Counted from the stretch's first letter, positions 1 to 64,000 are shown. The stretch: 64,000 nucleotides of DNA from Acidobacteriota bacterium (GCA_009840635.1 VXNL01000105.1:1-64000); one strand, 5' to 3'. Numbers and translations are program-made. Notes: generated by a model not told the origin, from the letters alone.

Positions 1-134
1 ACGGCTTGGAACGCCGGTCTCCAGACCGGCACCGCGGCGCTCCGCGCCGCGCACGGCGTAACCCCCATCCCGCCTGACGACGCGTACGGCTTGGAACGCC
101 GGCTTCAGCCGGCACAGCCCGCCGCAGGCGGGCG
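1..134. repeat. Cluster of GC-rich palindromic repeats
   Basis: Two copies of a module beginning ACGGCTTGGAACGCCGG lie at 1-17 and 86-102, each followed by a hairpin. The first stem is GCCGGTCT/AGACCGGC (14-31), the second GCCGGCT/AGCCGGC (99-114). A third hairpin, GCGGCGC/GCGCCGC, is at 33-50, and GCCCGCC/GGCGGGC at 117-134. Positions 88-115 are the exact reverse complement of a 28-base element found twice near 5.4-5.5 kb. No gene is seen in 1-167. Confidence 0.75.
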
Positions 135-167
135 GCGGGAGGGACTCACCCGCCGGTGCGGCCCCGA

Positions 168-875
168 TCAGGTCCCGGAAGCCCGCAGGAACCGGAACCC
201 CAACCACCCCATGAACAGATCCCACAGGACGTGGCACACCACCCCCGGCCAGACGGAACCGGTCTCGACCACCACGAATCCCCACGCCAGGGCGCCCGCC
301 GCGGCGCCGACGACGCCGCGCCATCCCTGGGCGGCGTGCGCGGCCCCGAAGAAGAGCGCCGGTAGTCCGACCGCAAGCGCGGCTCCCTCCCATCCGGGGC
401 CGAACCACGCGCGGAGAACGGCGATCATGAAGCCCCGGTAGACGATCTCCTCGCAAATCCCGGCGCTCAGAGCCAGGACTGTGTAGCTCCGGAACTCGGC
501 TCCCGAGACCGGAATGTAGGGGTTCTGGGTCCGCCATCGCTCCCGGGTGCCGGAGATCCGTGACGGGGCCGTCTGCCTTGCCGTGTCCGCGGCCAGCCAG
601 ACGATGAGGGCGAGCGCGGCGCCGGCTGCCGGCCAGGTCCAGCGGGGCGCCGCCAGGCCCAGCGAGGCCCAATCGCGCCCGGCGAGAACCCACCAGACCA
701 GGGTTCCCACGGCGAGCACCCACAGCATCACGCTTCCGCGCCGATAGACGGTGCGCTTCTCGGCCGCCGTCAACTCCGCGGGCGGCGCCTCCCGGGCCTC
801 GCGGACGGCGAGGGCGCCCGACCAGGCCGACGCCCCCGAAATCAGGATCAGGACGCCCAGCCAGACGGCGTCCAC
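168..875 (-). CDS. CPBP family intramembrane protease (CAAX protease-like)
   Basis: A 235-residue membrane protein with the signature of the CPBP/Abi family of intramembrane metallo-proteases. Visible motifs are EEIVYR at residues 142-147 (the EExxxR motif), FGAAH at 176-180 and HVLWD at 215-219. These supply the glutamates and histidines that form the active site in this family. About six hydrophobic segments surround them. The substrate cannot be told from sequence; relatives process prenylated proteins or bacteriocins, or act in stress signalling. It is divergent from the AbiE-like pair, with 117 bases between the two 5' ends. The start is the ATG at 875; no better start is seen. Confidence 0.85.
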   Translation of the reverse strand: MDAVWLGVLILISGASAWSGALAVREAREAPPAELTAAEKRTVYRRGSVMLWVLAVGTLVWWVLAGRDWASLGLAAPRWTWPAAGAALALIVWLAADTARQTAPSRISGTRERWRTQNPYIPVSGAEFRSYTVLALSAGICEEIVYRGFMIAVLRAWFGPGWEGAALAVGLPALFFGAAHAAQGWRGVVGAAAGALAWGFVVVETGSVWPGVVCHVLWDLFMGWLGFRFLRASGT

Positions 876-957
876 CAGTCCCGGTTCGATGCGCTCCAGC
901 TTGCTGCGCTCCTCGTTGCGGCGCGGAGTATAGGGTTCACGGATGAGGCATTGTCGT

Positions 958-993
958 CTGCATAAAGTATCGAATATTGATATATTGTGCAGA
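958..993 (+). promoter_or_regulatory. Putative leaderless promoter and operator of the AbiE-like pair
   Basis: An AT-rich island in a GC-rich region. TATATT at 981-986 fits a -10 element, with CTGCAT (weak -35) 17 bases upstream. The first ATG of the downstream gene is at 993, seven bases after the -10, so transcription would start at or next to the start codon. An inverted repeat, AATAT (973-977) and ATATT (982-986), overlaps the -10 and could be an operator for the HTH-containing antitoxin. This is an inference from sequence alone. Confidence 0.5.
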
Positions 994-1799
994 TGAAATC
1001 GGGAGTGCGGTCACGCCGAGCCGGCAGCGTGATTGCCGATCTTGCGGCCAAGGGTCGATATCACTTCACGGCGGCGGAGATCCGCCGGTTGCTCGGCGTT
1101 TCGCCAGCGGCGGCCAGACTCGCTCTCAGCCGGCTGGCGAACAAAGGACTGATCGCGAGTCCCGCGCGTGGTTTCTACGTGGTTGTGCCCCCCGAGTACC
1201 GGCGCCTCGGCTGCCTTCCGGCCGAGCAGTTCGTTCCGGCGCTCATGGCGCATCTCGACCGCCCCTACTACGCCGCGCTCCTGTCCGCAGCGCAGTTCCA
1301 CGGCGCCGCGCACCACCGTCCGCAAACCTTCCAGGTAGCGCTGGCCGGGTATCGCCGGCCAATTTCGTGCGGAAGGGTCGCCGTTTCCTTCATCACCCGC
1401 GCGCGCCTCGCCGAGGTTCCCACTCAGTCCTTCAATACACCGCGTGGGGCGATCCGCGCATCGAGCCTCGAGGCCACCGCGGTTGATCTGGTCGGCTACG
1501 AAAAACGCGTCGGCGGACTGTCGCAGGCGGCGACAGTCATCGCGGAACTCGCCGAGGACATCCACCCGGATCGGCTCGCCACGGCGGTGCGGACGGCCCC
1601 GGTTTCCTGGGCGCAGCGCCTCGGTTACCTGCTCGACCTCGTTGGCGCAGCCGACAAGACGTCGTCTCTCCAGCGCGACGTGCGCCAACGCGCCCACGAC
1701 CCCGTGCCGCTCGTGCCGGGCGTCCGCGACGAGGGTCGAGCACCGCGTGACCAGCGGTGGCGACTACGCATCAACGCCGAAGTCGAGGTGGAGACGTGA
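993..1799 (+). CDS. AbiEi-type antitoxin / transcriptional regulator
   Basis: 268 residues with an N-terminal winged-helix region (about residues 10-60), followed by the conserved body of type IV AbiEi antitoxins. In characterised AbiE systems the antitoxin represses its own operon and neutralises the AbiEii nucleotidyltransferase. Start choice: ATG 993 is preferred over an in-frame GTG two codons upstream because a -10-like hexamer lies just before it. No Shine-Dalgarno is visible, consistent with a leaderless message. The stop TGA overlaps the GTG start of the toxin gene (GTGA), so the two are translationally coupled. Confidence 0.82.
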   Translation: MKSGVRSRRAGSVIADLAAKGRYHFTAAEIRRLLGVSPAAARLALSRLANKGLIASPARGFYVVVPPEYRRLGCLPAEQFVPALMAHLDRPYYAALLSAAQFHGAAHHRPQTFQVALAGYRRPISCGRVAVSFITRARLAEVPTQSFNTPRGAIRASSLEATAVDLVGYEKRVGGLSQAATVIAELAEDIHPDRLATAVRTAPVSWAQRLGYLLDLVGAADKTSSLQRDVRQRAHDPVPLVPGVRDEGRAPRDQRWRLRINAEVEVET

Positions 1800-2611
1800 T
1801 CCCACGCGACTACATCACCGAGTGGCGAGCCCGGGCACCCTGGGTCCAGGACGCTCAGGTCGAGCAGGACCTGGTCGTCGCGCGGGCACTGGTCGCGCTC
1901 TTCTCCCAAGCGGCGGTGGCGAACGAGTTGGCGTTCCGCGGCGGGACTGCGCTCTACAAGCTCTATCTGACGCCGCCCGCGCGGTACTCGGAGGACATTG
2001 ATCTGGTGCAGACCACTCCCGGACCGATCGGCGAGGTCATGGACGGCGTGCGGGAGGCTCTGGATCCCTGGCTCGGCAAACCGAAGTGGAAGCAGACCGA
2101 AGCTCGCGTCACCTTCATCTATCGCTTCGCATCCGAGGATGCGCCGCCCTTGCGGCTACGCCTGAAGGTCGAGATCAGCTCGCGCGAGCACTACTCCGTG
2201 TTCGGGCTCGTGAGAATCCCGTTCACCGTAACGTCGCGCTGGTTCAGTGGAACCGCCGACATCGTGAGCTACGAACTTGATGAGCTCCTGGCCACCAAGC
2301 TGCGGGCGCTCTACCAGCGCAGGAAGGGCCGGGACCTGTTCGACCTCGCCACCGCGCTCGACCGAGGCGCCGTCAACCCCGCCCGCGTGCGGGAGGCGTT
2401 CGCGGAACATATGGCACGCACCGATGGTCCCGTAAGGCGCGCGATCTTCGAACGAAACCTTGCGGCCAAGGTTCGCGACCCGCAGTTCGCCGCCGACATC
2501 GGTCCCCTGCTCGCGCACGGCTACTCGTGGGATTTGGAAGCGGCGGCGCAGGAAGTCAGGACCCGGCTCATCTCTCACCTGCCGGACGCTCCCGGGAGGC
2601 GCCAGGACTAA
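1796..2611 (+). CDS. AbiEii/AbiGii-type nucleotidyltransferase toxin
   Basis: 271 residues. Residues about 42-65 contain FRGGTALYKLYL followed by SEDIDLV. These are the GG...K and S-DxD signatures of AbiEii/MenA-like nucleotidyltransferases, where the aspartates bind metal. Later K-RALYQRRKGRDLFDL matches the family's conserved lysine/RDLxD segment. Related toxins transfer nucleotides onto tRNA acceptor ends or block growth by an unresolved mechanism. The start is taken as GTG 1796, overlapping the antitoxin stop; an ATG at 1757 would overlap the antitoxin by 43 bases. The pair may act in phage defence or plasmid or island maintenance; this is known for the family, not shown here. Confidence 0.85.
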   Translation: MIPRDYITEWRARAPWVQDAQVEQDLVVARALVALFSQAAVANELAFRGGTALYKLYLTPPARYSEDIDLVQTTPGPIGEVMDGVREALDPWLGKPKWKQTEARVTFIYRFASEDAPPLRLRLKVEISSREHYSVFGLVRIPFTVTSRWFSGTADIVSYELDELLATKLRALYQRRKGRDLFDLATALDRGAVNPARVREAFAEHMARTDGPVRRAIFERNLAAKVRDPQFAADIGPLLAHGYSWDLEAAAQEVRTRLISHLPDAPGRRQD

Positions 2612-2642
2612 CGGGAACGCCCCGCAGGCCCGGCGTCGACTC

Positions 2643-4697
2643 CTACTGCGGCTCGCCCAGGTTCACCGGCTCCGGGTCCACCAGCTTCACTGCCCAGAGG
2701 CCCGAGTGGTGGTCGGCGACGAAGATGTGGCCCTTGTAGGGCTGGGGGCCCCAGACCATCGGCGCGTTGGGGATGAAGCTCTCGGGGTCCTGCGGCCAGA
2801 AGACCGCGATCTCCCGTCCCTGGCGGTAGAGGTCGCCGCGCAGCTCGCCCGAGATGTCCACGACCCGCAGGCCCCCGTTGTAGTAGCCGATGTAGAGGAT
2901 GTCGTCCTCAACCCAGAGGTTGTGGGTCCCGGCTTCGGGCACCTGGTAGCGCGCCACCTCGCGGGCGTCTTCCCACTCGTCCCACTCGTAGATGTGGATC
3001 CAGCCGGCGGCCCGGTCGGGAGTGTCCGGCTCGCCGATCGTCTGGTAGGGGAACGCCTCGTCGCCCCCGATCATCAGGAACTTGCCGGTGGACTGGCTGC
3101 GGTAGGGGTAGGCGGCGTGGTTCCAGCCGCTCGGGTAGCGGGTTCGCCCCAGTTCGACCGGGTTGTTCGGCGCTCCGCCCATGCCGCCGCCGCCCACGTC
3201 CACGGCCACGATCCCGTCGTCCCAGTTGGACGAGTAGGCGATCCCGTCCACCACCCACACGTCGTGGATCGAATGTCCCGGTGTGTCCAGCTCGAAACGC
3301 CCCACCCGGTAGGGGTTCGTCGGGTCCTCGGCGTTCAGGATGTCGTAGCGGCGTCCTGCCGAGAGCGCGTAGATGTGGTCCTCCGCGATGAAGACGTTGT
3401 GGACGCCGCCGGTGAGCTGATCGTCGTAGCGGGCGATCACCTGCACCCCGCTTTGTGGATCGCTCACGTCGAGTATCACGAGGCCGTTCCGCCGGTTCGA
3501 AGCGCCCTCGCGGCTGATCACGCAGAACTGCGCGTCCTCCGAGACCTTCACGTCGTTCACCGTCCGGGCGTCCACCCGCACGGTATCGATGAGCGACATG
3601 GCGGAAGGATCGGTGACGTCCCAGAAGTAGGCGTGGCCGTCGGCGCCCCAGGTGCCGGTGACCGCGTAGTCCCGGCCGTCGACGCCCTCCCAGACCCAGA
3701 GGTCCGAGGTGTAGCGGTCGCGGACCGGGCCCTGCCCCACGATCTCGACGTCCTTTCGCACCTTCCGTGACGTCACCGCCACGGTGGCGCTCGCCGACGT
3801 CGTGAACCCGTCGGCGATCACCGTGTGGGTCCCCGAACGCTCGGCCACGAAGGCGCCGTCGGCGTCCACCTGCCCGATGGCGCCCGGCGCCACGATCCCG
3901 TCCGCCGGGACCCCGAGAGTCGCGAACTGGACCGGGTAGTCGGGGACCTCGTTCCCGGAGGCGTCGGTCACCTTCGCCTCGAAGAACACCACGTCGCCGG
4001 TACGGATCGCCTCCTCGGGCGCCCCGGTCAGCGTGATGGAGGCCACCGGATTGGCGAGCACCTCGATCAGGGTGTCGCTGGACGCCTCCTCGGCGGAGAC
4101 GGTGAGGGTCGTCCGTCCCGCTCCGGTCAGGGCAAGCGTCCCGAGAGCGTCCACGCTCGCCACCGACGAATCGGCGCTGCTCCAGGTCACCTCCACATCG
4201 CTCCGGACCGCGCCCGAGATGTCGGTGACCGTCGAGCGCAGCCCGATCTCGGTGCCCGCGTAGAGGTGTCCCGGCAGGTTGGCCACCTCCACGGTCGCCA
4301 CCGGCGGGTTGGGGATCGTCACCGGGATCTCGACCATCACCGCGGGCTCGGCCCGCCGGTCGGTGTCGTCGGGATCCTTCGGGACCATGGCGATCAGCGT
4401 GTGCTCGCCGGGCCGGAAGGCCTCCACGATGCCGGCGGGGTTGACGCCCACCGAGCGGCGGCGGCGCGAGAAGAAGACCACCGTGCGGTCCATGGCGTTG
4501 CCGTCCCCGTCGCGGACCTCGGCCTCCAGGGTCGCCGTCGATCCAACCTCGAGCGTCAGTTCGCTCGGGGTGATGACGAGTTCGGCGGGCTCGGGGCCGG
4601 TGGCCTCCTCGGCTTCCTCCTGCGCGAACGCCGGGAGGGCGAGGAGGAGTACAGCGACGGCCAGGATCAGGGAGCGGGAGCGAGAGGTTCGGGTCAT
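2643..4697 (-). CDS. Secreted Ig-like / LVIVD-repeat beta-propeller protein, paralogue 1
   Basis: 684 residues, about 75% identical by eye to three neighbours. Signal peptide at residues 1-24 (RSLILAVAVLLLALPAFAQ). Three Ig-like (bacterial Big-type) beta domains span roughly 35-150, 150-235 and 235-325, with motifs such as ITPSELTLEVGSTATLEAEV. A C-terminal propeller (about 330-684) is built of LVIVD-type blades, for example NGLVILDVSD and GLRVVDISGELRGD. Expected to act in the periplasm or outside the cell; the ligand is unknown. The start is the ATG that begins the signal peptide, although the frame is open about 300 bases further upstream. It is separated from the other three copies by a small plus-strand gene and repeats, so it has its own promoter region (4698-4871). 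Confidence 0.85.
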   Translation of the reverse strand: MTRTSRSRSLILAVAVLLLALPAFAQEEAEEATGPEPAELVITPSELTLEVGSTATLEAEVRDGDGNAMDRTVVFFSRRRRSVGVNPAGIVEAFRPGEHTLIAMVPKDPDDTDRRAEPAVMVEIPVTIPNPPVATVEVANLPGHLYAGTEIGLRSTVTDISGAVRSDVEVTWSSADSSVASVDALGTLALTGAGRTTLTVSAEEASSDTLIEVLANPVASITLTGAPEEAIRTGDVVFFEAKVTDASGNEVPDYPVQFATLGVPADGIVAPGAIGQVDADGAFVAERSGTHTVIADGFTTSASATVAVTSRKVRKDVEIVGQGPVRDRYTSDLWVWEGVDGRDYAVTGTWGADGHAYFWDVTDPSAMSLIDTVRVDARTVNDVKVSEDAQFCVISREGASNRRNGLVILDVSDPQSGVQVIARYDDQLTGGVHNVFIAEDHIYALSAGRRYDILNAEDPTNPYRVGRFELDTPGHSIHDVWVVDGIAYSSNWDDGIVAVDVGGGGMGGAPNNPVELGRTRYPSGWNHAAYPYRSQSTGKFLMIGGDEAFPYQTIGEPDTPDRAAGWIHIYEWDEWEDAREVARYQVPEAGTHNLWVEDDILYIGYYNGGLRVVDISGELRGDLYRQGREIAVFWPQDPESFIPNAPMVWGPQPYKGHIFVADHHSGLWAVKLVDPEPVNLGEPQ

Positions 4698-4871
4698 GGA
4701 GCGCGGTCCCTCCGTGCCGGGGAATATACGCCCGCCCGCCACTACTGCACGTTCGCTTCGACTTTTCCACATTCCTGGCCGAAGTGGGTCAAAACGGGCC
4801 GGGATTACGTCTATGTCCTCAGGGGAGGCGCTCCTGCTCAACGGACAGCCCTTCCCCAAAAGGAGTTCCCG

Positions 4872-5255
4872 ATGCCACCAGGCGCGCCGCAACCATCCCC
4901 AGGTGAACAGGAGACGTCTCCGCGAACGGGGGGAACCCCGCCACCGGGCAGGGACGATGCGAGACGGAAACCAGAGCCAAACGGCGCTTTGTTCCACACC
5001 CTGGTGAAGGCCGGATTCGAGCCTCAGGTGGCCTATACTGCGGAAAGGCGGATTCAGACCATGACCTCGGAGATCGCTGGCGACCGCGTGGAGTCGGTGC
5101 TCGCCGAAATCCGACAGATTCGCGAGCAGATGCAGGAGAACATGGTCACGAAGGCGGATCTGTCTGCCACCGAAACCCGGATTGTCAAGTGGATGTTCGG
5201 GGCGCTGATGGCTCAGGGGGCGTTCATCATCGCCGTCATCAAGCTGCTGGGCTGA
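4872..5255 (+). CDS. Small coiled-coil protein with C-terminal membrane anchor
   Basis: 127 residues. The first 40 are proline- and charge-rich. The middle (about 55-100) is a predicted coiled coil with heptad-like RVESVLAEIRQIREQMQEN. A hydrophobic C-terminal segment (about 107-125, GALMAQGAFIIAVIKLL) would anchor it. The layout resembles DUF1640/CCDC90-type proteins, including a KADL-TETRI-like stretch before the membrane segment. A good ribosome site (AGGAG, six bases before ATG) fixes the start. It is the only plus-strand gene within the paralogue array, and a hairpin with a T-run follows it. Function unknown. Confidence 0.7.
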   Translation: MPPGAPQPSPGEQETSPRTGGTPPPGRDDARRKPEPNGALFHTLVKAGFEPQVAYTAERRIQTMTSEIAGDRVESVLAEIRQIREQMQENMVTKADLSATETRIVKWMFGALMAQGAFIIAVIKLLG

Positions 5256-5297
5256 TCGCTGTGGCGGTCAGTCCGACGCGCCAAAAGGAAGTCTGAG

Positions 5298-5332
5298 GCG
5301 CCGCCGCTGCGAACGGCGGGGCGCGAGTTTTT
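5298..5332 (+). terminator. Putative intrinsic terminator
   Basis: GCGCCGCCG (5298-5306) can pair with CGGC and GGCGC (5314-5324) around a seven-base loop, with a two-base bulge. It is followed by TTTTT at 5328-5332. It lies 43 bases past the stop of the small coiled-coil gene and would end that transcript before the repeat cluster. Confidence 0.45.
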
Positions 5333-5517
5333 CGCCTCACTGCGTTCGGCGATGCCGGCCGGAGGCCGGCGCTCCGACGCTCCTTCCTCCCGAAGAGCGG
5401 CGGGCGGTGCCGGCTGAAGCCGGCGTTCCAAGCCCATGTGCCGCCAAGCGGAACAGTTATCCGCCATTCCGCTGCGCTGCGCGCAGCGGGTGCCGGCTGA
5501 AGCCGGCGTTCCAAGCC
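5323..5517. repeat. Repeat cluster between array genes
   Basis: This is the only content of the 307-base gap 5256-5562 besides the terminator. The 27-base element at 5351-5377 (hairpin CCGGC/GCCGG, ending GCTCCGA) recurs exactly at 32300-32326 and 50982-51008. A 28-base element starting GTGCCGGCTGAAGCCGGC and ending TTCCAAGCC occurs at 5407-5434 and 5490-5517, and inverted at 88-115. The region upstream of 5351 (TCGCC...GGCGA) forms the variable hairpin of the composite repeat. Confidence 0.8.
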
Positions 5518-5562
5518 GGAAGCGCCACCCGGTGGGCGGCGCTACGCGGCGTGGCCCCGCCC

Positions 5563-7617
5563 CTACTCCGGCTCGCCCATGTTGATGGGCTCCGGGTCCA
5601 CGAGCTTGACGGCCCAGAGGCCCGAGTTCATGTCGCTGAGGAAGATGTTGCCCTTGTAGGGCTGCGGTCCCCAGACCATCGGGGCGTTCGGAATCCGGCT
5701 CTCGGGGTCGAACGGGCGGAACATGGCGATCTCGCGGCCCTGCCGGTAGAGGTCGCCCCGCAGCTCGCCGGAGATGTCCACCACCCGAAGGCCGCCGTTG
5801 TAGTAGGCGATGTAGAGGATGTCGTCCTCCACCCACAGGTTGTGGGTTCCCGCTTCCGGCACCTGGTAGCGGGCCACCTCGCGGGCGTCGTCCCACTCGT
5901 CCCACTCGTAGATGTGGATCCAGCCGGCCGCCCGGCCCGGGGTGCGCTCGGCGCGCATGGTCTGGTAAGGGAACGCCTCGTCGCCGCCGATCATCAGGAA
6001 CTTGCCGGTGGACTGGCTGCGGTAGGGATAGGCCGCGTGGTTCCAGCCGCTCGGGTAGCGGGTCCTCCCCAGCTCGACGGGGTTGTTCGGGGCGCCGCCC
6101 ATGCCGCCGCCGCCGACGTCCACCGCCACCACGCCGTCAGACCAGTTCGATGAGTACGCGATGCCCTCGTGGACCCAGACGTCGTGGATGGAATGGCCCG
6201 GGGTGTCCAGCTCGAAGCGTCCCACCCGGTAGGGGTTCGTGGGATCCTCGGCGTTCAGGATGTCGTAGCGCCGCCCCGCGGACAGCGCGTAGACATGGTC
6301 CTCCGCGATGAAGACATTGTGGACGCCGCCGGTGAGCTGGTCGTCGTAACGGGCGATCACGGAGACGCCGTTCAGCGGATCGCTGACGTCGAGGATCACG
6401 AGCCCGTTCTTCCGGTTGGACGCCCCTTCGCGGCTGATCACGCAGAACATCCCGTCCTCCGAGACCTTCACGTCGTTCACCGTCCGGGCGTCCACGCGCA
6501 CGGTGTCGATCAGGGCGATCGCCGAGGGGTCGGTGACGTCCCAGAAGTAGGCGTGGCCGTCGGCGCTGTGGGTCCCGGTCACCGCGTAGTCGCGGCCGTC
6601 AACGCCCTCCCAGACCCACAGGTCCGAGGTGCGCCGGTCGCGCACGGGGCCCTGCCCGACCACTTCCACGTCCTTCCGGACGTTCCTCGGCACCACCGCC
6701 ACCGTGGCGCTGGCTGACGTCGTGAAGCCGTCGGCGATCACCGTGTGGGTGCCGGTGCGCTCCGCCACGAAAGCGCCCTCCTCGTCCACCTGGCCGATCG
6801 CGCCGGGCGCCACGATGCCGTCGGTGGGGACCCCGAAGGTCGCGAACTGCACCGGGTAGTCGGGCACCTCGTTTCCGGAAGCGTCCATCGCCGTCGCGGT
6901 GAAGAACACCACGTCGCCGGTCCGCACCGCGTCATCCGGCGTGCCGCTCAAGGTGATCGAAGCCACCTCGTTGGCGAGCACCTCGATGGCGGTGTCGCTC
7001 GACGCCTCCTCGGCGGAGACCGTGACGGTCGTCGCGCCGGCGCCCATCAGGGTGAGCACCCCGAGGGCGTCCACGCTCGCCACCGACGGATCGGAACTGC
7101 TCCAGCCCACTTCCACGTCGTTCCGGACGGCGCCCGAGATGTCGGTGACGAGGGAGCGGAGGCCGATCTCGGTCCCCGCGTAGAGGTGGCCCGGGAGGTT
7201 CACGAGCTCGACGGTGGCCACCGGGGGATTGGGAATGGTCACCGGGATCTCCACCATCACCGCGGGCTCGGCGCGCCGGGAGGTGTCCTCGGGATCCTTC
7301 GGCACCATGGCGATCAGGGTGTGCTCGCCGGGCCGGTAGGCCTCGACGATGCCCGCCGGGTTCACGCCCACCGAGCGCCGGCGGCGCGAAAAGAACACCA
7401 CCGTGCGGTCCATCGGGTTGCCTTCGGCGTCCCGGACCTCGGACTGGAGCGTCAGCGAGTCGCCGACCTCCAGTTCCACCTCGGACGGGGTGATGATGAG
7501 TTCGGCGGGCTCGGGGCCGGTCTCGGCCTCCTCTTCCTGGGCGAACGCCGGGAAGGCAAGGAGGAGAAGAGCGGCAGCCGCGGCGAGAGCGGTGTGGAGG
7601 TGCAGTTTTCGGTTCAT
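5563..7617 (-). CDS. Secreted Ig-like / LVIVD-repeat beta-propeller protein, paralogue 2
   Basis: 684 residues with the same architecture as its neighbours: signal peptide (residues 1-25), three Ig-like domains, then an LVIVD propeller containing HSIHDVWVHEGIAYSSNW and NGGLRVVDISGELRGDLY. It differs mostly in the Ig domains and in a short loop before the AAGWIHIYEWDEW motif (here TMRAERTPG). The start is the ATG at 7617, which opens a canonical signal peptide. It lies 34 bases downstream of paralogue 3 and probably ends a four-gene operon. The role is unknown; the domain mix suggests extracellular or periplasmic binding. Confidence 0.85.
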   Translation of the reverse strand: MNRKLHLHTALAAAAALLLLAFPAFAQEEEAETGPEPAELIITPSEVELEVGDSLTLQSEVRDAEGNPMDRTVVFFSRRRRSVGVNPAGIVEAYRPGEHTLIAMVPKDPEDTSRRAEPAVMVEIPVTIPNPPVATVELVNLPGHLYAGTEIGLRSLVTDISGAVRNDVEVGWSSSDPSVASVDALGVLTLMGAGATTVTVSAEEASSDTAIEVLANEVASITLSGTPDDAVRTGDVVFFTATAMDASGNEVPDYPVQFATFGVPTDGIVAPGAIGQVDEEGAFVAERTGTHTVIADGFTTSASATVAVVPRNVRKDVEVVGQGPVRDRRTSDLWVWEGVDGRDYAVTGTHSADGHAYFWDVTDPSAIALIDTVRVDARTVNDVKVSEDGMFCVISREGASNRKNGLVILDVSDPLNGVSVIARYDDQLTGGVHNVFIAEDHVYALSAGRRYDILNAEDPTNPYRVGRFELDTPGHSIHDVWVHEGIAYSSNWSDGVVAVDVGGGGMGGAPNNPVELGRTRYPSGWNHAAYPYRSQSTGKFLMIGGDEAFPYQTMRAERTPGRAAGWIHIYEWDEWDDAREVARYQVPEAGTHNLWVEDDILYIAYYNGGLRVVDISGELRGDLYRQGREIAMFRPFDPESRIPNAPMVWGPQPYKGNIFLSDMNSGLWAVKLVDPEPINMGEPE

Positions 7618-7651
7618 GGTTCGTGGCCTGTGCGGAGAGTAGGTGGCGCTG

Positions 7652-9709
7652 TCAGTGGGGCTCGCCCAGGTTGACGGGCTCCGCGTCAACGAGCTTCAGG
7701 GCCCAGAGCCCCGAGGTGTTGTCCGCGATGTAGATGTGGCCCTTGAAGGGCTGGGGTCCCCAGACGAACGGGGAGTTCGGCTTGACGGTCTCGGGGTCGT
7801 ACGGACGGAACGAGGCGATCTCCCGGCCCTGCCGGTAGAGGTCGCCGCGCATCTCGCCGGAGATGTCCACCACCCGCAGGCCGCCGTTGTAGTAGGCGAT
7901 ATAGAGGATGTCGTCTTCTACCCAGAGGTTGTGGGTTCCGGCCTCGGGCACCTGGTAGCGGGCCACCTCGCGGGGGCTGTCCCACTCATCCCACTCGAAG
8001 ATGTGGATCCACCCGGCGGCCCGGCGCCGGGCCCGCGGTCCCTCCATCAACTGGTAGGGGAATGCCTCGTCGCCGCCGATCATCAGGAACTTGCCCGTGG
8101 ACTTGCTGCGGTAGGGGTAGGCCGCGTGGTTCCAGCCGCTCGGGTACGGGGTGCTGCCCAGCATGACCGGGTTGTTGGGGGCGCCGCCCTGACCGCCGCC
8201 GCCCACGTCCACCGCGACGATGCCGTCGTTCCAGTTCGAGGAGTAGGCGATCCCGTCCGCCACCCATACGTCGTGGATGGAGTGCCCGGGGGTGTCCAGC
8301 TCGAAACGACCGACGCGATACGGGTTCGTCGGGTCCTCGGCGTTCAGGATGTCGTAGCGCCGGCCCGCCGAGAGCGCGTAGATGTGCTCCTCGGCGATGA
8401 AGACGTTGTGCACCCCGCCGGTGAGCTGGTCGTCGTAGCGGGCGATCACCTCGATGCCGTTCTGCAGGTCGCTGACGTCGAGGATCACCAGGCCGTTCTT
8501 CCGGTTCGAGGCGCCCTCCCGGCTGATGACGCAGAACTTCCCGTCCTCCGAGACCTTGACGTCGTTCACCGTCCGGGCGTCTACCCGCACCGTGTCGATC
8601 AGCGAGATCGCCGAGGGATCGGTGACGTCCCAGAAGTAGGCGTGGCCGTCGGCGCTGTGGGTGCCGGTGACGGCGTAGTCGCGGCCGTCGGTGCCCTCCC
8701 AGACCCACAGGTCGGAGGTGCGCCGGTCGCGGACCGGGCCGCGTCCCACGACTTCCACGTCCTTCCGCACGTTCCGGGAAACGACGGCGACCGTGGCGCT
8801 CGCGGAGTGCGTGAACCCGTCCACGATCACCGTGTGGGTTCCCGACCTCTCCGCCACGAAGGCGCCGTCGTCATCGACCTGGGCGATCGCGCCGGGCGCC
8901 ACGATCCCGTCCGCCGGGACCCCGAGGGTCGCGAACTGCAGCGGGTAGTCCGGCACCGCGTTCCCGGAGGCGTCCATGACCTGCGCCTCGAAGAACACCA
9001 CGTCCCCGGTCCGGACCGACTTGTCCGGCGCTCCGCTGAGGGTGATCGAGGCCACCGGGTTGGCGAGCACCTCGATGGCGGTGTCGCTCGAAGCCTCCTC
9101 GGCCGAGACCGTCAGCGTTGTCCGTCCGGCGCTGACCAGGGTGAGCGTCCCGAGGGAGTCGACGGCCGCCACCGACGGATCGGCGCTGCTCCAGCCGACC
9201 TCGACGTCATGCCGAACCGCCCCCGAGGTATCGGTGACCGTCGGACGCAGGCCGATTTCGGTATCCGTGTAGAGGTGGCCCGGCAGGTTCGCGACCTCGA
9301 CGGTCGCGACCGGCGGGTTCGGGATGGTCACCGGGATCTCCACCATGACCGCGGGCTCGGCGCGCCGATCGAGGTCCTCCGGGTCCTTCGGCACCATGGC
9401 GATGAGGGTGTGCTCGCCGGGCCGGTACGCCTCCACGATCCCCGCCGGGTTGACGCCGACCGAACGGCGGCGGCGCGAATAGAACACCACCTGCCGGTCC
9501 ATCGGGTTGCCGTCCCCGTCCCGGACCTCGGCCTCGAGCGTCAGCGAGTCCCCGACCTCGAGTTCGAGCTCGGACGGGGTGACGATGAGTTCAGCGGGCT
9601 GCGGACCGGCGTCCGCCTCTTCTTCCTGGGCGAGCGCGAGCCCCGGGGCCAGCGCGAGAGCGACACCGAACGCGATCAGCAGCCGCGTCCCTGGGTTCGA
9701 ATGCTTCAT
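7652..9709 (-). CDS. Secreted Ig-like / LVIVD-repeat beta-propeller protein, paralogue 3
   Basis: 685 residues: signal peptide (residues 1-27, with LLIAFGVALALAPGLALAQ), three Ig-like domains and an LVIVD propeller. The loop before GWIHIFEWDEW reads LMEGPRARRRAA, showing that this surface loop varies between copies while the blades are nearly fixed. The start at 9709 is the ATG of the signal peptide; the frame is open far upstream only because of GC-rich composition. It follows the YncE-like gene by 26 bases and precedes paralogue 2 by 34, which supports one transcript. Confidence 0.85.
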   Translation of the reverse strand: MKHSNPGTRLLIAFGVALALAPGLALAQEEEADAGPQPAELIVTPSELELEVGDSLTLEAEVRDGDGNPMDRQVVFYSRRRRSVGVNPAGIVEAYRPGEHTLIAMVPKDPEDLDRRAEPAVMVEIPVTIPNPPVATVEVANLPGHLYTDTEIGLRPTVTDTSGAVRHDVEVGWSSADPSVAAVDSLGTLTLVSAGRTTLTVSAEEASSDTAIEVLANPVASITLSGAPDKSVRTGDVVFFEAQVMDASGNAVPDYPLQFATLGVPADGIVAPGAIAQVDDDGAFVAERSGTHTVIVDGFTHSASATVAVVSRNVRKDVEVVGRGPVRDRRTSDLWVWEGTDGRDYAVTGTHSADGHAYFWDVTDPSAISLIDTVRVDARTVNDVKVSEDGKFCVISREGASNRKNGLVILDVSDLQNGIEVIARYDDQLTGGVHNVFIAEEHIYALSAGRRYDILNAEDPTNPYRVGRFELDTPGHSIHDVWVADGIAYSSNWNDGIVAVDVGGGGQGGAPNNPVMLGSTPYPSGWNHAAYPYRSKSTGKFLMIGGDEAFPYQLMEGPRARRRAAGWIHIFEWDEWDSPREVARYQVPEAGTHNLWVEDDILYIAYYNGGLRVVDISGEMRGDLYRQGREIASFRPYDPETVKPNSPFVWGPQPFKGHIYIADNTSGLWALKLVDAEPVNLGEPH

Positions 9710-9735
9710 CGTCGGTTCCTCCCCGCCAGCAAGCC

Positions 9736-10866
9736 CTACGGCTCGCCCTTCCAGTAGATGATGCCGCCGGCCTGCTTGCCGACGTCGATCTCGGAGACGC
9801 GCTGGGTGGTCGCGATGTCGTACACCTCGACCGTCCCCGGCTCGCCGCCGACCCCTTCGAGGGTCACGATCGCGTAGCGGTCGTCGTCCGAGACCACCAC
9901 GCCGTGCGGCACCCGCCGCGTGGTCTCCGGCGCCGCGATCAACTCGCCGCTCGCCAGATCCCAGAAGCCGAGCTTCTTGCCGGACTTGTAGGTTGCGATC
10001 ATCACGGCGCCGTCCGAGGTGAGCTCGATGTTGTAGGGGTTCTCGCCCGGGCCGGCGTCGAACCGCCGGGAGACCTCCCATCCCTCGAGGTCCACCTCGT
10101 AGATGGCGCTGTCGCCGTTGCCGGCCACGTACACCTTGCCGGCCGGCGAGGGCTTGGTGGCCCAGGTGGGCTTCACCACCGGCATCCGCATGCCGCCCAT
10201 GTCGCCGTGGTCCATGCCGGCGTGTCCGGCATGGGGGTCGGTCCCGAGATAGAGGCGCCGCGCGATCTCGAAGCGCATGGTGTCCACCTCGACGAGTTCG
10301 TCGTCCATCATGTTCACCGAGTAGAGCCGGTCGCCCTTCGCGTTCATCCGCGCGCCGTGCGGCATGACCCCGGTGTCGATGGTGGCCACCTCGATCATGG
10401 TCCCGGTCTCCACCACCGAGATGGTGCTCGGCACGTGGTCGCCGTGGAGGTTGAAGTTGACGACGTAGAGCAGCCCGGTGCTCGGCGAGACGTCCATCGT
10501 CGCCGGGAACAGGCCGAGGGTGACGTCTCCGAGCCACTCGTTGGTCCCGGTCTCGTACTTGTGCACGGTGCCGAAGGGCATGCCGTGGGCGATGGACAGG
10601 AACCAGTAGCTCCCGTCGGGCGAGATGTTGATCCCGTGCGGACCCTCGGTCTCCGTCGGGAAGGCGCCGACCGGGATCACGTCGAGTTCCTCGAACCCGC
10701 TCGGGCCGTAGCGGAGCAGATGGACGGTGTCGTCCGACTCGGCGCAGACGTACACGAAGTAGTTGCGTCGCGGCGGCTCGGGGTCCTCCGCGGCCGCGAA
10801 CGGCGCGAGGCCCAGCCCGAAGAGAAGCGCGGACGCCGCCAGGAGGCGGGGACGGCGGAAAGACAT
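9736..10866 (-). CDS. YncE/YVTN-family secreted beta-propeller protein
   Basis: 376 residues with a signal peptide (residues 1-26). The rest is a YVTN-type propeller with repeats such as HGINISPDGSYWFLS, TMDVSPSTGLLYVVNFN and IYEVDLEGWEVS. Between two blades, residues 211-230 form a His/Met-rich loop (PHAGHAGMDHGDMGGMRM) of the kind that binds copper or other soft metals; this use is inference. Its ATG overlaps the stop of paralogue 4 (TAATG), so the two are translationally coupled, which ties this protein functionally to the Ig/LVIVD proteins. Confidence 0.82.
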   Translation of the reverse strand: MSFRRPRLLAASALLFGLGLAPFAAAEDPEPPRRNYFVYVCAESDDTVHLLRYGPSGFEELDVIPVGAFPTETEGPHGINISPDGSYWFLSIAHGMPFGTVHKYETGTNEWLGDVTLGLFPATMDVSPSTGLLYVVNFNLHGDHVPSTISVVETGTMIEVATIDTGVMPHGARMNAKGDRLYSVNMMDDELVEVDTMRFEIARRLYLGTDPHAGHAGMDHGDMGGMRMPVVKPTWATKPSPAGKVYVAGNGDSAIYEVDLEGWEVSRRFDAGPGENPYNIELTSDGAVMIATYKSGKKLGFWDLASGELIAAPETTRRVPHGVVVSDDDRYAIVTLEGVGGEPGTVEVYDIATTQRVSEIDVGKQAGGIIYWKGEP

Positions 10867-12923
10867 TACTGCGGTTCTCCCATGTTGCGCGGGGTCTCCG
10901 GATCGACGAGCTTGACCGCCCATAGACCCGAGTTGAAGTCGGAGAAGAAGATGGTGCCCTTGAACGGCTGCGGGCCCCAGACGAAGGGGGCGTTCGGCTT
11001 GAAGCCGTCGGGATCGGCCGGCTCGAAGAAGGCGATCTCGCGGCCCTGCTGGTAGAGGTCGCCGCGCAGGTCCCCGGAGACGTCCACCACCCGGAGGCCA
11101 CCGTTGTAGTAGCCGACGTACATGATGTCGTCCTCGATCCAGAGGTTGTGGGTGCCGGCCTCGGGCACCTGGTAACGGGCGACCTCCCGGCCTTCGCCGG
11201 TCTCTTCATCCCACTCGCCGATGTGGACCCAGCCCGCGGCGCGGTCGGGCAGCTTGCCCTCGGGGTCGAAGCCGAAGGGGAAGTTCTCGTCGCCGGCGAA
11301 GACGAGCATCTTCCCGGTGGACTGGCTCCGGTACGGGAAGCCGGCGTGGTTCCAGCCGTTCGGGTACTTGAAGCTGCCCATCATCACCGGGTTGTTGGGG
11401 GCGCCGCCCATGCCGCCGCCCCCGATGTCCACCGCGACCACCCCGTCGGTCCAGTTCGAGGACCAGGCGATGCCGTCCTGCACCCAGACGTCGTGAATGC
11501 TGTGGCCCGGGGTGTCGAGTTCGAAACGCCCCACCCGGTAGGGGTTCTCCGGATCCTCGGCGTTCAGGATGTCGTACCGCCGCCCGGCGGACAGCGCGAG
11601 GATGTGGTTCTCGGCCACGAACGTGTTGTGCACCCCGCCGGTCAACTGATCGTCGTAGCGGGCGATGATCTTCACGCCGTCGGTGGGGTTCGCGACGTCG
11701 AGGACCACCAGCCCGTTCCGCCGGTTGGAGGCCCCTTCCCGGCTGATGACCGCGAACTTGCCGTCCGGCGAGACCTTCACGTCGTTCACCGTGCGGGCGT
11801 CCACCCGGACGGTGTCCACCAGGTGGATGCTCGTCGGATCGGTCACGTCCCAGAAGTAGGCGTGCCCGTCGGCGCCCCAGGTTCCCGTGATCGCGTAGTC
11901 GCGGCCGTCGAGGCCCTCCCAGACCCACAGGTCCGAGGTGTGCCGGTCGCGGACCGGGCCACGGCCCAGGATCTCCCAGTCCTTCCTGATGTCGCGCGAG
12001 ACGGCGCGGATCGTCTCGCGGGCGGTCAGGGAGCCGCCCGCCGCGACCACCGTGTGCAGTCCCGGCCGTTCCGCCACGAAAGCGCCGTCCGGTTCCACGA
12101 ACGCCGCGGCACCCGGCGCCACCAGCGTGTCGGGGGTCCGGGTGGAAACCGCGTACTGGACGGGGAAGTCCGGAACCGCGTTGCCGCCGGCGTCGAGCGC
12201 GCGCGCTTCGAACCAGACCACGTCCCCGGTGCGGACCTCGGTCTCGTTCGCGGAGATCTCGAGACGCACGGCCGGGTTGGCGCTCACCGAGATCGCCACG
12301 TCCCCGCTCACCGACTCGGAGCTCGCCGAGATCGTGGCCGAGCCTTCGTCTTTCAGCATGAGCACCCCGTGCTCACTGACCGTCGCCACCGAGGAGTCGC
12401 TCGACGACCAGGAGAAGTCAGGTCTCCGCTCGGCCCCGGAGGTGTCCGTGGCCACCGCAGTGACCCGGAGGGAGGTGCCGGTGTAGAGATTCGCGGGGAG
12501 CGCCGCAACCTGCACGCTCGCGAGCGGCGGATACGGCACGGTCACCGGGATCTCGACCATCAGCGCCGGCTCGGCGCGGCGGTCCATGGCCTCCGGATTC
12601 GCCGGCACCATGGCGATCAGGGTGTGCTCGCCGGGACGGTGCGCTTCCACCATTCCCGCCGGGTTCACCCCCACGTAGCGCCGGGCGCGCGAGAAGAACA
12701 CCACCCCGCGCTCCAGTTCGTTGCCGGCCGCGTCCCTGACGGTCGCGTTGAGCTGCGCGGTCGTTCCGACCTCGAGCGTCAGTTCCGGCGGATCCACCAC
12801 GAGTTCCACCGGATCCTGCGCCTGGGCGGACCCGGCGAACAGAATCCCGGCGCACGCGAGCGCGCCAAGGAGCACCAGCCGGTCAGAACGCCTGCCGGCA
12901 GAAGAACGAGTCATCTTTACCAT
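10866..12923 (-). CDS. Secreted Ig-like / LVIVD-repeat beta-propeller protein, paralogue 4
   Basis: 685 residues and the most diverged of the four. Signal peptide (about residues 1-36), three Ig-like domains (for example VVDPPELTLEVGTTAQLNATV) and the same LVIVD propeller with NGLVVLDVANPTDGV and NGGLRVVDVSGDLRGDLY. The Ig domains have changed much more than the propeller. The start is taken as ATG 12923, with AGGAGG 12-13 bases upstream; a second ATG at 12914 is possible. It is the first gene of a probable operon (paralogue 4, YncE-like, paralogue 3, paralogue 2). The 98 bases up to the next gene would hold any promoter. Confidence 0.85.
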   Translation of the reverse strand: MVKMTRSSAGRRSDRLVLLGALACAGILFAGSAQAQDPVELVVDPPELTLEVGTTAQLNATVRDAAGNELERGVVFFSRARRYVGVNPAGMVEAHRPGEHTLIAMVPANPEAMDRRAEPALMVEIPVTVPYPPLASVQVAALPANLYTGTSLRVTAVATDTSGAERRPDFSWSSSDSSVATVSEHGVLMLKDEGSATISASSESVSGDVAISVSANPAVRLEISANETEVRTGDVVWFEARALDAGGNAVPDFPVQYAVSTRTPDTLVAPGAAAFVEPDGAFVAERPGLHTVVAAGGSLTARETIRAVSRDIRKDWEILGRGPVRDRHTSDLWVWEGLDGRDYAITGTWGADGHAYFWDVTDPTSIHLVDTVRVDARTVNDVKVSPDGKFAVISREGASNRRNGLVVLDVANPTDGVKIIARYDDQLTGGVHNTFVAENHILALSAGRRYDILNAEDPENPYRVGRFELDTPGHSIHDVWVQDGIAWSSNWTDGVVAVDIGGGGMGGAPNNPVMMGSFKYPNGWNHAGFPYRSQSTGKMLVFAGDENFPFGFDPEGKLPDRAAGWVHIGEWDEETGEGREVARYQVPEAGTHNLWIEDDIMYVGYYNGGLRVVDVSGDLRGDLYQQGREIAFFEPADPDGFKPNAPFVWGPQPFKGTIFFSDFNSGLWAVKLVDPETPRNMGEPQ

Positions 12924-13021
12924 GGCCGTGGGAAGCCCTCCTGCTGTCGCCTCGATGGGCAACAGGCGATTTTATTCCGGGAGCGCCGCCGTTGACACCG
13001 GGACCCCGGTCGGCAGCGCTG

Positions 13022-14074
13022 CTACCAGATGTCCCCGACCGTGAACCCCTCGGGGAAGGGATCCCCCGGATCCACGGAATACTGCGCCGTCCCGGTGATC
13101 CAGGCGGTGCCGCTGATCGTCGGCACCACCGCCGGAACCCCGCCCACCGTGGTGGTGCGGATCAGCCGCCCGATGAACTCGGTGCCGACCGGACCGAGGT
13201 GGTGGAAGTCCTCGCCGATCCCGAGCAGGCCGCGGGCGTGGAGCGCCGCCATCCGCGCCGAGGTGCCCGTCCCGCAGGGCGAGCGGTCGAGCGCCCCGGT
13301 CCAGGTCTCGGGGCGGTCCCAGTCGAGATCGCCGACCGCGACGGATACGGCGTTCGCGGCGGTCCGCGTTTCCGGATCGAAGGGACCGGTGAGCTGTCCG
13401 ATGCTCGCCTGCCGGATCTCGGGGTTTTCGGGATGCACGGCCTCGAGTTGCTCGCGCGCCGCCTGCTTCACCATCGCCCCCACCCGCGCCAGCTCGCGCC
13501 CGTGCTCCGGGACGATGCGCAGTCCGAAGCGGGCGGCGTCCGCGATCGCGTAGAACATCCCGCCCCAGGACACATCCACCTCCACCTCCCCGAAGGTCGG
13601 CACCTCGACCTTCGCCCCGAGGTGGACCGGAAAGGCGGGAACGTTCTCGAAGGTCACCCGGGTGACCTTGCCGCCCTCCACGCTGGCCTGCACCTGGATC
13701 AGTCCGGCGGGCGTGTCCAGGGTGAGTTCGGTCACCGGCTCCACCGCCGCCACCATGCCGGTCTCGATGAGCGCGGTGACCGTGCAGATGGTGTTCGTCC
13801 CCGACATCGGGGGGTACTCGGTCTGCTCCATGATCACGAACCCCGCGTCGGCGTCGGGATGCGTCGGGGGCAGCACCAGGTTGCAGTTCGCGGCCGGGTA
13901 TCCGCGGGGCTCCCGGAGCATCAGCTTTCTGAGCCCGTCGGCGTGGCGCTCCAGGTACTGCATCTTCCGGAACATCGTCTCGCCCGGCACGTCGAGGACG
14001 CCCCCGACGATGACCCTCCCGGGCTCGCCGGCGGCGTGCAGGTCCACCGCCTGGATGAGTCGCCTTGAGCGCAT
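13022..14074 (-). CDS. Proline racemase-superfamily enzyme (proline racemase / hydroxyproline epimerase-like)
   Basis: 350 residues covering the full family fold. The second catalytic cysteine is present at residue 267 in DRSPCGTGTSAR. The first catalytic position, usually cysteine in MCGHG, is serine 91 in PPMSGTNTICT. Family members interconvert proline or 4-hydroxyproline stereoisomers, or dehydrate trans-3-hydroxyproline. Variants with a changed first residue are known, so the exact reaction cannot be assigned. The start ATG has AGGAAG nearby, and the gene follows the UnbV-type gene by only nine bases, so the two are probably co-transcribed. Hydroxyproline use would suit a collagen-rich or sponge/animal-derived habitat, but no catabolic partners are in the window. 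Confidence 0.8.
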   Translation of the reverse strand: MRSRRLIQAVDLHAAGEPGRVIVGGVLDVPGETMFRKMQYLERHADGLRKLMLREPRGYPAANCNLVLPPTHPDADAGFVIMEQTEYPPMSGTNTICTVTALIETGMVAAVEPVTELTLDTPAGLIQVQASVEGGKVTRVTFENVPAFPVHLGAKVEVPTFGEVEVDVSWGGMFYAIADAARFGLRIVPEHGRELARVGAMVKQAAREQLEAVHPENPEIRQASIGQLTGPFDPETRTAANAVSVAVGDLDWDRPETWTGALDRSPCGTGTSARMAALHARGLLGIGEDFHHLGPVGTEFIGRLIRTTTVGGVPAVVPTISGTAWITGTAQYSVDPGDPFPEGFTVGDIW

Positions 14075-14083
14075 CGTTTCTTC

Positions 14084-15766
14084 CTAGTTGCTTTCTTCGA
14101 CGACGAGGAACGTCCCCGGTCCGTCCACCGGAACCCCTTGTTCGGCTCCCGTTGGCCAGCGCACCCTAACCGAATCGGGAACGCCCGGGAGCAACCCGAT
14201 CCACACCTCCCGGGCGCCGGACGAGAGGTAGCTCGACCCGGCGGTGACCACCGACCGGCTCGGCTGTCCGCCCCGCTCCACCACCACCTCGGCGCCGACG
14301 CCGTCGCGGTTGGACGCCCGTCCGACCAACCGCAACGCCGCCCGCGGAGCCGGGTCGCCGCCGTTCCTGAGCAGCGCCGGGGTTCCGCCGGATCGCGAGA
14401 CCGCAAGATCGAGGAGGCCGTCCCGGTCGAAATCGACCGTCACCAGGCCCCGGCCGACCGCCGGGGGCAACTCCAGCACGACCGGCTCGAACGAACCGCC
14501 CAGATTGCGGAAACAGACGTCCCGCTGGCGGTAGTCCGTTCCGGGAAAGAGGACCGGCGCGTTGTCGAGGACGTGGCCGTTGGTGACGCACAGGTCCGGC
14601 GCGGCGTCGTTGTCGAGATCGGCGAAGACGGCCCCGAAGCCCAGCCAGTCGAGCGACGGCCGCCCCACCCCGGAGAGGAAGGAGACGTCACGGAACACGC
14701 CGTGCCGGTCCGACACGTAGAGGTTGTTCGCTTCGCCCTGGAAGTTCGTGACGAAGAGGTCGACGTCCCCGTCGGACTCGATGTCCGCCGCCGCGATCCC
14801 CATGCCGGCGAGCGCGTTCCCGTCCCCGTCGTAGGCGACGCCGGCGGGGAGACCCCGTTCGCGGAACCGCAGCCCTCCCAGGTTCTCGAAGAGGAAGTTG
14901 GGCACCGTGTCGTTCGCCACGTAGAGGTCGGGAAGCGGGTCGCCGATCAGGTCGGCGGCGAGGACGCCGAGCCCCTTGCCAGTCCGGAGGCCCACCCCGG
15001 CGGCCTCGGTCACGTCGGCGAACGAACCGTCGCCGCGGTTCTCGTAGAGCAGGTCCGGCACTCCCGAGAAGGCGTCGGGGAGGCAGTAGGAACGTACGGA
15101 CTCGCCGCCGATCGTCCGGGCGCACAGCGGGTTGTTCGCCGGGGACCAGTCGAGATAGTGGGTGATGAAGAGATCGAGGTCGCCGTCCCCGTCGAGGTCG
15201 GAGAAGGCGGCGCTCGCGCTCCAGCCTGCCGCGTTCAGTCCCGCGTCCCGCAGCGTGAACGTGCCATCTCCCCGGTTCTCGTAGAGCAGGTCCGTTCCCG
15301 CCCGGGTGATCAGCAGGTCGGCGTCCCCGTCGTTGTCGACGTCGGCGGCGACCGCGCCCATACCGTAACCCTCCACCGGGGCGGGCGCTCCGAATCCGGC
15401 CGCCTCACTCACGTCCCGGAAGCGCCCGTTCCCTTCGTTGCGGTACAGCGCGCCCACGAGTCCCGGCGGCCGGCCGGTCCCCGGCACCTCCCCGCCCTGC
15501 ACGAAGAAGAGGTCGGGCGCCCCGTCGCCGTCGTAGTCGAGCACGGCCACGCCGGACCCCATGGTTTCCACCGGATGCCATTCGCCCCGGGCGCCCCGTT
15601 CGTGCCGGAAGGAGACGCCGGCCGCCTCCGCAACATCGCGCAGGACGATCTGCGCAGATGCGGACGAAGCCGGCAGGACCAACGCAAGGAATCCCACTCC
15701 CAGACCTGGCGCACCCGGGCCGCAGAACGGTCGTCTCGGTCCCCGTCCCGGGCCGTTCATCCGCAT
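14084..15766 (-). CDS. Secreted FG-GAP repeat protein with ASPIC/UnbV C-terminal domain (CRTAC1-like)
   Basis: 560 residues with a signal peptide (about residues 1-38). At least seven FG-GAP/VCBS-type calcium-binding repeats follow, with DYDGDGAPDLFFVQ, DVDNDGDADLLITR, DLDGDGDLDLFITH, DIESDGDVDLFVTN, DLDNDAAPDLCVTN and DFDRDGLLDLAVSR. The last ~80 residues match the ASPIC/UnbV domain, ending in LLPGVPDSVRVRWPTG. Such proteins form integrin-like beta-propellers on the cell surface or in the periplasm; their ligands are mostly unknown. Transcribed just ahead of the proline racemase-like gene. Confidence 0.88.
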   Translation of the reverse strand: MRMNGPGRGPRRPFCGPGAPGLGVGFLALVLPASSASAQIVLRDVAEAAGVSFRHERGARGEWHPVETMGSGVAVLDYDGDGAPDLFFVQGGEVPGTGRPPGLVGALYRNEGNGRFRDVSEAAGFGAPAPVEGYGMGAVAADVDNDGDADLLITRAGTDLLYENRGDGTFTLRDAGLNAAGWSASAAFSDLDGDGDLDLFITHYLDWSPANNPLCARTIGGESVRSYCLPDAFSGVPDLLYENRGDGSFADVTEAAGVGLRTGKGLGVLAADLIGDPLPDLYVANDTVPNFLFENLGGLRFRERGLPAGVAYDGDGNALAGMGIAAADIESDGDVDLFVTNFQGEANNLYVSDRHGVFRDVSFLSGVGRPSLDWLGFGAVFADLDNDAAPDLCVTNGHVLDNAPVLFPGTDYRQRDVCFRNLGGSFEPVVLELPPAVGRGLVTVDFDRDGLLDLAVSRSGGTPALLRNGGDPAPRAALRLVGRASNRDGVGAEVVVERGGQPSRSVVTAGSSYLSSGAREVWIGLLPGVPDSVRVRWPTGAEQGVPVDGPGTFLVVEESN

Positions 15767-15800
15767 GCCGATTCCCGCGGAGCGAACGTGAACGAGCCCA

Positions 15801-16046
15801 TCAGTCCGAGTAGAACCTTTCTCGCAGATCAGCTTCCGCGATGAAGCGGGACGCCTGCCGATAGATCGCCTGCAGCGTGCCGACCGCGAGCTCCCGGTGC
15901 AGCGGGACCGTGAGAGCCTGCCGGCTCCCCGACGGCAGCACCCGAACCAGTTTGGCGTGGCTTCCGCGCGTCGTCACCACAAAGAACCCGAAGTCCGCCA
16001 GGATCTTCAGCACCTCGCGGGCGGTGAGGCGCCGAAGGCGAGGCAT
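15801..16046 (-). CDS. hicA: HicA-family mRNA interferase toxin
   Basis: 81 residues with the dsRBD-like HicA fold: LTAREVLKILADFGF, then RGSHAKLVR with the catalytic histidine at residue 30, and LTVPLHRELAVGTLQAI. HicA toxins cleave mRNA and tmRNA independently of ribosomes until bound by HicB. The length is usual for the family. The ATG overlaps the hicB stop (TGATG), so the antitoxin is made first and the toxin is coupled to it. This gene order (hicB before hicA) is the less common arrangement. Confidence 0.88.
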   Translation of the reverse strand: MPRLRRLTAREVLKILADFGFFVVTTRGSHAKLVRVLPSGSRQALTVPLHRELAVGTLQAIYRQASRFIAEADLRERFYSD

Positions 16047-16624
16047 CAGCGTTGGAAAACCATCGTTTCGTAGGTGACCAAGAGGCGCGGCCGGGAAGAC
16101 AGCCCGAGCCGCCCGAGTTCGTCCTCGTCAAGATGAAGCTCCAGGGCCTCGCCGAGATTGTCGAGCGTTTCGTCGAGCGTCCGGCCTTGGGTCACCACCG
16201 CCGCTTCCACGCATTCCGCGACAAACCAGGAACCACTTCGGACGATGACCGCATGGATCGAGGACCGCTCCGGACCTGCGGCGTGCCCGTAGGCGACGCT
16301 CGGCTCGGCCACCCGGTCCGCCGCCGCGAACCTTCCGGCGGTCCCGGACGGCGGCGCCTGGGCCTGGAACGCGGGTTCGATCCGGTAGATACCGCGCTGC
16401 AGGCGCCGGAAGTACGGCCAGCGATGCGGATGATTCGCCGGGGCGTTCACGCAGCACCGGCTCGCGACGTGCGTCCGAACGGTGCGTTCGTTCCGATGCG
16501 GCAAGGCCCGGACAACGTCGACCAGCCGAAACGTCCAGTCGGAGGAGCGACTGAGACGTTGCGCTGCGACCAGGACCTCTGCATGAATCGCCTGGCCTTG
16601 ATCGTCTACCGACGCCGGTGTCAT
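16046..16624 (-). CDS. hicB: HicB-family antitoxin with extra N-terminal domain
   Basis: 192 residues. The C-terminal part (about 105-192) is a HicB domain: HAVIVRSGSWFVAECVEAAVVTQG followed by TLDETLDNLGEALELHLDED. The first ~85 residues are not part of a normal HicB. They contain QAIHAEVLVAAQRLSRSSDWTF, ALPHRNERTVRTHVASRCC and RWPYFRRLQRGIYRI. The last resembles the helix-turn-helix plus arginine-rich wing seen at the N terminus of some restriction and defence proteins. It may be the DNA-binding part replacing the usual C-terminal ribbon-helix-helix; this is inference. The ATG sits eight bases after a strong -10 element. Confidence 0.8.
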   Translation of the reverse strand: MTPASVDDQGQAIHAEVLVAAQRLSRSSDWTFRLVDVVRALPHRNERTVRTHVASRCCVNAPANHPHRWPYFRRLQRGIYRIEPAFQAQAPPSGTAGRFAAADRVAEPSVAYGHAAGPERSSIHAVIVRSGSWFVAECVEAAVVTQGRTLDETLDNLGEALELHLDEDELGRLGLSSRPRLLVTYETMVFQR

Positions 16625-16632
16625 GGCGCCTG

Positions 16633-16661
16633 AGTATACAAGGGTATGATTCGTCTTTCAA
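16633..16661 (-). promoter_or_regulatory. Sigma-70-like promoter of hicBA
   Basis: On the minus strand TTGAAA (16661-16656) and TATACT (16638-16633) are separated by exactly 17 bases. This is one of the best sigma-70 matches seen in the window. Only eight bases separate the -10 from the hicB ATG at 16624, so the transcript should start at or within two bases of the start codon and be leaderless. No Shine-Dalgarno is present. Confidence 0.65.
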
Positions 16662-16681
16662 TATTTACCCATTGGCACCCA

Positions 16682-16942
16682 TCAGTTCGAGGACGCTGAT
16701 GCAGCACAAGTGTCCGAGCAAAATGTCCGGCCGTCCCGGACCACCGCCCGTTCCTCCGGGACGTGGAGGTCACACCGCTCGCAGGCCACGACCCGGCCGC
16801 GCTCTTCGGTCCTCCCGGTTCGGGGCCCGGTCCGCGGCGGAGGAACGGGAGCCTCAGACCGCTTGAAGAGCGCGCGGATCAGGCCCCACAGGATCCGGAC
16901 CACCACGAAGGCGACAAGGATCTGCAGGAAACGCACGATCAC
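16682..16942 (-). CDS. PP0621-like small membrane zinc-ribbon protein
   Basis: 86 residues: an N-terminal membrane segment (residues 3-26, IVRFLQILVAFVVVRILWGL), a proline/arginine linker, and four cysteines (C54, C57, C75, C79) in a CxxC...CxxxC treble-clef-like arrangement (VACERCDLHVP, FCSDTC). This matches the PP0621 family of uncharacterised membrane proteins. The start is GTG 16942. It ends 58 bases upstream of hicB on the same strand. Function unknown. Confidence 0.7.
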   Translation of the reverse strand: MIVRFLQILVAFVVVRILWGLIRALFKRSEAPVPPPRTGPRTGRTEERGRVVACERCDLHVPEERAVVRDGRTFCSDTCAASASSN

Positions 16943-16993
16943 GGCGTTCTGATCTTAGTCAGGCGAGTGACCGGCGGGCGGGCCGAGCCCGCC

Positions 16994-17581
16994 CTACGGA
17001 TGCGCGGTCCGGAGCGATTCGATCTGGGCCCGGAGCGCCGCCGCCTCGGGTGAATCCGGCCGCGCCGCGATCGCGCGCTCCCAGAGCTCGATGCCGGCGG
17101 CCAGGTCCTGCTCCACGAAGAGCCGGACGCGGCCCAGCGCGACCAGACTCTCGAAGTGTTCCGGGTCCTCGGCGAGCACGGCTTCATAGCCGGCGACCGC
17201 CCCCGCGACGTCGCCGGCGCCGAGTTGGGCGAAGGCGAGGCGGCTGCGGACGTCGAGGTCCGACGGATCGAGGTTGCGCGCCTGCTGGAACCAGTAGACC
17301 GCCTGCCCGAAGTCCAGCGCATCGAGGTGCAGGTCGCCGACGGCGGCCCGCGCCGCCGGGTCCTCCGGAGTCGCCTCGACCGCGGCCAGGAGCGTCTGGA
17401 GAGCCTCGGGGTCCACCGGCCGGGGCTCAGGGAGCGGAGCCGAAGCCGTCTCCGGAACGGGCGCCGGAGGCGGCGCGGCCGGCGCCGGCGGCCCCGACGA
17501 CCCGGAGACGAGGAATCCGACCAGGATCCCGAACGCCAGTCCGGCCCCGAAGAAGAGCGCGCGTTCAGAGAGTTGGTTCAT
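16994..17581 (-). CDS. Membrane-anchored TPR protein
   Basis: 195 residues. An N-terminal membrane segment or uncleaved signal (residues 8-27, ALFFGAGLAFGILVGFLVSG) is followed by a proline/alanine linker. Three to four tetratricopeptide repeats then run from about residue 62 (ALQTLLAAVEATPEDPAARA, AVYWFQQARNLDPSDLDVRS, AVAGYEAVLAEDPEHFESLV, GIELWERAIAARPDSPEAAA). TPRs make protein-protein contacts. The start overlaps the stop of the GT2 gene by four bases (ATGA), so it may be a partner or scaffold for that glycosyltransferase. Confidence 0.8.
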   Translation of the reverse strand: MNQLSERALFFGAGLAFGILVGFLVSGSSGPPAPAAPPPAPVPETASAPLPEPRPVDPEALQTLLAAVEATPEDPAARAAVGDLHLDALDFGQAVYWFQQARNLDPSDLDVRSRLAFAQLGAGDVAGAVAGYEAVLAEDPEHFESLVALGRVRLFVEQDLAAGIELWERAIAARPDSPEAAALRAQIESLRTAHP

Positions 17582-19164
17582 TCAGCCACCCGCGCACCGG
17601 CGGCGGCGCGGCGCGCCTCGAGGAGCGAGCGGCCTCCAACGTAGAGGTAGCCCGCGGCGAACAGGAGCAGGAACGGCGCCGAGGCCGCGACCCCCTCGAC
17701 CACGGCGTAGAAGGTGGCGCCCGCCATCACGAGTCCCAGGCCGAACTCCAGCGCCGGGATGGCGCCGGCCGGCATCCGGTAGGTCTTCTGAGCCCACCGG
17801 CCGCCCGTTCCGGCAATCCCGTATTTTGGCGTCCGGACAAAGGGCGTGCGGTGGCCGAGCACGCCGGACAGGACGGCGGAGGCGTTGCTGAACGAGATTC
17901 CGATGCCCACCGCGAGCGCTGCCGGGATGTTCCGCGCCCGGCGCCACAGGCTCTGCCGCTCCTCCGGCGGCTGGAGCCGCAGCACGCGGCTTTGGGAAAA
18001 CGCGTAGAAGGACACCACCGAGAGGGTGGCGGCCGCGAAGATGGGAATGTCGAGGAGCGCCATCTCCCGGAGCCCCGTGCTCACCCGGGCGAAGAGCACC
18101 GGCGTCATCAACAGGCTCAGGACCGCCATCAGCGGGTAGGCGAGGTTGCTCGTGAGGTGGAAGAAGGCCTCCGCCCGGACGCGCAGCGGGAGCGGCGACG
18201 CCAGGATCTGCGGCAGCAGCTTCCGGGCGGTCTGGAGCGATCCCTGGGCCCAGCGGCGCTGCTGCGACTTGAAGGCGTTCATGGAGACCGGGAGTTCGGC
18301 CGGGGCCGCGATCTCGGGCACGAAAACGAACTTCCACCCCCGGAGCTGGGCGCGGTAGGAGAGGTCGAGGTCCTCGGTCAGGGTGTCGCCCTCCCAGCCT
18401 CCGGCGTCCTCGATCGCCGACCGGCGCCAGATGCCCGCCGTTCCGTTGAAGTTGAAGAAGCACCCCGCAACGTGGCGTCCACCATGCTCGGCCATGAAGT
18501 GTCCGTCCAGCAGAATGGCCTGCACGTCGGTGAGGAGCGAGTAGTCCCGGTTCAGGTGGTCCCAGCGGGCCTGCACGAGCCCGGTCCGTTTGTCCGCCAG
18601 CAGATAAGGGAGCGTCCTCCGCAGGAAGTCGGGTTCGGGGACGAAGTCGGCGTCGAAGATGGCGACGAACGGCGCGTCGGAGACGTCGAGACCCACCTGG
18701 AGGGCCCCGGCCTTGAATCCGCGGCGGTCCGTGCGGTGGAGGCGGCGGATGTCGAGTCCGGCGGCCGCGCACTCCTCGACCACCCGGTCGGCGATCTTTC
18801 CGGTGTCGTCCGTCGAGTCGTCGAGCACCTGCACGGTGAGCCGTGACCGCGGGTAGTCCAGCGCCGCCACCGCCCGGATAAGCCGCTCCACGACGTAGCG
18901 TTCGTTGAACACGGGGAGCTGGATGAGCACCCGTGGCGGATTGCTCTCGAGGAGCGGCGCCCCGCGCATCCGCAGCCGTTCTGCGGCCGCCGCGGACCGC
19001 GCGGCGTAGCGGGATAACCGGTACACCAGCACGTACCGGTGGGAGCCGTAGACGGAGAGCAGCAGCAGGACGACGAAATAGGCCGTCAGGACGGCGGCGG
19101 TAAGGGACAAGCGGTCGAATTCTGTCTCCGCCGGTGGCGGTTCGCGACGAACGGGTTGGTACAC
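17578..19164 (-). CDS. Family 2 processive glycosyltransferase (cellulose synthase-like)
   Basis: About 528 residues. A membrane segment at the N terminus is followed by the GT-A domain: VLIQLPVFNERYVVERLI, VLDDSTDDT, the DxD motif in IFDADFVPEP, the TED motif in DTLTEDLDLSYRAQLRGW, and QQRRWAQGS (QxxRW). These are the residues that bind UDP-sugar and act as catalytic base in processive beta-glycosyltransferases. Several membrane helices follow. The product polysaccharide or glycolipid is unknown. The start is uncertain: GTG 19164 is used, TTG 19110 is equally possible, and no clear ribosome site marks either. Divergent from the next membrane glycosyltransferase and coupled to the TPR gene. 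Confidence 0.85.
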   Translation of the reverse strand: MYQPVRREPPPAETEFDRLSLTAAVLTAYFVVLLLLSVYGSHRYVLVYRLSRYAARSAAAAERLRMRGAPLLESNPPRVLIQLPVFNERYVVERLIRAVAALDYPRSRLTVQVLDDSTDDTGKIADRVVEECAAAGLDIRRLHRTDRRGFKAGALQVGLDVSDAPFVAIFDADFVPEPDFLRRTLPYLLADKRTGLVQARWDHLNRDYSLLTDVQAILLDGHFMAEHGGRHVAGCFFNFNGTAGIWRRSAIEDAGGWEGDTLTEDLDLSYRAQLRGWKFVFVPEIAAPAELPVSMNAFKSQQRRWAQGSLQTARKLLPQILASPLPLRVRAEAFFHLTSNLAYPLMAVLSLLMTPVLFARVSTGLREMALLDIPIFAAATLSVVSFYAFSQSRVLRLQPPEERQSLWRRARNIPAALAVGIGISFSNASAVLSGVLGHRTPFVRTPKYGIAGTGGRWAQKTYRMPAGAIPALEFGLGLVMAGATFYAVVEGVAASAPFLLLFAAGYLYVGGRSLLEARRAAAGARVAE

Positions 19165-19176
19165 ACTCCGCGCGCG

Positions 19177-20526
19177 GTGAATTGGCGTCGGCTCGCAGCG
19201 ACCGGGGCGCTCCACGTACTCCTCGCCGGGGCGCTGTCGCTCGTCTTCATCCGCGAGCTCGGCTGGGCAGCGCACGCCGCGGTGTCGCTGTCGCTGCTGG
19301 TCCCGCTGCTCCTCGCCGCCTTCCCCCTGCTCCGGGGCCGCGACTCGGGGCCGCGGGCTCGCCGGGTGTTGCCGATCGTTCTCGGGGCCGGGCTCCTCAG
19401 CAGGGCCCTCCTGATTGCGGTTCCGCCTTCCCCGGAGGCGGACATTCACCGAATGATCTGGGAGGGACGGGTTCCGTCCGTGGGGGGCGATCCCTATCGC
19501 CACGCGCCGGACGATCCGGAGCTGGCCGAACTCGCCGCCGCCCTTCCCGAGACCTACGACGGCGTCAATTACTGGAAGCTGCCCGCGATCTATCCACCCG
19601 CGGCCCAGCTCTTCTTCCGGGTGGCGACCGCGGTCTCGGTCCACCCGTCCGTGATGAAGGCGGCGCTGGTCCTCGTGGAGGGGTTCCTTGTCCTCGCGCT
19701 GGTCCTGCTGCTGCGCCGCCGCGGGCTGCCCCCGGGCCTTGTCGTCCTCTACGTGTGGAATCCGCTGCCGCTCACCGAGATCGCCGGCGGGGGCCACGTG
19801 GACGCCCTCGGCGTGGCGCTTCTAGGACTCGGGATCCTGGCCGCCGAGACGGCGCGTCCGGCCGCCGCGTCGTGCCTGGCCGCCCTCTCCGCGCTTTCCA
19901 AGATCGTCGGCGGGGTGCTCCTCCCGTTCCTCCTGTTCCCGGCCCGGCGGGAGGCGCGCCGACCCCTCCGCGTGCTGCTCGCCGCCCTGGGAACCACGGC
20001 GCTGACCGCCGTCCCCTTCCTCACGCCCGGTCTCCTCGATCGGGGGCTCGTGGCGCGTCTCGGGGAGATGACCGGCAGCCTGTGGCTTTTCGCGCGCCAC
20101 TGGCGTTTCAATGAATCGGGCTTCCTCCTGTTCGAGACGATCTTCGGCGAGTACGCCCGGCCCGCAGTGCTGGCCTTCGTCGCGACGCTGCTCGGGGTCC
20201 TCCTCTATCGCCGGGTGGCGCCCGCGCTCGCCGTCCCGCTGCTGGCGGGCGCCGTCTTCCTGCTGTCCCCGGTGGCCCACCCCTGGTACTTCCTGTGGAC
20301 GCTCCCCTTCATGGTCCTCCACCCCGAGCGCCGGGTGCTGCTCGCGGCAACGCTCGCCCTCTCCGGGACCCTGGCGTTCGCCTACTGGGCGCCCTGGAAT
20401 GTTCCCCTCGGCGAGCCGTGGTTCCTTCCCTGGCCGGTCCGGCTGGCGGAGTTCCTCCCGGCGGGCCTGATCCTCACCGGTGGAGGAGTCCTCACCCTCG
20501 TTCGGAGACTACGAACCGGATCCTGA
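19177..20526 (+). CDS. Polytopic membrane glycosyltransferase (GT87/DUF2029-like)
   Basis: About 449 residues with roughly ten membrane helices. An early loop reads PSPEADIHRMIWEGRVPSVG and GDPYRHAP, the pattern of lipid-phosphate-sugar dependent GT-C enzymes, where an acidic residue in the first loop is catalytic. The loop WKLPAIYPPAAQLFFR and later HPWYFLWTLPFM also fit. Such enzymes add mannose or other sugars from polyprenyl-phosphate donors on the outer face of the membrane. The start is uncertain (GTG 19177 chosen, TTG 19156 possible). It runs divergently from the GT2 gene, suggesting a shared glycoconjugate pathway. Its end overlaps the 3' end of larB by 18 bases. Confidence 0.7.
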   Translation: MNWRRLAATGALHVLLAGALSLVFIRELGWAAHAAVSLSLLVPLLLAAFPLLRGRDSGPRARRVLPIVLGAGLLSRALLIAVPPSPEADIHRMIWEGRVPSVGGDPYRHAPDDPELAELAAALPETYDGVNYWKLPAIYPPAAQLFFRVATAVSVHPSVMKAALVLVEGFLVLALVLLLRRRGLPPGLVVLYVWNPLPLTEIAGGGHVDALGVALLGLGILAAETARPAAASCLAALSALSKIVGGVLLPFLLFPARREARRPLRVLLAALGTTALTAVPFLTPGLLDRGLVARLGEMTGSLWLFARHWRFNESGFLLFETIFGEYARPAVLAFVATLLGVLLYRRVAPALAVPLLAGAVFLLSPVAHPWYFLWTLPFMVLHPERRVLLAATLALSGTLAFAYWAPWNVPLGEPWFLPWPVRLAEFLPAGLILTGGGVLTLVRRLRTGS

Positions 20527-21300
20527 CTCCAGCCGCCGGAAGTGCGCCACCGCCAGCGCCGCGGCGTAACCGCCGCCGAACCCGTTGTCGATGTTGACCA
20601 CCGTGACCCCGGGGGCGCAGCTGTTGAGCAGGGAAAGCAGCGCCGTAAGCCCTCCCCACGACGCCCCGTACCCGGTGGACGTGGGGACCGCGACGATCGG
20701 ACACGGCGCGAGACCCGCCACCACCGGCGCGAGCGCCGCTTCCATGCCCGCGACAACCACCATGGCATGGAGCGAGCGGAAATGGGAGGCCTCGGTGAGG
20801 AGCCGCTGGATGCCCGCGACTCCGATGTCGAAGGTCCGCCGGACCTCGGCGCCCATGAGCTGCGCGGTCAGGGCGGCTTCCTCGGCCACCGGGATGTCGG
20901 AGGTCCCGGCCGACACCACGCCGATGCGGGCGCCGGTGGGCGCGGGAGGCGTACGGGAGACCACGACGGCCCGGGCCTCGGCGTGCCAGACCGCGTCCGG
21001 GACCGCTTCCCGGACGGCGCAGGCGGTTTCGGGGGCGGCTCGGGTGACGAGCGTCTGACCGGCGGTTTCCCGAAGCGCCCGGACGATCTCCACCACCTGC
21101 TCCGCGCTCTTTCCCTCCGCCAGCACGACCTCGGGGAAGCCACGCCGGAGTTCCCGGTGGTGGTCGAGGCGCGCGAACGGCGTCTTGCCGTCCTCGCCGA
21201 TCGTCTCGAACGGGAAGCGCAACCGCCGCGCCGCCTCGCCCGGCGTCACGTCGCCGGCGGCGACGCCGTCCAGCAGGCGGCGCAGGGTCTCGTCGTTCAT
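20509..21300 (-). CDS. larB: LarB, nickel-pincer cofactor biosynthesis carboxylase/hydrolase
   Basis: 263 residues, close to the usual ~250. The C-terminal PurE-like (AIR carboxylase) domain has GVVSAGTSDIPVAEEA, VVVAGMEAALAPVVAGL, PTSTGYGASWGGLTALL and VVNIDNGFGGGYAAAL, all family hallmarks. LarB carboxylates the pyridinium ring of nicotinic acid adenine dinucleotide and releases AMP, the first step towards the nickel-pincer cofactor of lactate racemase and relatives. larA, larC and larE are not in the window. The start ATG is 21 bases from the divergent dnaG ATG. Confidence 0.92.
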   Translation of the reverse strand: MNDETLRRLLDGVAAGDVTPGEAARRLRFPFETIGEDGKTPFARLDHHRELRRGFPEVVLAEGKSAEQVVEIVRALRETAGQTLVTRAAPETACAVREAVPDAVWHAEARAVVVSRTPPAPTGARIGVVSAGTSDIPVAEEAALTAQLMGAEVRRTFDIGVAGIQRLLTEASHFRSLHAMVVVAGMEAALAPVVAGLAPCPIVAVPTSTGYGASWGGLTALLSLLNSCAPGVTVVNIDNGFGGGYAAALAVAHFRRLESGSGS

Positions 21301-21321
21301 CGCGCGGAGTATGCTCGACCG

Positions 21322-23112
21322 ATGGCCGGACGGGAGGCGTTCCGGGATCAGGTCCGGGACTCGAACGACATCGTGGAGGTCATCGGCGAAGCGGTCGCGC
21401 TTCGTCCCGCGGGGACCGGCCGCTTCACGGGACTCTGCCCGTTTCACAACGAGACCGCCCCCTCCTTTCACGTCAATGCGGAACTCGGCGTCTTTCACTG
21501 CTTCGGCTGCAAGGAGGGCGGCGACGTCTTCGGTTTCCTGATGAAGCGGGAGGGGCTGTCCTTCGTGGAAGCCCTCCATCAACTGGCCCGGCGCGCCGGA
21601 ATCCCGATCCCCGAAACCGATCCGAAGAAGTTCTCGCGCGACGAACGTCTCCGGGCGGCCAACCGGAAGGCGCTCGACTACTACCAGCGGGCGCTGCGGA
21701 GCGAAGCGGGTCACCAGGCGCGCGGTTACCTCAAAAGACGCGGCCTCAGCGAGGACACGATCAACGAGTACGGCCTCGGGTTCGCCGGGAATCGCTGGGA
21801 TGACCTCACCACGAGCCTAGAGAAGTCCGGCATCGACCGGGCCACCCTGGTCGAAGCGGGCCTCGCCCGCGAGTCGCAGCGCGGTGGACACCACGACTTC
21901 TTTCGGAACCGTCTGATCGTTCCCATCTTCGACAGCCAGGGACGCGCGGCCGGCTTCGCGGGCCGGAGCCTCGACGGATCGGAACCGAAGTACATCAACA
22001 GTCCCGACAGCCCGATCTACCGGAAGCGCTCCGTTCTCTACGGACTGCACCGGGCACGGAGCACCATCCGCCGGGAGCGCTCCGCCATCCTCTTCGAGGG
22101 GTACTTCGACTGCCTCTCGGCGTGGCAGGCGGGGATCGGCGGCGCGGTCGCCGTCTGTGGCACGGCCCTCACGCCCGACCACGCGAAGCTCCTCGCCGCC
22201 CAGACCCGCGACATCGTCCTCGCCTTCGACGCCGACGCCGGAGGCAGGCGCGCCACCCTGGCGAGCCTCCCGATCCTGCTCGAGGCCCAGCTCCGGGTGC
22301 GGGTGGCTCCCCTCTCCGGGGGTCGCGACCCGGACGACATCATTCGTGAAGACGGCGCGGACACCTTCCGGGAGGCGATCCGGAAGGCGCCGGCGTTCGT
22401 GGAGTTCCTGGTCGAAGAGGCCAGGGAGCGGGCCCGCTCCGGCGGCGGGCGCGCGGCCGCGGCCCGGGGGGTGCTCGAGATCATCGCCCGCGCTCCGAGC
22501 CCGCTGGACCGCGAGGAATGGCTCACCGAGGCCGCCGGATCGCTCGGTTTCTCGCTGGAGAGCGCCCGGCAGGAGATGGCGCGTCTCCCGAGCCGGCCCG
22601 CGGGCGGGAGAACGCGCAGCGAGAGCGCCCCTTCTCCCGCGGACCCCGGCCCCGCCCCATCCCGGAGATCACCGACACCGGCCGAACGCGACCTGATCCG
22701 GTGGGCGGATGCCCGGCCCGACAAGGTAGCCGGCCTCCTCCGGGAGGCGGAACCCGGGGATCTTCAGGGGTTCGCCAGCTCGGACCTGCTTCTCGACCTG
22801 AAACAGGCAGCCGAGAGCGGTGGCTCTCGACTCGCGGACCGGATGCGGGAGTTGCTCGCCGGCGAACCTACCGACGGCCAGCAGCTCCTCATCGAGGTCC
22901 TGGAGCACCAGGTGGGTCTCAACACGGAGAAGCAGAATCCGGGAGAGTGCCTCGACGCCCTGCGGATCCTGAGCCTGCGCCAGAAGCTGCCGGCCCTGCG
23001 GGCGGCCGCCGGAGGCGATGGGGAGGAAGCGCTCGCGGCTCTCGCGGAACTGCAGCGCGTGAGCGAGGAGATCGACCGGCTGCGCCAGGGATCGCGACCG
23101 CGAGGCAACTAG
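21322..23112 (+). CDS. dnaG: DNA primase DnaG
   Basis: 596 residues. The N-terminal CHC2 zinc finger uses C39, H42, C60 and C63 (LCPFHNETAPSFHV, VFHCFGCKEGGDVFGF). The RNA polymerase domain holds a Toprim fold with LFEGYFDCLSAWQAGI and VLAFDADAGGRRATL, then PDDIIREDG. The C-terminal DnaB-binding helical domain follows (about 430-596). DnaG makes RNA primers for lagging-strand synthesis. The start ATG has GGAG about 12 bases upstream. Followed by rpoD after 299 bases, as in the macromolecular synthesis operon, but without rpsU at the head. Confidence 0.96.
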   Translation: MAGREAFRDQVRDSNDIVEVIGEAVALRPAGTGRFTGLCPFHNETAPSFHVNAELGVFHCFGCKEGGDVFGFLMKREGLSFVEALHQLARRAGIPIPETDPKKFSRDERLRAANRKALDYYQRALRSEAGHQARGYLKRRGLSEDTINEYGLGFAGNRWDDLTTSLEKSGIDRATLVEAGLARESQRGGHHDFFRNRLIVPIFDSQGRAAGFAGRSLDGSEPKYINSPDSPIYRKRSVLYGLHRARSTIRRERSAILFEGYFDCLSAWQAGIGGAVAVCGTALTPDHAKLLAAQTRDIVLAFDADAGGRRATLASLPILLEAQLRVRVAPLSGGRDPDDIIREDGADTFREAIRKAPAFVEFLVEEARERARSGGGRAAAARGVLEIIARAPSPLDREEWLTEAAGSLGFSLESARQEMARLPSRPAGGRTRSESAPSPADPGPAPSRRSPTPAERDLIRWADARPDKVAGLLREAEPGDLQGFASSDLLLDLKQAAESGGSRLADRMRELLAGEPTDGQQLLIEVLEHQVGLNTEKQNPGECLDALRILSLRQKLPALRAAAGGDGEEALAALAELQRVSEEIDRLRQGSRPRGN

Positions 23113-23411
23113 CAGCCGGGGCTGTAAAGCGTTGTACATGCTAGAGTGCCCGGTTGCTGTTTGGCGTCGCCCGGCCGGCGAACGAGCGGGCTGAACGCCG
23201 GACCGATCCGAACTTGCCCGCCTCTGCTGTCTGTTCCCGCCGGGAATTGCCTCCTTGGAGAGTTTGTGGAATCCGTCTGTACCGGGGCGCGGCAGTCCGA
23301 ATGAAACGGCCGGTGAACGGCAGTTCGCCGGCTGACCACTCTTCCCGCGCGGAGCCGAGATCTCGGACAGGCTGTTAGCAGCGTTTCGGAGAACTCCCCG
23401 GAGGATCAACC
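23113..23411 (+). other. dnaG-rpoD intergenic region with two palindromes
   Basis: No gene is seen in these 299 bases. A hairpin with a ten-base stem (one G-T pair) and loop GGCA spans 23309-23332, and a perfect palindrome CCGAGATCTCGG is at 23355-23366. Neither has a T-run, so neither is a classic terminator. No convincing sigma-70 promoter was found, though rpoD often has its own promoter here. A good ribosome site (GGAGG, seven bases before ATG) ends the region. Confidence 0.4.
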
Positions 23412-25163
<1,752 letters not shown>

Positions 25164-25189
25164 GCGGCGTCGGGTCCTTCCGATCGGCC

Positions 25190-25262
25190 GGGCCCATAGC
25201 TCAGTGGTCAGAGCGGCCGGCTCATAACCGGTTGGTCCCAGGTTCAAGTCCTGGTGGGCCCA
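25190..25262 (+). tRNA. tRNA with CAT anticodon (Ile2 or elongator Met)
   Basis: A full cloverleaf: acceptor GGGCCCA/TGGGCCC, D arm GCTC/GAGC, anticodon arm GCCGG/CCGGT with loop CTCATAA, T arm CCAGG/CCTGG with loop TTCAAGT, discriminator A at 25262. CCA is not encoded (CCG follows). The variable loop TGGTC after a GT-ended stem and the 5' G-C rich acceptor look more like tRNA-Ile2, whose C34 is changed to lysidine, than elongator Met. This distinction is tentative. Confidence 0.92.
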
Positions 25263-25340
25263 CCGGCCGGGGCTTCAACAGGGTGCGCGGGGGATCACTC
25301 CGCATACCCTGCAACGCGCCTCCCAAGAGGGGTTGACTTG

Positions 25341-26066
25341 ATGCTTCCCGAGCTGGCAACGCTCCGGGAAGTTCAGGGCTTCGATATACGGCTCGCCGCC
25401 TGCGATCGCGAACTCGCGCGGGTGCCGGGCGCGCTCGATGGAATTGACGGGGAGATCGAGGCGGCGAAGTCACACGTCAAGGCGGTGGAGGAGGAACTCG
25501 GCCAGACCGCTGCCGAGCGCCGCCACGCCGAGACCGAACTCGAAGAGGCCGAGGCGAACGTCGAGAAGTACGGGGACCAGTTACTCGGGGCCCGCACCAA
25601 CGAGGAATACAAGGGACTCCAGCAGCAGATCGCCAGCACCAAGACGAGGATCGGGACGATCGAGGACCGGATCCTCGCGCTGATGGAAAAGGCCGACGAA
25701 CTGGAAGCGAAGCTCGCCGACCGCAAGCGGACGTTCGGCGAACGCAGCACCGTGCTGGAAGCGCAGAAGACCGAAATCCGTTCGAAGGCCCGCGAGCAGG
25801 AAGCCAAGCGCGATCAGCTCCGGCGGCGCCGGGCGGCTTCCTTCGCGGGGCTCTCCGAGGAGATTGCGGCCCGCTACGAACGGATCCGGGGCGCCCGGCG
25901 AGGGATTGCGGTGGCCCCCATAAGGGACGAACGCTGCTCCGCGTGCAACGTGCGGCTGCGGCCCCAACTCCTTGAGGAGATCCACGCGGGACACGCGATC
26001 CTCCCCTGCGAAACCTGCGCCCGCATCCTGTTCTTCGAAGAGGAACAGGTTTCGAAGTCCGCATGA
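25341..26066 (+). CDS. Coiled-coil protein with C4 zinc ribbon (DUF164 family)
   Basis: 241 residues. Residues ~5-185 form a long helical hairpin or coiled coil (for example VKAVEEELGQTAAERRHAET and ARTNEEYKGLQQQIASTK). The C terminus carries a zinc ribbon with CSACNVRLRPQ and LPCETCARIL (two CxxC pairs). This is the widespread DUF164/CT398-like family of unknown exact role, linked to nucleic-acid or flagellar/secretion assembly in different groups. The start is the ATG after TTG at 25338-25340. Its stop overlaps the radical SAM gene (ATGA), so the two are coupled. Confidence 0.85.
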   Translation: MLPELATLREVQGFDIRLAACDRELARVPGALDGIDGEIEAAKSHVKAVEEELGQTAAERRHAETELEEAEANVEKYGDQLLGARTNEEYKGLQQQIASTKTRIGTIEDRILALMEKADELEAKLADRKRTFGERSTVLEAQKTEIRSKAREQEAKRDQLRRRRAASFAGLSEEIAARYERIRGARRGIAVAPIRDERCSACNVRLRPQLLEEIHAGHAILPCETCARILFFEEEQVSKSA

Positions 26067-27748
26067 GCCGGTTCCTAAGGGAGCGGGCCGAGAGACGGCG
26101 CGCTCGGGAAACCTGGCTCGAGGGGCCGGACACCGGCTTCCCGGTTCCGTCGGCGAACGGCGCGGGGGGACTCCGGATCGCCGTCGGCTACCCGAACCGC
26201 TACGCGCTCGGGATGTCCAACGTGGGCTTCCAGGCGGTGCACCGCTTCTTCCACCTCCTGCCCGACACGGTGAGCGAGCGCTTCTTCCTCCCCGACCGCG
26301 CCGAAATGGACGAGTACCGGAGGACCGGACTCGCCCTGCGCACGCTCGAGAGCGGGAGCCCGGTGCGCGGCTTCGACGTGGTGGCGTTTTCGATCACCTT
26401 CGAACCCGACCTGGTCCATCTGGTCGAGATGCTCCAGCTCGCCGGGATCCCCCCGCTGGCGGCGGACCGGACGGCCCGGGATCCGCTGGTGATCGCCGGC
26501 GGCCCGGTCACCTTCCTGAATCCGGAGCCGCTCGCCCCCTTCGTGGACGCCTTCGGAGTGGGCGAAGCCGAGGCCCTCCTTCCTGCCCTGACCGACGTTC
26601 TTCAGGCGGAAACCCGCGACGCGCGGCTCCGGGGTCTGGCCGAGGAGTCCGGGTTCTACGTGCCGGCCACCCACGAGGTCGAGTACGCGCCGGACGGCCA
26701 GGTTCTTCATCGCCGGATTCGCGGCGGACACCCGGTGGTTCGGGCCCGGATGGGCAAGGACGCCCGGTTCCCGCCGCCGGCCACCTACATCCTCACCCGG
26801 GACACGGAGATGTCGGACAAGTTCCTGGTCGAGGTATCGCGCGGCTGTCCGACGCTCTGCCGCTTCTGCTGGGCCGGCTACAACTACCTGCCGAAGCGGT
26901 CCTTCGAGGTGGAGCGGCTGCTGGCGCTCGCCCGCACCGCCCGCCCCCACACCGACCGGATCGGGCTGGTTTCAACCGCGGTGGGCGCCCACCGGGAAAT
27001 CGTCCCGCTGGTTTCGGACCTTCGCGATCAGGGTTTCCGGGTGAGCGTTTCGTCGATCCGCTTCGAGGACGTGCGGGACGAGTTCGCCCGGCCGCTCGCG
27101 GAGAGCGGGGAACGGACCGTGGCCATCGCTCCTGAGGTCGGGACGGACCGGCTGCGCAAGGCCATCCACAAGCGGGTGACCAATGACGAGATCCTCGACA
27201 AGACCGGGACGCTGCTCGAAGCGGGGGTCGAGAACCTGAAGCTCTACCTGATGGTAGGGCTGCCGGGAGAGACCGATACCGATGTGGAGGCCATCGTGCC
27301 CCTCGTGCGCCGCATCCGGGATCTCGTGCGGGCGAAGCGGCGCGGCGGACGCACCATCGCGAGCGTCAACCCCTTCATCCCGAAACCGGGCACGCCGTTC
27401 CAGTGGCGGCCCATGGCGCCGCTGCCGGTCCTGAACTCCCGGATCCGCTATCTGCAGCGCGAACTGGGGGCCCTTTCCGGCGTCGAGGCGCACTGCAAGT
27501 CCCCGCGCATGGAGCGGCTCCAGGCCCTGCTCGCGCTGGGCGACCGCCGCCTGGCCCCGGTGATCCTCGCGCTGGCCCAGGGGCGCGGCCTGAACCGGAG
27601 CCTCAAGGACGCCGGGCTCTCGCTGGACGCCTACCTCTACCGGCAGCGGGACCTCGACGAGGAACTCCCCTGGGGTTTCATGGACACCGGGATGAAGGAC
27701 AGCCTCCTCAAGGACCAACTCGCCAAGGCCGACCGCCTGGTGGCGTAG
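26063..27748 (+). CDS. B12-binding-like radical SAM protein (TIGR03960-type)
   Basis: 561 residues. The N-terminal ~190 residues form a Rossmann/B12-binding-like region (IAVGYPNRYALGMSNVGFQ, VIAGGPVTFLNPEP). The radical SAM core follows, with C262, C266 and C269 (SRGCPTLCRFCWAGY) for the 4Fe-4S cluster. Further radical SAM signatures include TVAIAPEVGTDRLRKAIHK and LYLMVGLPGETDTDVEAI. It ends with a TRAM-less tail. In many bacteria such genes sit with rng or L21/L27 genes and a DUF2344 partner; neither adjoins here. The reaction is unknown. Confidence 0.85.
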   Translation: MSRFLRERAERRRARETWLEGPDTGFPVPSANGAGGLRIAVGYPNRYALGMSNVGFQAVHRFFHLLPDTVSERFFLPDRAEMDEYRRTGLALRTLESGSPVRGFDVVAFSITFEPDLVHLVEMLQLAGIPPLAADRTARDPLVIAGGPVTFLNPEPLAPFVDAFGVGEAEALLPALTDVLQAETRDARLRGLAEESGFYVPATHEVEYAPDGQVLHRRIRGGHPVVRARMGKDARFPPPATYILTRDTEMSDKFLVEVSRGCPTLCRFCWAGYNYLPKRSFEVERLLALARTARPHTDRIGLVSTAVGAHREIVPLVSDLRDQGFRVSVSSIRFEDVRDEFARPLAESGERTVAIAPEVGTDRLRKAIHKRVTNDEILDKTGTLLEAGVENLKLYLMVGLPGETDTDVEAIVPLVRRIRDLVRAKRRGGRTIASVNPFIPKPGTPFQWRPMAPLPVLNSRIRYLQRELGALSGVEAHCKSPRMERLQALLALGDRRLAPVILALAQGRGLNRSLKDAGLSLDAYLYRQRDLDEELPWGFMDTGMKDSLLKDQLAKADRLVA

Positions 27749-27835
27749 CGGCCTGGACCCCTTCCCCAGACCGGCCGGGTAGCGCGCCGGCTTGGAGCCC
27801 CCACCGGGAGAACCGGGCCGGATTCAGGCGGCACG

Positions 27836-27863
27836 CGCGGCGCTCTGCGCCGCGCACGGCACT
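27836..27863. repeat. GC-rich palindrome upstream of oxyR
   Basis: GCGGCGC and GCGCCGC pair around a two-base loop, followed by GCACGGCA. The same module stands at 33-57 and, inverted, near 32393-32424. It ends seven bases before the OxyR-type site, inside the probable oxyR control region. Confidence 0.6.
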
Positions 27864-27866
27864 CCT

Positions 27867-27887
27867 GTGATAGTTCTTCGCTATCAC
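27867..27887 (+). promoter_or_regulatory. OxyR-type operator at the oxyR start
   Basis: A perfect inverted repeat GTGATAG-TTCTTCG-CTATCAC, containing ATAG-N7-CTAT, the half-site of the OxyR consensus. It ends three bases before the oxyR ATG (27891), where a ribosome site would normally be. This fits autorepression by OxyR, as is known for many LysR-type genes. Confidence 0.7.
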
Positions 27888-27890
27888 CCG

Positions 27891-28796
27891 ATGAGACCCA
27901 GCAGCTTCACCCTGCGGCAGATCCAGTACGCGGTTGCGGTCGCCGATGCGTCCAGCTTCCGCCGGGCGGCGGAGCACTGCCATGTGTCCCAGCCTTCCCT
28001 GAGCGCGCAGATTCGGGAACTGGAGGAAGCGCTCGGGGTGCGACTGTTCGAGCGGGACCGCCGCGGCGTGATGATCACGACGGCGGGTTCGGAACTCATC
28101 GAACGCATGCGGCGCGTCCTTGCGGAGGTGGACGACGTAGCGAGCGCCGCAGGACAGTTCCTGGACCCCCTGGCCCGGACGCTTCATATCGGCGCGATCC
28201 CCACGATCGGGCCCTACCTGCTCCCGGCCGCCACCCGCGCACTGCGAAAGGAACATCCGCGTCTGACGCTGACGTGGCTGGAAGCGAAGACTGACGCCCT
28301 GGTTCGCCGGATCCGCCAGGGGAAACTCGATGGCGGGTTCCTCGCTCTGGAAGCCGGGGTCGAGGACCTCGACTACGAGACGATCGAGGACGACCCGTTC
28401 GTGCTCGCGACGCCGGCGGACCATCCTCTTGGCCGGGCGCCCTCGCCCGTTCCGTTCCGCCGCCTGCGGGGCGAGCGCATCCTCCTGCTCGACGAGGGGC
28501 ACTGCTTCCGGGACCAGGTCATCGAGTTCTGCAGCCGGCGCGGTGTCGAGGAACTCAGCGTGCGCGCGACGAGCCTGCCGACCCTGGTGCAGATGGTCGC
28601 CGCGGGCATGGGGATCACCCTCCTGCCTCACATGGCGGTGCGGGCCGAGGCGCCCCGGTCGGATCTCCGGACGCAGCCCGTGACGCAGCCGGTCCCGCAC
28701 CGCACGGTCATCCTCGCCTGGCGCCGGCAGTCGGCGACCGCCGAGGCCATGCGGAAGGTCGCGCGGACCGTGCGGGGCGCGGTCCGCACGACGTAA
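27891..28796 (+). CDS. oxyR: Hydrogen peroxide-sensing regulator OxyR
   Basis: 301 residues, LysR family. N-terminal winged helix-turn-helix (residues ~7-65, FRRAAEHCHVSQPSLSAQIR). The C-terminal sensor domain keeps the two redox cysteines, C205 and C214, in DEGHCFRDQVIEFC, eight residues apart as in E. coli OxyR C199/C208. Peroxide oxidises them to a disulfide that switches DNA binding and activates antioxidant genes. Arranged convergently with katG, 48 bases apart end to end. OxyR-type sites precede both genes. Confidence 0.95.
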   Translation: MRPSSFTLRQIQYAVAVADASSFRRAAEHCHVSQPSLSAQIRELEEALGVRLFERDRRGVMITTAGSELIERMRRVLAEVDDVASAAGQFLDPLARTLHIGAIPTIGPYLLPAATRALRKEHPRLTLTWLEAKTDALVRRIRQGKLDGGFLALEAGVEDLDYETIEDDPFVLATPADHPLGRAPSPVPFRRLRGERILLLDEGHCFRDQVIEFCSRRGVEELSVRATSLPTLVQMVAAGMGITLLPHMAVRAEAPRSDLRTQPVTQPVPHRTVILAWRRQSATAEAMRKVARTVRGAVRTT

Positions 28797-28802
28797 GGGG
28801 GA

Positions 28803-28823
28803 GGCGGCGCGGAGGGCGCCGCC
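28803..28823. terminator. Hairpin between convergent oxyR and katG
   Basis: GGCGGCGC (28803-28810) and GCGCCGCC (28816-28823) form an eight-base perfect stem with a five-base loop. It lies midway in the 48-base gap between the two stops. There is no T-run on either strand, so it is at best a bidirectional stop or 3'-end stabiliser. Confidence 0.45.
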
Positions 28824-28844
28824 GCGGTCCCCTTCCGGTCCTGC

Positions 28845-31070
28845 CTACCGATCGAGGTCGAAGCGGTCCAGGGTCATCACCTTCGCCCACGCCGCCACGA
28901 AGTCGTGAACGAACTGCTCGCCCGCATCGTCGGCCGCATAGAACTCGGAAACGGCCCTTAACTCGGAGTTCGAGCCGAAGATCAGGTCCACGCCGGTGGC
29001 GGTCCACCGGAGATCGCCGCTCGCGCGGTCACGACCCTCGTACACCCCCGGCGTGACCGACTCGGACCAGGTGGTGGACATGTCGATCAGGTTCACGAAG
29101 AAGTCGTTGCTCAGCGCGCCGGGCCGATCCGTGAACACGCCGTGGGGCGCGCCGCCGGCGTTGGCGTCGAGGGCTCGCATTCCTCCAACCAGCACCGACA
29201 TCTCGGGAATGGTCAGGTTCAGGAGCGACGCCTTTTCCACGAGCATCTCGGCCGGGGTCCGCACGTTGCCGCTCGAGAGGTAGTTCCGGAAGCCGTCCGC
29301 CCGGGGCTCGAGCAGGTTGAACGCGTGGATGTCGGTCTGCGCCTCGGAGGCGTCGGCGCGGCCCGGCTCGAAGGGGACCCGCACCCGCACGCCGCCGCGC
29401 TCGGCGGCGAGTTCGATGCCGGCGGCGCCGCCCAGGACGATCAGGTCGGCGAGCGAAACCCGCTTGTCACCCGACTGGGCCCCGTTGAAGTCGCGCTGGA
29501 CCCCTTCGAGAACCCCGATCACCCGGGCCAGCTCCTGCGGATCGTTGGCGGCCCAGTCCTTCTGGGGGGCCAGCCGGACCCGGGCGCCGTTGGCGCCGCC
29601 CCGCATGTCCGTGGCGCGGAAGGTGGAGGCCGAGGCCCACGCGGTGCGCACGAGTTCGGCGCTCGAAAGACCGGCGCCCAGAATGTCGGCCTTCAGTACC
29701 TGGGCGTCCTGCGCGTCGATCAGGGTGTGGTCCACCGCGGGCACCGGGTCCTGCCAGGTGAAGACCTGGTCTGGCGCGAGGTCGCCGCGATACCGGGAGA
29801 CGGGTCCCAGGTCGCGGTGCGTGAGCTTGAACCAGGCGCGGGCGAAGGCGTCCTCGAACTCGTCGGGGTTTTCGAGCCAGCGCGACGTCAGGTCGCGATA
29901 GATCGGGTCCACCTTCAGCGCGAGGTCGGTGGTGAGCATGATCGGGGCGTGGCGGAGGGACGCGTCGTGCGCGTCCGGCACCAGGTTCGCGCCGGCGCCG
30001 CCCTCGGGAATCCACTGGATGGCGCCCCCGGGGCTCGTCGTCTGGACCCACTCGAACCGGTACAGATTCTGGAGGAAGTTGTTGGTCCAGCGGGCGGGAC
30101 TGCTGGTCCAGGCGCCTTCGAGGCCGCTCGTGATCGTGTCCTTGCCGTGCCCCTCGCCGTAGGTGTTCTCCCAGCCGAACCCCTGCGCCTCGATCGCGCC
30201 GCCCTCCGGTTCGACACCCACGTTTCCGGCCGCCGGCGCGGCGCCGTGCGCCTTGCCGAAGGTGTGTCCGCCGGCGATGAGCGCGGCCGTTTCCTCGTCG
30301 GTCATGGCCATCCGGCCGAAAGCCTCGCGGATGGCGTCCGCGGCCGCCTGCGGGTCCGGGTTCCCGCCCGGACCCTGGGGATTCACGTAGATCAGGCCCA
30401 TCTGGGTGGCGCCGAGGGGAGGATTCAGGTCCCCGTCGCCGTCGCGGCGGTCCGCGCCGAGCCACTCGCCCTCGGGACCCCAGTTCACCTCGAGGGCCGC
30501 CCAGTCGTCCTCGCGGCCCCCGGCGAAACCGAGCGTCTCGAAGCCCATGGACTCCATGGCGACGGTGCCGGCGAGGACGATCAGGTCCGCCCACGAGACC
30601 GCCCGGCCGTACTTCGCCTTGATCGGCCAGAGCAGCCGGTGCGCCTTGTCGAGGTTGGCGTTGTCGGGCCAGCTGTTCAGGGGCGCGAACCGCTGCTGGC
30701 CGCCGTCGGCGCCGCCCCGGCCGTCCATCTCCCGGTACGTTCCGGCGCTGTGCCAGGCCATCCGGATGAAGAACGGTCCGTAGTGGCCGAAGTCGGCGGG
30801 CCACCAGTCCTGGGAGGTCGTCATCAACTCCGCCAGCTCCGCCTTGAGTGCGGCGAGGTCAACGCTCTCGAACGCCTCGCCGTAGTCGAAATCGTCGCCC
30901 AGCGGGCTGGAACCCGGAGAATTGAGCCGCAGCGGACCGAGGTCCAGCTGATTGGGCCACCAGTCCGCGTTGGTCGGCGCCCGTTCCTGGGCAACGGCGT
31001 GATGGGTTGGCGCGGAGGGACCGATTCCAACGGCCAGCAGGACGGCTACGGTGAGCGTTCGTTTCAGCAT
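28845..31070 (-). CDS. katG: Catalase-peroxidase KatG with predicted signal peptide
   Basis: 741 residues. The distal haem triad is R103, W106, H107 ([10 protein letters not shown]), and the proximal histidine is H269 ([11 protein letters not shown]). The Met-Tyr-Trp adduct needed for catalase activity can form from W106, Y228 ([12 protein letters not shown]) and M254 (RMAMTDEE). The C-terminal duplicated domain is present. It removes hydrogen peroxide. Residues 1-28 ([22 protein letters not shown]) look like a Sec signal, so export to the periplasm is predicted, unlike most KatG proteins. The start has GGGAG nine bases upstream. An OxyR-type site stands about 130-155 bases upstream. Confidence 0.96.
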
Positions 31071-31200
31071 CTGTTCTGTCTCCCGATGAGGGGGTGGTCG
31101 GGCAGTCGGGAGGCCGCTTTGGCTTCCGGGCCTGACTCCGAGTCTGGTTCGAGTGCTACCAGTCTGAAGCCGGACGCCTGATTCGTCCAAGACATTGTGT

Positions 31201-31226
31201 CTATCGCCGTGATAGATATGACCTAT
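31201..31226 (-). promoter_or_regulatory. OxyR-binding site upstream of katG
   Basis: CTAT (31201-31204), ATAG (31212-31215) and CTAT (31223-31226) are separated by exactly seven bases each. These are three of the four elements of the OxyR motif ATAG-N7-CTAT-N7-ATAG-N7-CTAT; the fourth position reads AGAC. On the minus strand CACAAT follows directly and could be a -10 element of an activated katG promoter lacking a good -35. Confidence 0.72.
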
Positions 31227-31264
31227 CAGTCGGCGAACGCCGCCTCGGTTTTGCCACCGGCTGT

Positions 31265-32062
31265 TTACTGCCGTCCGGCCACGACCACCGACCAGTTGCG
31301 TCCCACGGTCGGGCCCTCGCGCCGGTAGGAGTGGAACGCCGGCTGACACCGGGTGCAGACCGTGGTGTCCTCGATCCCGTCCTCCGGCAGGCCCGCCGCG
31401 AGCAATTGGAGGCAGTTCGCGAGCACCAGGTCGAGGTGGGGGCGTCCCCCAGCCCGTGGCCGGAGCGTGAACCGGTCCACGTCGTGTCCCTGCTCGCGGA
31501 ACGCGGAGACCACCTCGGGTCCGACCTCGAAGCAGCAGGAGCGGATCGCGGGGCCGATGACTGCTCTGAGCCGCGAGGGAGGAGCACCGGCCTCCGCGGC
31601 CAGCGCCCGGACGGCCGCATCAACCACCCGCACCAGGGTGCCGCGCCAACCGGCGTGAGCCCCGGCCACGGCTCCTGAGACCGGGTCCGCCAGCAACACC
31701 GGGACGCAGTCCGCGGCCTTGATCGCTACGGCGGTTCCGGGGATGCGGGTCACCACGGCGTCGCCGACGGCCGGGGCACCCGGCCGCGCGACGCCACGGA
31801 GCACCTGCACGTCATTGCCGTGGACCTGCCGCAGGGCGTGCACGGCCCGCACCCCGGAGGCGCGCTCGAGCAGGTCCAGGTCGGCTTCCATTTCGTCGCG
31901 GTTGCCAAGACGCGAAGCGCCCGGCTGGCGGTTCTGGACCCGGCAGGTGAAGCCGTGGAGGGCCGGGAAGCGGGTGGAAGCGAGCACTTCGAGCGGTTCG
32001 GCGGGGCCGAGGGGCTGCCAGCGGAAGCCGTGGGGCGGGTCGGAGAAGTGGAAGGGCGTCAA
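31265..32062 (-). CDS. pgeF: Peptidoglycan editing factor PgeF (YfiH/DUF152 family)
   Basis: 265 residues. Copper/zinc-type active-site motifs of the family are present: [36 protein letters not shown] and [15 protein letters not shown], plus [15 protein letters not shown]. PgeF acts as a purine-nucleoside phosphorylase-like oxidoreductase in some species and, in E. coli, hydrolyses misincorporated residues from UDP-MurNAc precursors. Its place at the end of the division/wall cluster, after ftsZ, is common. The ATG at 32062 is used. The 403 bases between it and ftsZ hold repeats. Confidence 0.9.
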
Positions 32063-32465
32063 CGCCGGCCGCCGTGTTGGCGCTTTTTCTCAGGGCGTGA
32101 GGGCAGGTAGGGCTGCGCCGTGCCCGGTGCTCCGCACCGAGCGTCGAGCTGCATGTCCTGACGGCGGGGTTCGGAGCGCCGGCCTCTGGCCGGCATCGCG
32201 CGGGAGCGCGAAACCCCCGTTGACGTCGCTGCGCCATGGGAACGTGAGAGCCGCAGTCTGCTCGCTGGGGAAATGCGGTTTCGCCTCGCTGCGCTCGGCG
32301 ATGCCGGCCGGAGGCCGGCGCTCCGAGCCGGCGCGTCATCCTGTCGGTGTAAGGGCTGGGATTCCACGCCGGAGGCCCCGAGGCTGGGTGGGGTTGCGCC
32401 GTGCGCGGCGCAGAGCGCCGCGCGTGCCGGTCTGAAGACCGGCGGTCCCAGCCGGCGCGTCACTC
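32063..32465. repeat. Repeat-filled gap between ftsZ and pgeF
   Basis: No gene is seen. Two copies of the composite repeat lie in opposite orientation: an inverted copy at about 32171-32214 (hairpin TCGCGC/GCGCGA plus GCCGGCC/GGCCGGC) and a direct copy at about 32272-32326, whose core 32300-32326 is identical to those at 5351 and 50982. A third type, GTGCCGGTCTGAAGACCGGC, runs 32424-32443, preceded by GCGGCGC/GCGCCGC palindromes at about 32404-32424. The inverted copies could form a large cruciform or RNA hairpin. Confidence 0.8.
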
Positions 32466-34187
32466 CTAGCTGCGGCGGTTTAGATACGGAGGCGTCTCGA
32501 GGTCCCCCCAGCGGTCGTCCCCCACGTCTTCGGGAAGGGACATGGGCTCGTCCATCACCGGCCGCGAGGCGGAACCGAAGACGTCGGCGCGTTCCTGATC
32601 CGTCCCGTTCCCCTTCGCTTCCACCCGGTTCGCGTCGGATTCGGCGATCGTGGGAAAGGTGTCCAGTTTCGGGATGGTTCGGCCGACCCGGCCCCCGGCC
32701 CGGTCGGCGCGCCCCGCCGGCCCCGACCCGGCCGCCGAGGGCGCGACGCCCCGCCCGCCGAACGTGCCCGTCGCGCGGGTGGTGTAGTTCGCGAAGTCGT
32801 TGGGGGTCGCGTTCGCCCGGTTCCGGTCGGGGAACCCGGTAGCCACCACCGTCACCTTGATCTCGCCCGTCTCGTCCATTCTCGGATCGAGTGCGGTCCC
32901 GATCAGGATGTTGTCCCCCGGTTCGGGATCGGCCGATCCGTAGATTCCGGTTCCCTCGGGGGCCACGGCGTCCCGCACGACCTGGACGGCGCGCTGCACC
33001 TCGTTGAGCGTCAGACTCTCGCCCCCCGTGACGTTGACGATGATGCTCGTCGCGCCCTGAATCGAGGTGTCCTCGAGCAGCGGCGAAGAGATGGCCGCCT
33101 CGGTGGCCTCCTCGACCCGGTCCTCGCCCGAGGATTGCCCGATGCCCATGACCGCGTCGCCGCGCAGCCGCATGGCGGAGCGGACGTCGGCGAAGTCCAG
33201 GTTGATCTCCCCCGGGACCTGGATCAGGTCCGAGATCCCCTGAACCGCCTGCCGCACCACGTCGTCCGCGCTCCGGAACGCATCCCGGATCTTGAGGTTC
33301 CCGTACACCTCGACGACCCGGTCGTTCGGAACGCAGATGAGGGTGTCCACGAACTCGCGGAGTTCGCGAATTCCGTCGTTGGCCGTCGTCCGGCGCTGCT
33401 TGCCCTCGACGCTCATCGGCTTGGTCGCCACCGCGATGCAGAGGGCCTTGATCTCCTGGGCGACGCAGGCGATCACCGGCGCCGCACCGGTGCCGGTACC
33501 CCCTCCCTCACCCACGGTGATGAAGATCATGTCGGCGCCCGCCAGCACGTCGATGAGACGGTCCATGTCGTCGCGCGCCGCCAGCCGTCCCACCTCCGGA
33601 TCGCCGCCGCAGCCGAGTCCGCCGGTCCGCTCGATTCCCAACTGGATCTTCGCGGGCGCCTTCGACAACTCGAGCACCTGGGCGTCGGTGTTCGCCGCAA
33701 TGAACTCGACGCCGGTGACGCCCGCCTCGATCATCCGATTGACGGCATTGCCACCGCCGCCGCCGACGCCGATGACCTTGATGACCGCCCGCTTCTCCAT
33801 CACTTCGTCGGAGGGCGCGAACGGCGCGTCCTCCGTCGCGGCGAGCGGAGCGGCGGGGGCGGCGGCCTTCTTCTTCGCAGCCGGCTTCTTCCGAACCGGC
33901 GGGTCGGCGGCGCTCGCTGCCGGTTCCTCGACCGTTGGGGCCGGTTCCGCCGTGGCTGCCGCTTCCTCGGCCGCCGCCGGCGGCCCCACGGGCGTGGAAT
34001 CCGCAGCTTCCGGCGGCGTGGCCTCGGAGGCGCCGGACTCCACCGTGGGGGCAGCGAAGAGCGCCGGCTGCCCGGCGGCGGCCGACTGCACTGCCGCGTC
34101 CGGAGACGAGGCGGCCTTGCCCGTTTCCGTGGGGCCTGCTTCGGGATCGCTGGCCTTGGGCACTGGTTCTTCGGCGAAGAAGATCAT
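32466..34187 (-). CDS. ftsZ: Cell division protein FtsZ with long N-terminal extension
   Basis: 573 residues. The tubulin-like GTPase starts only at about residue 133 (AVIKVIGVGGGGGNAV), with the signature GEGGGTGTGAAP at 225-236 and the T7-loop region NLDFADVRSAM. A linker (about 455-560) leads to the C-terminal peptide LETPPYLNRRS that binds FtsA. Residues 1-130 are an Ala/Pro/Glu-rich disordered extension with a lysine cluster (RKKPAAKKK) not found in typical FtsZ. The start is supported by AAGGAG seven bases upstream; an internal ATG at 33800 lacks a ribosome site. FtsZ forms the cytokinetic ring. Confidence 0.95.
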   Translation of the reverse strand: MIFFAEEPVPKASDPEAGPTETGKAASSPDAAVQSAAAGQPALFAAPTVESGASEATPPEAADSTPVGPPAAAEEAAATAEPAPTVEEPAASAADPPVRKKPAAKKKAAAPAAPLAATEDAPFAPSDEVMEKRAVIKVIGVGGGGGNAVNRMIEAGVTGVEFIAANTDAQVLELSKAPAKIQLGIERTGGLGCGGDPEVGRLAARDDMDRLIDVLAGADMIFITVGEGGGTGTGAAPVIACVAQEIKALCIAVATKPMSVEGKQRRTTANDGIRELREFVDTLICVPNDRVVEVYGNLKIRDAFRSADDVVRQAVQGISDLIQVPGEINLDFADVRSAMRLRGDAVMGIGQSSGEDRVEEATEAAISSPLLEDTSIQGATSIIVNVTGGESLTLNEVQRAVQVVRDAVAPEGTGIYGSADPEPGDNILIGTALDPRMDETGEIKVTVVATGFPDRNRANATPNDFANYTTRATGTFGGRGVAPSAAGSGPAGRADRAGGRVGRTIPKLDTFPTIAESDANRVEAKGNGTDQERADVFGSASRPVMDEPMSLPEDVGDDRWGDLETPPYLNRRS

Positions 34188-34227
34188 GGGATCGCTCCTT
34201 GGGGTGGGGGTTTTGGGGGAAAAGTGG

Positions 34228-35514
34228 TCATTGGGCCTTCCGGAGGTGTCCGGCCACCCGCCGCAAGCTGTCACCGATGGCGCGGCCCATCTCCGAGAGC
34301 GCGGACCGGGGCCTGGTGGCGGGCCTGCGCTGCCGATGCAGGAGGCCGTAGCGGCAAAGACCCATGGCGCAGCCGAAGTCCGGGCGCTCCGCAAGATCGC
34401 GCCGGCCGGTCAGTCCCTGGGGCCCGCGACTCTCGACGTACGCCCCGAAAACGAGTCGCGTCACATCGCTCAGCCCGTCGAGGTTCGCTCCGCCTCCGGT
34501 GAGCACCATGGTCCGGGGGACCTCCCGGAGCACGGTGCCCAACTGGTCACGGATCTTGGTGAGATCGCTCTCCGCGCGCCGCTGAAGGACGTCGGCCAGC
34601 AGCCGGCGGCGCCATTGCTTGGGATAGCCGCCGCCCGAAACGTGGACTTCGAAGTGATCGTCCTCGGGCACCTTCTCCGCGAGGGCGACACCGTAGCGGC
34701 GCTTGGCCTGCTCCGCGTGAGCGTGGGAGGTCTTGAGTCCGAGGGCAAGGTCGCGCGTGTACGCCCGGCCGCCGCTCGGCATCAGGTCCGAATGCCGCAG
34801 CGCTCCGTGCCGGAACACCGCGATCTCGGTTGTCATGGCTCCGATGTCGAGCAGGACGACGCCGTCCTGCCGCTCTTCCCCCGTGAGGACGCCGTACCCG
34901 GCGGCCAGGGGAGCGGCCACCAGGCGCTCGATGCGGATGCCGGCGCCGTTCACCGCCTCCTCGAGGCGGTGGAGCGTGGCGGCGGGACAGCTCACCAGGT
35001 GCACGTGCGATTCGATCTTCTCGCCCGTCCAGCCCGTCGGGTTGTCGGTGGAATCGAGGTCGTCCACCCAGAACTCCTGAGGAAGCGCGTGCAGCAGTTC
35101 ATACGGAGGGCGGAGCCAGGCCGTGCCGCCGTCCCTGGGCACAGCCGCCATGACGGCCCGGTAGACATCGGACTCCGCAATGCGGTGCTGCGGCGTCAGG
35201 ATCGAAATCGCCCCGGACGAGTTGATGCTGCGGCGGGTACGGCTGCCCACCGAGACGAAGGCCGACCCGACCTCCACGCCGGCCGCCTGTTCGACTTCCT
35301 CGACCGCCTGCCGTACGGCTTCGGTGACCCCTCCCAGCCGTACGACCTCACCGTACTGGACGGAGTTCCGCGACTCGGCCTGCCCGACCGCCAGCACCTC
35401 GAGCCCCATCGCCTCCTCGGTTCCGGAGGGAGCCTCGGGCATGCGGGCGAGCACGGTGCGCACCAGATCGGATCCGATGTCAATGCCGCAGAGCAGACCC
35501 GCCGGCCTCGTCAT
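34228..35514 (-). CDS. ftsA: Cell division protein FtsA
   Basis: 428 residues, actin-like ATPase. Phosphate and nucleotide-binding motifs: CGIDIGSDLVRTVLA near the N terminus, VVLLDIGAMTTEIAVF in the middle and MVLTGGGANLDGL late. The C terminus ends in an amphipathic helix (IGDSLRRVAGHLRKAQ) that would bind the membrane. It tethers FtsZ filaments to the inner membrane. The ATG overlaps the ftsQ stop (TGATG), and the stop is 40 bases before ftsZ. Confidence 0.93.
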   Translation of the reverse strand: MTRPAGLLCGIDIGSDLVRTVLARMPEAPSGTEEAMGLEVLAVGQAESRNSVQYGEVVRLGGVTEAVRQAVEEVEQAAGVEVGSAFVSVGSRTRRSINSSGAISILTPQHRIAESDVYRAVMAAVPRDGGTAWLRPPYELLHALPQEFWVDDLDSTDNPTGWTGEKIESHVHLVSCPAATLHRLEEAVNGAGIRIERLVAAPLAAGYGVLTGEERQDGVVLLDIGAMTTEIAVFRHGALRHSDLMPSGGRAYTRDLALGLKTSHAHAEQAKRRYGVALAEKVPEDDHFEVHVSGGGYPKQWRRRLLADVLQRRAESDLTKIRDQLGTVLREVPRTMVLTGGGANLDGLSDVTRLVFGAYVESRGPQGLTGRRDLAERPDFGCAMGLCRYGLLHRQRRPATRPRSALSEMGRAIGDSLRRVAGHLRKAQ

Positions 35515-36440
35515 TCCGTCTCTCCTCCCGCGGGTTGGTCCGGCAGCTCTTCGGGGTCTGGCACCGGCTCGCTGCGGACGAGAAACCGGTCCGGGACCCG
35601 GGCATCAACCCGCGAGAGCCCGGGCCAGCGCTCGACCAGGTCGGGCAGGAGCGCGGCGACCCGCGCCAGGCCCTCCACGAAGCTGCGTTCGCTCAGCAGG
35701 ACCGGGACCGCCGGTGACCTCAGGATCACCTGCACCCGGTAGGGGCCGCCGCTCACGTCCATCTCGGAAACGAGCCGGTCCAGGTTGGGTCGGCGAGACA
35801 GCGCCGCCGCCAGCCGGCCGGCGAGCGCCGCACGCTCCGCGAAATCGGCGCGGCTTCGGTCGGCGCCCCGGATCAGGACCAGGTCCGCCGCGTCGGCCCA
35901 CGCGAAATCGGCGGCCGTGGCCGGCCCGAGAACCGTTCCGTCGTCCGCGAGGGCAGCGGGCGGCTCCCAGTCGAGGAGCGCCACGGCCCGCTTTTCCTCG
36001 ACGTCCACCAGGACGCCGCCGGGCAGCAGACGCTCCACCGAGACACGCTCGGGAATTCCCGTCGCCAGCAGTTGCTCGCGGATGACCGCCGCATCCGCGA
36101 GCAGCCCGCCGGGATCGAGGACTCCGGGGCCCGCGAAACGGTGCAGATGACCCGCCCCGCGGATCCGCAGTTCCGCCGGGCCGCCTTCGGGCGCCGCGCT
36201 GGACGTCTCGACGGCGGTCATTCGTCCGACGATGACTCCGGCGGCCAACGCGAGGCCCACGGACCCAACCGCAATGCGGGCGGCCAATCGCGGCAGCGGG
36301 GTTCTGGGCGCCGGCGGCGCCACCAGCCGCGGCTCCCCGTCCACGGGGCGGCGCCAGCCCTCCTGGTCGCGGTGCGGCGGGAGTTCGATGGGCAGCGAAT
36401 CCGCCCGGCGTCCCGCCAGCCGATCACGCCACCCTTTCAC
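35511..36440 (-). CDS. ftsQ: Cell division protein FtsQ (DivIB-like)
   Basis: 309 residues: a basic, proline-rich cytoplasmic N terminus (1-50), one membrane segment (about 53-72, AARIAVGSVGLALAAGVIVG), then a weak POTRA-like region and beta domain. Assigned mostly from this topology and from position between murC and ftsA; sequence similarity to textbook FtsQ is low. FtsQ links FtsL/FtsB and the septal synthase. The start is GTG 36440, overlapping murC by 17 bases. Confidence 0.8.
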   Translation of the reverse strand: MKGWRDRLAGRRADSLPIELPPHRDQEGWRRPVDGEPRLVAPPAPRTPLPRLAARIAVGSVGLALAAGVIVGRMTAVETSSAAPEGGPAELRIRGAGHLHRFAGPGVLDPGGLLADAAVIREQLLATGIPERVSVERLLPGGVLVDVEEKRAVALLDWEPPAALADDGTVLGPATAADFAWADAADLVLIRGADRSRADFAERAALAGRLAAALSRRPNLDRLVSEMDVSGGPYRVQVILRSPAVPVLLSERSFVEGLARVAALLPDLVERWPGLSRVDARVPDRFLVRSEPVPDPEELPDQPAGGETE

Positions 36441-37854
36441 GGAGCACCTCCTCGAGCAGGTCGGGTAACTGGGTGATGCTTCCCGCCCCCAGTGTCAGAA
36501 CCACGTCGCCGGTCCGAAGTTCGGGACCGAGTCGGCTCGCCACCTCGTCGAGGGGGCCCAGGAAACGGACGTCGGGATGCCCCGCACCCCGGATTCCCTC
36601 GGCGAGCGCTTCGCCGTCCACTCCTGGAATCGCGTTCTCGCCCGCGGGGTAGATGTCCGTGACCACGACGACGTCCGCGCCATCGAAGGCCCGGCAGAAC
36701 TCGTCGCGCAGGTCCCGCACCCGCGTGTAACGGTGCGGTTGGAAGACCGCCACCGTGCGGGCGCCGAACGCCGCCCGCGCGGCCTCGAGCGTCTCCCGGA
36801 TCTCGCTCGGGTGGTGGGCGTAGTCGTCGACGATCCGCACCCCGGCCGGCTTGCCGCGTATCTGGAACCGGCGTTCGACCCCGGTGAAGGCCTCGAGGCC
36901 CTTACGGATCGCCGGGGTTCCGAGGCCGAACTCGAGCCCGACGGCGGCGGCGGCCAAGCTGTTCAGGACCGCGGTGCGGCCCGGCTGCTTCAGGTGGACG
37001 GCGCCGGCCAGGCCGCCCCGGATCCGCAGCTCGTAACGGGTCCCGTCCTCGGAGATGGAGATCCCTTCGGCCGAGATCTCGGCGTCCGCAGCGAGCCCGT
37101 AGGTGATGACCCGGCGGCGGACGCGCGGCAGCAGCGAGCGCACGTTCTCGCAGTCGATGCAGACGATCGCTCCCCCGTAGAAAGGGGTCATGTTGATGAA
37201 ACTGAGGAAGGAGTCGAGGAGGTCCTCCATCCCTTCGTAGGCGTCCAGGTGCTCGCGGTCGATTCCGGTGACCACCGCCAGCACCGGCAGCAGCCGCAGG
37301 AACGTCCGGTCGGACTCGTCGGCCTCCGCCACCAGGATTTCGGACTTCCCGACGCGTGCGCCGCCCCCGATGGTTGCGACCCGGCCCCCGATCACCGTCG
37401 TCGGATCGAGGCCCGCGTGATCGAGCAGCACCGAGGTCATCGAAGTCGTCGTGGTCTTGCCGTGCGACCCGGCGACGGCCACCGCGAACTTCATCCGCAT
37501 CAGCTCGGCGAGCATTTCCGCGCGCGGAATGATGGGGAGCTGCCGCTCCCGGGCCGCCGTCACTTCGGGGTTGTCGGCCGGAACCGCCGAGGAGATGACC
37601 ACCACGTCGGCGCTTTCGACCTGATCGGCGGCGTGTCCCTCGAACACGATGGCGCCGAGTTCGGCCAGGCGCCGGACGTTTTCCCCGAGCCGGAGGTCGG
37701 AACCGCTGACGGGGTACCCGAGGTTCAGCAGCACCTCCGCGATGCCGCTCATTCCGACTCCGCCGATGCCCACGAAATGCACGCGGGTCCGCTTGGAGAA
37801 CAGGAGCCCACCGCCCGCTCCGGAGGGGGAGAGCCTCGGCACACGGCCGTTCAT
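36424..37854 (-). CDS. murC: UDP-N-acetylmuramate-L-alanine ligase MurC
   Basis: 476 residues with the three Mur ligase domains: UDP-binding VHFVGIGGVGMSGIAEVLL, the ATP loop AGSHGKTTTTSMTS, and in the C-terminal domain RIVDDYAHHPSEIRETL. It adds L-alanine to UDP-MurNAc in the cytoplasm, the first peptide step of the precursor. The ATG overlaps the murG stop by four bases (ATGA). murB usually follows in some clusters but is absent here. Confidence 0.96.
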   Translation of the reverse strand: MNGRVPRLSPSGAGGGLLFSKRTRVHFVGIGGVGMSGIAEVLLNLGYPVSGSDLRLGENVRRLAELGAIVFEGHAADQVESADVVVISSAVPADNPEVTAARERQLPIIPRAEMLAELMRMKFAVAVAGSHGKTTTTSMTSVLLDHAGLDPTTVIGGRVATIGGGARVGKSEILVAEADESDRTFLRLLPVLAVVTGIDREHLDAYEGMEDLLDSFLSFINMTPFYGGAIVCIDCENVRSLLPRVRRRVITYGLAADAEISAEGISISEDGTRYELRIRGGLAGAVHLKQPGRTAVLNSLAAAAVGLEFGLGTPAIRKGLEAFTGVERRFQIRGKPAGVRIVDDYAHHPSEIRETLEAARAAFGARTVAVFQPHRYTRVRDLRDEFCRAFDGADVVVVTDIYPAGENAIPGVDGEALAEGIRGAGHPDVRFLGPLDEVASRLGPELRTGDVVLTLGAGSITQLPDLLEEVLRERVA

Positions 37855-38930
37855 GCCGAACCTCCCGCGAGGTCGTGAAGCCGGGCGGCGAGCCGCTCGG
37901 CCGGGCGGTCGCGCACCAGCCGGCGGGCCGCGCCCGCCATGTCCGCCCGCCGGAACGGGTCGTCGAGCAGGGAGCAGAGCGCGCTGGCGAACTCCGCACC
38001 CGAGGCGTCCTCGTCCATGGTGAGCGCCGCCCCCGCCTCGGCAAGCGCGGCCGCGTTCTGCCGCTGGTGACCGCCCGCGACCGGCGCTGGCACCAGTATT
38101 CCCGGCCTCCCGGCGGCCGCGAGTTCGGCACAGGTGATGGCCCCGGCCCGGCCGACCACCAGATCCGCGGCCGCCATCGCCCGGGGCATGTCGTCGAGAT
38201 ACGCCACCACGTCCGCGCCGAGCCCCGCGTCGCGATATGCGTCCCGAACCCGCGCCTCGTCGGCCGGGCCCGTCTGATGGGTGATCCGGAGATGGCCACC
38301 CCAGGCGCGAAGCTCCGGCAGTGCATCCGTCACCAGCCGGTTCAACCGGGAGGCGCCCTGGCTGCCGCCCGTCACCAGCACGGATACGGTCCCGTTGTTA
38401 CCGGGCGCCGGCGCCAGCCCGAAGAACTCCCGGCGGACCGGGACTCCGGCCAGCAGCGCCGGTTGCCGGAAGTAACGCCGGGTGCTCTCCCAGGCAACGG
38501 CGACCTCGGTCGCGAACGGAGCGCTCCACCGGGTCGCGAACCCGGGCTCGGCGTTGGGCTCCAGGATCAGCGAGGGAATGCCGAGGAGCCGGGCGGCGAA
38601 CACCGCCACCCCGGAAACCGAGCCGCCGGTTCCGAACACCGCGTCGGGGCGGAACTCCTTCAGGAGCCGGCGCATCTGGCCGAGCGAGCGGAGAAGCCGG
38701 ACCGAGGTGCGGGGCAGGACCAGGGGCGACCGGCCCCGGATGGGCGGTACCTCCACCAGTTCGAGCGCGAACCCGTGGCGCGGAACGATGCGACCCTCGA
38801 GCCCCTTCGCGGTGCCCACGAAACGGATTTCGGCGGGCCCCCGGTCGGCGAAGGCGCCGGCCACCGCGAGCCCCGGGTAGATGTGCCCGCCGCTGCCGGC
38901 TGCCGCCACCAGGAGTCGAGCAGCAGTCAT
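37851..38930 (-). CDS. murG: MurG, lipid II synthase (N-acetylglucosaminyltransferase)
   Basis: 359 residues, GT28 family. N-terminal AAAGSGGHIYPGLAVA (membrane/lipid I site) and FGTGGSVSGVAVFAAR; C-terminal UDP-GlcNAc site VLVTGGSQGASRLN and VVGRAGAITCAELAA with HQRQNA. It transfers GlcNAc to lipid I at the inner face of the membrane. The start ATG overlaps ftsW by four bases. Confidence 0.95.
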   Translation of the reverse strand: MTAARLLVAAAGSGGHIYPGLAVAGAFADRGPAEIRFVGTAKGLEGRIVPRHGFALELVEVPPIRGRSPLVLPRTSVRLLRSLGQMRRLLKEFRPDAVFGTGGSVSGVAVFAARLLGIPSLILEPNAEPGFATRWSAPFATEVAVAWESTRRYFRQPALLAGVPVRREFFGLAPAPGNNGTVSVLVTGGSQGASRLNRLVTDALPELRAWGGHLRITHQTGPADEARVRDAYRDAGLGADVVAYLDDMPRAMAAADLVVGRAGAITCAELAAAGRPGILVPAPVAGGHQRQNAAALAEAGAALTMDEDASGAEFASALCSLLDDPFRRADMAGAARRLVRDRPAERLAARLHDLAGGSA

Positions 38931-40009
38931 GGCACCCTCTGCGAGACCGACAGCACCAGGCCCGCCGCCAGCAGGGTGGTGATGAGCGAGGAGCCGCCGG
39001 CGGAAATGAACGGAAGCGGCAGCCCGGTGGTGGGAAGGATCGCGGTCGCGACGCTGAAGTGCAGGAAAGCCTGGAGGGCGATGGTCAGCGTGGCCCCCGC
39101 CCCGAGCAGCATGCCGAAGCGATCGGGAGCACGGCTCGAGACGACGAGACCCCGGACCGTGAACAGGAGGAAGAAGACCACCACCAGTCCGGCTCCGATG
39201 AAACCCAGTTCCTCGCCGACCACGGAGAAGACGAAGTCGGAGTGCGGCTCGGGAAGGTAGAGCAGCTTCTGACGGCTGGCGGCGAAGCCGACTCCGGTCA
39301 CACCCCCGCTCCCGAGCGCGATGAGCGACTGGCTCAACTGGAACCCGTCGCCGAGCGGGTCCCCGAAGGGATCGAGGAAAGTGAGGATGCGGGCGATCCG
39401 ATAGTCCGCGGCCAGCACGCCGGCGGCAAACAGCGGAATCCCCACCGCAGCCAGACCCCCCAGGTGCTTGAGGCGCGCGCCGCCCAGGAAGATCACCGAC
39501 ACTCCGACCAGCACCAACAGGGTGGCCGTTCCGAGATCGGGCTGGAGATAGATGAGCCCCGCGAGAAAACCCGTAGCGACAAGCGGCAACCACAGGGTAC
39601 GGAAGGAATCGGCGCCCCTCAGGGCCAGCAGATGGGCCAGCACCACGACCAGCCCGAGCCTCGCCGGCTCCGAGGGTTGCAGGGTGAACCCGGCGAGCTG
39701 CACCCACCGGTTCACGCCGTTGATGGCGGGCGAGAGCAGGGCGGCGAAGAGCGAAACGATGACCATGCCGTACAACGCCCACACTACGGCCGGCCGGTTC
39801 AGCCGCCGGTAGTCCGAGCGGGCCACGGCGATCATCGCCAGACAGCCAAGCACCGCCCAGACCACCTGGCGCCCCAAGAAGTACGACGGACTGCGGTCGC
39901 TGGCGTCCGCCACGATGGCGGAGGCGCTGTAGAGCATGACCAGCCCGAAGACGAGGAGCCCGAGCGTCAGGAGGAACACGAGCCGGTCGGGGGCCATGCG
40001 CCGCGCCAC
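38927..40009 (-). CDS. ftsW: FtsW, SEDS septal peptidoglycan polymerase
   Basis: 360 residues with about ten membrane helices. SEDS family motifs: WVQLAGFTLQPSEPARL, LQPDLGTATLLVL, PEPHSDFVFSVVGEELGF and GLPLPFISAGGSSLI. FtsW polymerises glycan strands from lipid II at the septum together with FtsI. The start is GTG 40009, sharing a base with the murD stop (TAGTG). A conventional ATG at 39997 is possible. Confidence 0.95.
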   Translation of the reverse strand: MARRMAPDRLVFLLTLGLLVFGLVMLYSASAIVADASDRSPSYFLGRQVVWAVLGCLAMIAVARSDYRRLNRPAVVWALYGMVIVSLFAALLSPAINGVNRWVQLAGFTLQPSEPARLGLVVVLAHLLALRGADSFRTLWLPLVATGFLAGLIYLQPDLGTATLLVLVGVSVIFLGGARLKHLGGLAAVGIPLFAAGVLAADYRIARILTFLDPFGDPLGDGFQLSQSLIALGSGGVTGVGFAASRQKLLYLPEPHSDFVFSVVGEELGFIGAGLVVVFFLLFTVRGLVVSSRAPDRFGMLLGAGATLTIALQAFLHFSVATAILPTTGLPLPFISAGGSSLITTLLAAGLVLSVSQRVP

Positions 40010-41418
40010 TACCGCCCACCTCCCGCAGCCTCCTGGAGGCGCTCCACCGCGGCGCGGAAACGCCGGCCCCGGTCACCGTAGTTCTCGAACAGGTCGAAGC
40101 TGGAACAACCCGGGGAGAGCAAGACGATTCCGCCCGGAACCGAACGCGAGAGAGCGCGCTCCATCGCCCCTTCGAGCGTGTCGTAGACCTCCACGGGGAC
40201 GCTCCGGATCTCGGCGGCGATGCGGTCCTTGGTCCGCCCGATCGCCTGGATTCCCCGCACCGCGGCCAGCGATCCCTCCAGGTCGGCAAACCGGCCTCCC
40301 TTGAGGATTCCGCCCAGGATGAGCTGGATTCCGCCGCTCGCCTCCCGCGAGAGCGCGTCGAGGGCCGCCCGGGTCGCCTGGAGGTTCGTGGCCCGGGAGT
40401 CGTTGACGAACCGGACGCCCGCCACCGACCCGGCTTCCTCGAGGGCGTGCGGGAGGCCGGAGAAGCCGGCCGCCGCTGCTTCCATCGCCTCCCGGCCGAC
40501 CCCGAGCAGGGTGCCGGCCGCCGCCGCGGCGGCGAGATTCCGCTGCTGATGCCGGCCCGGCAGGCGGAGCGCCGAGAGGCTCGCGAGGACCCGGGTGGCC
40601 GCCCCGTCGCGTCGGACGATCCGCCCGGAGTCGAGGAGCACCTCCGGATCGTGCGCGCCGGCGGGCCCGCCGAACGGCAGCCGGCCGGCGCTGCTCCGGC
40701 GGACGCCATCCGTCGCGAGACCGGAAGCCACCGCATCATCCCCGTCGAAGACGGCCCAGTCGGAAGCCGTCTGGTTCTCGAAGAGACGGGCCTTGGACCG
40801 GCGGTAGTCCGCGAGGTCCGGATGCCAGTCGAGGTGGTCCTGACCCACCTCCAGCATCACCCCGATGCGCGCCCGGAAGCGGGCGATGGTCGCCAACTGA
40901 AAACTCGAGGCCTCGACCACCGCGACCTCGTCGGGACCGAAGGATCCGGCGAGCGCGGTGAGCGGTTCCCCCAGGTTCCCGCAGGCCCGGGCCGGCAGGC
41001 CCTGGATGCGCAGCGCATCCGCGAGGAGCGTCACGACGGTGGATTTGCCCTTGGTGCCGGTCACCGCCACCAGCCGGTCCGCGGGTTCGCCGAGCGCCCG
41101 GTAGCCCAGTTCGAGTTCCCCCCAGACCGGAACCCGCTCTCGCCGCGCGGCCTTCAGGATGCCGGTCGCGGGCGGCACTCCCGGACTCGTCACCACGAGC
41201 GACGCCCCGGCCAGCAGCGAGGGGGGATGGCCCCCACAGTGAACGCGCGCTCCGAGCGCCCGGAGGGCGGAGGCCGCGGGAATCTCCGACTCCGGCCGGG
41301 AATCCGCCACCAGCACCCGCCGTCCGCGGCGGGCGAGATAGCGGACCGCCGCCTGACCGCTCGCACCGGCGCCCAGCACCAGAACGTCCGGTCCCGGGAT
41401 GTCTGGGAGATCCGCCAT
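40009..41418 (-). CDS. murD: UDP-N-acetylmuramoyl-L-alanine-D-glutamate ligase MurD
   Basis: 469 residues. N-terminal VLVLGAGASGQAAVRYLA (UMP site), ATP loop AVTGTKGKSTVVTLL, central GQDHLDWH, and C-terminal VNDSRATNLQATRAAL with LLSPGCSSFDLFENY. It adds D-glutamate to UDP-MurNAc-L-Ala. It begins three bases after mraY and runs into ftsW. Confidence 0.95.
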   Translation of the reverse strand: MADLPDIPGPDVLVLGAGASGQAAVRYLARRGRRVLVADSRPESEIPAASALRALGARVHCGGHPPSLLAGASLVVTSPGVPPATGILKAARRERVPVWGELELGYRALGEPADRLVAVTGTKGKSTVVTLLADALRIQGLPARACGNLGEPLTALAGSFGPDEVAVVEASSFQLATIARFRARIGVMLEVGQDHLDWHPDLADYRRSKARLFENQTASDWAVFDGDDAVASGLATDGVRRSSAGRLPFGGPAGAHDPEVLLDSGRIVRRDGAATRVLASLSALRLPGRHQQRNLAAAAAAGTLLGVGREAMEAAAAGFSGLPHALEEAGSVAGVRFVNDSRATNLQATRAALDALSREASGGIQLILGGILKGGRFADLEGSLAAVRGIQAIGRTKDRIAAEIRSVPVEVYDTLEGAMERALSRSVPGGIVLLSPGCSSFDLFENYGDRGRRFRAAVERLQEAAGGGR

Positions 41419-41421
41419 CGG

Positions 41422-42504
41422 TCATCGCAGCTTGAGGGTGGTGAGGGTCGCGAGCGCGCAGAGGACGGCCAGAATCCAGAATCGGACGCTCACCTGCGTC
41501 TCCTTCCAGCCCGCGAGTTCGAAGTGGTGGTGGAGCGGCGCCATCCGGAAGAGCCGCCGGCCGGTGAGCTTGAAGCTGGCGACCTGCAGGATCACCGACA
41601 ACGTCTCCACCACGAAGACGCCGCCGACGATCACGAGCAGGATCTCCTGCCGGATCAGGAGCGCCTGCATTCCGATTCCCGCCCCGAGGGCGAGCGATCC
41701 CACGTCGCCCATGAAGACGCGCGCCGGATGGGCGTTGAACCACAGGAAGCCGAGCGCGGCCCCGGTGATCGCCGCGCCGAAGATGGTGACTTCGGAGGCG
41801 CCGGGGACGTAGAGGATGTCGAGATACGCGGAGAACTCGGCATGCCCGGACAGATAGGTGAGCGCGGTGTACACGGCGGCCGCCACCAGCACGCAGCCCG
41901 CCGCGAGCCCGTCGAGCCCATCGGTCAGGTTGACGGCGTTCGAGGACGCGAGGAGCACCACCATGGCCGCGGGCACGAACAGCAGGCCGAGTTCGGGCTG
42001 GAACTCCTTGAAGAAGGGGAACACCACGCGGGTGGTGAACTCACCGCCGCCGGAGTACCAGAGAAGAAAACCGCCGACCAACAGCCCGAGCAGGAGCTGA
42101 ACGCCGAATTTCGTGCGGGCGCTAAGTCCGATCCCGTCCGCGCGCCGCAGCTTCTTCCAGTCATCCACGAATCCCAGCGTGCCGAAGGCGGCCATGGTGA
42201 GCACGGCCACCCAGACGAGCACGTTGCCCAGATCCGCCCAGAGCAGGGTGGAGAGGATCACGGTCCCCACGATCAGGACTCCGCCCATGGTCGGGGTGCC
42301 GGCCTTGTGCTGGTGCGCCGGACCGTCGGCGCGAATCTGCTCGCCCACCCGCAGCCGGGAGAGGCGGGAGATCACGAAGGGACCGAGGCCGAGCGAGAGG
42401 ACGATCGCGGTGGCGGCCGCCACCGCGGTGCGCACCGAGACGTAGCGGAAGACGTTGAAGGCGCTGATCTCGTCCGCGAGCGAGAAGAGCAGATCGCCGA
42501 GCAT
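41422..42504 (-). CDS. mraY: MraY, phospho-MurNAc-pentapeptide translocase
   Basis: 360 residues with about ten membrane helices. Signature motifs: GTPTMGGVLIVG, SSNAVNLTDGLDGLAAG (catalytic aspartates), WFNAHPARVFMGDVGSLALG, and MAPLHHHFELAGWKE (histidine triad). It moves phospho-MurNAc-pentapeptide to undecaprenyl phosphate, forming lipid I. The start overlaps the murF stop (TGATG). Confidence 0.97.
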   Translation of the reverse strand: MLGDLLFSLADEISAFNVFRYVSVRTAVAAATAIVLSLGLGPFVISRLSRLRVGEQIRADGPAHQHKAGTPTMGGVLIVGTVILSTLLWADLGNVLVWVAVLTMAAFGTLGFVDDWKKLRRADGIGLSARTKFGVQLLLGLLVGGFLLWYSGGGEFTTRVVFPFFKEFQPELGLLFVPAAMVVLLASSNAVNLTDGLDGLAAGCVLVAAAVYTALTYLSGHAEFSAYLDILYVPGASEVTIFGAAITGAALGFLWFNAHPARVFMGDVGSLALGAGIGMQALLIRQEILLVIVGGVFVVETLSVILQVASFKLTGRRLFRMAPLHHHFELAGWKETQVSVRFWILAVLCALATLTTLKLR

Positions 42505-43898
42505 CAGGCGTCTCCTCCGGACGGGACGTCTTCCCCGCCACGGACCTGCAGCCGGCGGAGCGCGGCGTCGAGTCCGACCGCCCGGGATGCCTTGAACAGC
42601 ACCAGATCGCCGGCGCGGAGAACCCCTTCCAGCAGCGCCGCCGCCTCGTCGGGACCGTCCGCGGTGAGGGTGTTCGATCCGGGGGCCGCCGCCTCGGCGA
42701 ACGTCCGTCCCAGGGGCCCCACCCCGACGATCAGGTCCAGCGGCAGCGTCGCCGCCAGTTCCCCGCAGGCGCGATGGAGCGGCCCGGCGTCCTCGCCGAG
42801 TTCCCGCATGTCCCCCACGACCACGATCCGGCGCCCGGCGGGAAGGACCGCGAACTCGGAAAGCACGGCTCGCAGCGCGCGGGGGCTGGAGTTGTAGGTC
42901 TCGTCGAGCGCCAGCGCACCGCCGCGAAGCGGCACTCTCGTGCCCCGACCCGGCAGCGGGGCAAGGTCCGCCACTCCGCGGGCCGCGTGTTCGATCGGCA
43001 CGTCGAGTACCGTCGCCGCGGCCAGCCCGGCGAGCACGTTGCCGGCGTTGTGACGGCCGGCGAGACCGCAGGAAACCGACACGGCGGGTCCGCCGAAGGC
43101 GCTCACTTCGAAGACGAGCCCGGAAGGACGCCCCGCGTAGCCCGAACCCCGCACATCGACCCCCTCGGCGAAGCCGTAGGTCACGCGCCGTCCGGAAAAA
43201 CGGCCGGCCTGGGCCCGGACGCGTTCGTCGTCGGCGTTCACGACCGCGGTCGCGCCGGCGGGCAGGGCCTCGAAGAGCTCCCCCTTGGCGGCGGCGATGG
43301 CGTCGAGCGATCCGAAGTACTCGAGATGCGCCTCCGCGATGGTGGTCAGGACGCCGCAGTCGGGCATGGCGATCTCGGTGAGCGTCCGGATCTCCCCCGG
43401 AGCGGACATCCCGAGTTCGACGACCCCCACTTCCTCGTCCTCGCGGGCGAGCAGCGAGAGGGGAAGCCCCCACTGGTTGTTCAGGTTCCCCCGCGACCGG
43501 AAGACGGAGCGCTCCACGCCGATGGCGGCGGCCGCCGCCTCCTTGGTGGTGGTCTTCCCGAGACTCCCGGTGATCGCCACGATCCGGGCGCCGCTCTCGA
43601 GCCGCTGCTCGCGGGCGAGGGCGCCGAGCGCCTCGGTCGGGTCGGCCACCCGGATCAGGAAACCCCCGGGGACTTCCTCCCGGCGGTCGTAGCCGCTCGC
43701 GACGACGACGCCGGCCGCGCCTGCGCGGAACGCGTCCGGAACGAACGTGTGGCCGTCGAAGCGCGGTCCCCGGATCGCGAAGAACAGATCCCCCGGAGCG
43801 AGCGTCCGCGAGTCGATGGAGACCCCGGTGAACATCGCGGCCGGGCCTTCGAGGGCGCCCCGCATCGTCCGGGCCGCCGCTTCGCCGTGGAGTCTCAT
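42504..43898 (-). CDS. murF: UDP-MurNAc-tripeptide-D-alanyl-D-alanine ligase MurF
   Basis: 464 residues, Mur ligase fold. ATP loop AITGSLGKTTTKEAAA (about 110-125), RGNLNNQWGLPLSLL, ELGMSAPGEI and the C-terminal ALDETYNSSPRALRAVL. It adds D-Ala-D-Ala to complete the pentapeptide precursor. The start overlaps the murE stop by four bases. The D-Ala-D-Ala maker (ddl) is not in the window. Confidence 0.95.
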   Translation of the reverse strand: MRLHGEAAARTMRGALEGPAAMFTGVSIDSRTLAPGDLFFAIRGPRFDGHTFVPDAFRAGAAGVVVASGYDRREEVPGGFLIRVADPTEALGALAREQRLESGARIVAITGSLGKTTTKEAAAAAIGVERSVFRSRGNLNNQWGLPLSLLAREDEEVGVVELGMSAPGEIRTLTEIAMPDCGVLTTIAEAHLEYFGSLDAIAAAKGELFEALPAGATAVVNADDERVRAQAGRFSGRRVTYGFAEGVDVRGSGYAGRPSGLVFEVSAFGGPAVSVSCGLAGRHNAGNVLAGLAAATVLDVPIEHAARGVADLAPLPGRGTRVPLRGGALALDETYNSSPRALRAVLSEFAVLPAGRRIVVVGDMRELGEDAGPLHRACGELAATLPLDLIVGVGPLGRTFAEAAAPGSNTLTADGPDEAAALLEGVLRAGDLVLFKASRAVGLDAALRRLQVRGGEDVPSGGDA

Positions 43899-45436
43899 GA
43901 GAGCGGGAACCCCAGCGCGCCGGCCACGACCTGCCGGTCGTCGAAGGGGATCCGGGTGTCCCCGAGTTGCTGGTGCGTCTCATGCCCCTTGCCGGCGACC
44001 ACCACGAGGTCGCGCGGTCCGGCCACGGCCACCGCCGCTTCGATGGCGCGCCGGCGGTCCGGTTCCGTCAGGACCTCGGCGCCGAGCGCCGGATTCTCCG
44101 CCCCCACCCGCACCTCGGCGATGATGGCGCCGGGTTCCTCCCCGCGGGGGTTGTCGGAGGTCACGACGACCCGGTCGGCGAGCCGGGCGGCGGCGTCTCC
44201 CATGAGCGGCCGATTACCCCGGTCGCGTTCGCCGCCGCAACCGAAGACCACGTGCAGCCGGCCGTCCCCCACGAGGCAGCGGGCGGCCGCCAGGGCGCGG
44301 GCCAGCGCGTCCGGCGTGTGCGCGTAGTCCACGAGCACCGCCGGTTTCCGGCCCCGGCGGCTTCCCCGCGGCGCTCCGATCCGTTCCATACGGCCTGGGG
44401 GCGGCGCGGCCCCGGAGAGAACCTCGGCGGCCCGGGCCCCGTCGAACCCGAGCGCAGTGAGCGCTCCCCACGCCGCCGCGAGGTTCAGGCCGCTGAAGTG
44501 TCCGAGCATCGGGCTCGAGATCTCGCCGGACCCCGCCGGGCCGTCCAGCGAGACGCGCGTCCCGTCGAGGTCGGAGCGGATGGCCGACAGGCGGATCGTT
44601 GCCCCGGGGTCGGCACCGAAGCCCACGACCCTCACGTCGGGACGCAGTTCCTGGAGCTCGGCCGCGAGCCGCGCGCCGAAGGGGTCGTCCCAGCCGATGA
44701 CGGCGGTACCGCCCCGGCGCAGCAGATCCGTGAACAGCTCCCGCTTCGCACGGAAATAGGCATCGAACTCGCCGTGAAAATCGAGATGGTCGCGGGTGAG
44801 GTTGGTAAAGACCGCCACCTCGAAGGCCGTCCCTCCCAGCCGTCCCTGGCGGAGACCGTGCGAAGAGCATTCGACCGCGCCGAAGCGGCACCCCGCGGAC
44901 CGCGCGAGCGCCAGCAGCGACTGGAAATCAGGGGCCTCCCGGGTGGTCAGGCCCGCCGCGGCGGGTTCGAGGAGACGGCCGCCGGCGTGCGCCCGGTGCG
45001 CCACCGTCCCGCAGTAGAGGCCTCCGGAGGTTTCCTGCTGGAAGAACGCGTCGAGCAGCCAGGCGACCGTGGTCTTCCCGTTGGTCCCGGTCACGCCGAC
45101 GAGCCGCATCGCGTCCGAGGGGCGGCCGTGGAAGGCGGCCGCCACCGGTCCGGCGGCGCGGCGGGCGTCGCGCACCCGCACGACCGGGATCCCCGGATCC
45201 GCCGGCTGCGTTTCCACCATCACGGCCGCGGCCCCGGCGGCAGCCGCGGCCGGCACGAAGTCGTGGCCGTCGAAACGCTCGCCGGGCATGGCGATGAAGA
45301 GACTCCCGGGCTCGACGGTCCGCGAATCGCAGGTGACACCCCGGACCCGGAGATCGCCGGCGCCGGCCGGCAGCTCCGCTTCCAGGCCGTCGAGAAGGTC
45401 TCGAAGCCGGCCGGAAGGGATAGCGGTGGCGTTCAT
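43895..45436 (-). CDS. murE: UDP-MurNAc-L-alanyl-D-glutamate:meso-diaminopimelate ligase MurE
   Basis: 513 residues. ATP loop GVTGTNGKTTVAWLLD; central HLDFHGEFDAYFRAK, containing the carbamylated lysine region; C-terminal VDYAHTPDALARAL. At about 428-431 the motif DNPR marks specificity for meso-diaminopimelate, predicting DAP-type cross-linking. Coupled to ftsI and murF through ATGA overlaps. Confidence 0.95.
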   Translation of the reverse strand: MNATAIPSGRLRDLLDGLEAELPAGAGDLRVRGVTCDSRTVEPGSLFIAMPGERFDGHDFVPAAAAAGAAAVMVETQPADPGIPVVRVRDARRAAGPVAAAFHGRPSDAMRLVGVTGTNGKTTVAWLLDAFFQQETSGGLYCGTVAHRAHAGGRLLEPAAAGLTTREAPDFQSLLALARSAGCRFGAVECSSHGLRQGRLGGTAFEVAVFTNLTRDHLDFHGEFDAYFRAKRELFTDLLRRGGTAVIGWDDPFGARLAAELQELRPDVRVVGFGADPGATIRLSAIRSDLDGTRVSLDGPAGSGEISSPMLGHFSGLNLAAAWGALTALGFDGARAAEVLSGAAPPPGRMERIGAPRGSRRGRKPAVLVDYAHTPDALARALAAARCLVGDGRLHVVFGCGGERDRGNRPLMGDAAARLADRVVVTSDNPRGEEPGAIIAEVRVGAENPALGAEVLTEPDRRRAIEAAVAVAGPRDLVVVAGKGHETHQQLGDTRIPFDDRQVVAGALGFPLS

Positions 45437-47670
45437 CGCGGTCGGCTCTCGTGGTTTCCGGCGGACGGTTCCTGGGGGACCGGGCCTCCGGCCTCACGAT
45501 CGGTCGCGGCGGCGCTGCCCTCCGGCGCCGGCCCGGCTTCCGGAGATCCGGGCGCGTCCGGCGGGAGGGACTCAGGGATGGCGGACGGGACCGGCCCCTC
45601 GCGGGAAGCCGCCGGCGTTCCCGCGGCGATGGCGATCAGGGTCGTCCCCGGGGTCGCGGGGTCCGAGGCTTCCGCCATCCTCAGCCGCGAGGCGACGACG
45701 TCGCGCGCCGGGGCCCCGGGGCCGACCGCGGCTCCCGCGCCCGGGAGCGCGGACGCGGTCCGGGCGCGCCGCCTGCGGGCGAGTTGACGGACCTTCCTCC
45801 CCGCACTGACCAAGCGCTCCGTTCCCCACCCGGTCCTCCGGTGCCGCCAGAGCACCCGATCGGCGATCCTCCCGAAGACGCTCGCGGCCCCCGTCCCGCT
45901 GTGATTGGGCCTCTGGACGTCGAGAATCACCACCCCGGTGAAGAGCGGATTGCGGGCGGGCGCGAAGCCGGCGAAGGAGGCGGTGTAGTCGGTCTCGGAG
46001 TAGCCGCCCGCCTCCGCCTTCTGCGCGGTGCCGGTCTTCCCCGCGATCGAAAAACCGTCCACCGCCGCATTTCTGCCGGTTCCCTCCAGGACGGCGCCGG
46101 CGAGAAGCTGCCCCACCCGGGCGGCCGTCATCGCGCTGATGACCCGCACACCATCTTCCCGCGGCTGGACCTCGCCTCCGATCCCGCGGATCAGGCGGAG
46201 GGGCTGGCGGATCCCCCCCGTCGCGACGCTGTTCACCCCCTGGATGAGCTGGACCGGCGTCACCGCGATCCCGTGACCGAAGGAGACGGTCGCGAGGCGG
46301 ATCGGCCGCCAGACGCCTTTCTCCGGAACGATGCCGCGACTCTCGGCGCCGAGGGGCAGCCCGGTGGGCTCGCCGAACCCGAAAGCGTCCAGGTATCCCT
46401 GCAGGGTCTCCGAACCGAGACGGTCGGCGACCTGTAGGGTGCCGATGTTGGAAGAGTGTTGAATGACGCCGGCGAAGGTGAGCGGTCCGAGCGGCTTCCA
46501 GTCGCGGACGATCCGCCGCCCGATGCGGTAGCTGCCGTCGAAGGTCTCGAATTCCTCTTCCTCGTCCGTCACGCCTTCTTCGAGTGCCGCCGCCGCAGTG
46601 AAGATCTTGAAGACCGATCCCGGTTCGTAGGGATCCGTGATGCTCCGGTTGGCTAGGGTCGCCAGCGGGAACTCGCGGGCCCGGTTGGGATCGAAGGAGG
46701 GCGCGCTGGCCATGGCCAGCACCTCGCCGGTCCGGGGCTCCACCAGGATCACGGCCCCCGAACTCGCGGGAGTCTCGGCGACGGCCCGCGCGAGTTCCTC
46801 CTCGGCGACGGCCTGCAGGTAGGAATCGATCGTCAGCTCGACGTCGGCTCCCGGGCGCGATTCGCGCACCACCCGGCTCCCCCGTCCGGTCCGCCGGCCG
46901 TCGGTCCAGACCGTGCGCCGTCCCGGTTCTCCGCGCAGGACCCCGTCGAGGGCGAACTCGATGCCGCCCAGCCCGTCGCCGTCGGCCCCGACGAAGCCGA
47001 GGACGTGGGCGGCGAGTTCCGAGCCGGGATAGAAGCGGCCGAATTCCTCGATGGTCCCGACGGGGAACCCGGTCTCCCGGGCGCACGCGACCTGCTCGGC
47101 GGCGGCCTTTCGTTTGAGCCACGAAAAACGCGAGTCCCGCCCCAGCCGGCGTTCCACGAGCGCCACGGGCACTTCGAGGCACGCCGCGAGACGCTCGGCC
47201 GCTTCCGGAATCGTGGCCGCCGAGTAGTCGGGCGGGACCACGTAGACCGAGTCCACCGCGACGGTCAGCGCCAGCGGCCTCCCGTTTCGGTCGTAGATCC
47301 TCCCCCGGAACGGCGGGATGGTGAGTTCGTGGTGATGCTGGCTGTCGGCGCGCCGCACCATGGTCTCGTGGTCGAGGATCTGGATCTGGACGAGCTGGCC
47401 GAGGATGAGAGCCCCCCAAACGCCGATCAGGATCACTCCCACCATCACCCGCCGGCGCAGTCCAGCCCTTCCTCCGTCCTCCGGCGGTCCGGCGCCGCCT
47501 GGCGCCCGCGCCGTCTCCGGCACCTCGGCGGGCGCGGGTTCGCGGCGCGGCGGCCGGCGCGAAGGTCCCCGAGCGGCGGTCTTGAGGAGCGGCGCCGGCA
47601 GATCGGGGAAGAGGCTGTTGGGGGGAGGCTTCCAGCCGCCCGAACCCGGCCTCTTTCGCGCGGGGCTCAT
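45433..47670 (-). CDS. ftsI: Septal transpeptidase FtsI (class B penicillin-binding protein) with long tails
   Basis: 745 residues, longer than the usual ~580. Residues 1-74 are a basic proline-rich cytoplasmic tail, followed by a membrane segment (75-97). The PBP dimerisation domain begins FRGRIYDRNGRPLAL. Transpeptidase motifs: SVFK at 352-355, SSN at 406-408 and KTGT at 545-548. From about 615 to the end is an Ala/Pro-rich low-complexity extension; no clear PASTA domains are seen. It cross-links septal peptidoglycan with FtsW. The start overlaps the ftsL stop (ATGA). Confidence 0.94.
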   Translation of the reverse strand: MSPARKRPGSGGWKPPPNSLFPDLPAPLLKTAARGPSRRPPRREPAPAEVPETARAPGGAGPPEDGGRAGLRRRVMVGVILIGVWGALILGQLVQIQILDHETMVRRADSQHHHELTIPPFRGRIYDRNGRPLALTVAVDSVYVVPPDYSAATIPEAAERLAACLEVPVALVERRLGRDSRFSWLKRKAAAEQVACARETGFPVGTIEEFGRFYPGSELAAHVLGFVGADGDGLGGIEFALDGVLRGEPGRRTVWTDGRRTGRGSRVVRESRPGADVELTIDSYLQAVAEEELARAVAETPASSGAVILVEPRTGEVLAMASAPSFDPNRAREFPLATLANRSITDPYEPGSVFKIFTAAAALEEGVTDEEEEFETFDGSYRIGRRIVRDWKPLGPLTFAGVIQHSSNIGTLQVADRLGSETLQGYLDAFGFGEPTGLPLGAESRGIVPEKGVWRPIRLATVSFGHGIAVTPVQLIQGVNSVATGGIRQPLRLIRGIGGEVQPREDGVRVISAMTAARVGQLLAGAVLEGTGRNAAVDGFSIAGKTGTAQKAEAGGYSETDYTASFAGFAPARNPLFTGVVILDVQRPNHSGTGAASVFGRIADRVLWRHRRTGWGTERLVSAGRKVRQLARRRRARTASALPGAGAAVGPGAPARDVVASRLRMAEASDPATPGTTLIAIAAGTPAASREGPVPSAIPESLPPDAPGSPEAGPAPEGSAAATDREAGGPVPQEPSAGNHESRPR

Positions 47671-48053
47671 CGCGTCGCCGGACTCCCGGTCTCCATCGGG
47701 ACAATTGCCGGGGCGTCGGGGGTTTCGAGAATCACCCGCTCCCCGGCGGGCTCGAGTCCGTAGGTCTCGCGGGCTCGCCGCTCGACGGAACTCGGGTCGG
47801 TGAGTTCGCTCAGCTCGAGCCGGTAGCGCTCGATGTCCTTCTGGAGTTGATCGCGCTCGAGGCGGAGTTCCTCGACGCGGTAACCGAGCCGAATGGCCTC
47901 GAGGTGCGGCCAGGTAGCGGCGACCGCGGCGGTCAGCGCGAAGATCCCGATCGCGAGATAGAGGAGAAGCTGCGCGTACCGCTTGCGGTCGAGCTTCCGG
48001 TGCAACCACTGGTTGTCCGGGCGGTAGTTGACCTCGAAGCGCTCCGAAGTCAT
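47667..48053 (-). CDS. ftsL: FtsL-like divisome protein
   Basis: 128 residues: short basic cytoplasmic N terminus, one membrane helix (about 30-50, LLYLAIGIFALTAAVAATW), and a periplasmic coiled coil (about 52-95, RVEELRLERDQLQKDIERYR). It ends in a septum-type motif DPSSVERRARETYGLEPA. Sequence conservation of FtsL is low, so topology and position between rsmH and ftsI carry the call. It would form the FtsQLB complex. Overlaps both neighbours by four bases. Confidence 0.88.
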   Translation of the reverse strand: MTSERFEVNYRPDNQWLHRKLDRKRYAQLLLYLAIGIFALTAAVAATWPHLEAIRLGYRVEELRLERDQLQKDIERYRLELSELTDPSSVERRARETYGLEPAGERVILETPDAPAIVPMETGSPATR

Positions 48054-48985
48054 CGCCGGGTCTCCTCCTGGCGAGCCGCGCCGGCCCCGCTCGCCTCGAC
48101 GCGGCGCAGAATCCGCAGGCAGGCGCTGCGGGACCGGCGGTTCGTTTCCAGTTCGTCTTCTTCGGGCCGAATCGGCCGCCGGGTGCCCAGCTCGAACTCG
48201 GGCTGGCCGGCGAGCCGGCGGAAGGCGTGCTTGACGGGACGGTCTTCCCCGGAGTGGTAGGAGATGACCGCCAGGGCGCCACCTTCGAGGAGCCGCGCCG
48301 GCGCCTCGTGGAGCGCGGCGGCGAGGGCCTGCGGCTCGCGATTCACGGCCGATCGCACCGCGAGAAAGGTCCGGGTGGCGGGGTCGATCCGTCCCCGGCG
48401 CGGTCCAACGGCGGCGACCACGGCGGCGCGCAGGTCTCCGGTGGTGCTGAGCGGCCGGCGGGCGGCGATCCGCCGGGCGATGGCGCGGGACCGCCGCTCG
48501 CCGATCCCGAAGAGCAGATCGGCGATCTCCCGCTCGTCGAGCCGGTCGAGCAGCTCGGCCGCCGTCTCCCCGGAGCCGGGGTCGTACCGCATGTCCAGCG
48601 GCCCGTCGTGGCGGAGCGCGAAGCCGCGTTCCGGCGTCTCGAGCTGCGGACTGGAGAGCCCGAGGTCGAGGAGGATGCCGTCCACCCGGTCCCAACCCAC
48701 CTCGTCGAGGGCCGACCCGAGTTCGGCGAAATCGGCGGGCAGGAAACGGAAGCGGGACTCGCGGGCAGCAAGCGCCGCGGCGGCCGGAGCCGCTTCCGGG
48801 TCCTTGTCGAGTCCAAGCACGAGGGCGCCGGGATCGGACTCCAGAATGGCCTCCGCGTGCCCGCCGCGCCCGAACGTGGCGTCGAGGTACCGCCCGCCGG
48901 AGCGGGGAGCCAGCCAGCGCACCACGGTGTCCCGCAGGACGGGGAGATGCGCGGGCGGCTCCTCCATCGTCGGCGTCGCCGTCAT
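48050..48985 (-). CDS. rsmH: 16S rRNA (cytosine1402-N4)-methyltransferase RsmH (MraW)
   Basis: 311 residues from the chosen start. SAM-binding YLDATFGRGGHAEAIL, GILLDLGLSSPQLET, GFALRHDGPLDMRYD and YHSGEDRPVKHAF (the usual leucine after YHS is glycine here). It methylates C1402 of 16S rRNA in the decoding centre. The start is uncertain: ATG 48985 used, ATG 48967 possible, and neither has a clear ribosome site. An upstream ATG at 49081 would nearly abut mraZ. Confidence 0.93.
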   Translation of the reverse strand: MTATPTMEEPPAHLPVLRDTVVRWLAPRSGGRYLDATFGRGGHAEAILESDPGALVLGLDKDPEAAPAAAALAARESRFRFLPADFAELGSALDEVGWDRVDGILLDLGLSSPQLETPERGFALRHDGPLDMRYDPGSGETAAELLDRLDEREIADLLFGIGERRSRAIARRIAARRPLSTTGDLRAAVVAAVGPRRGRIDPATRTFLAVRSAVNREPQALAAALHEAPARLLEGGALAVISYHSGEDRPVKHAFRRLAGQPEFELGTRRPIRPEEDELETNRRSRSACLRILRRVEASGAGAARQEETRR

Positions 48986-49099
48986 TTCAGAACCGGCCCC
49001 CGAGGAAAGCCGGACGCGAAGCGGCGGGAGCGGGAACCCGGACGGCGCCGGACGGGGGGCGGGAGAGAGCTGCGGGAACATGCCGGCCGGAATCCAGCG

Positions 49100-49537
49100 T
49101 CAGATCCCCTCCTCCGCCAGAGTGGCCAATTCGTCGTCGGTAATCGGATCAGCCTCGATGTCGGCGTCGAGGGGCTCGTGATCCCACACGTGGAGGTAGC
49201 GCCCCTGCCCCAGCACGTCCACCTTGCCCACGGTGTTGGCTTTGGTCCGGGTCTGCTGCGGGAGCAGGAGCCGGTTCTGGGCATCGAGTTCGGCGACCTG
49301 TCCGTAGTAGCTGGTGACCTTCAGGAACTTCCGCCGGATCGGGTCCAGTTCACCGCGAGCCAGCATCCGCGACTCGATCTCTTCCCAGACCGTCATGGGG
49401 AAGATGGCCACGCAGTCGCCCTTGAGACTGGTCACGAAGACCTGCGTGCCAAACTTCTTCAGCGTGGCGAGGAACGCGGCCGGAACCTTCAACCTCCCCT
49501 TGGCGTCCACGGTGGCGGGGTGGTTGCCGCGAAACAC
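49100..49537 (-). CDS. mraZ: Transcriptional regulator MraZ
   Basis: 145 residues with two AbrB-like repeats: FRGNHPATVDAKGRLKVPA at the N terminus and LDAQNRLLLPQQTR in the second half, the DxxGR/LP pattern of MraZ. It binds spaced GTG-rich boxes upstream of its own operon and represses it. GTG 49537 is the only usable start downstream of the predicted promoter; the longer open frame up to 49750 runs through the operator and a repeat and is not plausible. First gene of the division/wall cluster. Confidence 0.93.
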   Translation of the reverse strand: MFRGNHPATVDAKGRLKVPAAFLATLKKFGTQVFVTSLKGDCVAIFPMTVWEEIESRMLARGELDPIRRKFLKVTSYYGQVAELDAQNRLLLPQQTRTKANTVGKVDVLGQGRYLHVWDHEPLDADIEADPITDDELATLAEEGI

Positions 49538-49636
49538 GGGATCGGGGGAGCTTGGGGGGCGGGTGTGTTTCCCTCCCCGCCCACTCCGGGACGTGAGTCT
49601 GGATTCAAGTACTGGATGAGAAGGAAGGTTCGCCCT

Positions 49637-49670
49637 ATTTAACCACTTCCACCCACAAATTTCCACAAGG
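49637..49670 (-). promoter_or_regulatory. MraZ operator boxes overlapping the dcw promoter
   Basis: Read on the minus strand, GTGG occurs at 49666-49663, 49656-49653 and 49646-49643, i.e. three direct repeats at an exact 10-base period, the layout of known MraZ sites. TGGAAA (-35-like) and TTAAAT (-10-like), 17 bases apart, overlap the boxes, so bound MraZ would block transcription. The mraZ GTG lies about 100 bases downstream. Confidence 0.68.
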
Positions 49671-49695
49671 AAAACAGCGGTTTCGAAGCGCCAAC

Positions 49696-49750
49696 TCGGA
49701 GCGCCGGCCTCTAGCCGGCACCGACCGCCGAGAGACGGTCGAAACCGCAT
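49696..49750 (-). repeat. Composite palindromic repeat upstream of mraZ
   Basis: On the minus strand it reads ATGCGGTTTCG, a hairpin CGACCG/CGGTCG, then GTGCCGGC-TAGAG-GCCGGCGCTCCGA. This is the same modular plan as at 5.3, 32.2, 32.3 and 51.0 kb, but with a different stem sequence. Confidence 0.7.
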
Positions 49751-49778
49751 CCCGCTCCCGCGGAACGGCTCCGCCGCC

Positions 49779-50843
49779 TCAGCCCACGTTGAACCGGATC
49801 AACAGGACGTCCCCGTCCTGCACCGGATAGTCCTTCCCCTCCAGCCGCAGCGCCCCCTGCTTCCGCGCCGCATCCCAGGACCCGTTTTCCACCAGGGCGT
49901 CGTAGGAGACGACCTCCGCGCGGATGAAACCGCGCGCCATGTCGGTGTGGATGTCACCGGCGATGTCCTGGGCGCGCGTGTTGCGGCGGAACAGCCAGGC
50001 GCGGGCCTCGTTCTCGGCGGCCGTGTAGAAGGTGGCGTAGTCCATCAACTCGAAGATGGCCCGGATGATCCGCTTCGCCGCCCCCGCCTCGACTCCCAGA
50101 TCGCGCCGGAACTCCGCCGCGTCTTCGTCCGGCAGTTCTGCGATCTCCGCCTCGATCCGCGCGGAGATGGTGGCGAGCCGGGTCTCCGGGCGCCGTGACA
50201 GTTCCTCGAGACCTGGCCAACTCCCCGGATCCCTGCCCGCCTCGTCTTCCCCGGCGTTGAGAACGACGAGGTGCGGCTTCGCGCTCATGAGCCCGTACCC
50301 CACGAGGCGTCTGCGGTCTTCGACGCTCAAGGCCTCGCGCAGCGGAACCTCCTGCTCAACTTCCCGGCGCGCCCGGTCCAGAAGGTCGCGCTCCCCTCGG
50401 ACGGGTTCGGGAATGCCGCGCGCCCGGTCGTAGTCGAGTCGCTTGATGCGTTTCTCGAGAACCGCAAGATCGGTGAGCAGCAACTCCAGCTCCAGCTTCG
50501 AGGCGTCCCGCCCCGGGTCCACCGAATCGAACGGCGACGGAACGGTTGGATCCTCGAAGGCCCGTGCGACGTGCACGATGGCATCCACGTCCCGGAGCGC
50601 CGCCAGGTTCTCGGTCTGGCCCCGCGCGCCCCGCCGGAGGGCGGGGATGAGCACCACTTCGATGGTGGCGGGAGTGAGCTTCCTGGACTTGTGGAGCCGC
50701 CCGACGATCTCGAGGCGTTCGTCAGGGACCGCCAGCACCCCCCGCCGGGCGCCCGCCGCATAGCCCGCCTGGGCCATCCGGGTCAGGAGCGAAAAGAGGG
50801 TCTTCTTGCCGGAAGCGGCGAAGCCTACGATTCCGGCGCGCAC
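49779..50843 (-). CDS. YchF/OLA1-like GTPase-family protein with altered nucleotide site
   Basis: 354 residues with the YchF plan: N-terminal G domain, helical domain (about 125-200) and C-terminal TGS domain ending YPVQDGDVLLIRFNVG. The P-loop reads GFAASGKKTLF, where the Ser/Thr after GK is lysine. The switch-II DxAG motif is replaced by IPALRRGARG, while DVDAIVHVARAFED stays YchF-like. It may bind nucleotide weakly or not hydrolyse it; this is inference. A normal ychF may exist elsewhere. Start ATG 50843; 166 bases with repeats separate it from the topoisomerase pair. Confidence 0.8.
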   Translation of the reverse strand: MRAGIVGFAASGKKTLFSLLTRMAQAGYAAGARRGVLAVPDERLEIVGRLHKSRKLTPATIEVVLIPALRRGARGQTENLAALRDVDAIVHVARAFEDPTVPSPFDSVDPGRDASKLELELLLTDLAVLEKRIKRLDYDRARGIPEPVRGERDLLDRARREVEQEVPLREALSVEDRRRLVGYGLMSAKPHLVVLNAGEDEAGRDPGSWPGLEELSRRPETRLATISARIEAEIAELPDEDAAEFRRDLGVEAGAAKRIIRAIFELMDYATFYTAAENEARAWLFRRNTRAQDIAGDIHTDMARGFIRAEVVSYDALVENGSWDAARKQGALRLEGKDYPVQDGDVLLIRFNVG

Positions 50844-50888
50844 GAGGGGTACATCCTAGTCAGGCGGGTGAGTGTTGCCCCCGGACGT

Positions 50889-51008
50889 TCGGCCCGCGGC
50901 GCCGACCTGAGGTCGGGCTTCCAAGCCGGTGCGCCGTCAGAATGGGTGGGGTGATGCGGTTTCGCGACGCGCTTGCGTCGCGATGCCGGCCGGAGGCCGG
51001 CGCTCCGA
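50889..51008 (+). repeat. Composite repeats upstream of the YchF-like gene
   Basis: CCGACCT-GA-GGTCGG followed by GCTTCCAAGCC is one module (about 50902-50928). ATGCGGTTTCG at about 50954, then the eight-base stem CGCGACGC/GCGTCGCG with loop GCTT, then the 27-base core at 50982-51008 make up the other. The core is identical to copies at 5351 and 32300. Confidence 0.75.
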
Positions 51009-51009
51009 A

Positions 51010-52926
51010 CTACAGATCGAGCGCTGCCGGGTCGGGGGCGCCGTCGCGGATCAGGAGGCGGCGTTCGGCGGGGTCCTTGCCCATCAGGTTGACGATGAAG
51101 TTGTCCGCCGCCGGGCGGTCGGGGATCTCGACACGCAGCAGGCTGCGGGTTTCCGGATTCAGCGTCGTGTCCCAGAGCACCTTGGGCTGCATCTCGCCGA
51201 GCCCCTTGAAGCGGGTGATCGTCGGGGACTTGCCGCCGGCCGACCGGCGCAGGATGGCTTCCTTGTCGGCCTCGTCCCGCGCCCAGTGCGATTTGCCCCC
51301 CAGGTCAACCCGGTAGAGCGGCGGCTGCGCGACGAAGACCCGTCCCGCTTCCAACAGCTTCCACATGAACTTGACGAAGTAGGCGAGCAGCAGAGTGGTG
51401 ATGTGGTGGCCGTCGGCGTCGGCGTCCGCGAGCAGCACCACCCGGCGGTAGCGGAGCTTCTCCGGATCGCAGTCGTCGCCGGTGCCGCAGCCGAGCGCCA
51501 GCGCGATGTCGCGGAGCTCCGCGTTCTCGGCGACCTTGGCGCGGGTGGCCTGCGCCGCGTTCAGGATCTTGCCGCGCAGCGGAAGCACCGCCTGGCGCAT
51601 CCGGTCCCGTCCCTGCTTCGCCGAGCCGCCCGCCGAGTCCCCCTCCACGATGAAGATCTCGGTCTCGTCGGCGTTCCGCGAGGCGCAGTCGCTCAGCTTG
51701 CCCGGCAAAACGCTGCGGGTCCGGGTCTCGCTCTTCCGGGAGACCGCCGCCGAGGCGGCGCGGGACGCCTCGCGGGCTCGGGCGGCGAGCACCACGCGGT
51801 TCGCGATGCGCTCCGCGGCGGTCGGTGACTGGTTCAGCCAGCGCTCGAGCTCGATCCGGACGGCGGTGTCCACCGGCGCCCGTACCTCCGGGTTGTTGAG
51901 CCGGTCCTTCGTCTGTCCCTGGAACTGGGGGTTCTCGAGGAACACGCTCAGGATCGCGAGCACGCCCTCGCGGATGTCCTCCGCGGCGATCGTCACGCCC
52001 CGCGGGATCAGCGAATGGGTCTCGAGATAGTTCCGGACCGCCTTCGCGAGCCCGTCGCGAAGACCCGCCTCGTGCGACCCGCCGGATCCGGTCGGGATCC
52101 CGTTGACGTAGCTGCGGAACTCCTCGCGCGGGGCCTCGGTCCAGCCGAGCACCATTTCGAGGCGGCCGTCGCCGTTCAGTGGATCGCGCGAGAGCTCGAA
52201 GGCAGCCTCGTGGGCCAGCGTCAGCTTCCGGTCCCCGATCACCGCGTCGAAGTAGTCCGGCAAGCCGCGCGCCTGCTTCCACTCCTCCTGTTTTCCGGAC
52301 GCTTCGTCCGTGAACGTAAGTTGAAGACCCTTGTGGAGATAGCTGGTCTCGGTCATCCGGTTCGCGATCCGCTCCGCATCCAGTTTCGGCTCCGGGAAGA
52401 TCTGCGGGTCGGGCGTGAAGGCGATCTCCGTGCCGTTCCCCTTCCCCGACCCGGTTTCCTTCATCTTGCCGAGCGGTTTTCCGCGCCGGAAGCGCATCTC
52501 CCACTGCCGCCGGTTGCGCCGGACCCTGGCCGTCAACGAAGCGCTCAGCGCGTTGACCACCGATGCCCCGACCCCGTGCAGCCCGCCGGAAGCGTGGTAG
52601 GCGCCACGGTCGAACTTCCCGCCGGCATGCAGCGTGGTGAGGATCACTTCCAGCGCTGGCTTGCCCGAAGGCTTGTGGACGTCCACGGGAATCCCGCGGC
52701 CGTTGTCCTTCACGGTGACCGATCCGTCGCCCTTCAGCGTCACGTCGATCCGCGACGCATGGCCGTTCATCGCCTCGTCCACGCTGTTGTCGAGGATTTC
52801 CCAGACCAGGTGGTGGAGCCCCTCGACATCGGTGCCCCCGATGTACATGGCCGGGCGCTTCCGGACCGGCGCCAGGCCCTCGAGGACCGTGATGTCGCGG
52901 GCGGTGTACTTCTGCCCGTTGCTCAC
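51010..52926 (-). CDS. parE: Type IIA topoisomerase ATPase subunit (ParE/GyrB)
   Basis: 638 residues. GHKL ATPase motifs: [25 protein letters not shown] and [16 protein letters not shown]. The Toprim domain has [19 protein letters not shown] and [12 protein letters not shown], then [12 protein letters not shown] and the C-terminal zinc-free end. It lacks the large insert of proteobacterial GyrB. With the next gene it forms a topoisomerase IV or gyrase; ParE is favoured by the parE-parC order with direct overlap, but this is not certain. The start is GTG, overlapping the parC stop (GTGA). Confidence 0.88.
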
Positions 52927-55274
52927 GGCGGTCCCTTCAGTGGCTGGGGCAGGGCGACTTCTATCTTGACCCTTTCGAAGCCCGCCTTGTTCACGAGTTG
53001 GCCCCGCCGGCCGCGGGCGCCCACCTTGAACCGGTCGCCCCGGGCAATGAGTCGCGTGCCTCCACCCCGCGTTTCAACCACGAGCGGCTCCTTCCGCCGG
53101 GCGACGCGGAATCCGATCACCCGATCTCCGGGCCCGAGGTTGATCGCCTTCACGCCCAGCCCGGCGCCCGACAGCACGTTGATCTCTTCGACATCGCAAA
53201 GGAGCGCCCGGCCGTCGCGGGTCGCCAGGATGAGCGTGTCCTCGCCGGTGGTGAGCTCGGCCCCGATGATCTCATCGCCCTCCTTCAGCCGCGCGAAGCG
53301 GCGTCCGTTCCGCTTCGAGGGCTGGAGAAAATCCTCCAGGCTGAACCGGAGGGCATATCCGCTTTTCGTGAGCGCGATCGCATGGCGCTCGGGCACCCCT
53401 CCGCTCTCGGTGGAGACCGCGCCGTCAAGCCCCCGGGAATCGAGGCCGAGCAGGCTGACGATCTGCTCGCCGTCCCGGAGCGCGAACATCTTCTGCACCG
53501 GGTCTCCGTATCCGGTCGTCGCCGACACGTCCGCCAGCCGGGCGGTGAAGGCCGTTCCCTGGGACGAGAAGAGGATGAACGGCGCGCGCGTGCTGCCCGG
53601 CTGGAGCGCGATGACCTCGTCGCCCTCGCGGAGCCGCAGCTTGTCCAGTTCACGAATCTCGCGCTGGCGCTTGATCCAGCCGTCGCGGGTGAGGACCAGG
53701 GTGGTGTCCTCGGCCAGGATGAAATCCTCTTCCGCAAACTCGGCCACCTCGTCCGACTCCGCGAATTCCGTGCGGCGTTCCTGCTCGATCCAGGGACGGT
53801 CGCGGATTTCGGCGAGTTCGTCGCGGATCAGTCCCGTGATCGCCTCCTCGCTCCCCAGCAGGCGCTTCACCTCGCGAAGCCGCTTCTTCCGTTCCTTCGC
53901 CTCGTCGAGGATCACCTGAATCTCGAGACGGGCGAGGCGGTAGATCCTGAGTTCGAGCACGGCGTCGGTCTGCTCCCGGTCGAGGGGCAGCTCGGCCATG
54001 ATCTTCCCGGCCGCGTCGGCCTTGCCGTCGGAGGCGCGCACGATCTCCAGGATCCGGTCCAGAGCGTCGAAGACCCGCGCGAACCCTTCGAGGATGTGCA
54101 GCCTGCCGTCCAGCTTGCGGCGCTCGTCCTCGAGACGGCGCCGCACGACTTCGCGCCGGAAGTCCAGAAAATCCTGCAGCACGGTGCGCAGGCCGACTCT
54201 TTCGGGGATCCCCCCCTCGGAACGGTCGAAACGGAGACACGTCAGGTCCACCGGCACCGACGACTGGAGCGGGGTGCGCTTGTAGAGGAAGGCAAGGACC
54301 TTGTCCTGATCGACGTCCTTCCGCACCTCGAGCCGGATCTGGACGTCGTCGGTCGAGAGATCGCTGACGTCCAGGAGCGCGGGAAGCGACCGGTCCGCCA
54401 CGATCTCTCCGAGTCGCTGGACGAGCTGCGCCTTGTTCACCCCGTAGGGCACCGAGGTGATGAACAGCGTTCGGATGTGGCGCCGCGTCCCCCCGTCCCT
54501 GACGGTCCCGCGAACGCGTATGGATCCCTTTCCCTCCTCGTAGATCCCGGCGAGCCGTTCGGGCGGATCGAGGATCTCGCCGCCGGTCGGGAAGTCCGGC
54601 CCCCGGACCGTCTCCGCCAACGCGCGGGAGCCGAGCGACGGATCGTCGAGCAGCCGGATGAGCGCCTTCACGACCTCGAAGAGATTGTGGGGTGGAATGT
54701 TGGTCGCAACGCCGACCGCGATCCCCGTTGACCCAGCGACCAGGAGCAGCGGGAGCCGGGTGGGCAGCACGACCGGCTCGGTGCGGGTCCCGTCGTAGGT
54801 CGGACGATGGGCAACGGTGTCCAGACCGATCTCGCCGAGAACGTCCTCGGCCGCCTCGGCGAGCCGGCACTCGGTGTACCGCATCGCCGCCGCCGGATCA
54901 CCGTCGAGTGAGCCGAAGTTGCCGGCGCCCTCGATCAGGGGCAAGCGGGACGCGAAGGGCTGCGCCATCCGCACCAACGCCTCGTAGATGGCGGCGTCGC
55001 CGTGCGGGTGGTAGCCCCCCATCACGTCGCCCACCACCTTGGCGCACTTGCGGAAACGGCCGTCGGCGCGAAGCCCCTGGCGCCACATGGTGGTCAGGAT
55101 CCGCCGCTGGACCGGCTTCAGGCCGTCCCGTACGTCGGGCAGCGCCCGGCTGCCGATGACCGACAGCGCATAGGTCCGGTAGCGGTCCTGGACGACCTCG
55201 CCGAGAGGGGCCGGAAGTCCGTCCGTCCCGTTATCCGTCCCGGGCGGCAGGGGGCGCTGTCTTGATCGCGCCAC
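52923..55274 (-). CDS. parC: Type IIA topoisomerase DNA-cleavage subunit (ParC/GyrA)
   Basis: 783 residues. The winged-helix cleavage domain carries the active tyrosine at residue 133 ([13 protein letters not shown]), after [14 protein letters not shown] and [20 protein letters not shown] coiled-coil gate follows, then a C-terminal beta-pinwheel (about 500-783) with repeats like [12 protein letters not shown] canonical GyrA box (QRRGGKG) is not seen; [11 protein letters not shown] is the nearest. This favours ParC. It cleaves and rejoins DNA to unlink chromosomes. The start is GTG 55274, 45 bases from a divergent gene. Confidence 0.88.
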
Positions 55275-55319
55275 GGGTCAACCCCCGGCCCGAGGGCAGC
55301 GAGGTTCGAAGGAGAGACA

Positions 55320-55700
55320 ATGGTCGCCGTGCGCAGCGGCCGTCATCAGGGTCTGGCGCTCCTCGCGCTGTCATTGATCAGCCTGGGAGCCGCCGCCCTC
55401 CTCCGGGACCTGGCTCCCGACGTCACCCTCTGCGGAGTCAAGGCCCTCTCCGGAGTGCCCTGCCCCTTCTGCGGCGGGGTCCGCGCCACCGCGGCGCTCG
55501 GGCGAGGGTCACTGGCGGAAGCGCTCGCCTGGAATCCCGCGGTCACCCTGCTCCACGCCGGGATGCTCACGAGCGGAGCCGTGCTGGTCTTCGGCAATAC
55601 GCCGGTCTGGCTCACTCCGGATCGCCAGCGGTTCGTGTTCCGCGCGGTCCTCGTCATCCTGCTGGCCAACTGGTTGTACCTGGTCGCCGTGGGACGCTGA
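55320..55700 (+). CDS. DUF2752 family membrane protein
   Basis: 126 residues with three hydrophobic segments. The family motif is GVPCPFCGGVRATAAL (C48, C51), before a membrane segment with AWNPAVTLLHAG. The family is of unknown function, with the CPxCG motif suggesting metal or redox chemistry at the membrane. The start is clear (GGAGAG before ATG). Divergent from the topoisomerase pair. Confidence 0.82.
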   Translation: MVAVRSGRHQGLALLALSLISLGAAALLRDLAPDVTLCGVKALSGVPCPFCGGVRATAALGRGSLAEALAWNPAVTLLHAGMLTSGAVLVFGNTPVWLTPDRQRFVFRAVLVILLANWLYLVAVGR

Positions 55701-55730
55701 GGGCTCCCGGCCAAATCGGCCGCGCGCCGG

Positions 55731-56135
55731 TCAGGGGACGTCTTCCACATAGACCCGTACCTTGAGCCGCGTGGCGCTCCGCGAGTCGTTGGAACGGATG
55801 GTCAGCCAGCGTTCGAGCACGCCCCGGTAACGCCGGGTCTCCAGGGTCACCCGGAGCGTCCCGGACTCTCCGGGAGGGATCACCGTGCGGTCGGTCACCG
55901 CGGCGGCGCAGGCGCACGCCGACGCGATGCGGCCGATCTCGAGATCCCGGCTTCCGGTGTTCCTCAGCGCGAACTCGTGGACCAGCACTTTCCCGGGCGC
56001 CGCCCGTCCGAAATCCCACTCACCGGGCTCGATCTCGAGCCGCGGGCCGCGCTGGACCGCGTTCCCGGCAGCCCCCGCCAGACTCCCGAACAGGATGGCG
56101 GCGAGAAGGCAATTCGGAAGCAGACGCCGCTTCAA
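55731..56135 (-). CDS. Secreted DUF1573 (Ig-like) protein
   Basis: 134 residues: signal peptide (residues 1-25, LPNCLLAAILFGSLAGAAG) and one DUF1573/ASH-like beta domain with WDFGRAAPGKVLVHEFALR, RIASACACAAAVTD and IPPGESGTLRVTLE. The ACAC cysteines are typical of the family. Periplasmic, function unknown. It follows the preceding small gene by four bases, so it is the last gene of the sigma/STAS operon. Confidence 0.82.
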   Translation of the reverse strand: MKRRLLPNCLLAAILFGSLAGAAGNAVQRGPRLEIEPGEWDFGRAAPGKVLVHEFALRNTGSRDLEIGRIASACACAAAVTDRTVIPPGESGTLRVTLETRRYRGVLERWLTIRSNDSRSATRLKVRVYVEDVP

Positions 56136-56139
56136 CCGA

Positions 56140-56421
56140 TCAATCCTCCTGATCCGGGGTTTCGACCATCCTGAGAAACGCCGCCAGCCGCTCGTTCTCG
56201 TAGCGGACGACGTTCAGGAACAGGCTCTCTATCAGGTAGCTGCGGCGCTCGCCCGCATCCATCTCGTCCACCAGGTGGCTGATCTCGCGGGTCATGGCCT
56301 CGTAAGTGTTGCGGAATTCGCTTCGCACCGAGACCTCCCGGTAGAGCGCCTCCAGAATCGCGAGCAGGTCGCCGTCCAGCTCGACTTCGCGGCCGCCCTG
56401 CATTCGAATGGATCGCATCAT
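56140..56421 (-). CDS. Small helical protein of the sigma/STAS operon
   Basis: 93 residues, almost all predicted helix: ELDGDLLAILEALYREV, RNTYEAMTREISHLVDEM, then YLIESLFLNVVRYENERLAA. No family is recognised. Its ATG overlaps the STAS gene stop (ATGA), so it is coupled to it. Position suggests a partner in the same signalling switch; this is inference only. Confidence 0.7.
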   Translation of the reverse strand: MMRSIRMQGGREVELDGDLLAILEALYREVSVRSEFRNTYEAMTREISHLVDEMDAGERRSYLIESLFLNVVRYENERLAAFLRMVETPDQED

Positions 56422-56777
56422 TCGTTCCCCCCGGCGCTTCCCGCGAGTGCGCGAACCGCGTCCTCCGCCGATCCGTAGATTGGAATGAACTCGTGGGCCC
56501 CGGTCATTCGGAGCATCCTCTCCACGCGGTCCAGGACCCCGGCGAGAGCGATCCGGCCCTGCTTCGCCGAGGCGCGCCGGTAGAGGTCCATGAGGCACCC
56601 GATCGCGGCGGAATCCAGATAGTTCACCGGGGAGAGATCGAAGACCACCGCGGGCCGGTCCTCCTCGAGGTAGGCGCCGACCTGATCCACGAAGGAATCG
56701 AGGGTGGCGTAGACGAGACGTGCGACTTCGACGCGAACCACGACGGCGGCGCCGTCGGTGCGGGTGCTGACCTTCAT
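56418..56777 (-). CDS. STAS-domain anti-sigma factor antagonist-like protein
   Basis: 119 residues, one STAS domain: VVFDLSPVNYLDSAAIGCL with the phosphorylatable serine at residue 56, then GRIALAGVLDRVERMLRMTG. Such proteins bind serine-kinase anti-sigma factors and release sigma. No matching kinase is in the window. The ATG overlaps the stop of the sigma factor gene by four bases. Confidence 0.85.
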   Translation of the reverse strand: MKVSTRTDGAAVVVRVEVARLVYATLDSFVDQVGAYLEEDRPAVVFDLSPVNYLDSAAIGCLMDLYRRASAKQGRIALAGVLDRVERMLRMTGAHEFIPIYGSAEDAVRALAGSAGGNE

Positions 56778-57463
56778 GACATGGATCTCCGCCCGGCGGT
56801 GGAACCGGGTGGCCGGCCGGGGCTGTTCCGGGCGGCGACGAGGAGGCGCTTCAACTCGGCGCGCCCCCGGTGGATGCGGCTCTTGACGGTGCCTTCGGGG
56901 ACGCCGAGACGCTCACAGATTTCCTCGTAGGGCAACTCCTGAAAGAACCGGAGCTGCACGACTTCCCGGAGCTTGGGCGAAAGGCCGTCGAGCGCCCGAA
57001 GGAGGCTGGCCCGCGCCTCGCGCTGCTCCAGCAGGCGGTCCGGGCCGAGCAGCGCGTTTCCCGGCGTCCGCTCGAGCGGGGCTTCCTCGGGGAGGAGCCG
57101 CTGACGCTCGCGGACCTTCGACCGGTAGTGGTCGATGCAGTAGTTGCGGGCGACCGAGTTGAGCCACACGGCGAAGTGCGCCCGCGGATCGAAACGGTCC
57201 AGTTGCCGGTAGACCCGGACGATGATCTCGTGGGTCAGTTCCTCGGCTTCCTGATACTGGCCGGTAAACCGGTACGCCAGGGAGAAGAGTCTCCGACGAT
57301 GCCGGCCGATGAGGTCGGCCCACGCTGTGTCGGGGTCCAGCTCGCCGGCCCGCAGCGCCTGTATGGTCGCGATGTCCTGCGAATTGCGAAGGTCATCCGA
57401 TCCGGGTCCCTCGCTGGAACCGGAGACAACCGGGGTCGGGACGATGGGCGTGAGCTCGGTCAG
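56774..57463 (-). CDS. ECF-type sigma factor, start codon uncertain
   Basis: The reading frame encodes sigma region 2 (WADLIGRHRRRLFSLAYRFT, EELTHEIIVRVYRQLDRFDP, VWLNSVARNYCIDHYRSK) and region 4 (LSPKLREVVQLRFFQELPYE, EICERLGVPEGTVKSRIHRG). This marks an ECF/sigma-24-like factor. No ATG, GTG or TTG lies between the upstream in-frame stop (57553) and region 2; the first GTG (57169) is inside region 2. CTG 57463, seven bases after the preceding gene's stop, is used as a provisional start. A sequencing error or frameshift is the alternative. It overlaps the STAS gene. Confidence 0.72.
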   Translation of the reverse strand: MTELTPIVPTPVVSGSSEGPGSDDLRNSQDIATIQALRAGELDPDTAWADLIGRHRRRLFSLAYRFTGQYQEAEELTHEIIVRVYRQLDRFDPRAHFAVWLNSVARNYCIDHYRSKVRERQRLLPEEAPLERTPGNALLGPDRLLEQREARASLLRALDGLSPKLREVVQLRFFQELPYEEICERLGVPEGTVKSRIHRGRAELKRLLVAARNSPGRPPGSTAGRRSMS

Positions 57464-57470
57464 AGGCTGC

Positions 57471-58292
57471 TCAGGTTTCGGGAACCTCGGGGCGTCCCGC
57501 CGCCACCCAGGCCGTGTACCAGAGGCTCGCGATGTCGCGCGCCGCGTCGGTCATCAACGCCCCGGTCAACCCACCAAGTTCGTTCCACATCCCGTCCATG
57601 TAGAACCGGTCGTAGCCGGCAACGCCGCGGCGCGACATGGAGTCGGTGAAGTTGATGTTGTCCACCCAGATGTGCGCCTTGAGCGGCAGCGACCGGATGA
57701 ACTCGTGCGGCCGGTCGAGATACACGGCGGCCGAATCACGCACCCGCAGCTCGTCGGCGAAGATCTCGATGAGCTGGGTGTCGTAGCGCCGGGCCAGGCC
57801 GTCCTGCTGGGTGGCCTGTCCATCACCATCCGCCGACGTGTTGGGCGGCACCCCGACCTCGCCGACCAGCCAGGCAACGTCGCTGGCGCGCTCCAGCACG
57901 AGATCGAAGTCGGCCTCCTCGAACGCCTCGACCAGGGCGTCGTATGCCTCCAGGAGCCGCCAGAGGGCATCCCCGTTTTCCACGATCTCCTCCTCGGAGA
58001 AGCGCCTGAGCGCCAGCTCTCGCGTGGCGGGCACGTCCCAGAACGGGAACTCGTCGTACCGCTCGAGAAAGAAGTGCGCCGCGTTCCGGCTGCGCGCCGG
58101 GTCGTCGAGCAACTCGTAGAAGGTGTCCTCGCGGTCCTCGAAGAAGTCCTTCAGCGGATCGCGGAGGGAGTCGATGGCCTTCTCACCGATCTCCCGGTGG
58201 CCTTCCGGCCCCCACGAAAGAGCGGGAGCGGTCGAAAGGACCAGGCAGACAAGGGCCGTAAGCGCAAGCGCTCGGCGCCGCGTGGTTTCCAT
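57471..58292 (-). CDS. Secreted protein of the S1/P1 nuclease / phospholipase C fold, degenerate
   Basis: 273 residues: signal peptide (residues 1-26) giving a mature N terminus WGPEGHREIGEKAI, exactly like S1/P1 nucleases, where this tryptophan is a zinc ligand. Further on NAAHFFLERYDEFPFWD keeps a His/Asp set. The usual HxxGDxHQPLH helix, however, appears as DVAWLVGEVGVPPNTSADGD, without the histidines. It may be inactive or bind a different metal. It is directly upstream of the sigma factor. Confidence 0.6.
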   Translation of the reverse strand: METTRRRALALTALVCLVLSTAPALSWGPEGHREIGEKAIDSLRDPLKDFFEDREDTFYELLDDPARSRNAAHFFLERYDEFPFWDVPATRELALRRFSEEEIVENGDALWRLLEAYDALVEAFEEADFDLVLERASDVAWLVGEVGVPPNTSADGDGQATQQDGLARRYDTQLIEIFADELRVRDSAAVYLDRPHEFIRSLPLKAHIWVDNINFTDSMSRRGVAGYDRFYMDGMWNELGGLTGALMTDAARDIASLWYTAWVAAGRPEVPET

Positions 58293-58332
58293 AGCAGTGA
58301 GGGCGACAGTCCCGTGGACGGCCGGACGAATT

Positions 58333-59109
58333 CTAGCGAGAGGTCGCCGCTACGGCGCGGGCCACGGTCAGGACGTCCACCGGCCCGGCGCCCGCCCGGA
58401 TCAGAGCCCGGACCGCTGCCTCGACCGTGCTTCCGGTGGTGAACACGTCGTCCACCAGCAGGAGCGGCCGGCCGACGAGCCGTTCGGGCAGCCGCCCCGC
58501 CCGGAACGCTCCCCGGACGTTGCGGCGGCGGGCGCTCGGGCTGACCAGTGTCTGCGGTGGCCGCGATCGCCGCCGCAACACCCCGCGAACGAGCGGAATC
58601 CCGAACTCGCCGGCGACCGGCCGGGCCAGGAGTTCGGCCTGGTTGAAGCCGCGCCGCCTTCCCCGCCAGAACGGCGCCGGAACCGCAACGACCGCGGCGG
58701 GGAACGCACCCGCCGTACCGGTGTCGTGGTCCCGGGGCGCTCGGCGAAAGGCCGCAATGGCGGGCCGCGCCAGGAATTCGGCGAGGACCTCCCGCCGCCG
58801 GAACTTGAGCTCCAGCAGGGCGCGTTGGAACACGCCCTCGTAGGGGGCGGCAGCCACCGCCATCCGGAAGGGCCGCCGGCGCGCCCGGCATTCGCCACAG
58901 CGGCCCGGCGTCGCGGAGGGCGCGAGGAACAGGCCGCACTTGGGACACGCGGGAACGGCAAGCGGGCGGAGGCAGGCCGCGCACTCGGGGCACGCCGGGC
59001 CGGCCAGCGGATCGGCGAGCGGCCCTTCGCAGAGGCAGCAGCGCTGGGGAAAGACAAGCTGTCCGAGGGCGCGCCGCCACCGCACCGGAAACGGAGGTTG
59101 GGCGGACAC
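58333..59109 (-). CDS. ComF-family phosphoribosyltransferase-like protein
   Basis: 258 residues from the chosen start. N-terminal zinc-ribbon region with CCLCEGPL, CPECAACLRPL, CPKCGLFL and CGECRARR, then PYEGVFQRALLELKFRRR. The C-terminal phosphoribosyltransferase loop is RPLLLVDDVFTTGSTVEAA. ComF proteins help take up or process single-stranded DNA in competent bacteria; the exact reaction is unproven. The start is uncertain (GTG 59109 or GTG 59085). It ends the four-gene minus-strand run with the Sdh1-like, LapAB-like and rsfS genes upstream. Confidence 0.85.
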   Translation of the reverse strand: MSAQPPFPVRWRRALGQLVFPQRCCLCEGPLADPLAGPACPECAACLRPLAVPACPKCGLFLAPSATPGRCGECRARRRPFRMAVAAAPYEGVFQRALLELKFRRREVLAEFLARPAIAAFRRAPRDHDTGTAGAFPAAVVAVPAPFWRGRRRGFNQAELLARPVAGEFGIPLVRGVLRRRSRPPQTLVSPSARRRNVRGAFRAGRLPERLVGRPLLLVDDVFTTGSTVEAAVRALIRAGAGPVDVLTVARAVAATSR

Positions 59110-59144
59110 GCGTCGCGGCGCGGGGCGCCGGGAAGGGCCGAGCC

Positions 59145-59963
59145 CTACAGGATCCGGTAGTCCGTGACCACACCCGTAGCGCAGAGCCGAACGTAAACGT
59201 CCGTGACCATCACCCAGACCAGGCTGGCCCAGGCGAAGCCCATGTGCCGGAGGTTGAACCAGCTCGTGCACTCGTAGGCGCAGCGGCGGAGCGGGCGCCC
59301 CGAGAGCCGGTCGAGAAACCCGCCGGCGAGGTGGCGCAGGGAATGACATCCCAAGGTGTAGCCGGCAAGCAGCACGGCGTTCAGGGCCATCACCACGGTT
59401 CCGACGCCGAGGCCGAAGGAAACCTCACCGGTGACCGGATCGGCGAACCGGGTTGCCCCCCCAACGTAGTAGAGATGCAACCCGATCCAGACCAGCGCGA
59501 TGTAGAGGAAGTAGCGGTGGACGTTCTGCAGGATGAGCGGGAAACTGTTTTCCCCACGGTAGGTGTTCCACGGCTTGCCCACGGTGCAGGAAGCCGGACT
59601 GCCCCAGAACGCCTTGTAGTACGAACCGCGGTAGTAGTAGCAGGTGAGCCGCAGCCCCGCCGGGGCCCAGAACAGGAACACGCCCGGAGCCCAGGGGAGG
59701 AACGCCGGCCAGACGGCCGGTTTGGGTCCGAACCAGGCGTGGGGCGTGTCGCCGAAGAGCACCGGGACGTGGATCGGCGAAACGTAGTTGCCGAACTCGG
59801 CCCCGTGGTGCGTGAACACTGCCCAAGTCGAATAGATGACGAACACGCTGAGGCCAACCAGGACCCCGGTCGGCGTGACCCACCACGGATCGCCGCGTCT
59901 CGTGACGCCGAAGCCCTGCGGCGAGGGAAGAGCGCCGGCGACCTGGGGGAGCGATTCAGGCAC
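59145..59963 (-). CDS. Sdh1-type succinate dehydrogenase membrane anchor-like protein
   Basis: 272 residues with five to six membrane helices. The sequence pattern WWVTPTGVLVGLSVFVIYST, EFGNYVSPIHVP, FWAPAGLRLTCYYYRGSYYK and FPLILQNVHRYFLYIAL matches the ~270-residue membrane subunit of actinobacterial-type Sdh1 complexes, from memory of that family. Histidines in helices (HRYF, H in GLHLYYVGG) could bind haem. No flavoprotein or iron-sulfur subunit lies nearby, which is unusual. The start is five bases after the LapAB-like gene's stop. Confidence 0.55.
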   Translation of the reverse strand: MPESLPQVAGALPSPQGFGVTRRGDPWWVTPTGVLVGLSVFVIYSTWAVFTHHGAEFGNYVSPIHVPVLFGDTPHAWFGPKPAVWPAFLPWAPGVFLFWAPAGLRLTCYYYRGSYYKAFWGSPASCTVGKPWNTYRGENSFPLILQNVHRYFLYIALVWIGLHLYYVGGATRFADPVTGEVSFGLGVGTVVMALNAVLLAGYTLGCHSLRHLAGGFLDRLSGRPLRRCAYECTSWFNLRHMGFAWASLVWVMVTDVYVRLCATGVVTDYRIL

Positions 59964-59969
59964 GGAGGC

Positions 59970-61322
59970 TCAAACCACCGGCGGTGCCTCTCCTACGTCA
60001 CCGACCGGGACCGGCCTGACGGCCTCCACATCGAGCTGCACCGACCCGTAGCTCGCACACTCGGCACAACTGTCGCTCCAGTCCGCCTGCCGGGCGCCGC
60101 ACGCGGAGCAGGAGTACTCGGCGGACAGCGATGGCGCGGCGGAAATCACCTCACGGGCGCGGATCACGGCTTCGGCGAGGTCGCCGCGGCCCTCGAGGAT
60201 GCGGGAGAGACGGGCGCCCAGCGCCGGCGCGGCGGTCCGGGGCAGGTTGGCGAACGTCTTGAGGGCGTCGTCCAGCATGTAGAGACGGTCGTAGAGCTTT
60301 CCCAGGAGGTATTGGCTCTGGGCGGGGTTCTCGGCGGATCCGATCGCCCGCTTCCAGACCGAGATGGCGTCCTCCGGACAGGTCCGGTCCAGGTAGTAGT
60401 CCTGAAGCGCCGAAAGCGGCGCCGTGGCCCCGGTCTGCTCGAAAGCCCTCTGCCAGGTATCGACCGCCGCCCTTTCATTGCCGCCCGCGAGATACGCCTC
60501 CCCGAGACGCACCCAGGCGGGCACCGCCCCCGGATCCTCCTCGAGGATGGCCCGGAACACCCGCGCCGCCTCGGCCGGCTCGCCCTCGTCGAGAAGCTCC
60601 TTGCCGTATCCATGACGGAGCGACAGGGTCCGCTGCTCTTCGGCGGCGCGGGCGGAGGGAGCGACGTGCGACACGAGTTGCTGCTGGACGGAAAGGGCGG
60701 CGCGGTTCTCGCCCGACTCCACCAGGATGTCGCGCAGCCGCGCAAGGGCGGCGGTGGGAGCTTCCGGGTCCTCGGAGATGGTCTTCTCGAGCAGCGCCCG
60801 CGCCTGCTCGCGCTCTCCCGTCGCCTGCCGGGCCTCTGCCAGCGCGTAGGACACCTCGTGGTTTCCACGATCCTCGGCCAGCGCCTGCTCCAGCGCCTCG
60901 GCGGCCTCCTCGGGCCGGCCGAGCCGCATCAGGCACTCGGCCTTCCGGCGGAGCGTCTTGGGATCAGCTCCCGCGTACTCCTGCGCCGCCTCGAAACTCA
61001 GGAGCGCCTGCGGCCACCGGCCGGAGGCCATTTCGTCGAGCCCGTCGAGGTACAGCCGCTCACCTTCCTCGAGGTCCTGGCGACCGCGCCGGAGACGCCG
61101 CTCGCGAACGAGGCGCCGGACCCGGCCGGCGAGGTCGAAAGCCAGGGCGATCGCGGCCCCGAGACCGACGCCGGCGAACATGACCTTCCACAGTTCCACC
61201 CGGATCGGCAGGAAGAAGGGCAGCGTGACGGTCACGAACTGCGCGTTGGACGCAACGACGACCAGAAGCAGCCCCGCCGTCAGCAGGACGGCGGCTACGA
61301 ACAACAGGGTGCGAAGGCCCAT
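59970..61322 (-). CDS. LapA-LapB fusion: membrane TPR protein with C-terminal metal ribbon
   Basis: 450 residues. Two N-terminal membrane helices around SNAQFVTVTLPFFLPIRVEL match the LapA/DUF1049 domain. Residues ~75-395 are tetratricopeptide repeats of LapB (YciM) type (GLDEMASGRWPQALLSFEAA, GRPEEAAEALEQALAEDRG). The C terminus is a rubredoxin-like ribbon with C405, C408, C419 and C422 (YSCSACGARQADWSDSCAEC). In E. coli LapA and LapB are separate neighbouring genes that control lipopolysaccharide synthesis through LpxC turnover. Here they are one chain. Confidence 0.8.
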   Translation of the reverse strand: MGLRTLLFVAAVLLTAGLLLVVVASNAQFVTVTLPFFLPIRVELWKVMFAGVGLGAAIALAFDLAGRVRRLVRERRLRRGRQDLEEGERLYLDGLDEMASGRWPQALLSFEAAQEYAGADPKTLRRKAECLMRLGRPEEAAEALEQALAEDRGNHEVSYALAEARQATGEREQARALLEKTISEDPEAPTAALARLRDILVESGENRAALSVQQQLVSHVAPSARAAEEQRTLSLRHGYGKELLDEGEPAEAARVFRAILEEDPGAVPAWVRLGEAYLAGGNERAAVDTWQRAFEQTGATAPLSALQDYYLDRTCPEDAISVWKRAIGSAENPAQSQYLLGKLYDRLYMLDDALKTFANLPRTAAPALGARLSRILEGRGDLAEAVIRAREVISAAPSLSAEYSCSACGARQADWSDSCAECASYGSVQLDVEAVRPVPVGDVGEAPPVV

Positions 61323-61346
61323 CGGGTTCTTCTCGTCGGTCCGATT

Positions 61347-61745
61347 CTAAGGCGTGCCCGCAGCCCCGGCAGCCTCCGTACCGGGCGGCTCCGGGTACCA
61401 ACGCCCGGCATCGCCCCAGAGCTTCTCGAGCTGATACAGCTCGCGGCTCTCCGGCGAGAAAACATGGACGACGAAGTCCACGTAGTCGGCGAGCACCCAG
61501 CCGGCCGCCGGATACCCCTCGAGGTGGATGGGCTTGCGTCCGACCCGCTCCCGGACGCGGCGTTCCACGGCGTCCACGATGGTGCGGCGGCGGCGCTCGC
61601 TGCTGGCGGTCGCGATCACGAAGAAATCGGTGAACCCGGCGAGACCGCGCAGGTCGAGCACCACGACGTCTTCGGCCTTTTCGAGTTGCGCCACCTCGGC
61701 GGAGAAGCGGGCGCAGGACTCGGCGGCGGCGTTCGGAACGCTCAA
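61347..61745 (-). CDS. rsfS: Ribosomal silencing factor RsfS
   Basis: 132 residues with the DUF143 core: VVVLDLRGLAGFTDFFVIAT, PIHLEGYPAAGWVLADYVDF and VVHVFSPESRELYQLEKLW. RsfS binds L14 on the 50S subunit and blocks subunit joining when nutrients are low. The start is TTG 61745, overlapping the nadD stop (TTGA). Confidence 0.93.
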   Translation of the reverse strand: MSVPNAAAESCARFSAEVAQLEKAEDVVVLDLRGLAGFTDFFVIATASSERRRRTIVDAVERRVRERVGRKPIHLEGYPAAGWVLADYVDFVVHVFSPESRELYQLEKLWGDAGRWYPEPPGTEAAGAAGTP

Positions 61746-62407
61746 CGATAGAAACCCCTTTCGGCGATGCGGGCCGCGACCCGCGGGGGCACGAGGCGAT
61801 AGACGGGCGTCTGCTGCTTCAGGAGTTCTCGAATCCGGTAGGACTTGGGGTCAGGGAGGTCAATGTCCAGGGTGAGGATACGCGGGGGGATCAGCGGTGC
61901 GGACAGATCGTCGGTCACCCGGGCCCGGAATCGGCGCGGGAGTACCGTGACCGCTTCCGCGATCGCGCAGCCGGCCCGGCGATGGACCAGAACCGGATGC
62001 CGGTCCAGGAGCTGCTCGTAGCGGCTCCAGGTATGGATTTCCTGAAAGGCGTCGGAGCCGACCACGAACACCACCGCCGCTCCGCCGGCCGGCCGGTCTC
62101 GCCCCGCCGCCAACCCGTCGAGGGTGTCGATCGTGAACGACGGACCCTCGCGCTCGAGTTCGATGGGACTCGCGAACAGGCGTTCCCGGCCGGCAACGGC
62201 CTCTTCCGCGAGCCCGAGCCTCTCTTCGGCTGATAGGCGCGGTGCCGCCCGGTGCGGAGGAATCCGCGCTGGCACGAGCCATACCGCTTCCACCCCCATC
62301 CGGTCGCGGACGGCCTCGGCGGCGCGCACGTGCCCCCAATGCGGGGGATCGAACGTCCCGCCAAAGACCGCGACCACCCCGGGCCGGCGGACCGCCCCAG
62401 CCGTCAT
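61742..62407 (-). CDS. nadD: Nicotinate-nucleotide adenylyltransferase NadD
   Basis: 221 residues. The nucleotidyltransferase HIGH-type motif is AVFGGTFDPPHWGHVRAAE, and the late motif is DPKSYRIRELL (the usual SSTxIR is KSYRIR here). It joins ATP and nicotinate mononucleotide in NAD synthesis. The start overlaps the obg stop (ATGA). Confidence 0.92.
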   Translation of the reverse strand: MTAGAVRRPGVVAVFGGTFDPPHWGHVRAAEAVRDRMGVEAVWLVPARIPPHRAAPRLSAEERLGLAEEAVAGRERLFASPIELEREGPSFTIDTLDGLAAGRDRPAGGAAVVFVVGSDAFQEIHTWSRYEQLLDRHPVLVHRRAGCAIAEAVTVLPRRFRARVTDDLSAPLIPPRILTLDIDLPDPKSYRIRELLKQQTPVYRLVPPRVAARIAERGFYR

Positions 62408-63420
62408 GCGTCGCTCGGCCCGGCGCTTCCCGCCACCCGGGCGCCGAGTTCGGCGACGAGGGCCGCACAGCCGTCCCCGGTCGCCGCCGAGACCGCGAAG
62501 AAGGGCAGGCCGCCCGCCGCCGCGGCATCGGAAAGCGCTTCGAGACGGGCGTCGTCCGCCAGGATGTCGGTCTTGTTCCCCACCACCATGGCCGGCTTTC
62601 CCGGCAGGTTTCCGCCGTAGAGCGTCACTTCCTGCCGGAGCACCTCGAGATCGGCCACCGGGACACGTTGCGACGACTCCGAGAGGTCCACGAAATAGAC
62701 CAGGAATGCGGTCCGTGACAGGTGCTTCAGGAACCGGGTCCCCAGTCCGGCGCCCTGGCTGGCCCCGGGGATGAGGCCGGGAAGGTCCGCAACCACGAAT
62801 TCGGCGTCGTCGCCGAGCCGTACCAGTCCGAGGTTCGGGGTCAGCGTCGTGAACGGGTAGTCCGCGATGCGGGGCTTCGCGGCGCTCACTCGGGCGATGA
62901 AGGATGACTTGCCGGCATTCGGGAAGCCGACCAGGCCCACGTCCGCGAGGAGCCGCAGTTCGAGCCGGACGGTGCGGGCGACCCCGGACTCCCCGGGCTC
63001 GGTGCGCCGGGGCGCCTGGTTGGTCGGCGTCCGGAAGACCGCGTTCCCCCGGCCGCCGCGGCCGCCGGGCGCCACCGTGAGGGAACTCCCGTCGTCCACG
63101 AGATCCCCGAGCAGCGCGCCGGACTCCTCGTCGTAGGCCGCCGTACCCGCCGGCACCCGCAGCCGCAGGTCCTGCCCCGAGCGGCCCTGCCGGTTGTTCC
63201 CCGACCCGTGCCCGCCCGGTTCCGCGCGGTAACTGGGCCGGTAGCGGTACGCCGCCAGCGTGTGGCGTCCCCGGTCCGCGACCAGCACGACGCTCCCCCC
63301 GCGTCCGCCGTTGCCGCCGTCGGGGCCACCGCGGGGAACGAACTTCTCCCGGCGGAAGCTGAGGGCCCCGTTGCCGCCGCGCCCGCCGGACAGCTTGAGA
63401 ACGACCTCATCAACGAGCAT
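62404..63420 (-). CDS. obg: GTPase Obg (CgtA)
   Basis: 338 residues. The N-terminal glycine-rich Obg fold (1-158) has GGRGGNGALSFRREKFVP and GPDGGNGGRGGSVVLVAD. The G domain has GFPNAGKSSFIARVS, VADLPGLIPGASQGAGLG and NKTDILAD. It is an essential 50S assembly/stringency GTPase. There is no long C-terminal tail. It sits in the rplU-rpmA-obg order common in bacteria. Confidence 0.96.
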   Translation of the reverse strand: MLVDEVVLKLSGGRGGNGALSFRREKFVPRGGPDGGNGGRGGSVVLVADRGRHTLAAYRYRPSYRAEPGGHGSGNNRQGRSGQDLRLRVPAGTAAYDEESGALLGDLVDDGSSLTVAPGGRGGRGNAVFRTPTNQAPRRTEPGESGVARTVRLELRLLADVGLVGFPNAGKSSFIARVSAAKPRIADYPFTTLTPNLGLVRLGDDAEFVVADLPGLIPGASQGAGLGTRFLKHLSRTAFLVYFVDLSESSQRVPVADLEVLRQEVTLYGGNLPGKPAMVVGNKTDILADDARLEALSDAAAAGGLPFFAVSAATGDGCAALVAELGARVAGSAGPSDA

Positions 63421-63479
63421 GACGCAACCGACCGGGAGTGCCGGTCGGGATTCGGCCGCTCGAGATCCGGCCGGGGGAA

Positions 63480-63734
63480 TCAGTCCGCGGCGATCGAGAT
63501 GAACCGGCCCAGCCGCCCGCGGTTCCAGAACTGCACGACCCCGCCCACCTTGGCGAAGAGGGTGTCGTCATTCCCACGCCCCACGTTGACGCCCGGCTTG
63601 AAGCGGGTGCCGCGCTGGCGGACCAGGATGGTCCCGCCCGATACCCGTTCGCCGGCGAAGCGCTTGACGCCGAGCCGCTTCGAATGGCTGTCGCGCCCGT
63701 TCCGGGAGCTTCCCTGACCCTTCTTGTGCGCCAC
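63480..63734 (-). CDS. rpmA: 50S ribosomal protein L27
   Basis: 84 residues: [37 protein letters not shown] and [18 protein letters not shown] match L27 end to end. The N terminus reaches the peptidyl-transferase centre. It starts with MAHKKG, so no N-terminal extension needing cleavage is present. 59 bases upstream of obg. Confidence 0.97.
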
Positions 63735-63779
63735 GTTGACCTCCCGAGTGTTCCAGCCGCTTCTTGTGTCGTGACCGAT

Positions 63780-64000
63780 CTACTCCGCTGCGGAGCTGTC
63801 GGCGGCGTCCGCCGTCCCTTCGTGGATGGCCTCCACGCGGACCTGAACGCGAGCCTGCCGATGTCCCTGCTTCTTCCGGTAACCCTTCCGGCGCTTGCGC
63901 TTGAACACCAGCACCTTGGGATCGCGGTAGTGCGAGAGCACGGTCGCCGAAACCGTCGTTCCCGGCAGGTAGGGGCTGCCGATGCGGCACTCGCCGCCCT
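63780..64000 (-). CDS. rplU: 50S ribosomal protein L21, C-terminal part (cut by window end)
   Basis: 73 codons to the TAG at 63780-63782, read on the minus strand: IGSPYLPGTTVSATVLSHYR, DPKVLVFKRKRRKGYRKK, QGHRQARVQVRVEAIHEG. The KRRKxYRxxxGHRQ block is diagnostic of L21. The N-terminal ~30 residues lie beyond the window. 45 bases upstream of rpmA. Confidence 0.93.
   Translation of the reverse strand, partial: GGECRIGSPYLPGTTVSATVLSHYRDPKVLVFKRKRRKGYRKKQGHRQARVQVRVEAIHEGTADAADSSAAE

Follow-up and report, generated by a model that had tools for sequence, protein, structure and literature searches.

The stretch of DNA analysed here (the window, 64,000 nucleotides from an Acidobacteriota genome of 3.58 Mb) carries a run of four genes for paralogous Ig-LVIVD propeller proteins, denoted c1 to c4, together with a gene for a YncE/YVTN-like propeller, to which we refer as the partner. 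The coordinates originally predicted for the four paralogues proved correct, and every gene lies on the minus strand. The genes and the loops considered below are as follows.

10866..12923, minus strand: c4, Ig-Ig-Ig-LVIVD propeller protein, 685 aa; leading gene of the presumed operon and most diverged copy
11238..11288, minus strand: paralogue-specific B5-C5 loop of c4
9736..10866, minus strand: YncE/YVTN-like partner of 376 aa, a propeller with 7 blades; signal peptide of the Sec type as judged by eye
10171..10251, minus strand: His/Met-rich loop joining D3 to A4 in the YncE-like protein (YLGTDPHAGHAGMDHGDMGGMRMPVV), residues 206-232; putative metal-binding loop
7652..9709, minus strand: c3, Ig-Ig-Ig-LVIVD propeller protein, 685 aa; 26 nt after the YncE-like gene
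8018..8068, minus strand: paralogue-specific B5-C5 loop of c3
5563..7617, minus strand: c2, Ig-Ig-Ig-LVIVD propeller protein, 684 aa; 34 nt after c3
5929..5979, minus strand: paralogue-specific B5-C5 loop of c2
2643..4697, minus strand: c1, Ig-Ig-Ig-LVIVD propeller protein, 684 aa; 865 nt from c2
3009..3059, minus strand: paralogue-specific B5-C5 loop of c1, residues 547-563

Transcription runs from c4 through the YncE-like gene, c3 and c2 to c1. The TAATG overlap reported at the first junction is real, the TAA stop of c4 and the ATG start of the partner gene having one base in common. Since the next two gaps are only 26 and 34 nt long, compared to 865 nt between c2 and c1, it is plausible from spacing that c4, the partner gene, c3 and c2 constitute one operon, and c1 is probably on its own transcript; a short plus-strand ORF lies inside the 865-nt interval. 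Elsewhere in the genome, more distant Ig-LVIVD copies are present on two contigs (C34 and C13), contig-end fragments on two others (C84 and C10), and a single second YncE-like gene on yet another (C45).

Several neighbouring features deserve mention in their own right. An AbiEi/AbiEii-type toxin-antitoxin pair (1029-2611, plus strand) adjoins c1, and homologues of this pair adjoin c1 in several genomes of the same genus. Directly upstream of c4 is a proline racemase family gene, possibly encoding a hydroxyproline epimerase (13022-14074, minus strand), whose position is kept within the genus and not beyond the family. Upstream of it lies a gene for an FG-GAP/ASPIC-UnbV protein, another likely exported propeller (14084-15766, minus strand). 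A REP-like palindromic repeat, GGAACGCCGGCTTCAGCCGGC, occurs three times in the window (93-113, 5409-5429 and 5492-5512) against 0.04 expected, and 172 exact copies are found genome-wide versus none for the reversed control.

All four Ig-LVIVD proteins indeed have the common architecture that had been proposed for them, in which a signal peptide (an ordinary AxA/SPI type, as read by eye) and three Ig-like domains precede an LVIVD propeller, all within a length of 684-685 aa. In Pfam searches Big_2 and LVIVD exceed their cut-offs and Big_1 matches weakly; for LVIVD (PF08309) the four scores are 31, 31, 26.1 and 23.6 bits, with a gathering score of 20.2. The AlphaFold2 model of c2 (pLDDT 85.7) has a propeller of seven blades in addition to the three Ig-like domains. 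A search by fold for a specific solved relative returned only generic Ig strings and WD40 propellers. The propeller is the part common to the choice-of-anchor B family (TIGR04312), which is matched by all 26 Ig-LVIVD homologues; however, c1-c4 score 55-75 bits, below the family cut-off of 100 bits. Unlike the LVIVD and TIGR04312 families, they combine three N-terminal Ig-like domains with a linked YncE-like partner and, unlike choice-of-anchor B proteins, show no anchor at their C-termini by eye. As neither a lipobox nor a C-terminal anchor or sorting signal is visible in c1-c4, and the signal peptides are ordinary, the suggested role as a surface system is not borne out. The LVIVD repeat itself was described in 2004 (PMC2447325), and an LVIVD/PQQ-domain protein is among the genes upregulated in Methanosarcina during direct electron transfer (PMC6315138).

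Five histidines of the LVIVD propeller (H433, H478, H527, H568 and H592) are kept in 70-71 of 71 homologues. Overall, the top-face loops of this propeller show no clear excess of conservation over the bottom loops: the values are 0.73 and 0.75, respectively, and 0.78 without the variable loop. Some distant Ig-LVIVD matches (L074 8843-10876, and those in G100, G088, G060, G306 and G554) contain one in-frame stop within the extended match, representing perhaps true ends or pseudogenes.

The expectation that the propeller is far more conserved than the Ig domains holds against c4 and fails among the other three copies. Pairwise identities between c1, c2 and c3 are nearly equal in the propeller (86-90%) and the Ig region (81-88%), so that equal divergence of all domains is nearly what we find for these three. 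It is not what we find for c4, which shares with the other copies 75-78% identity in the propeller, 67-72% in Ig1 and 46-53% in Ig2 and Ig3. A plainly higher conservation of the propeller is thus restricted to comparisons with c4 or among distant paralogues. The four copies evolve under purifying selection, with propeller dN/dS of 0.13-0.36 in every between-copy comparison. The tree resolves one genus-wide group per copy, supported at 1.0 for c1, 1.0 for c2, 0.95 for c3 and 1.0 for c4, where the values for c3 and c4 take in members of the wider family, and orthologues of each copy are 90-98% identical within the genus. The copies are old paralogues that make up separately conserved orthologous groups. 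We rejected rapid diversification or positive selection in view of the low dN/dS and the loops being fixed inside orthologous groups; the label "diversified" is thus not supported if it stands for variation that is rapid or of an antigenic type, as each copy, including its loop, is almost invariant across species of the genus. In one genome (G004; c3 from 10804 and c2 from 12908 in L063), c3 carries the c2 loop because the two genes are 100% identical in DNA over codons 540-600, compared to 80-93% in other genomes. This tract looks like gene conversion from c2 to c3, an assembly error of the MAG being the alternative.

The loop preceding the GWIHI-EW motif does differ in each copy, as had been noticed, with 21-57% identity between c1-c4. 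DSSP assignment of the AlphaFold2 model places it between propeller strands B5 and C5, on the face that, given propeller topology, also bears the D-A loops. Fixed differences among c1-c3 affect 64% of the loop's 14 positions versus 14% of the whole propeller, and the loop sequence is fixed inside each orthologous group and different between groups. In three tandem pairs from another phylum, Neomarinimicrobiota (G491, G527 and G564), the 15-residue windows with the lowest identity in the propeller fall on the same loop, at 7-24% identity, and in two of these genomes (G527 and G564) the loop retains 62-76% identity to its orthologues. Independently in two phyla, this loop is the propeller's most divergent stretch between copies. 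That one loop diverges repeatedly and is then conserved points to the B5-C5 loop as a specificity element.

The association of Ig-LVIVD proteins with the YncE-like partner extends well beyond this locus. In a survey of the class (60 relatives and the host genome itself, the partner being counted at E<=1e-30), the partner and strong Ig-LVIVD matches were present in the identical 18 of 61 genomes, adjacent in all of them. A phylum-wide sample revealed Ig-LVIVD in 36 of 396 Acidobacteriota genomes. Thirty of these had not been seen in the class survey; the partner is present in 28 of them, including all 25 whose completeness is 90% or more, and the two genomes without it are 71-72% complete. In Candidatus Neomarinimicrobiota (the phylum of L026), Ig-LVIVD was found in 14 of 149 genomes, with the partner directly downstream in 14 of 14, whereas it was present in 0 of 6 genomes without Ig-LVIVD; one additional genome of this phylum (that of L027) carries the pair. 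Altogether, the partner occurs in 61 of 63 Ig-LVIVD genomes (48 Acidobacteriota, 15 Neomarinimicrobiota) and is adjacent in 56, so the predicted linkage is genuine, and its absence beside these genes in all relatives is clearly false. In the remaining five genomes the two genes lie within 5 kb of each other (G068, G083) or elsewhere in the genome (G306, G367, G075). Four arrangements are seen, namely, LVIVD followed by YncE, YncE followed by LVIVD, convergent (G032, G271, G292) and divergent (G034, G038); flanking genes are wholly different between families, and the pair is present in closed single-contig genomes (G032, G226). Clustering the neighbours of about 40 loci revealed neither a constant third gene nor a copper or redox gene as a constant neighbour.

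Because the linkage survives such rearrangement, it provides strong evidence for shared function, even if related genomes do not count as independent cases. The genuine unit comprises two genes, one for an Ig-LVIVD and one for a YncE-like protein, and from the recurrence of this pairing in two bacterial phyla the two proteins very probably work together. Several LVIVD copies per YncE-like gene arose separately in the two phyla, and the host genome also has solitary LVIVD paralogues with no adjacent partner (on C34 and C13).

The partner is modelled by AlphaFold2 as a 7-bladed propeller (pLDDT 85.9), and its best PDB match by both sequence and fold is the archaeal YVTN surface-layer protein 1l0q. 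Fold and repeat type are thus those of YncE/YVTN propellers, and the gathering score of PF21783 is marginally exceeded (27.7 vs 27.1 bits); the E. coli-type YncE equivalog (NF052280) is not reached (19 vs 400 bits). All 17 of 17 partner homologues match in part the propellers of the Clade III lactonase-type nitrous-oxide reductase (NF052460) and the hydrazine synthase beta subunit (NF052340), for which the partner itself scores 48 vs 700 and 40 vs 560 bits with the propeller aligned in part only. With scores under the cut-offs, we rejected membership in both L-NosZ (NF052460) and the YncE equivalog. SBP56/methanethiol oxidase (PF05694) was likewise discarded, since only one distant homologue matches it, at 15.5 vs 34 bits. 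What sets the partner apart from YncE/YVTN proteins is a His/Met-rich D3-A4 loop and the invariant motifs EGPHG, AHGxPxG, PHGxR and MM. Matches of the YncE-like protein reach lactonase and virginiamycin lyase folds, and both propellers have invariant Asp, Glu, Arg and His, as would be expected of a metal-independent exported enzyme (lactonase, lyase or isomerase) acting on the propeller face, with copies differing in substrate. We regard such an enzyme as quite unlikely, however, as the lactonase and lyase family matches are partial and under cut-off and the His/Met-rich loop would be left unexplained.

This loop, located between blades 3 and 4, consists of 19% His and Met compared to 5% elsewhere (38 homologues, 1176 loop residues). 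Its sequence evolves fast and its composition is kept, as exemplified by MNHEAMNHEAMNHG and HSGHKMKKMDHSKMNMGGM. Extreme His/Met repeats are seen in the YncE-like loops of L128 8988-10244 and L148 3893-4972 (MNHEAMNHEAMNHG; MKKMDHSKMNMGGM). Of the 38 homologues, 37 retain H77, and the same number holds for H94, H170, H321, M186 and M187. As H77, H170 and H321 begin the innermost strands of different blades and H94 and M186/M187 reside in B-C loops, strand register indicates that these residues can lie on the same side as the His/Met-rich loop. Taken together, the invariant His/Met residues and the loop composition suggest that the partner binds a metal, probably copper. Of the 38 YncE-like proteins, 10 contain a motif of the MDHxxM type, as opposed to 0 of 611 other neighbouring proteins. 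Copper-resistance proteins CopA/PcoA carry Met/His-rich repeats, and the partner's motif is presumably of this type. The likeness is limited to the short motif, for the partner has neither a multicopper-oxidase domain nor linked copper genes. Some genuine members (G010, G012, G023, G049 and the G133 copy) lack the loop or have only a poor version of it, so that it is not essential everywhere; given loop-less members such as those of G023 and G049, it may serve in metal loading or storage and not be the site itself. Mere sequestration of copper or silver for resistance, by a periplasmic metal sponge for which the Ig-LVIVD copies are scaffolds, would account for the His/Met-rich loop but strikes us as improbable: the most conserved features, structured propeller residues and a copy-specific loop, are needless for it, and the lack of any constant neighbour among about 40 loci means that copper-resistance genes are not linked either.

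A further possibility, albeit a doubtful one, is ligand binding or adhesion that involves no metal chemistry. The Ig stalk and propeller would bind a polymer, host or particle surface, the loop would set the ligand, and the YncE-like protein would act as co-receptor in the way that BtuG-type propellers do for TonB transporters. Hits of the Ig-like domains to Big_2 and Big_1, and weak ones of the invasin and Lig types, speak for this, as does the resemblance of the YncE-like model to BtuG and to surface-layer propellers. The named relatives are Acidobacteriota MAGs, and one from the same genus bears an isolate name of the jk18x series, used for MAGs of the sponge Ircinia (PMC9531527), from which it follows that the genus includes sponge-derived members. 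Yet the module is no sponge-only trait, being widespread in Acidobacteriota (the 36 of 396 genomes) and Neomarinimicrobiota. Moreover, adhesion makes the invariant His and the His/Met-rich loop superfluous, among the neighbours of about 40 loci we recognised neither a TonB transporter nor an anchor that was constantly present, and rapid evolution is absent.

Our preferred reading, held tentatively and at somewhat less than an even chance, is that of an exported two-propeller metalloprotein module, in which a shared metal-binding partner serves several specificity-tuned Ig-propellers. Both propeller proteins would be exported to the periplasm or beyond the cell. The YncE-like protein would bind a transition metal, most likely copper, held via the His/Met-rich loop beside the invariant His and Met. 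The Ig-LVIVD proteins would be its working partners, presumably in physical contact with it, each an Ig stalk holding a second propeller with an invariant His set of its own, and the B5-C5 loop would tune recognition by each copy. In this Acidobacteriota family, one partner gene may serve up to four old specialised copies. A bolder version, which we consider unlikely, is that the two interacting β-propellers form an undescribed copper-dependent exported enzyme system conserved across both phyla, with one metal-handling propeller for several Ig-stalked ones, each of which has its substrate set by a single exchangeable loop.

The fold families are the known part of this system. New are the association of the two genes, found in both phyla, the organisation of several copies around one hub, and two loops with a candidate function. 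The original statement that the role of such a system had not been described, as far as was known, agrees with the literature searched, where no paper joins LVIVD and YncE and "choice-of-anchor B" comes without a paper. Both propellers belong to families with no settled function, and each now gains a partner and a putative active face. Two further candidates, a loop for metal binding and a loop for specificity, come with natural replicates in the form of independent duplications in two phyla. Thereby two orphan folds become one testable system.
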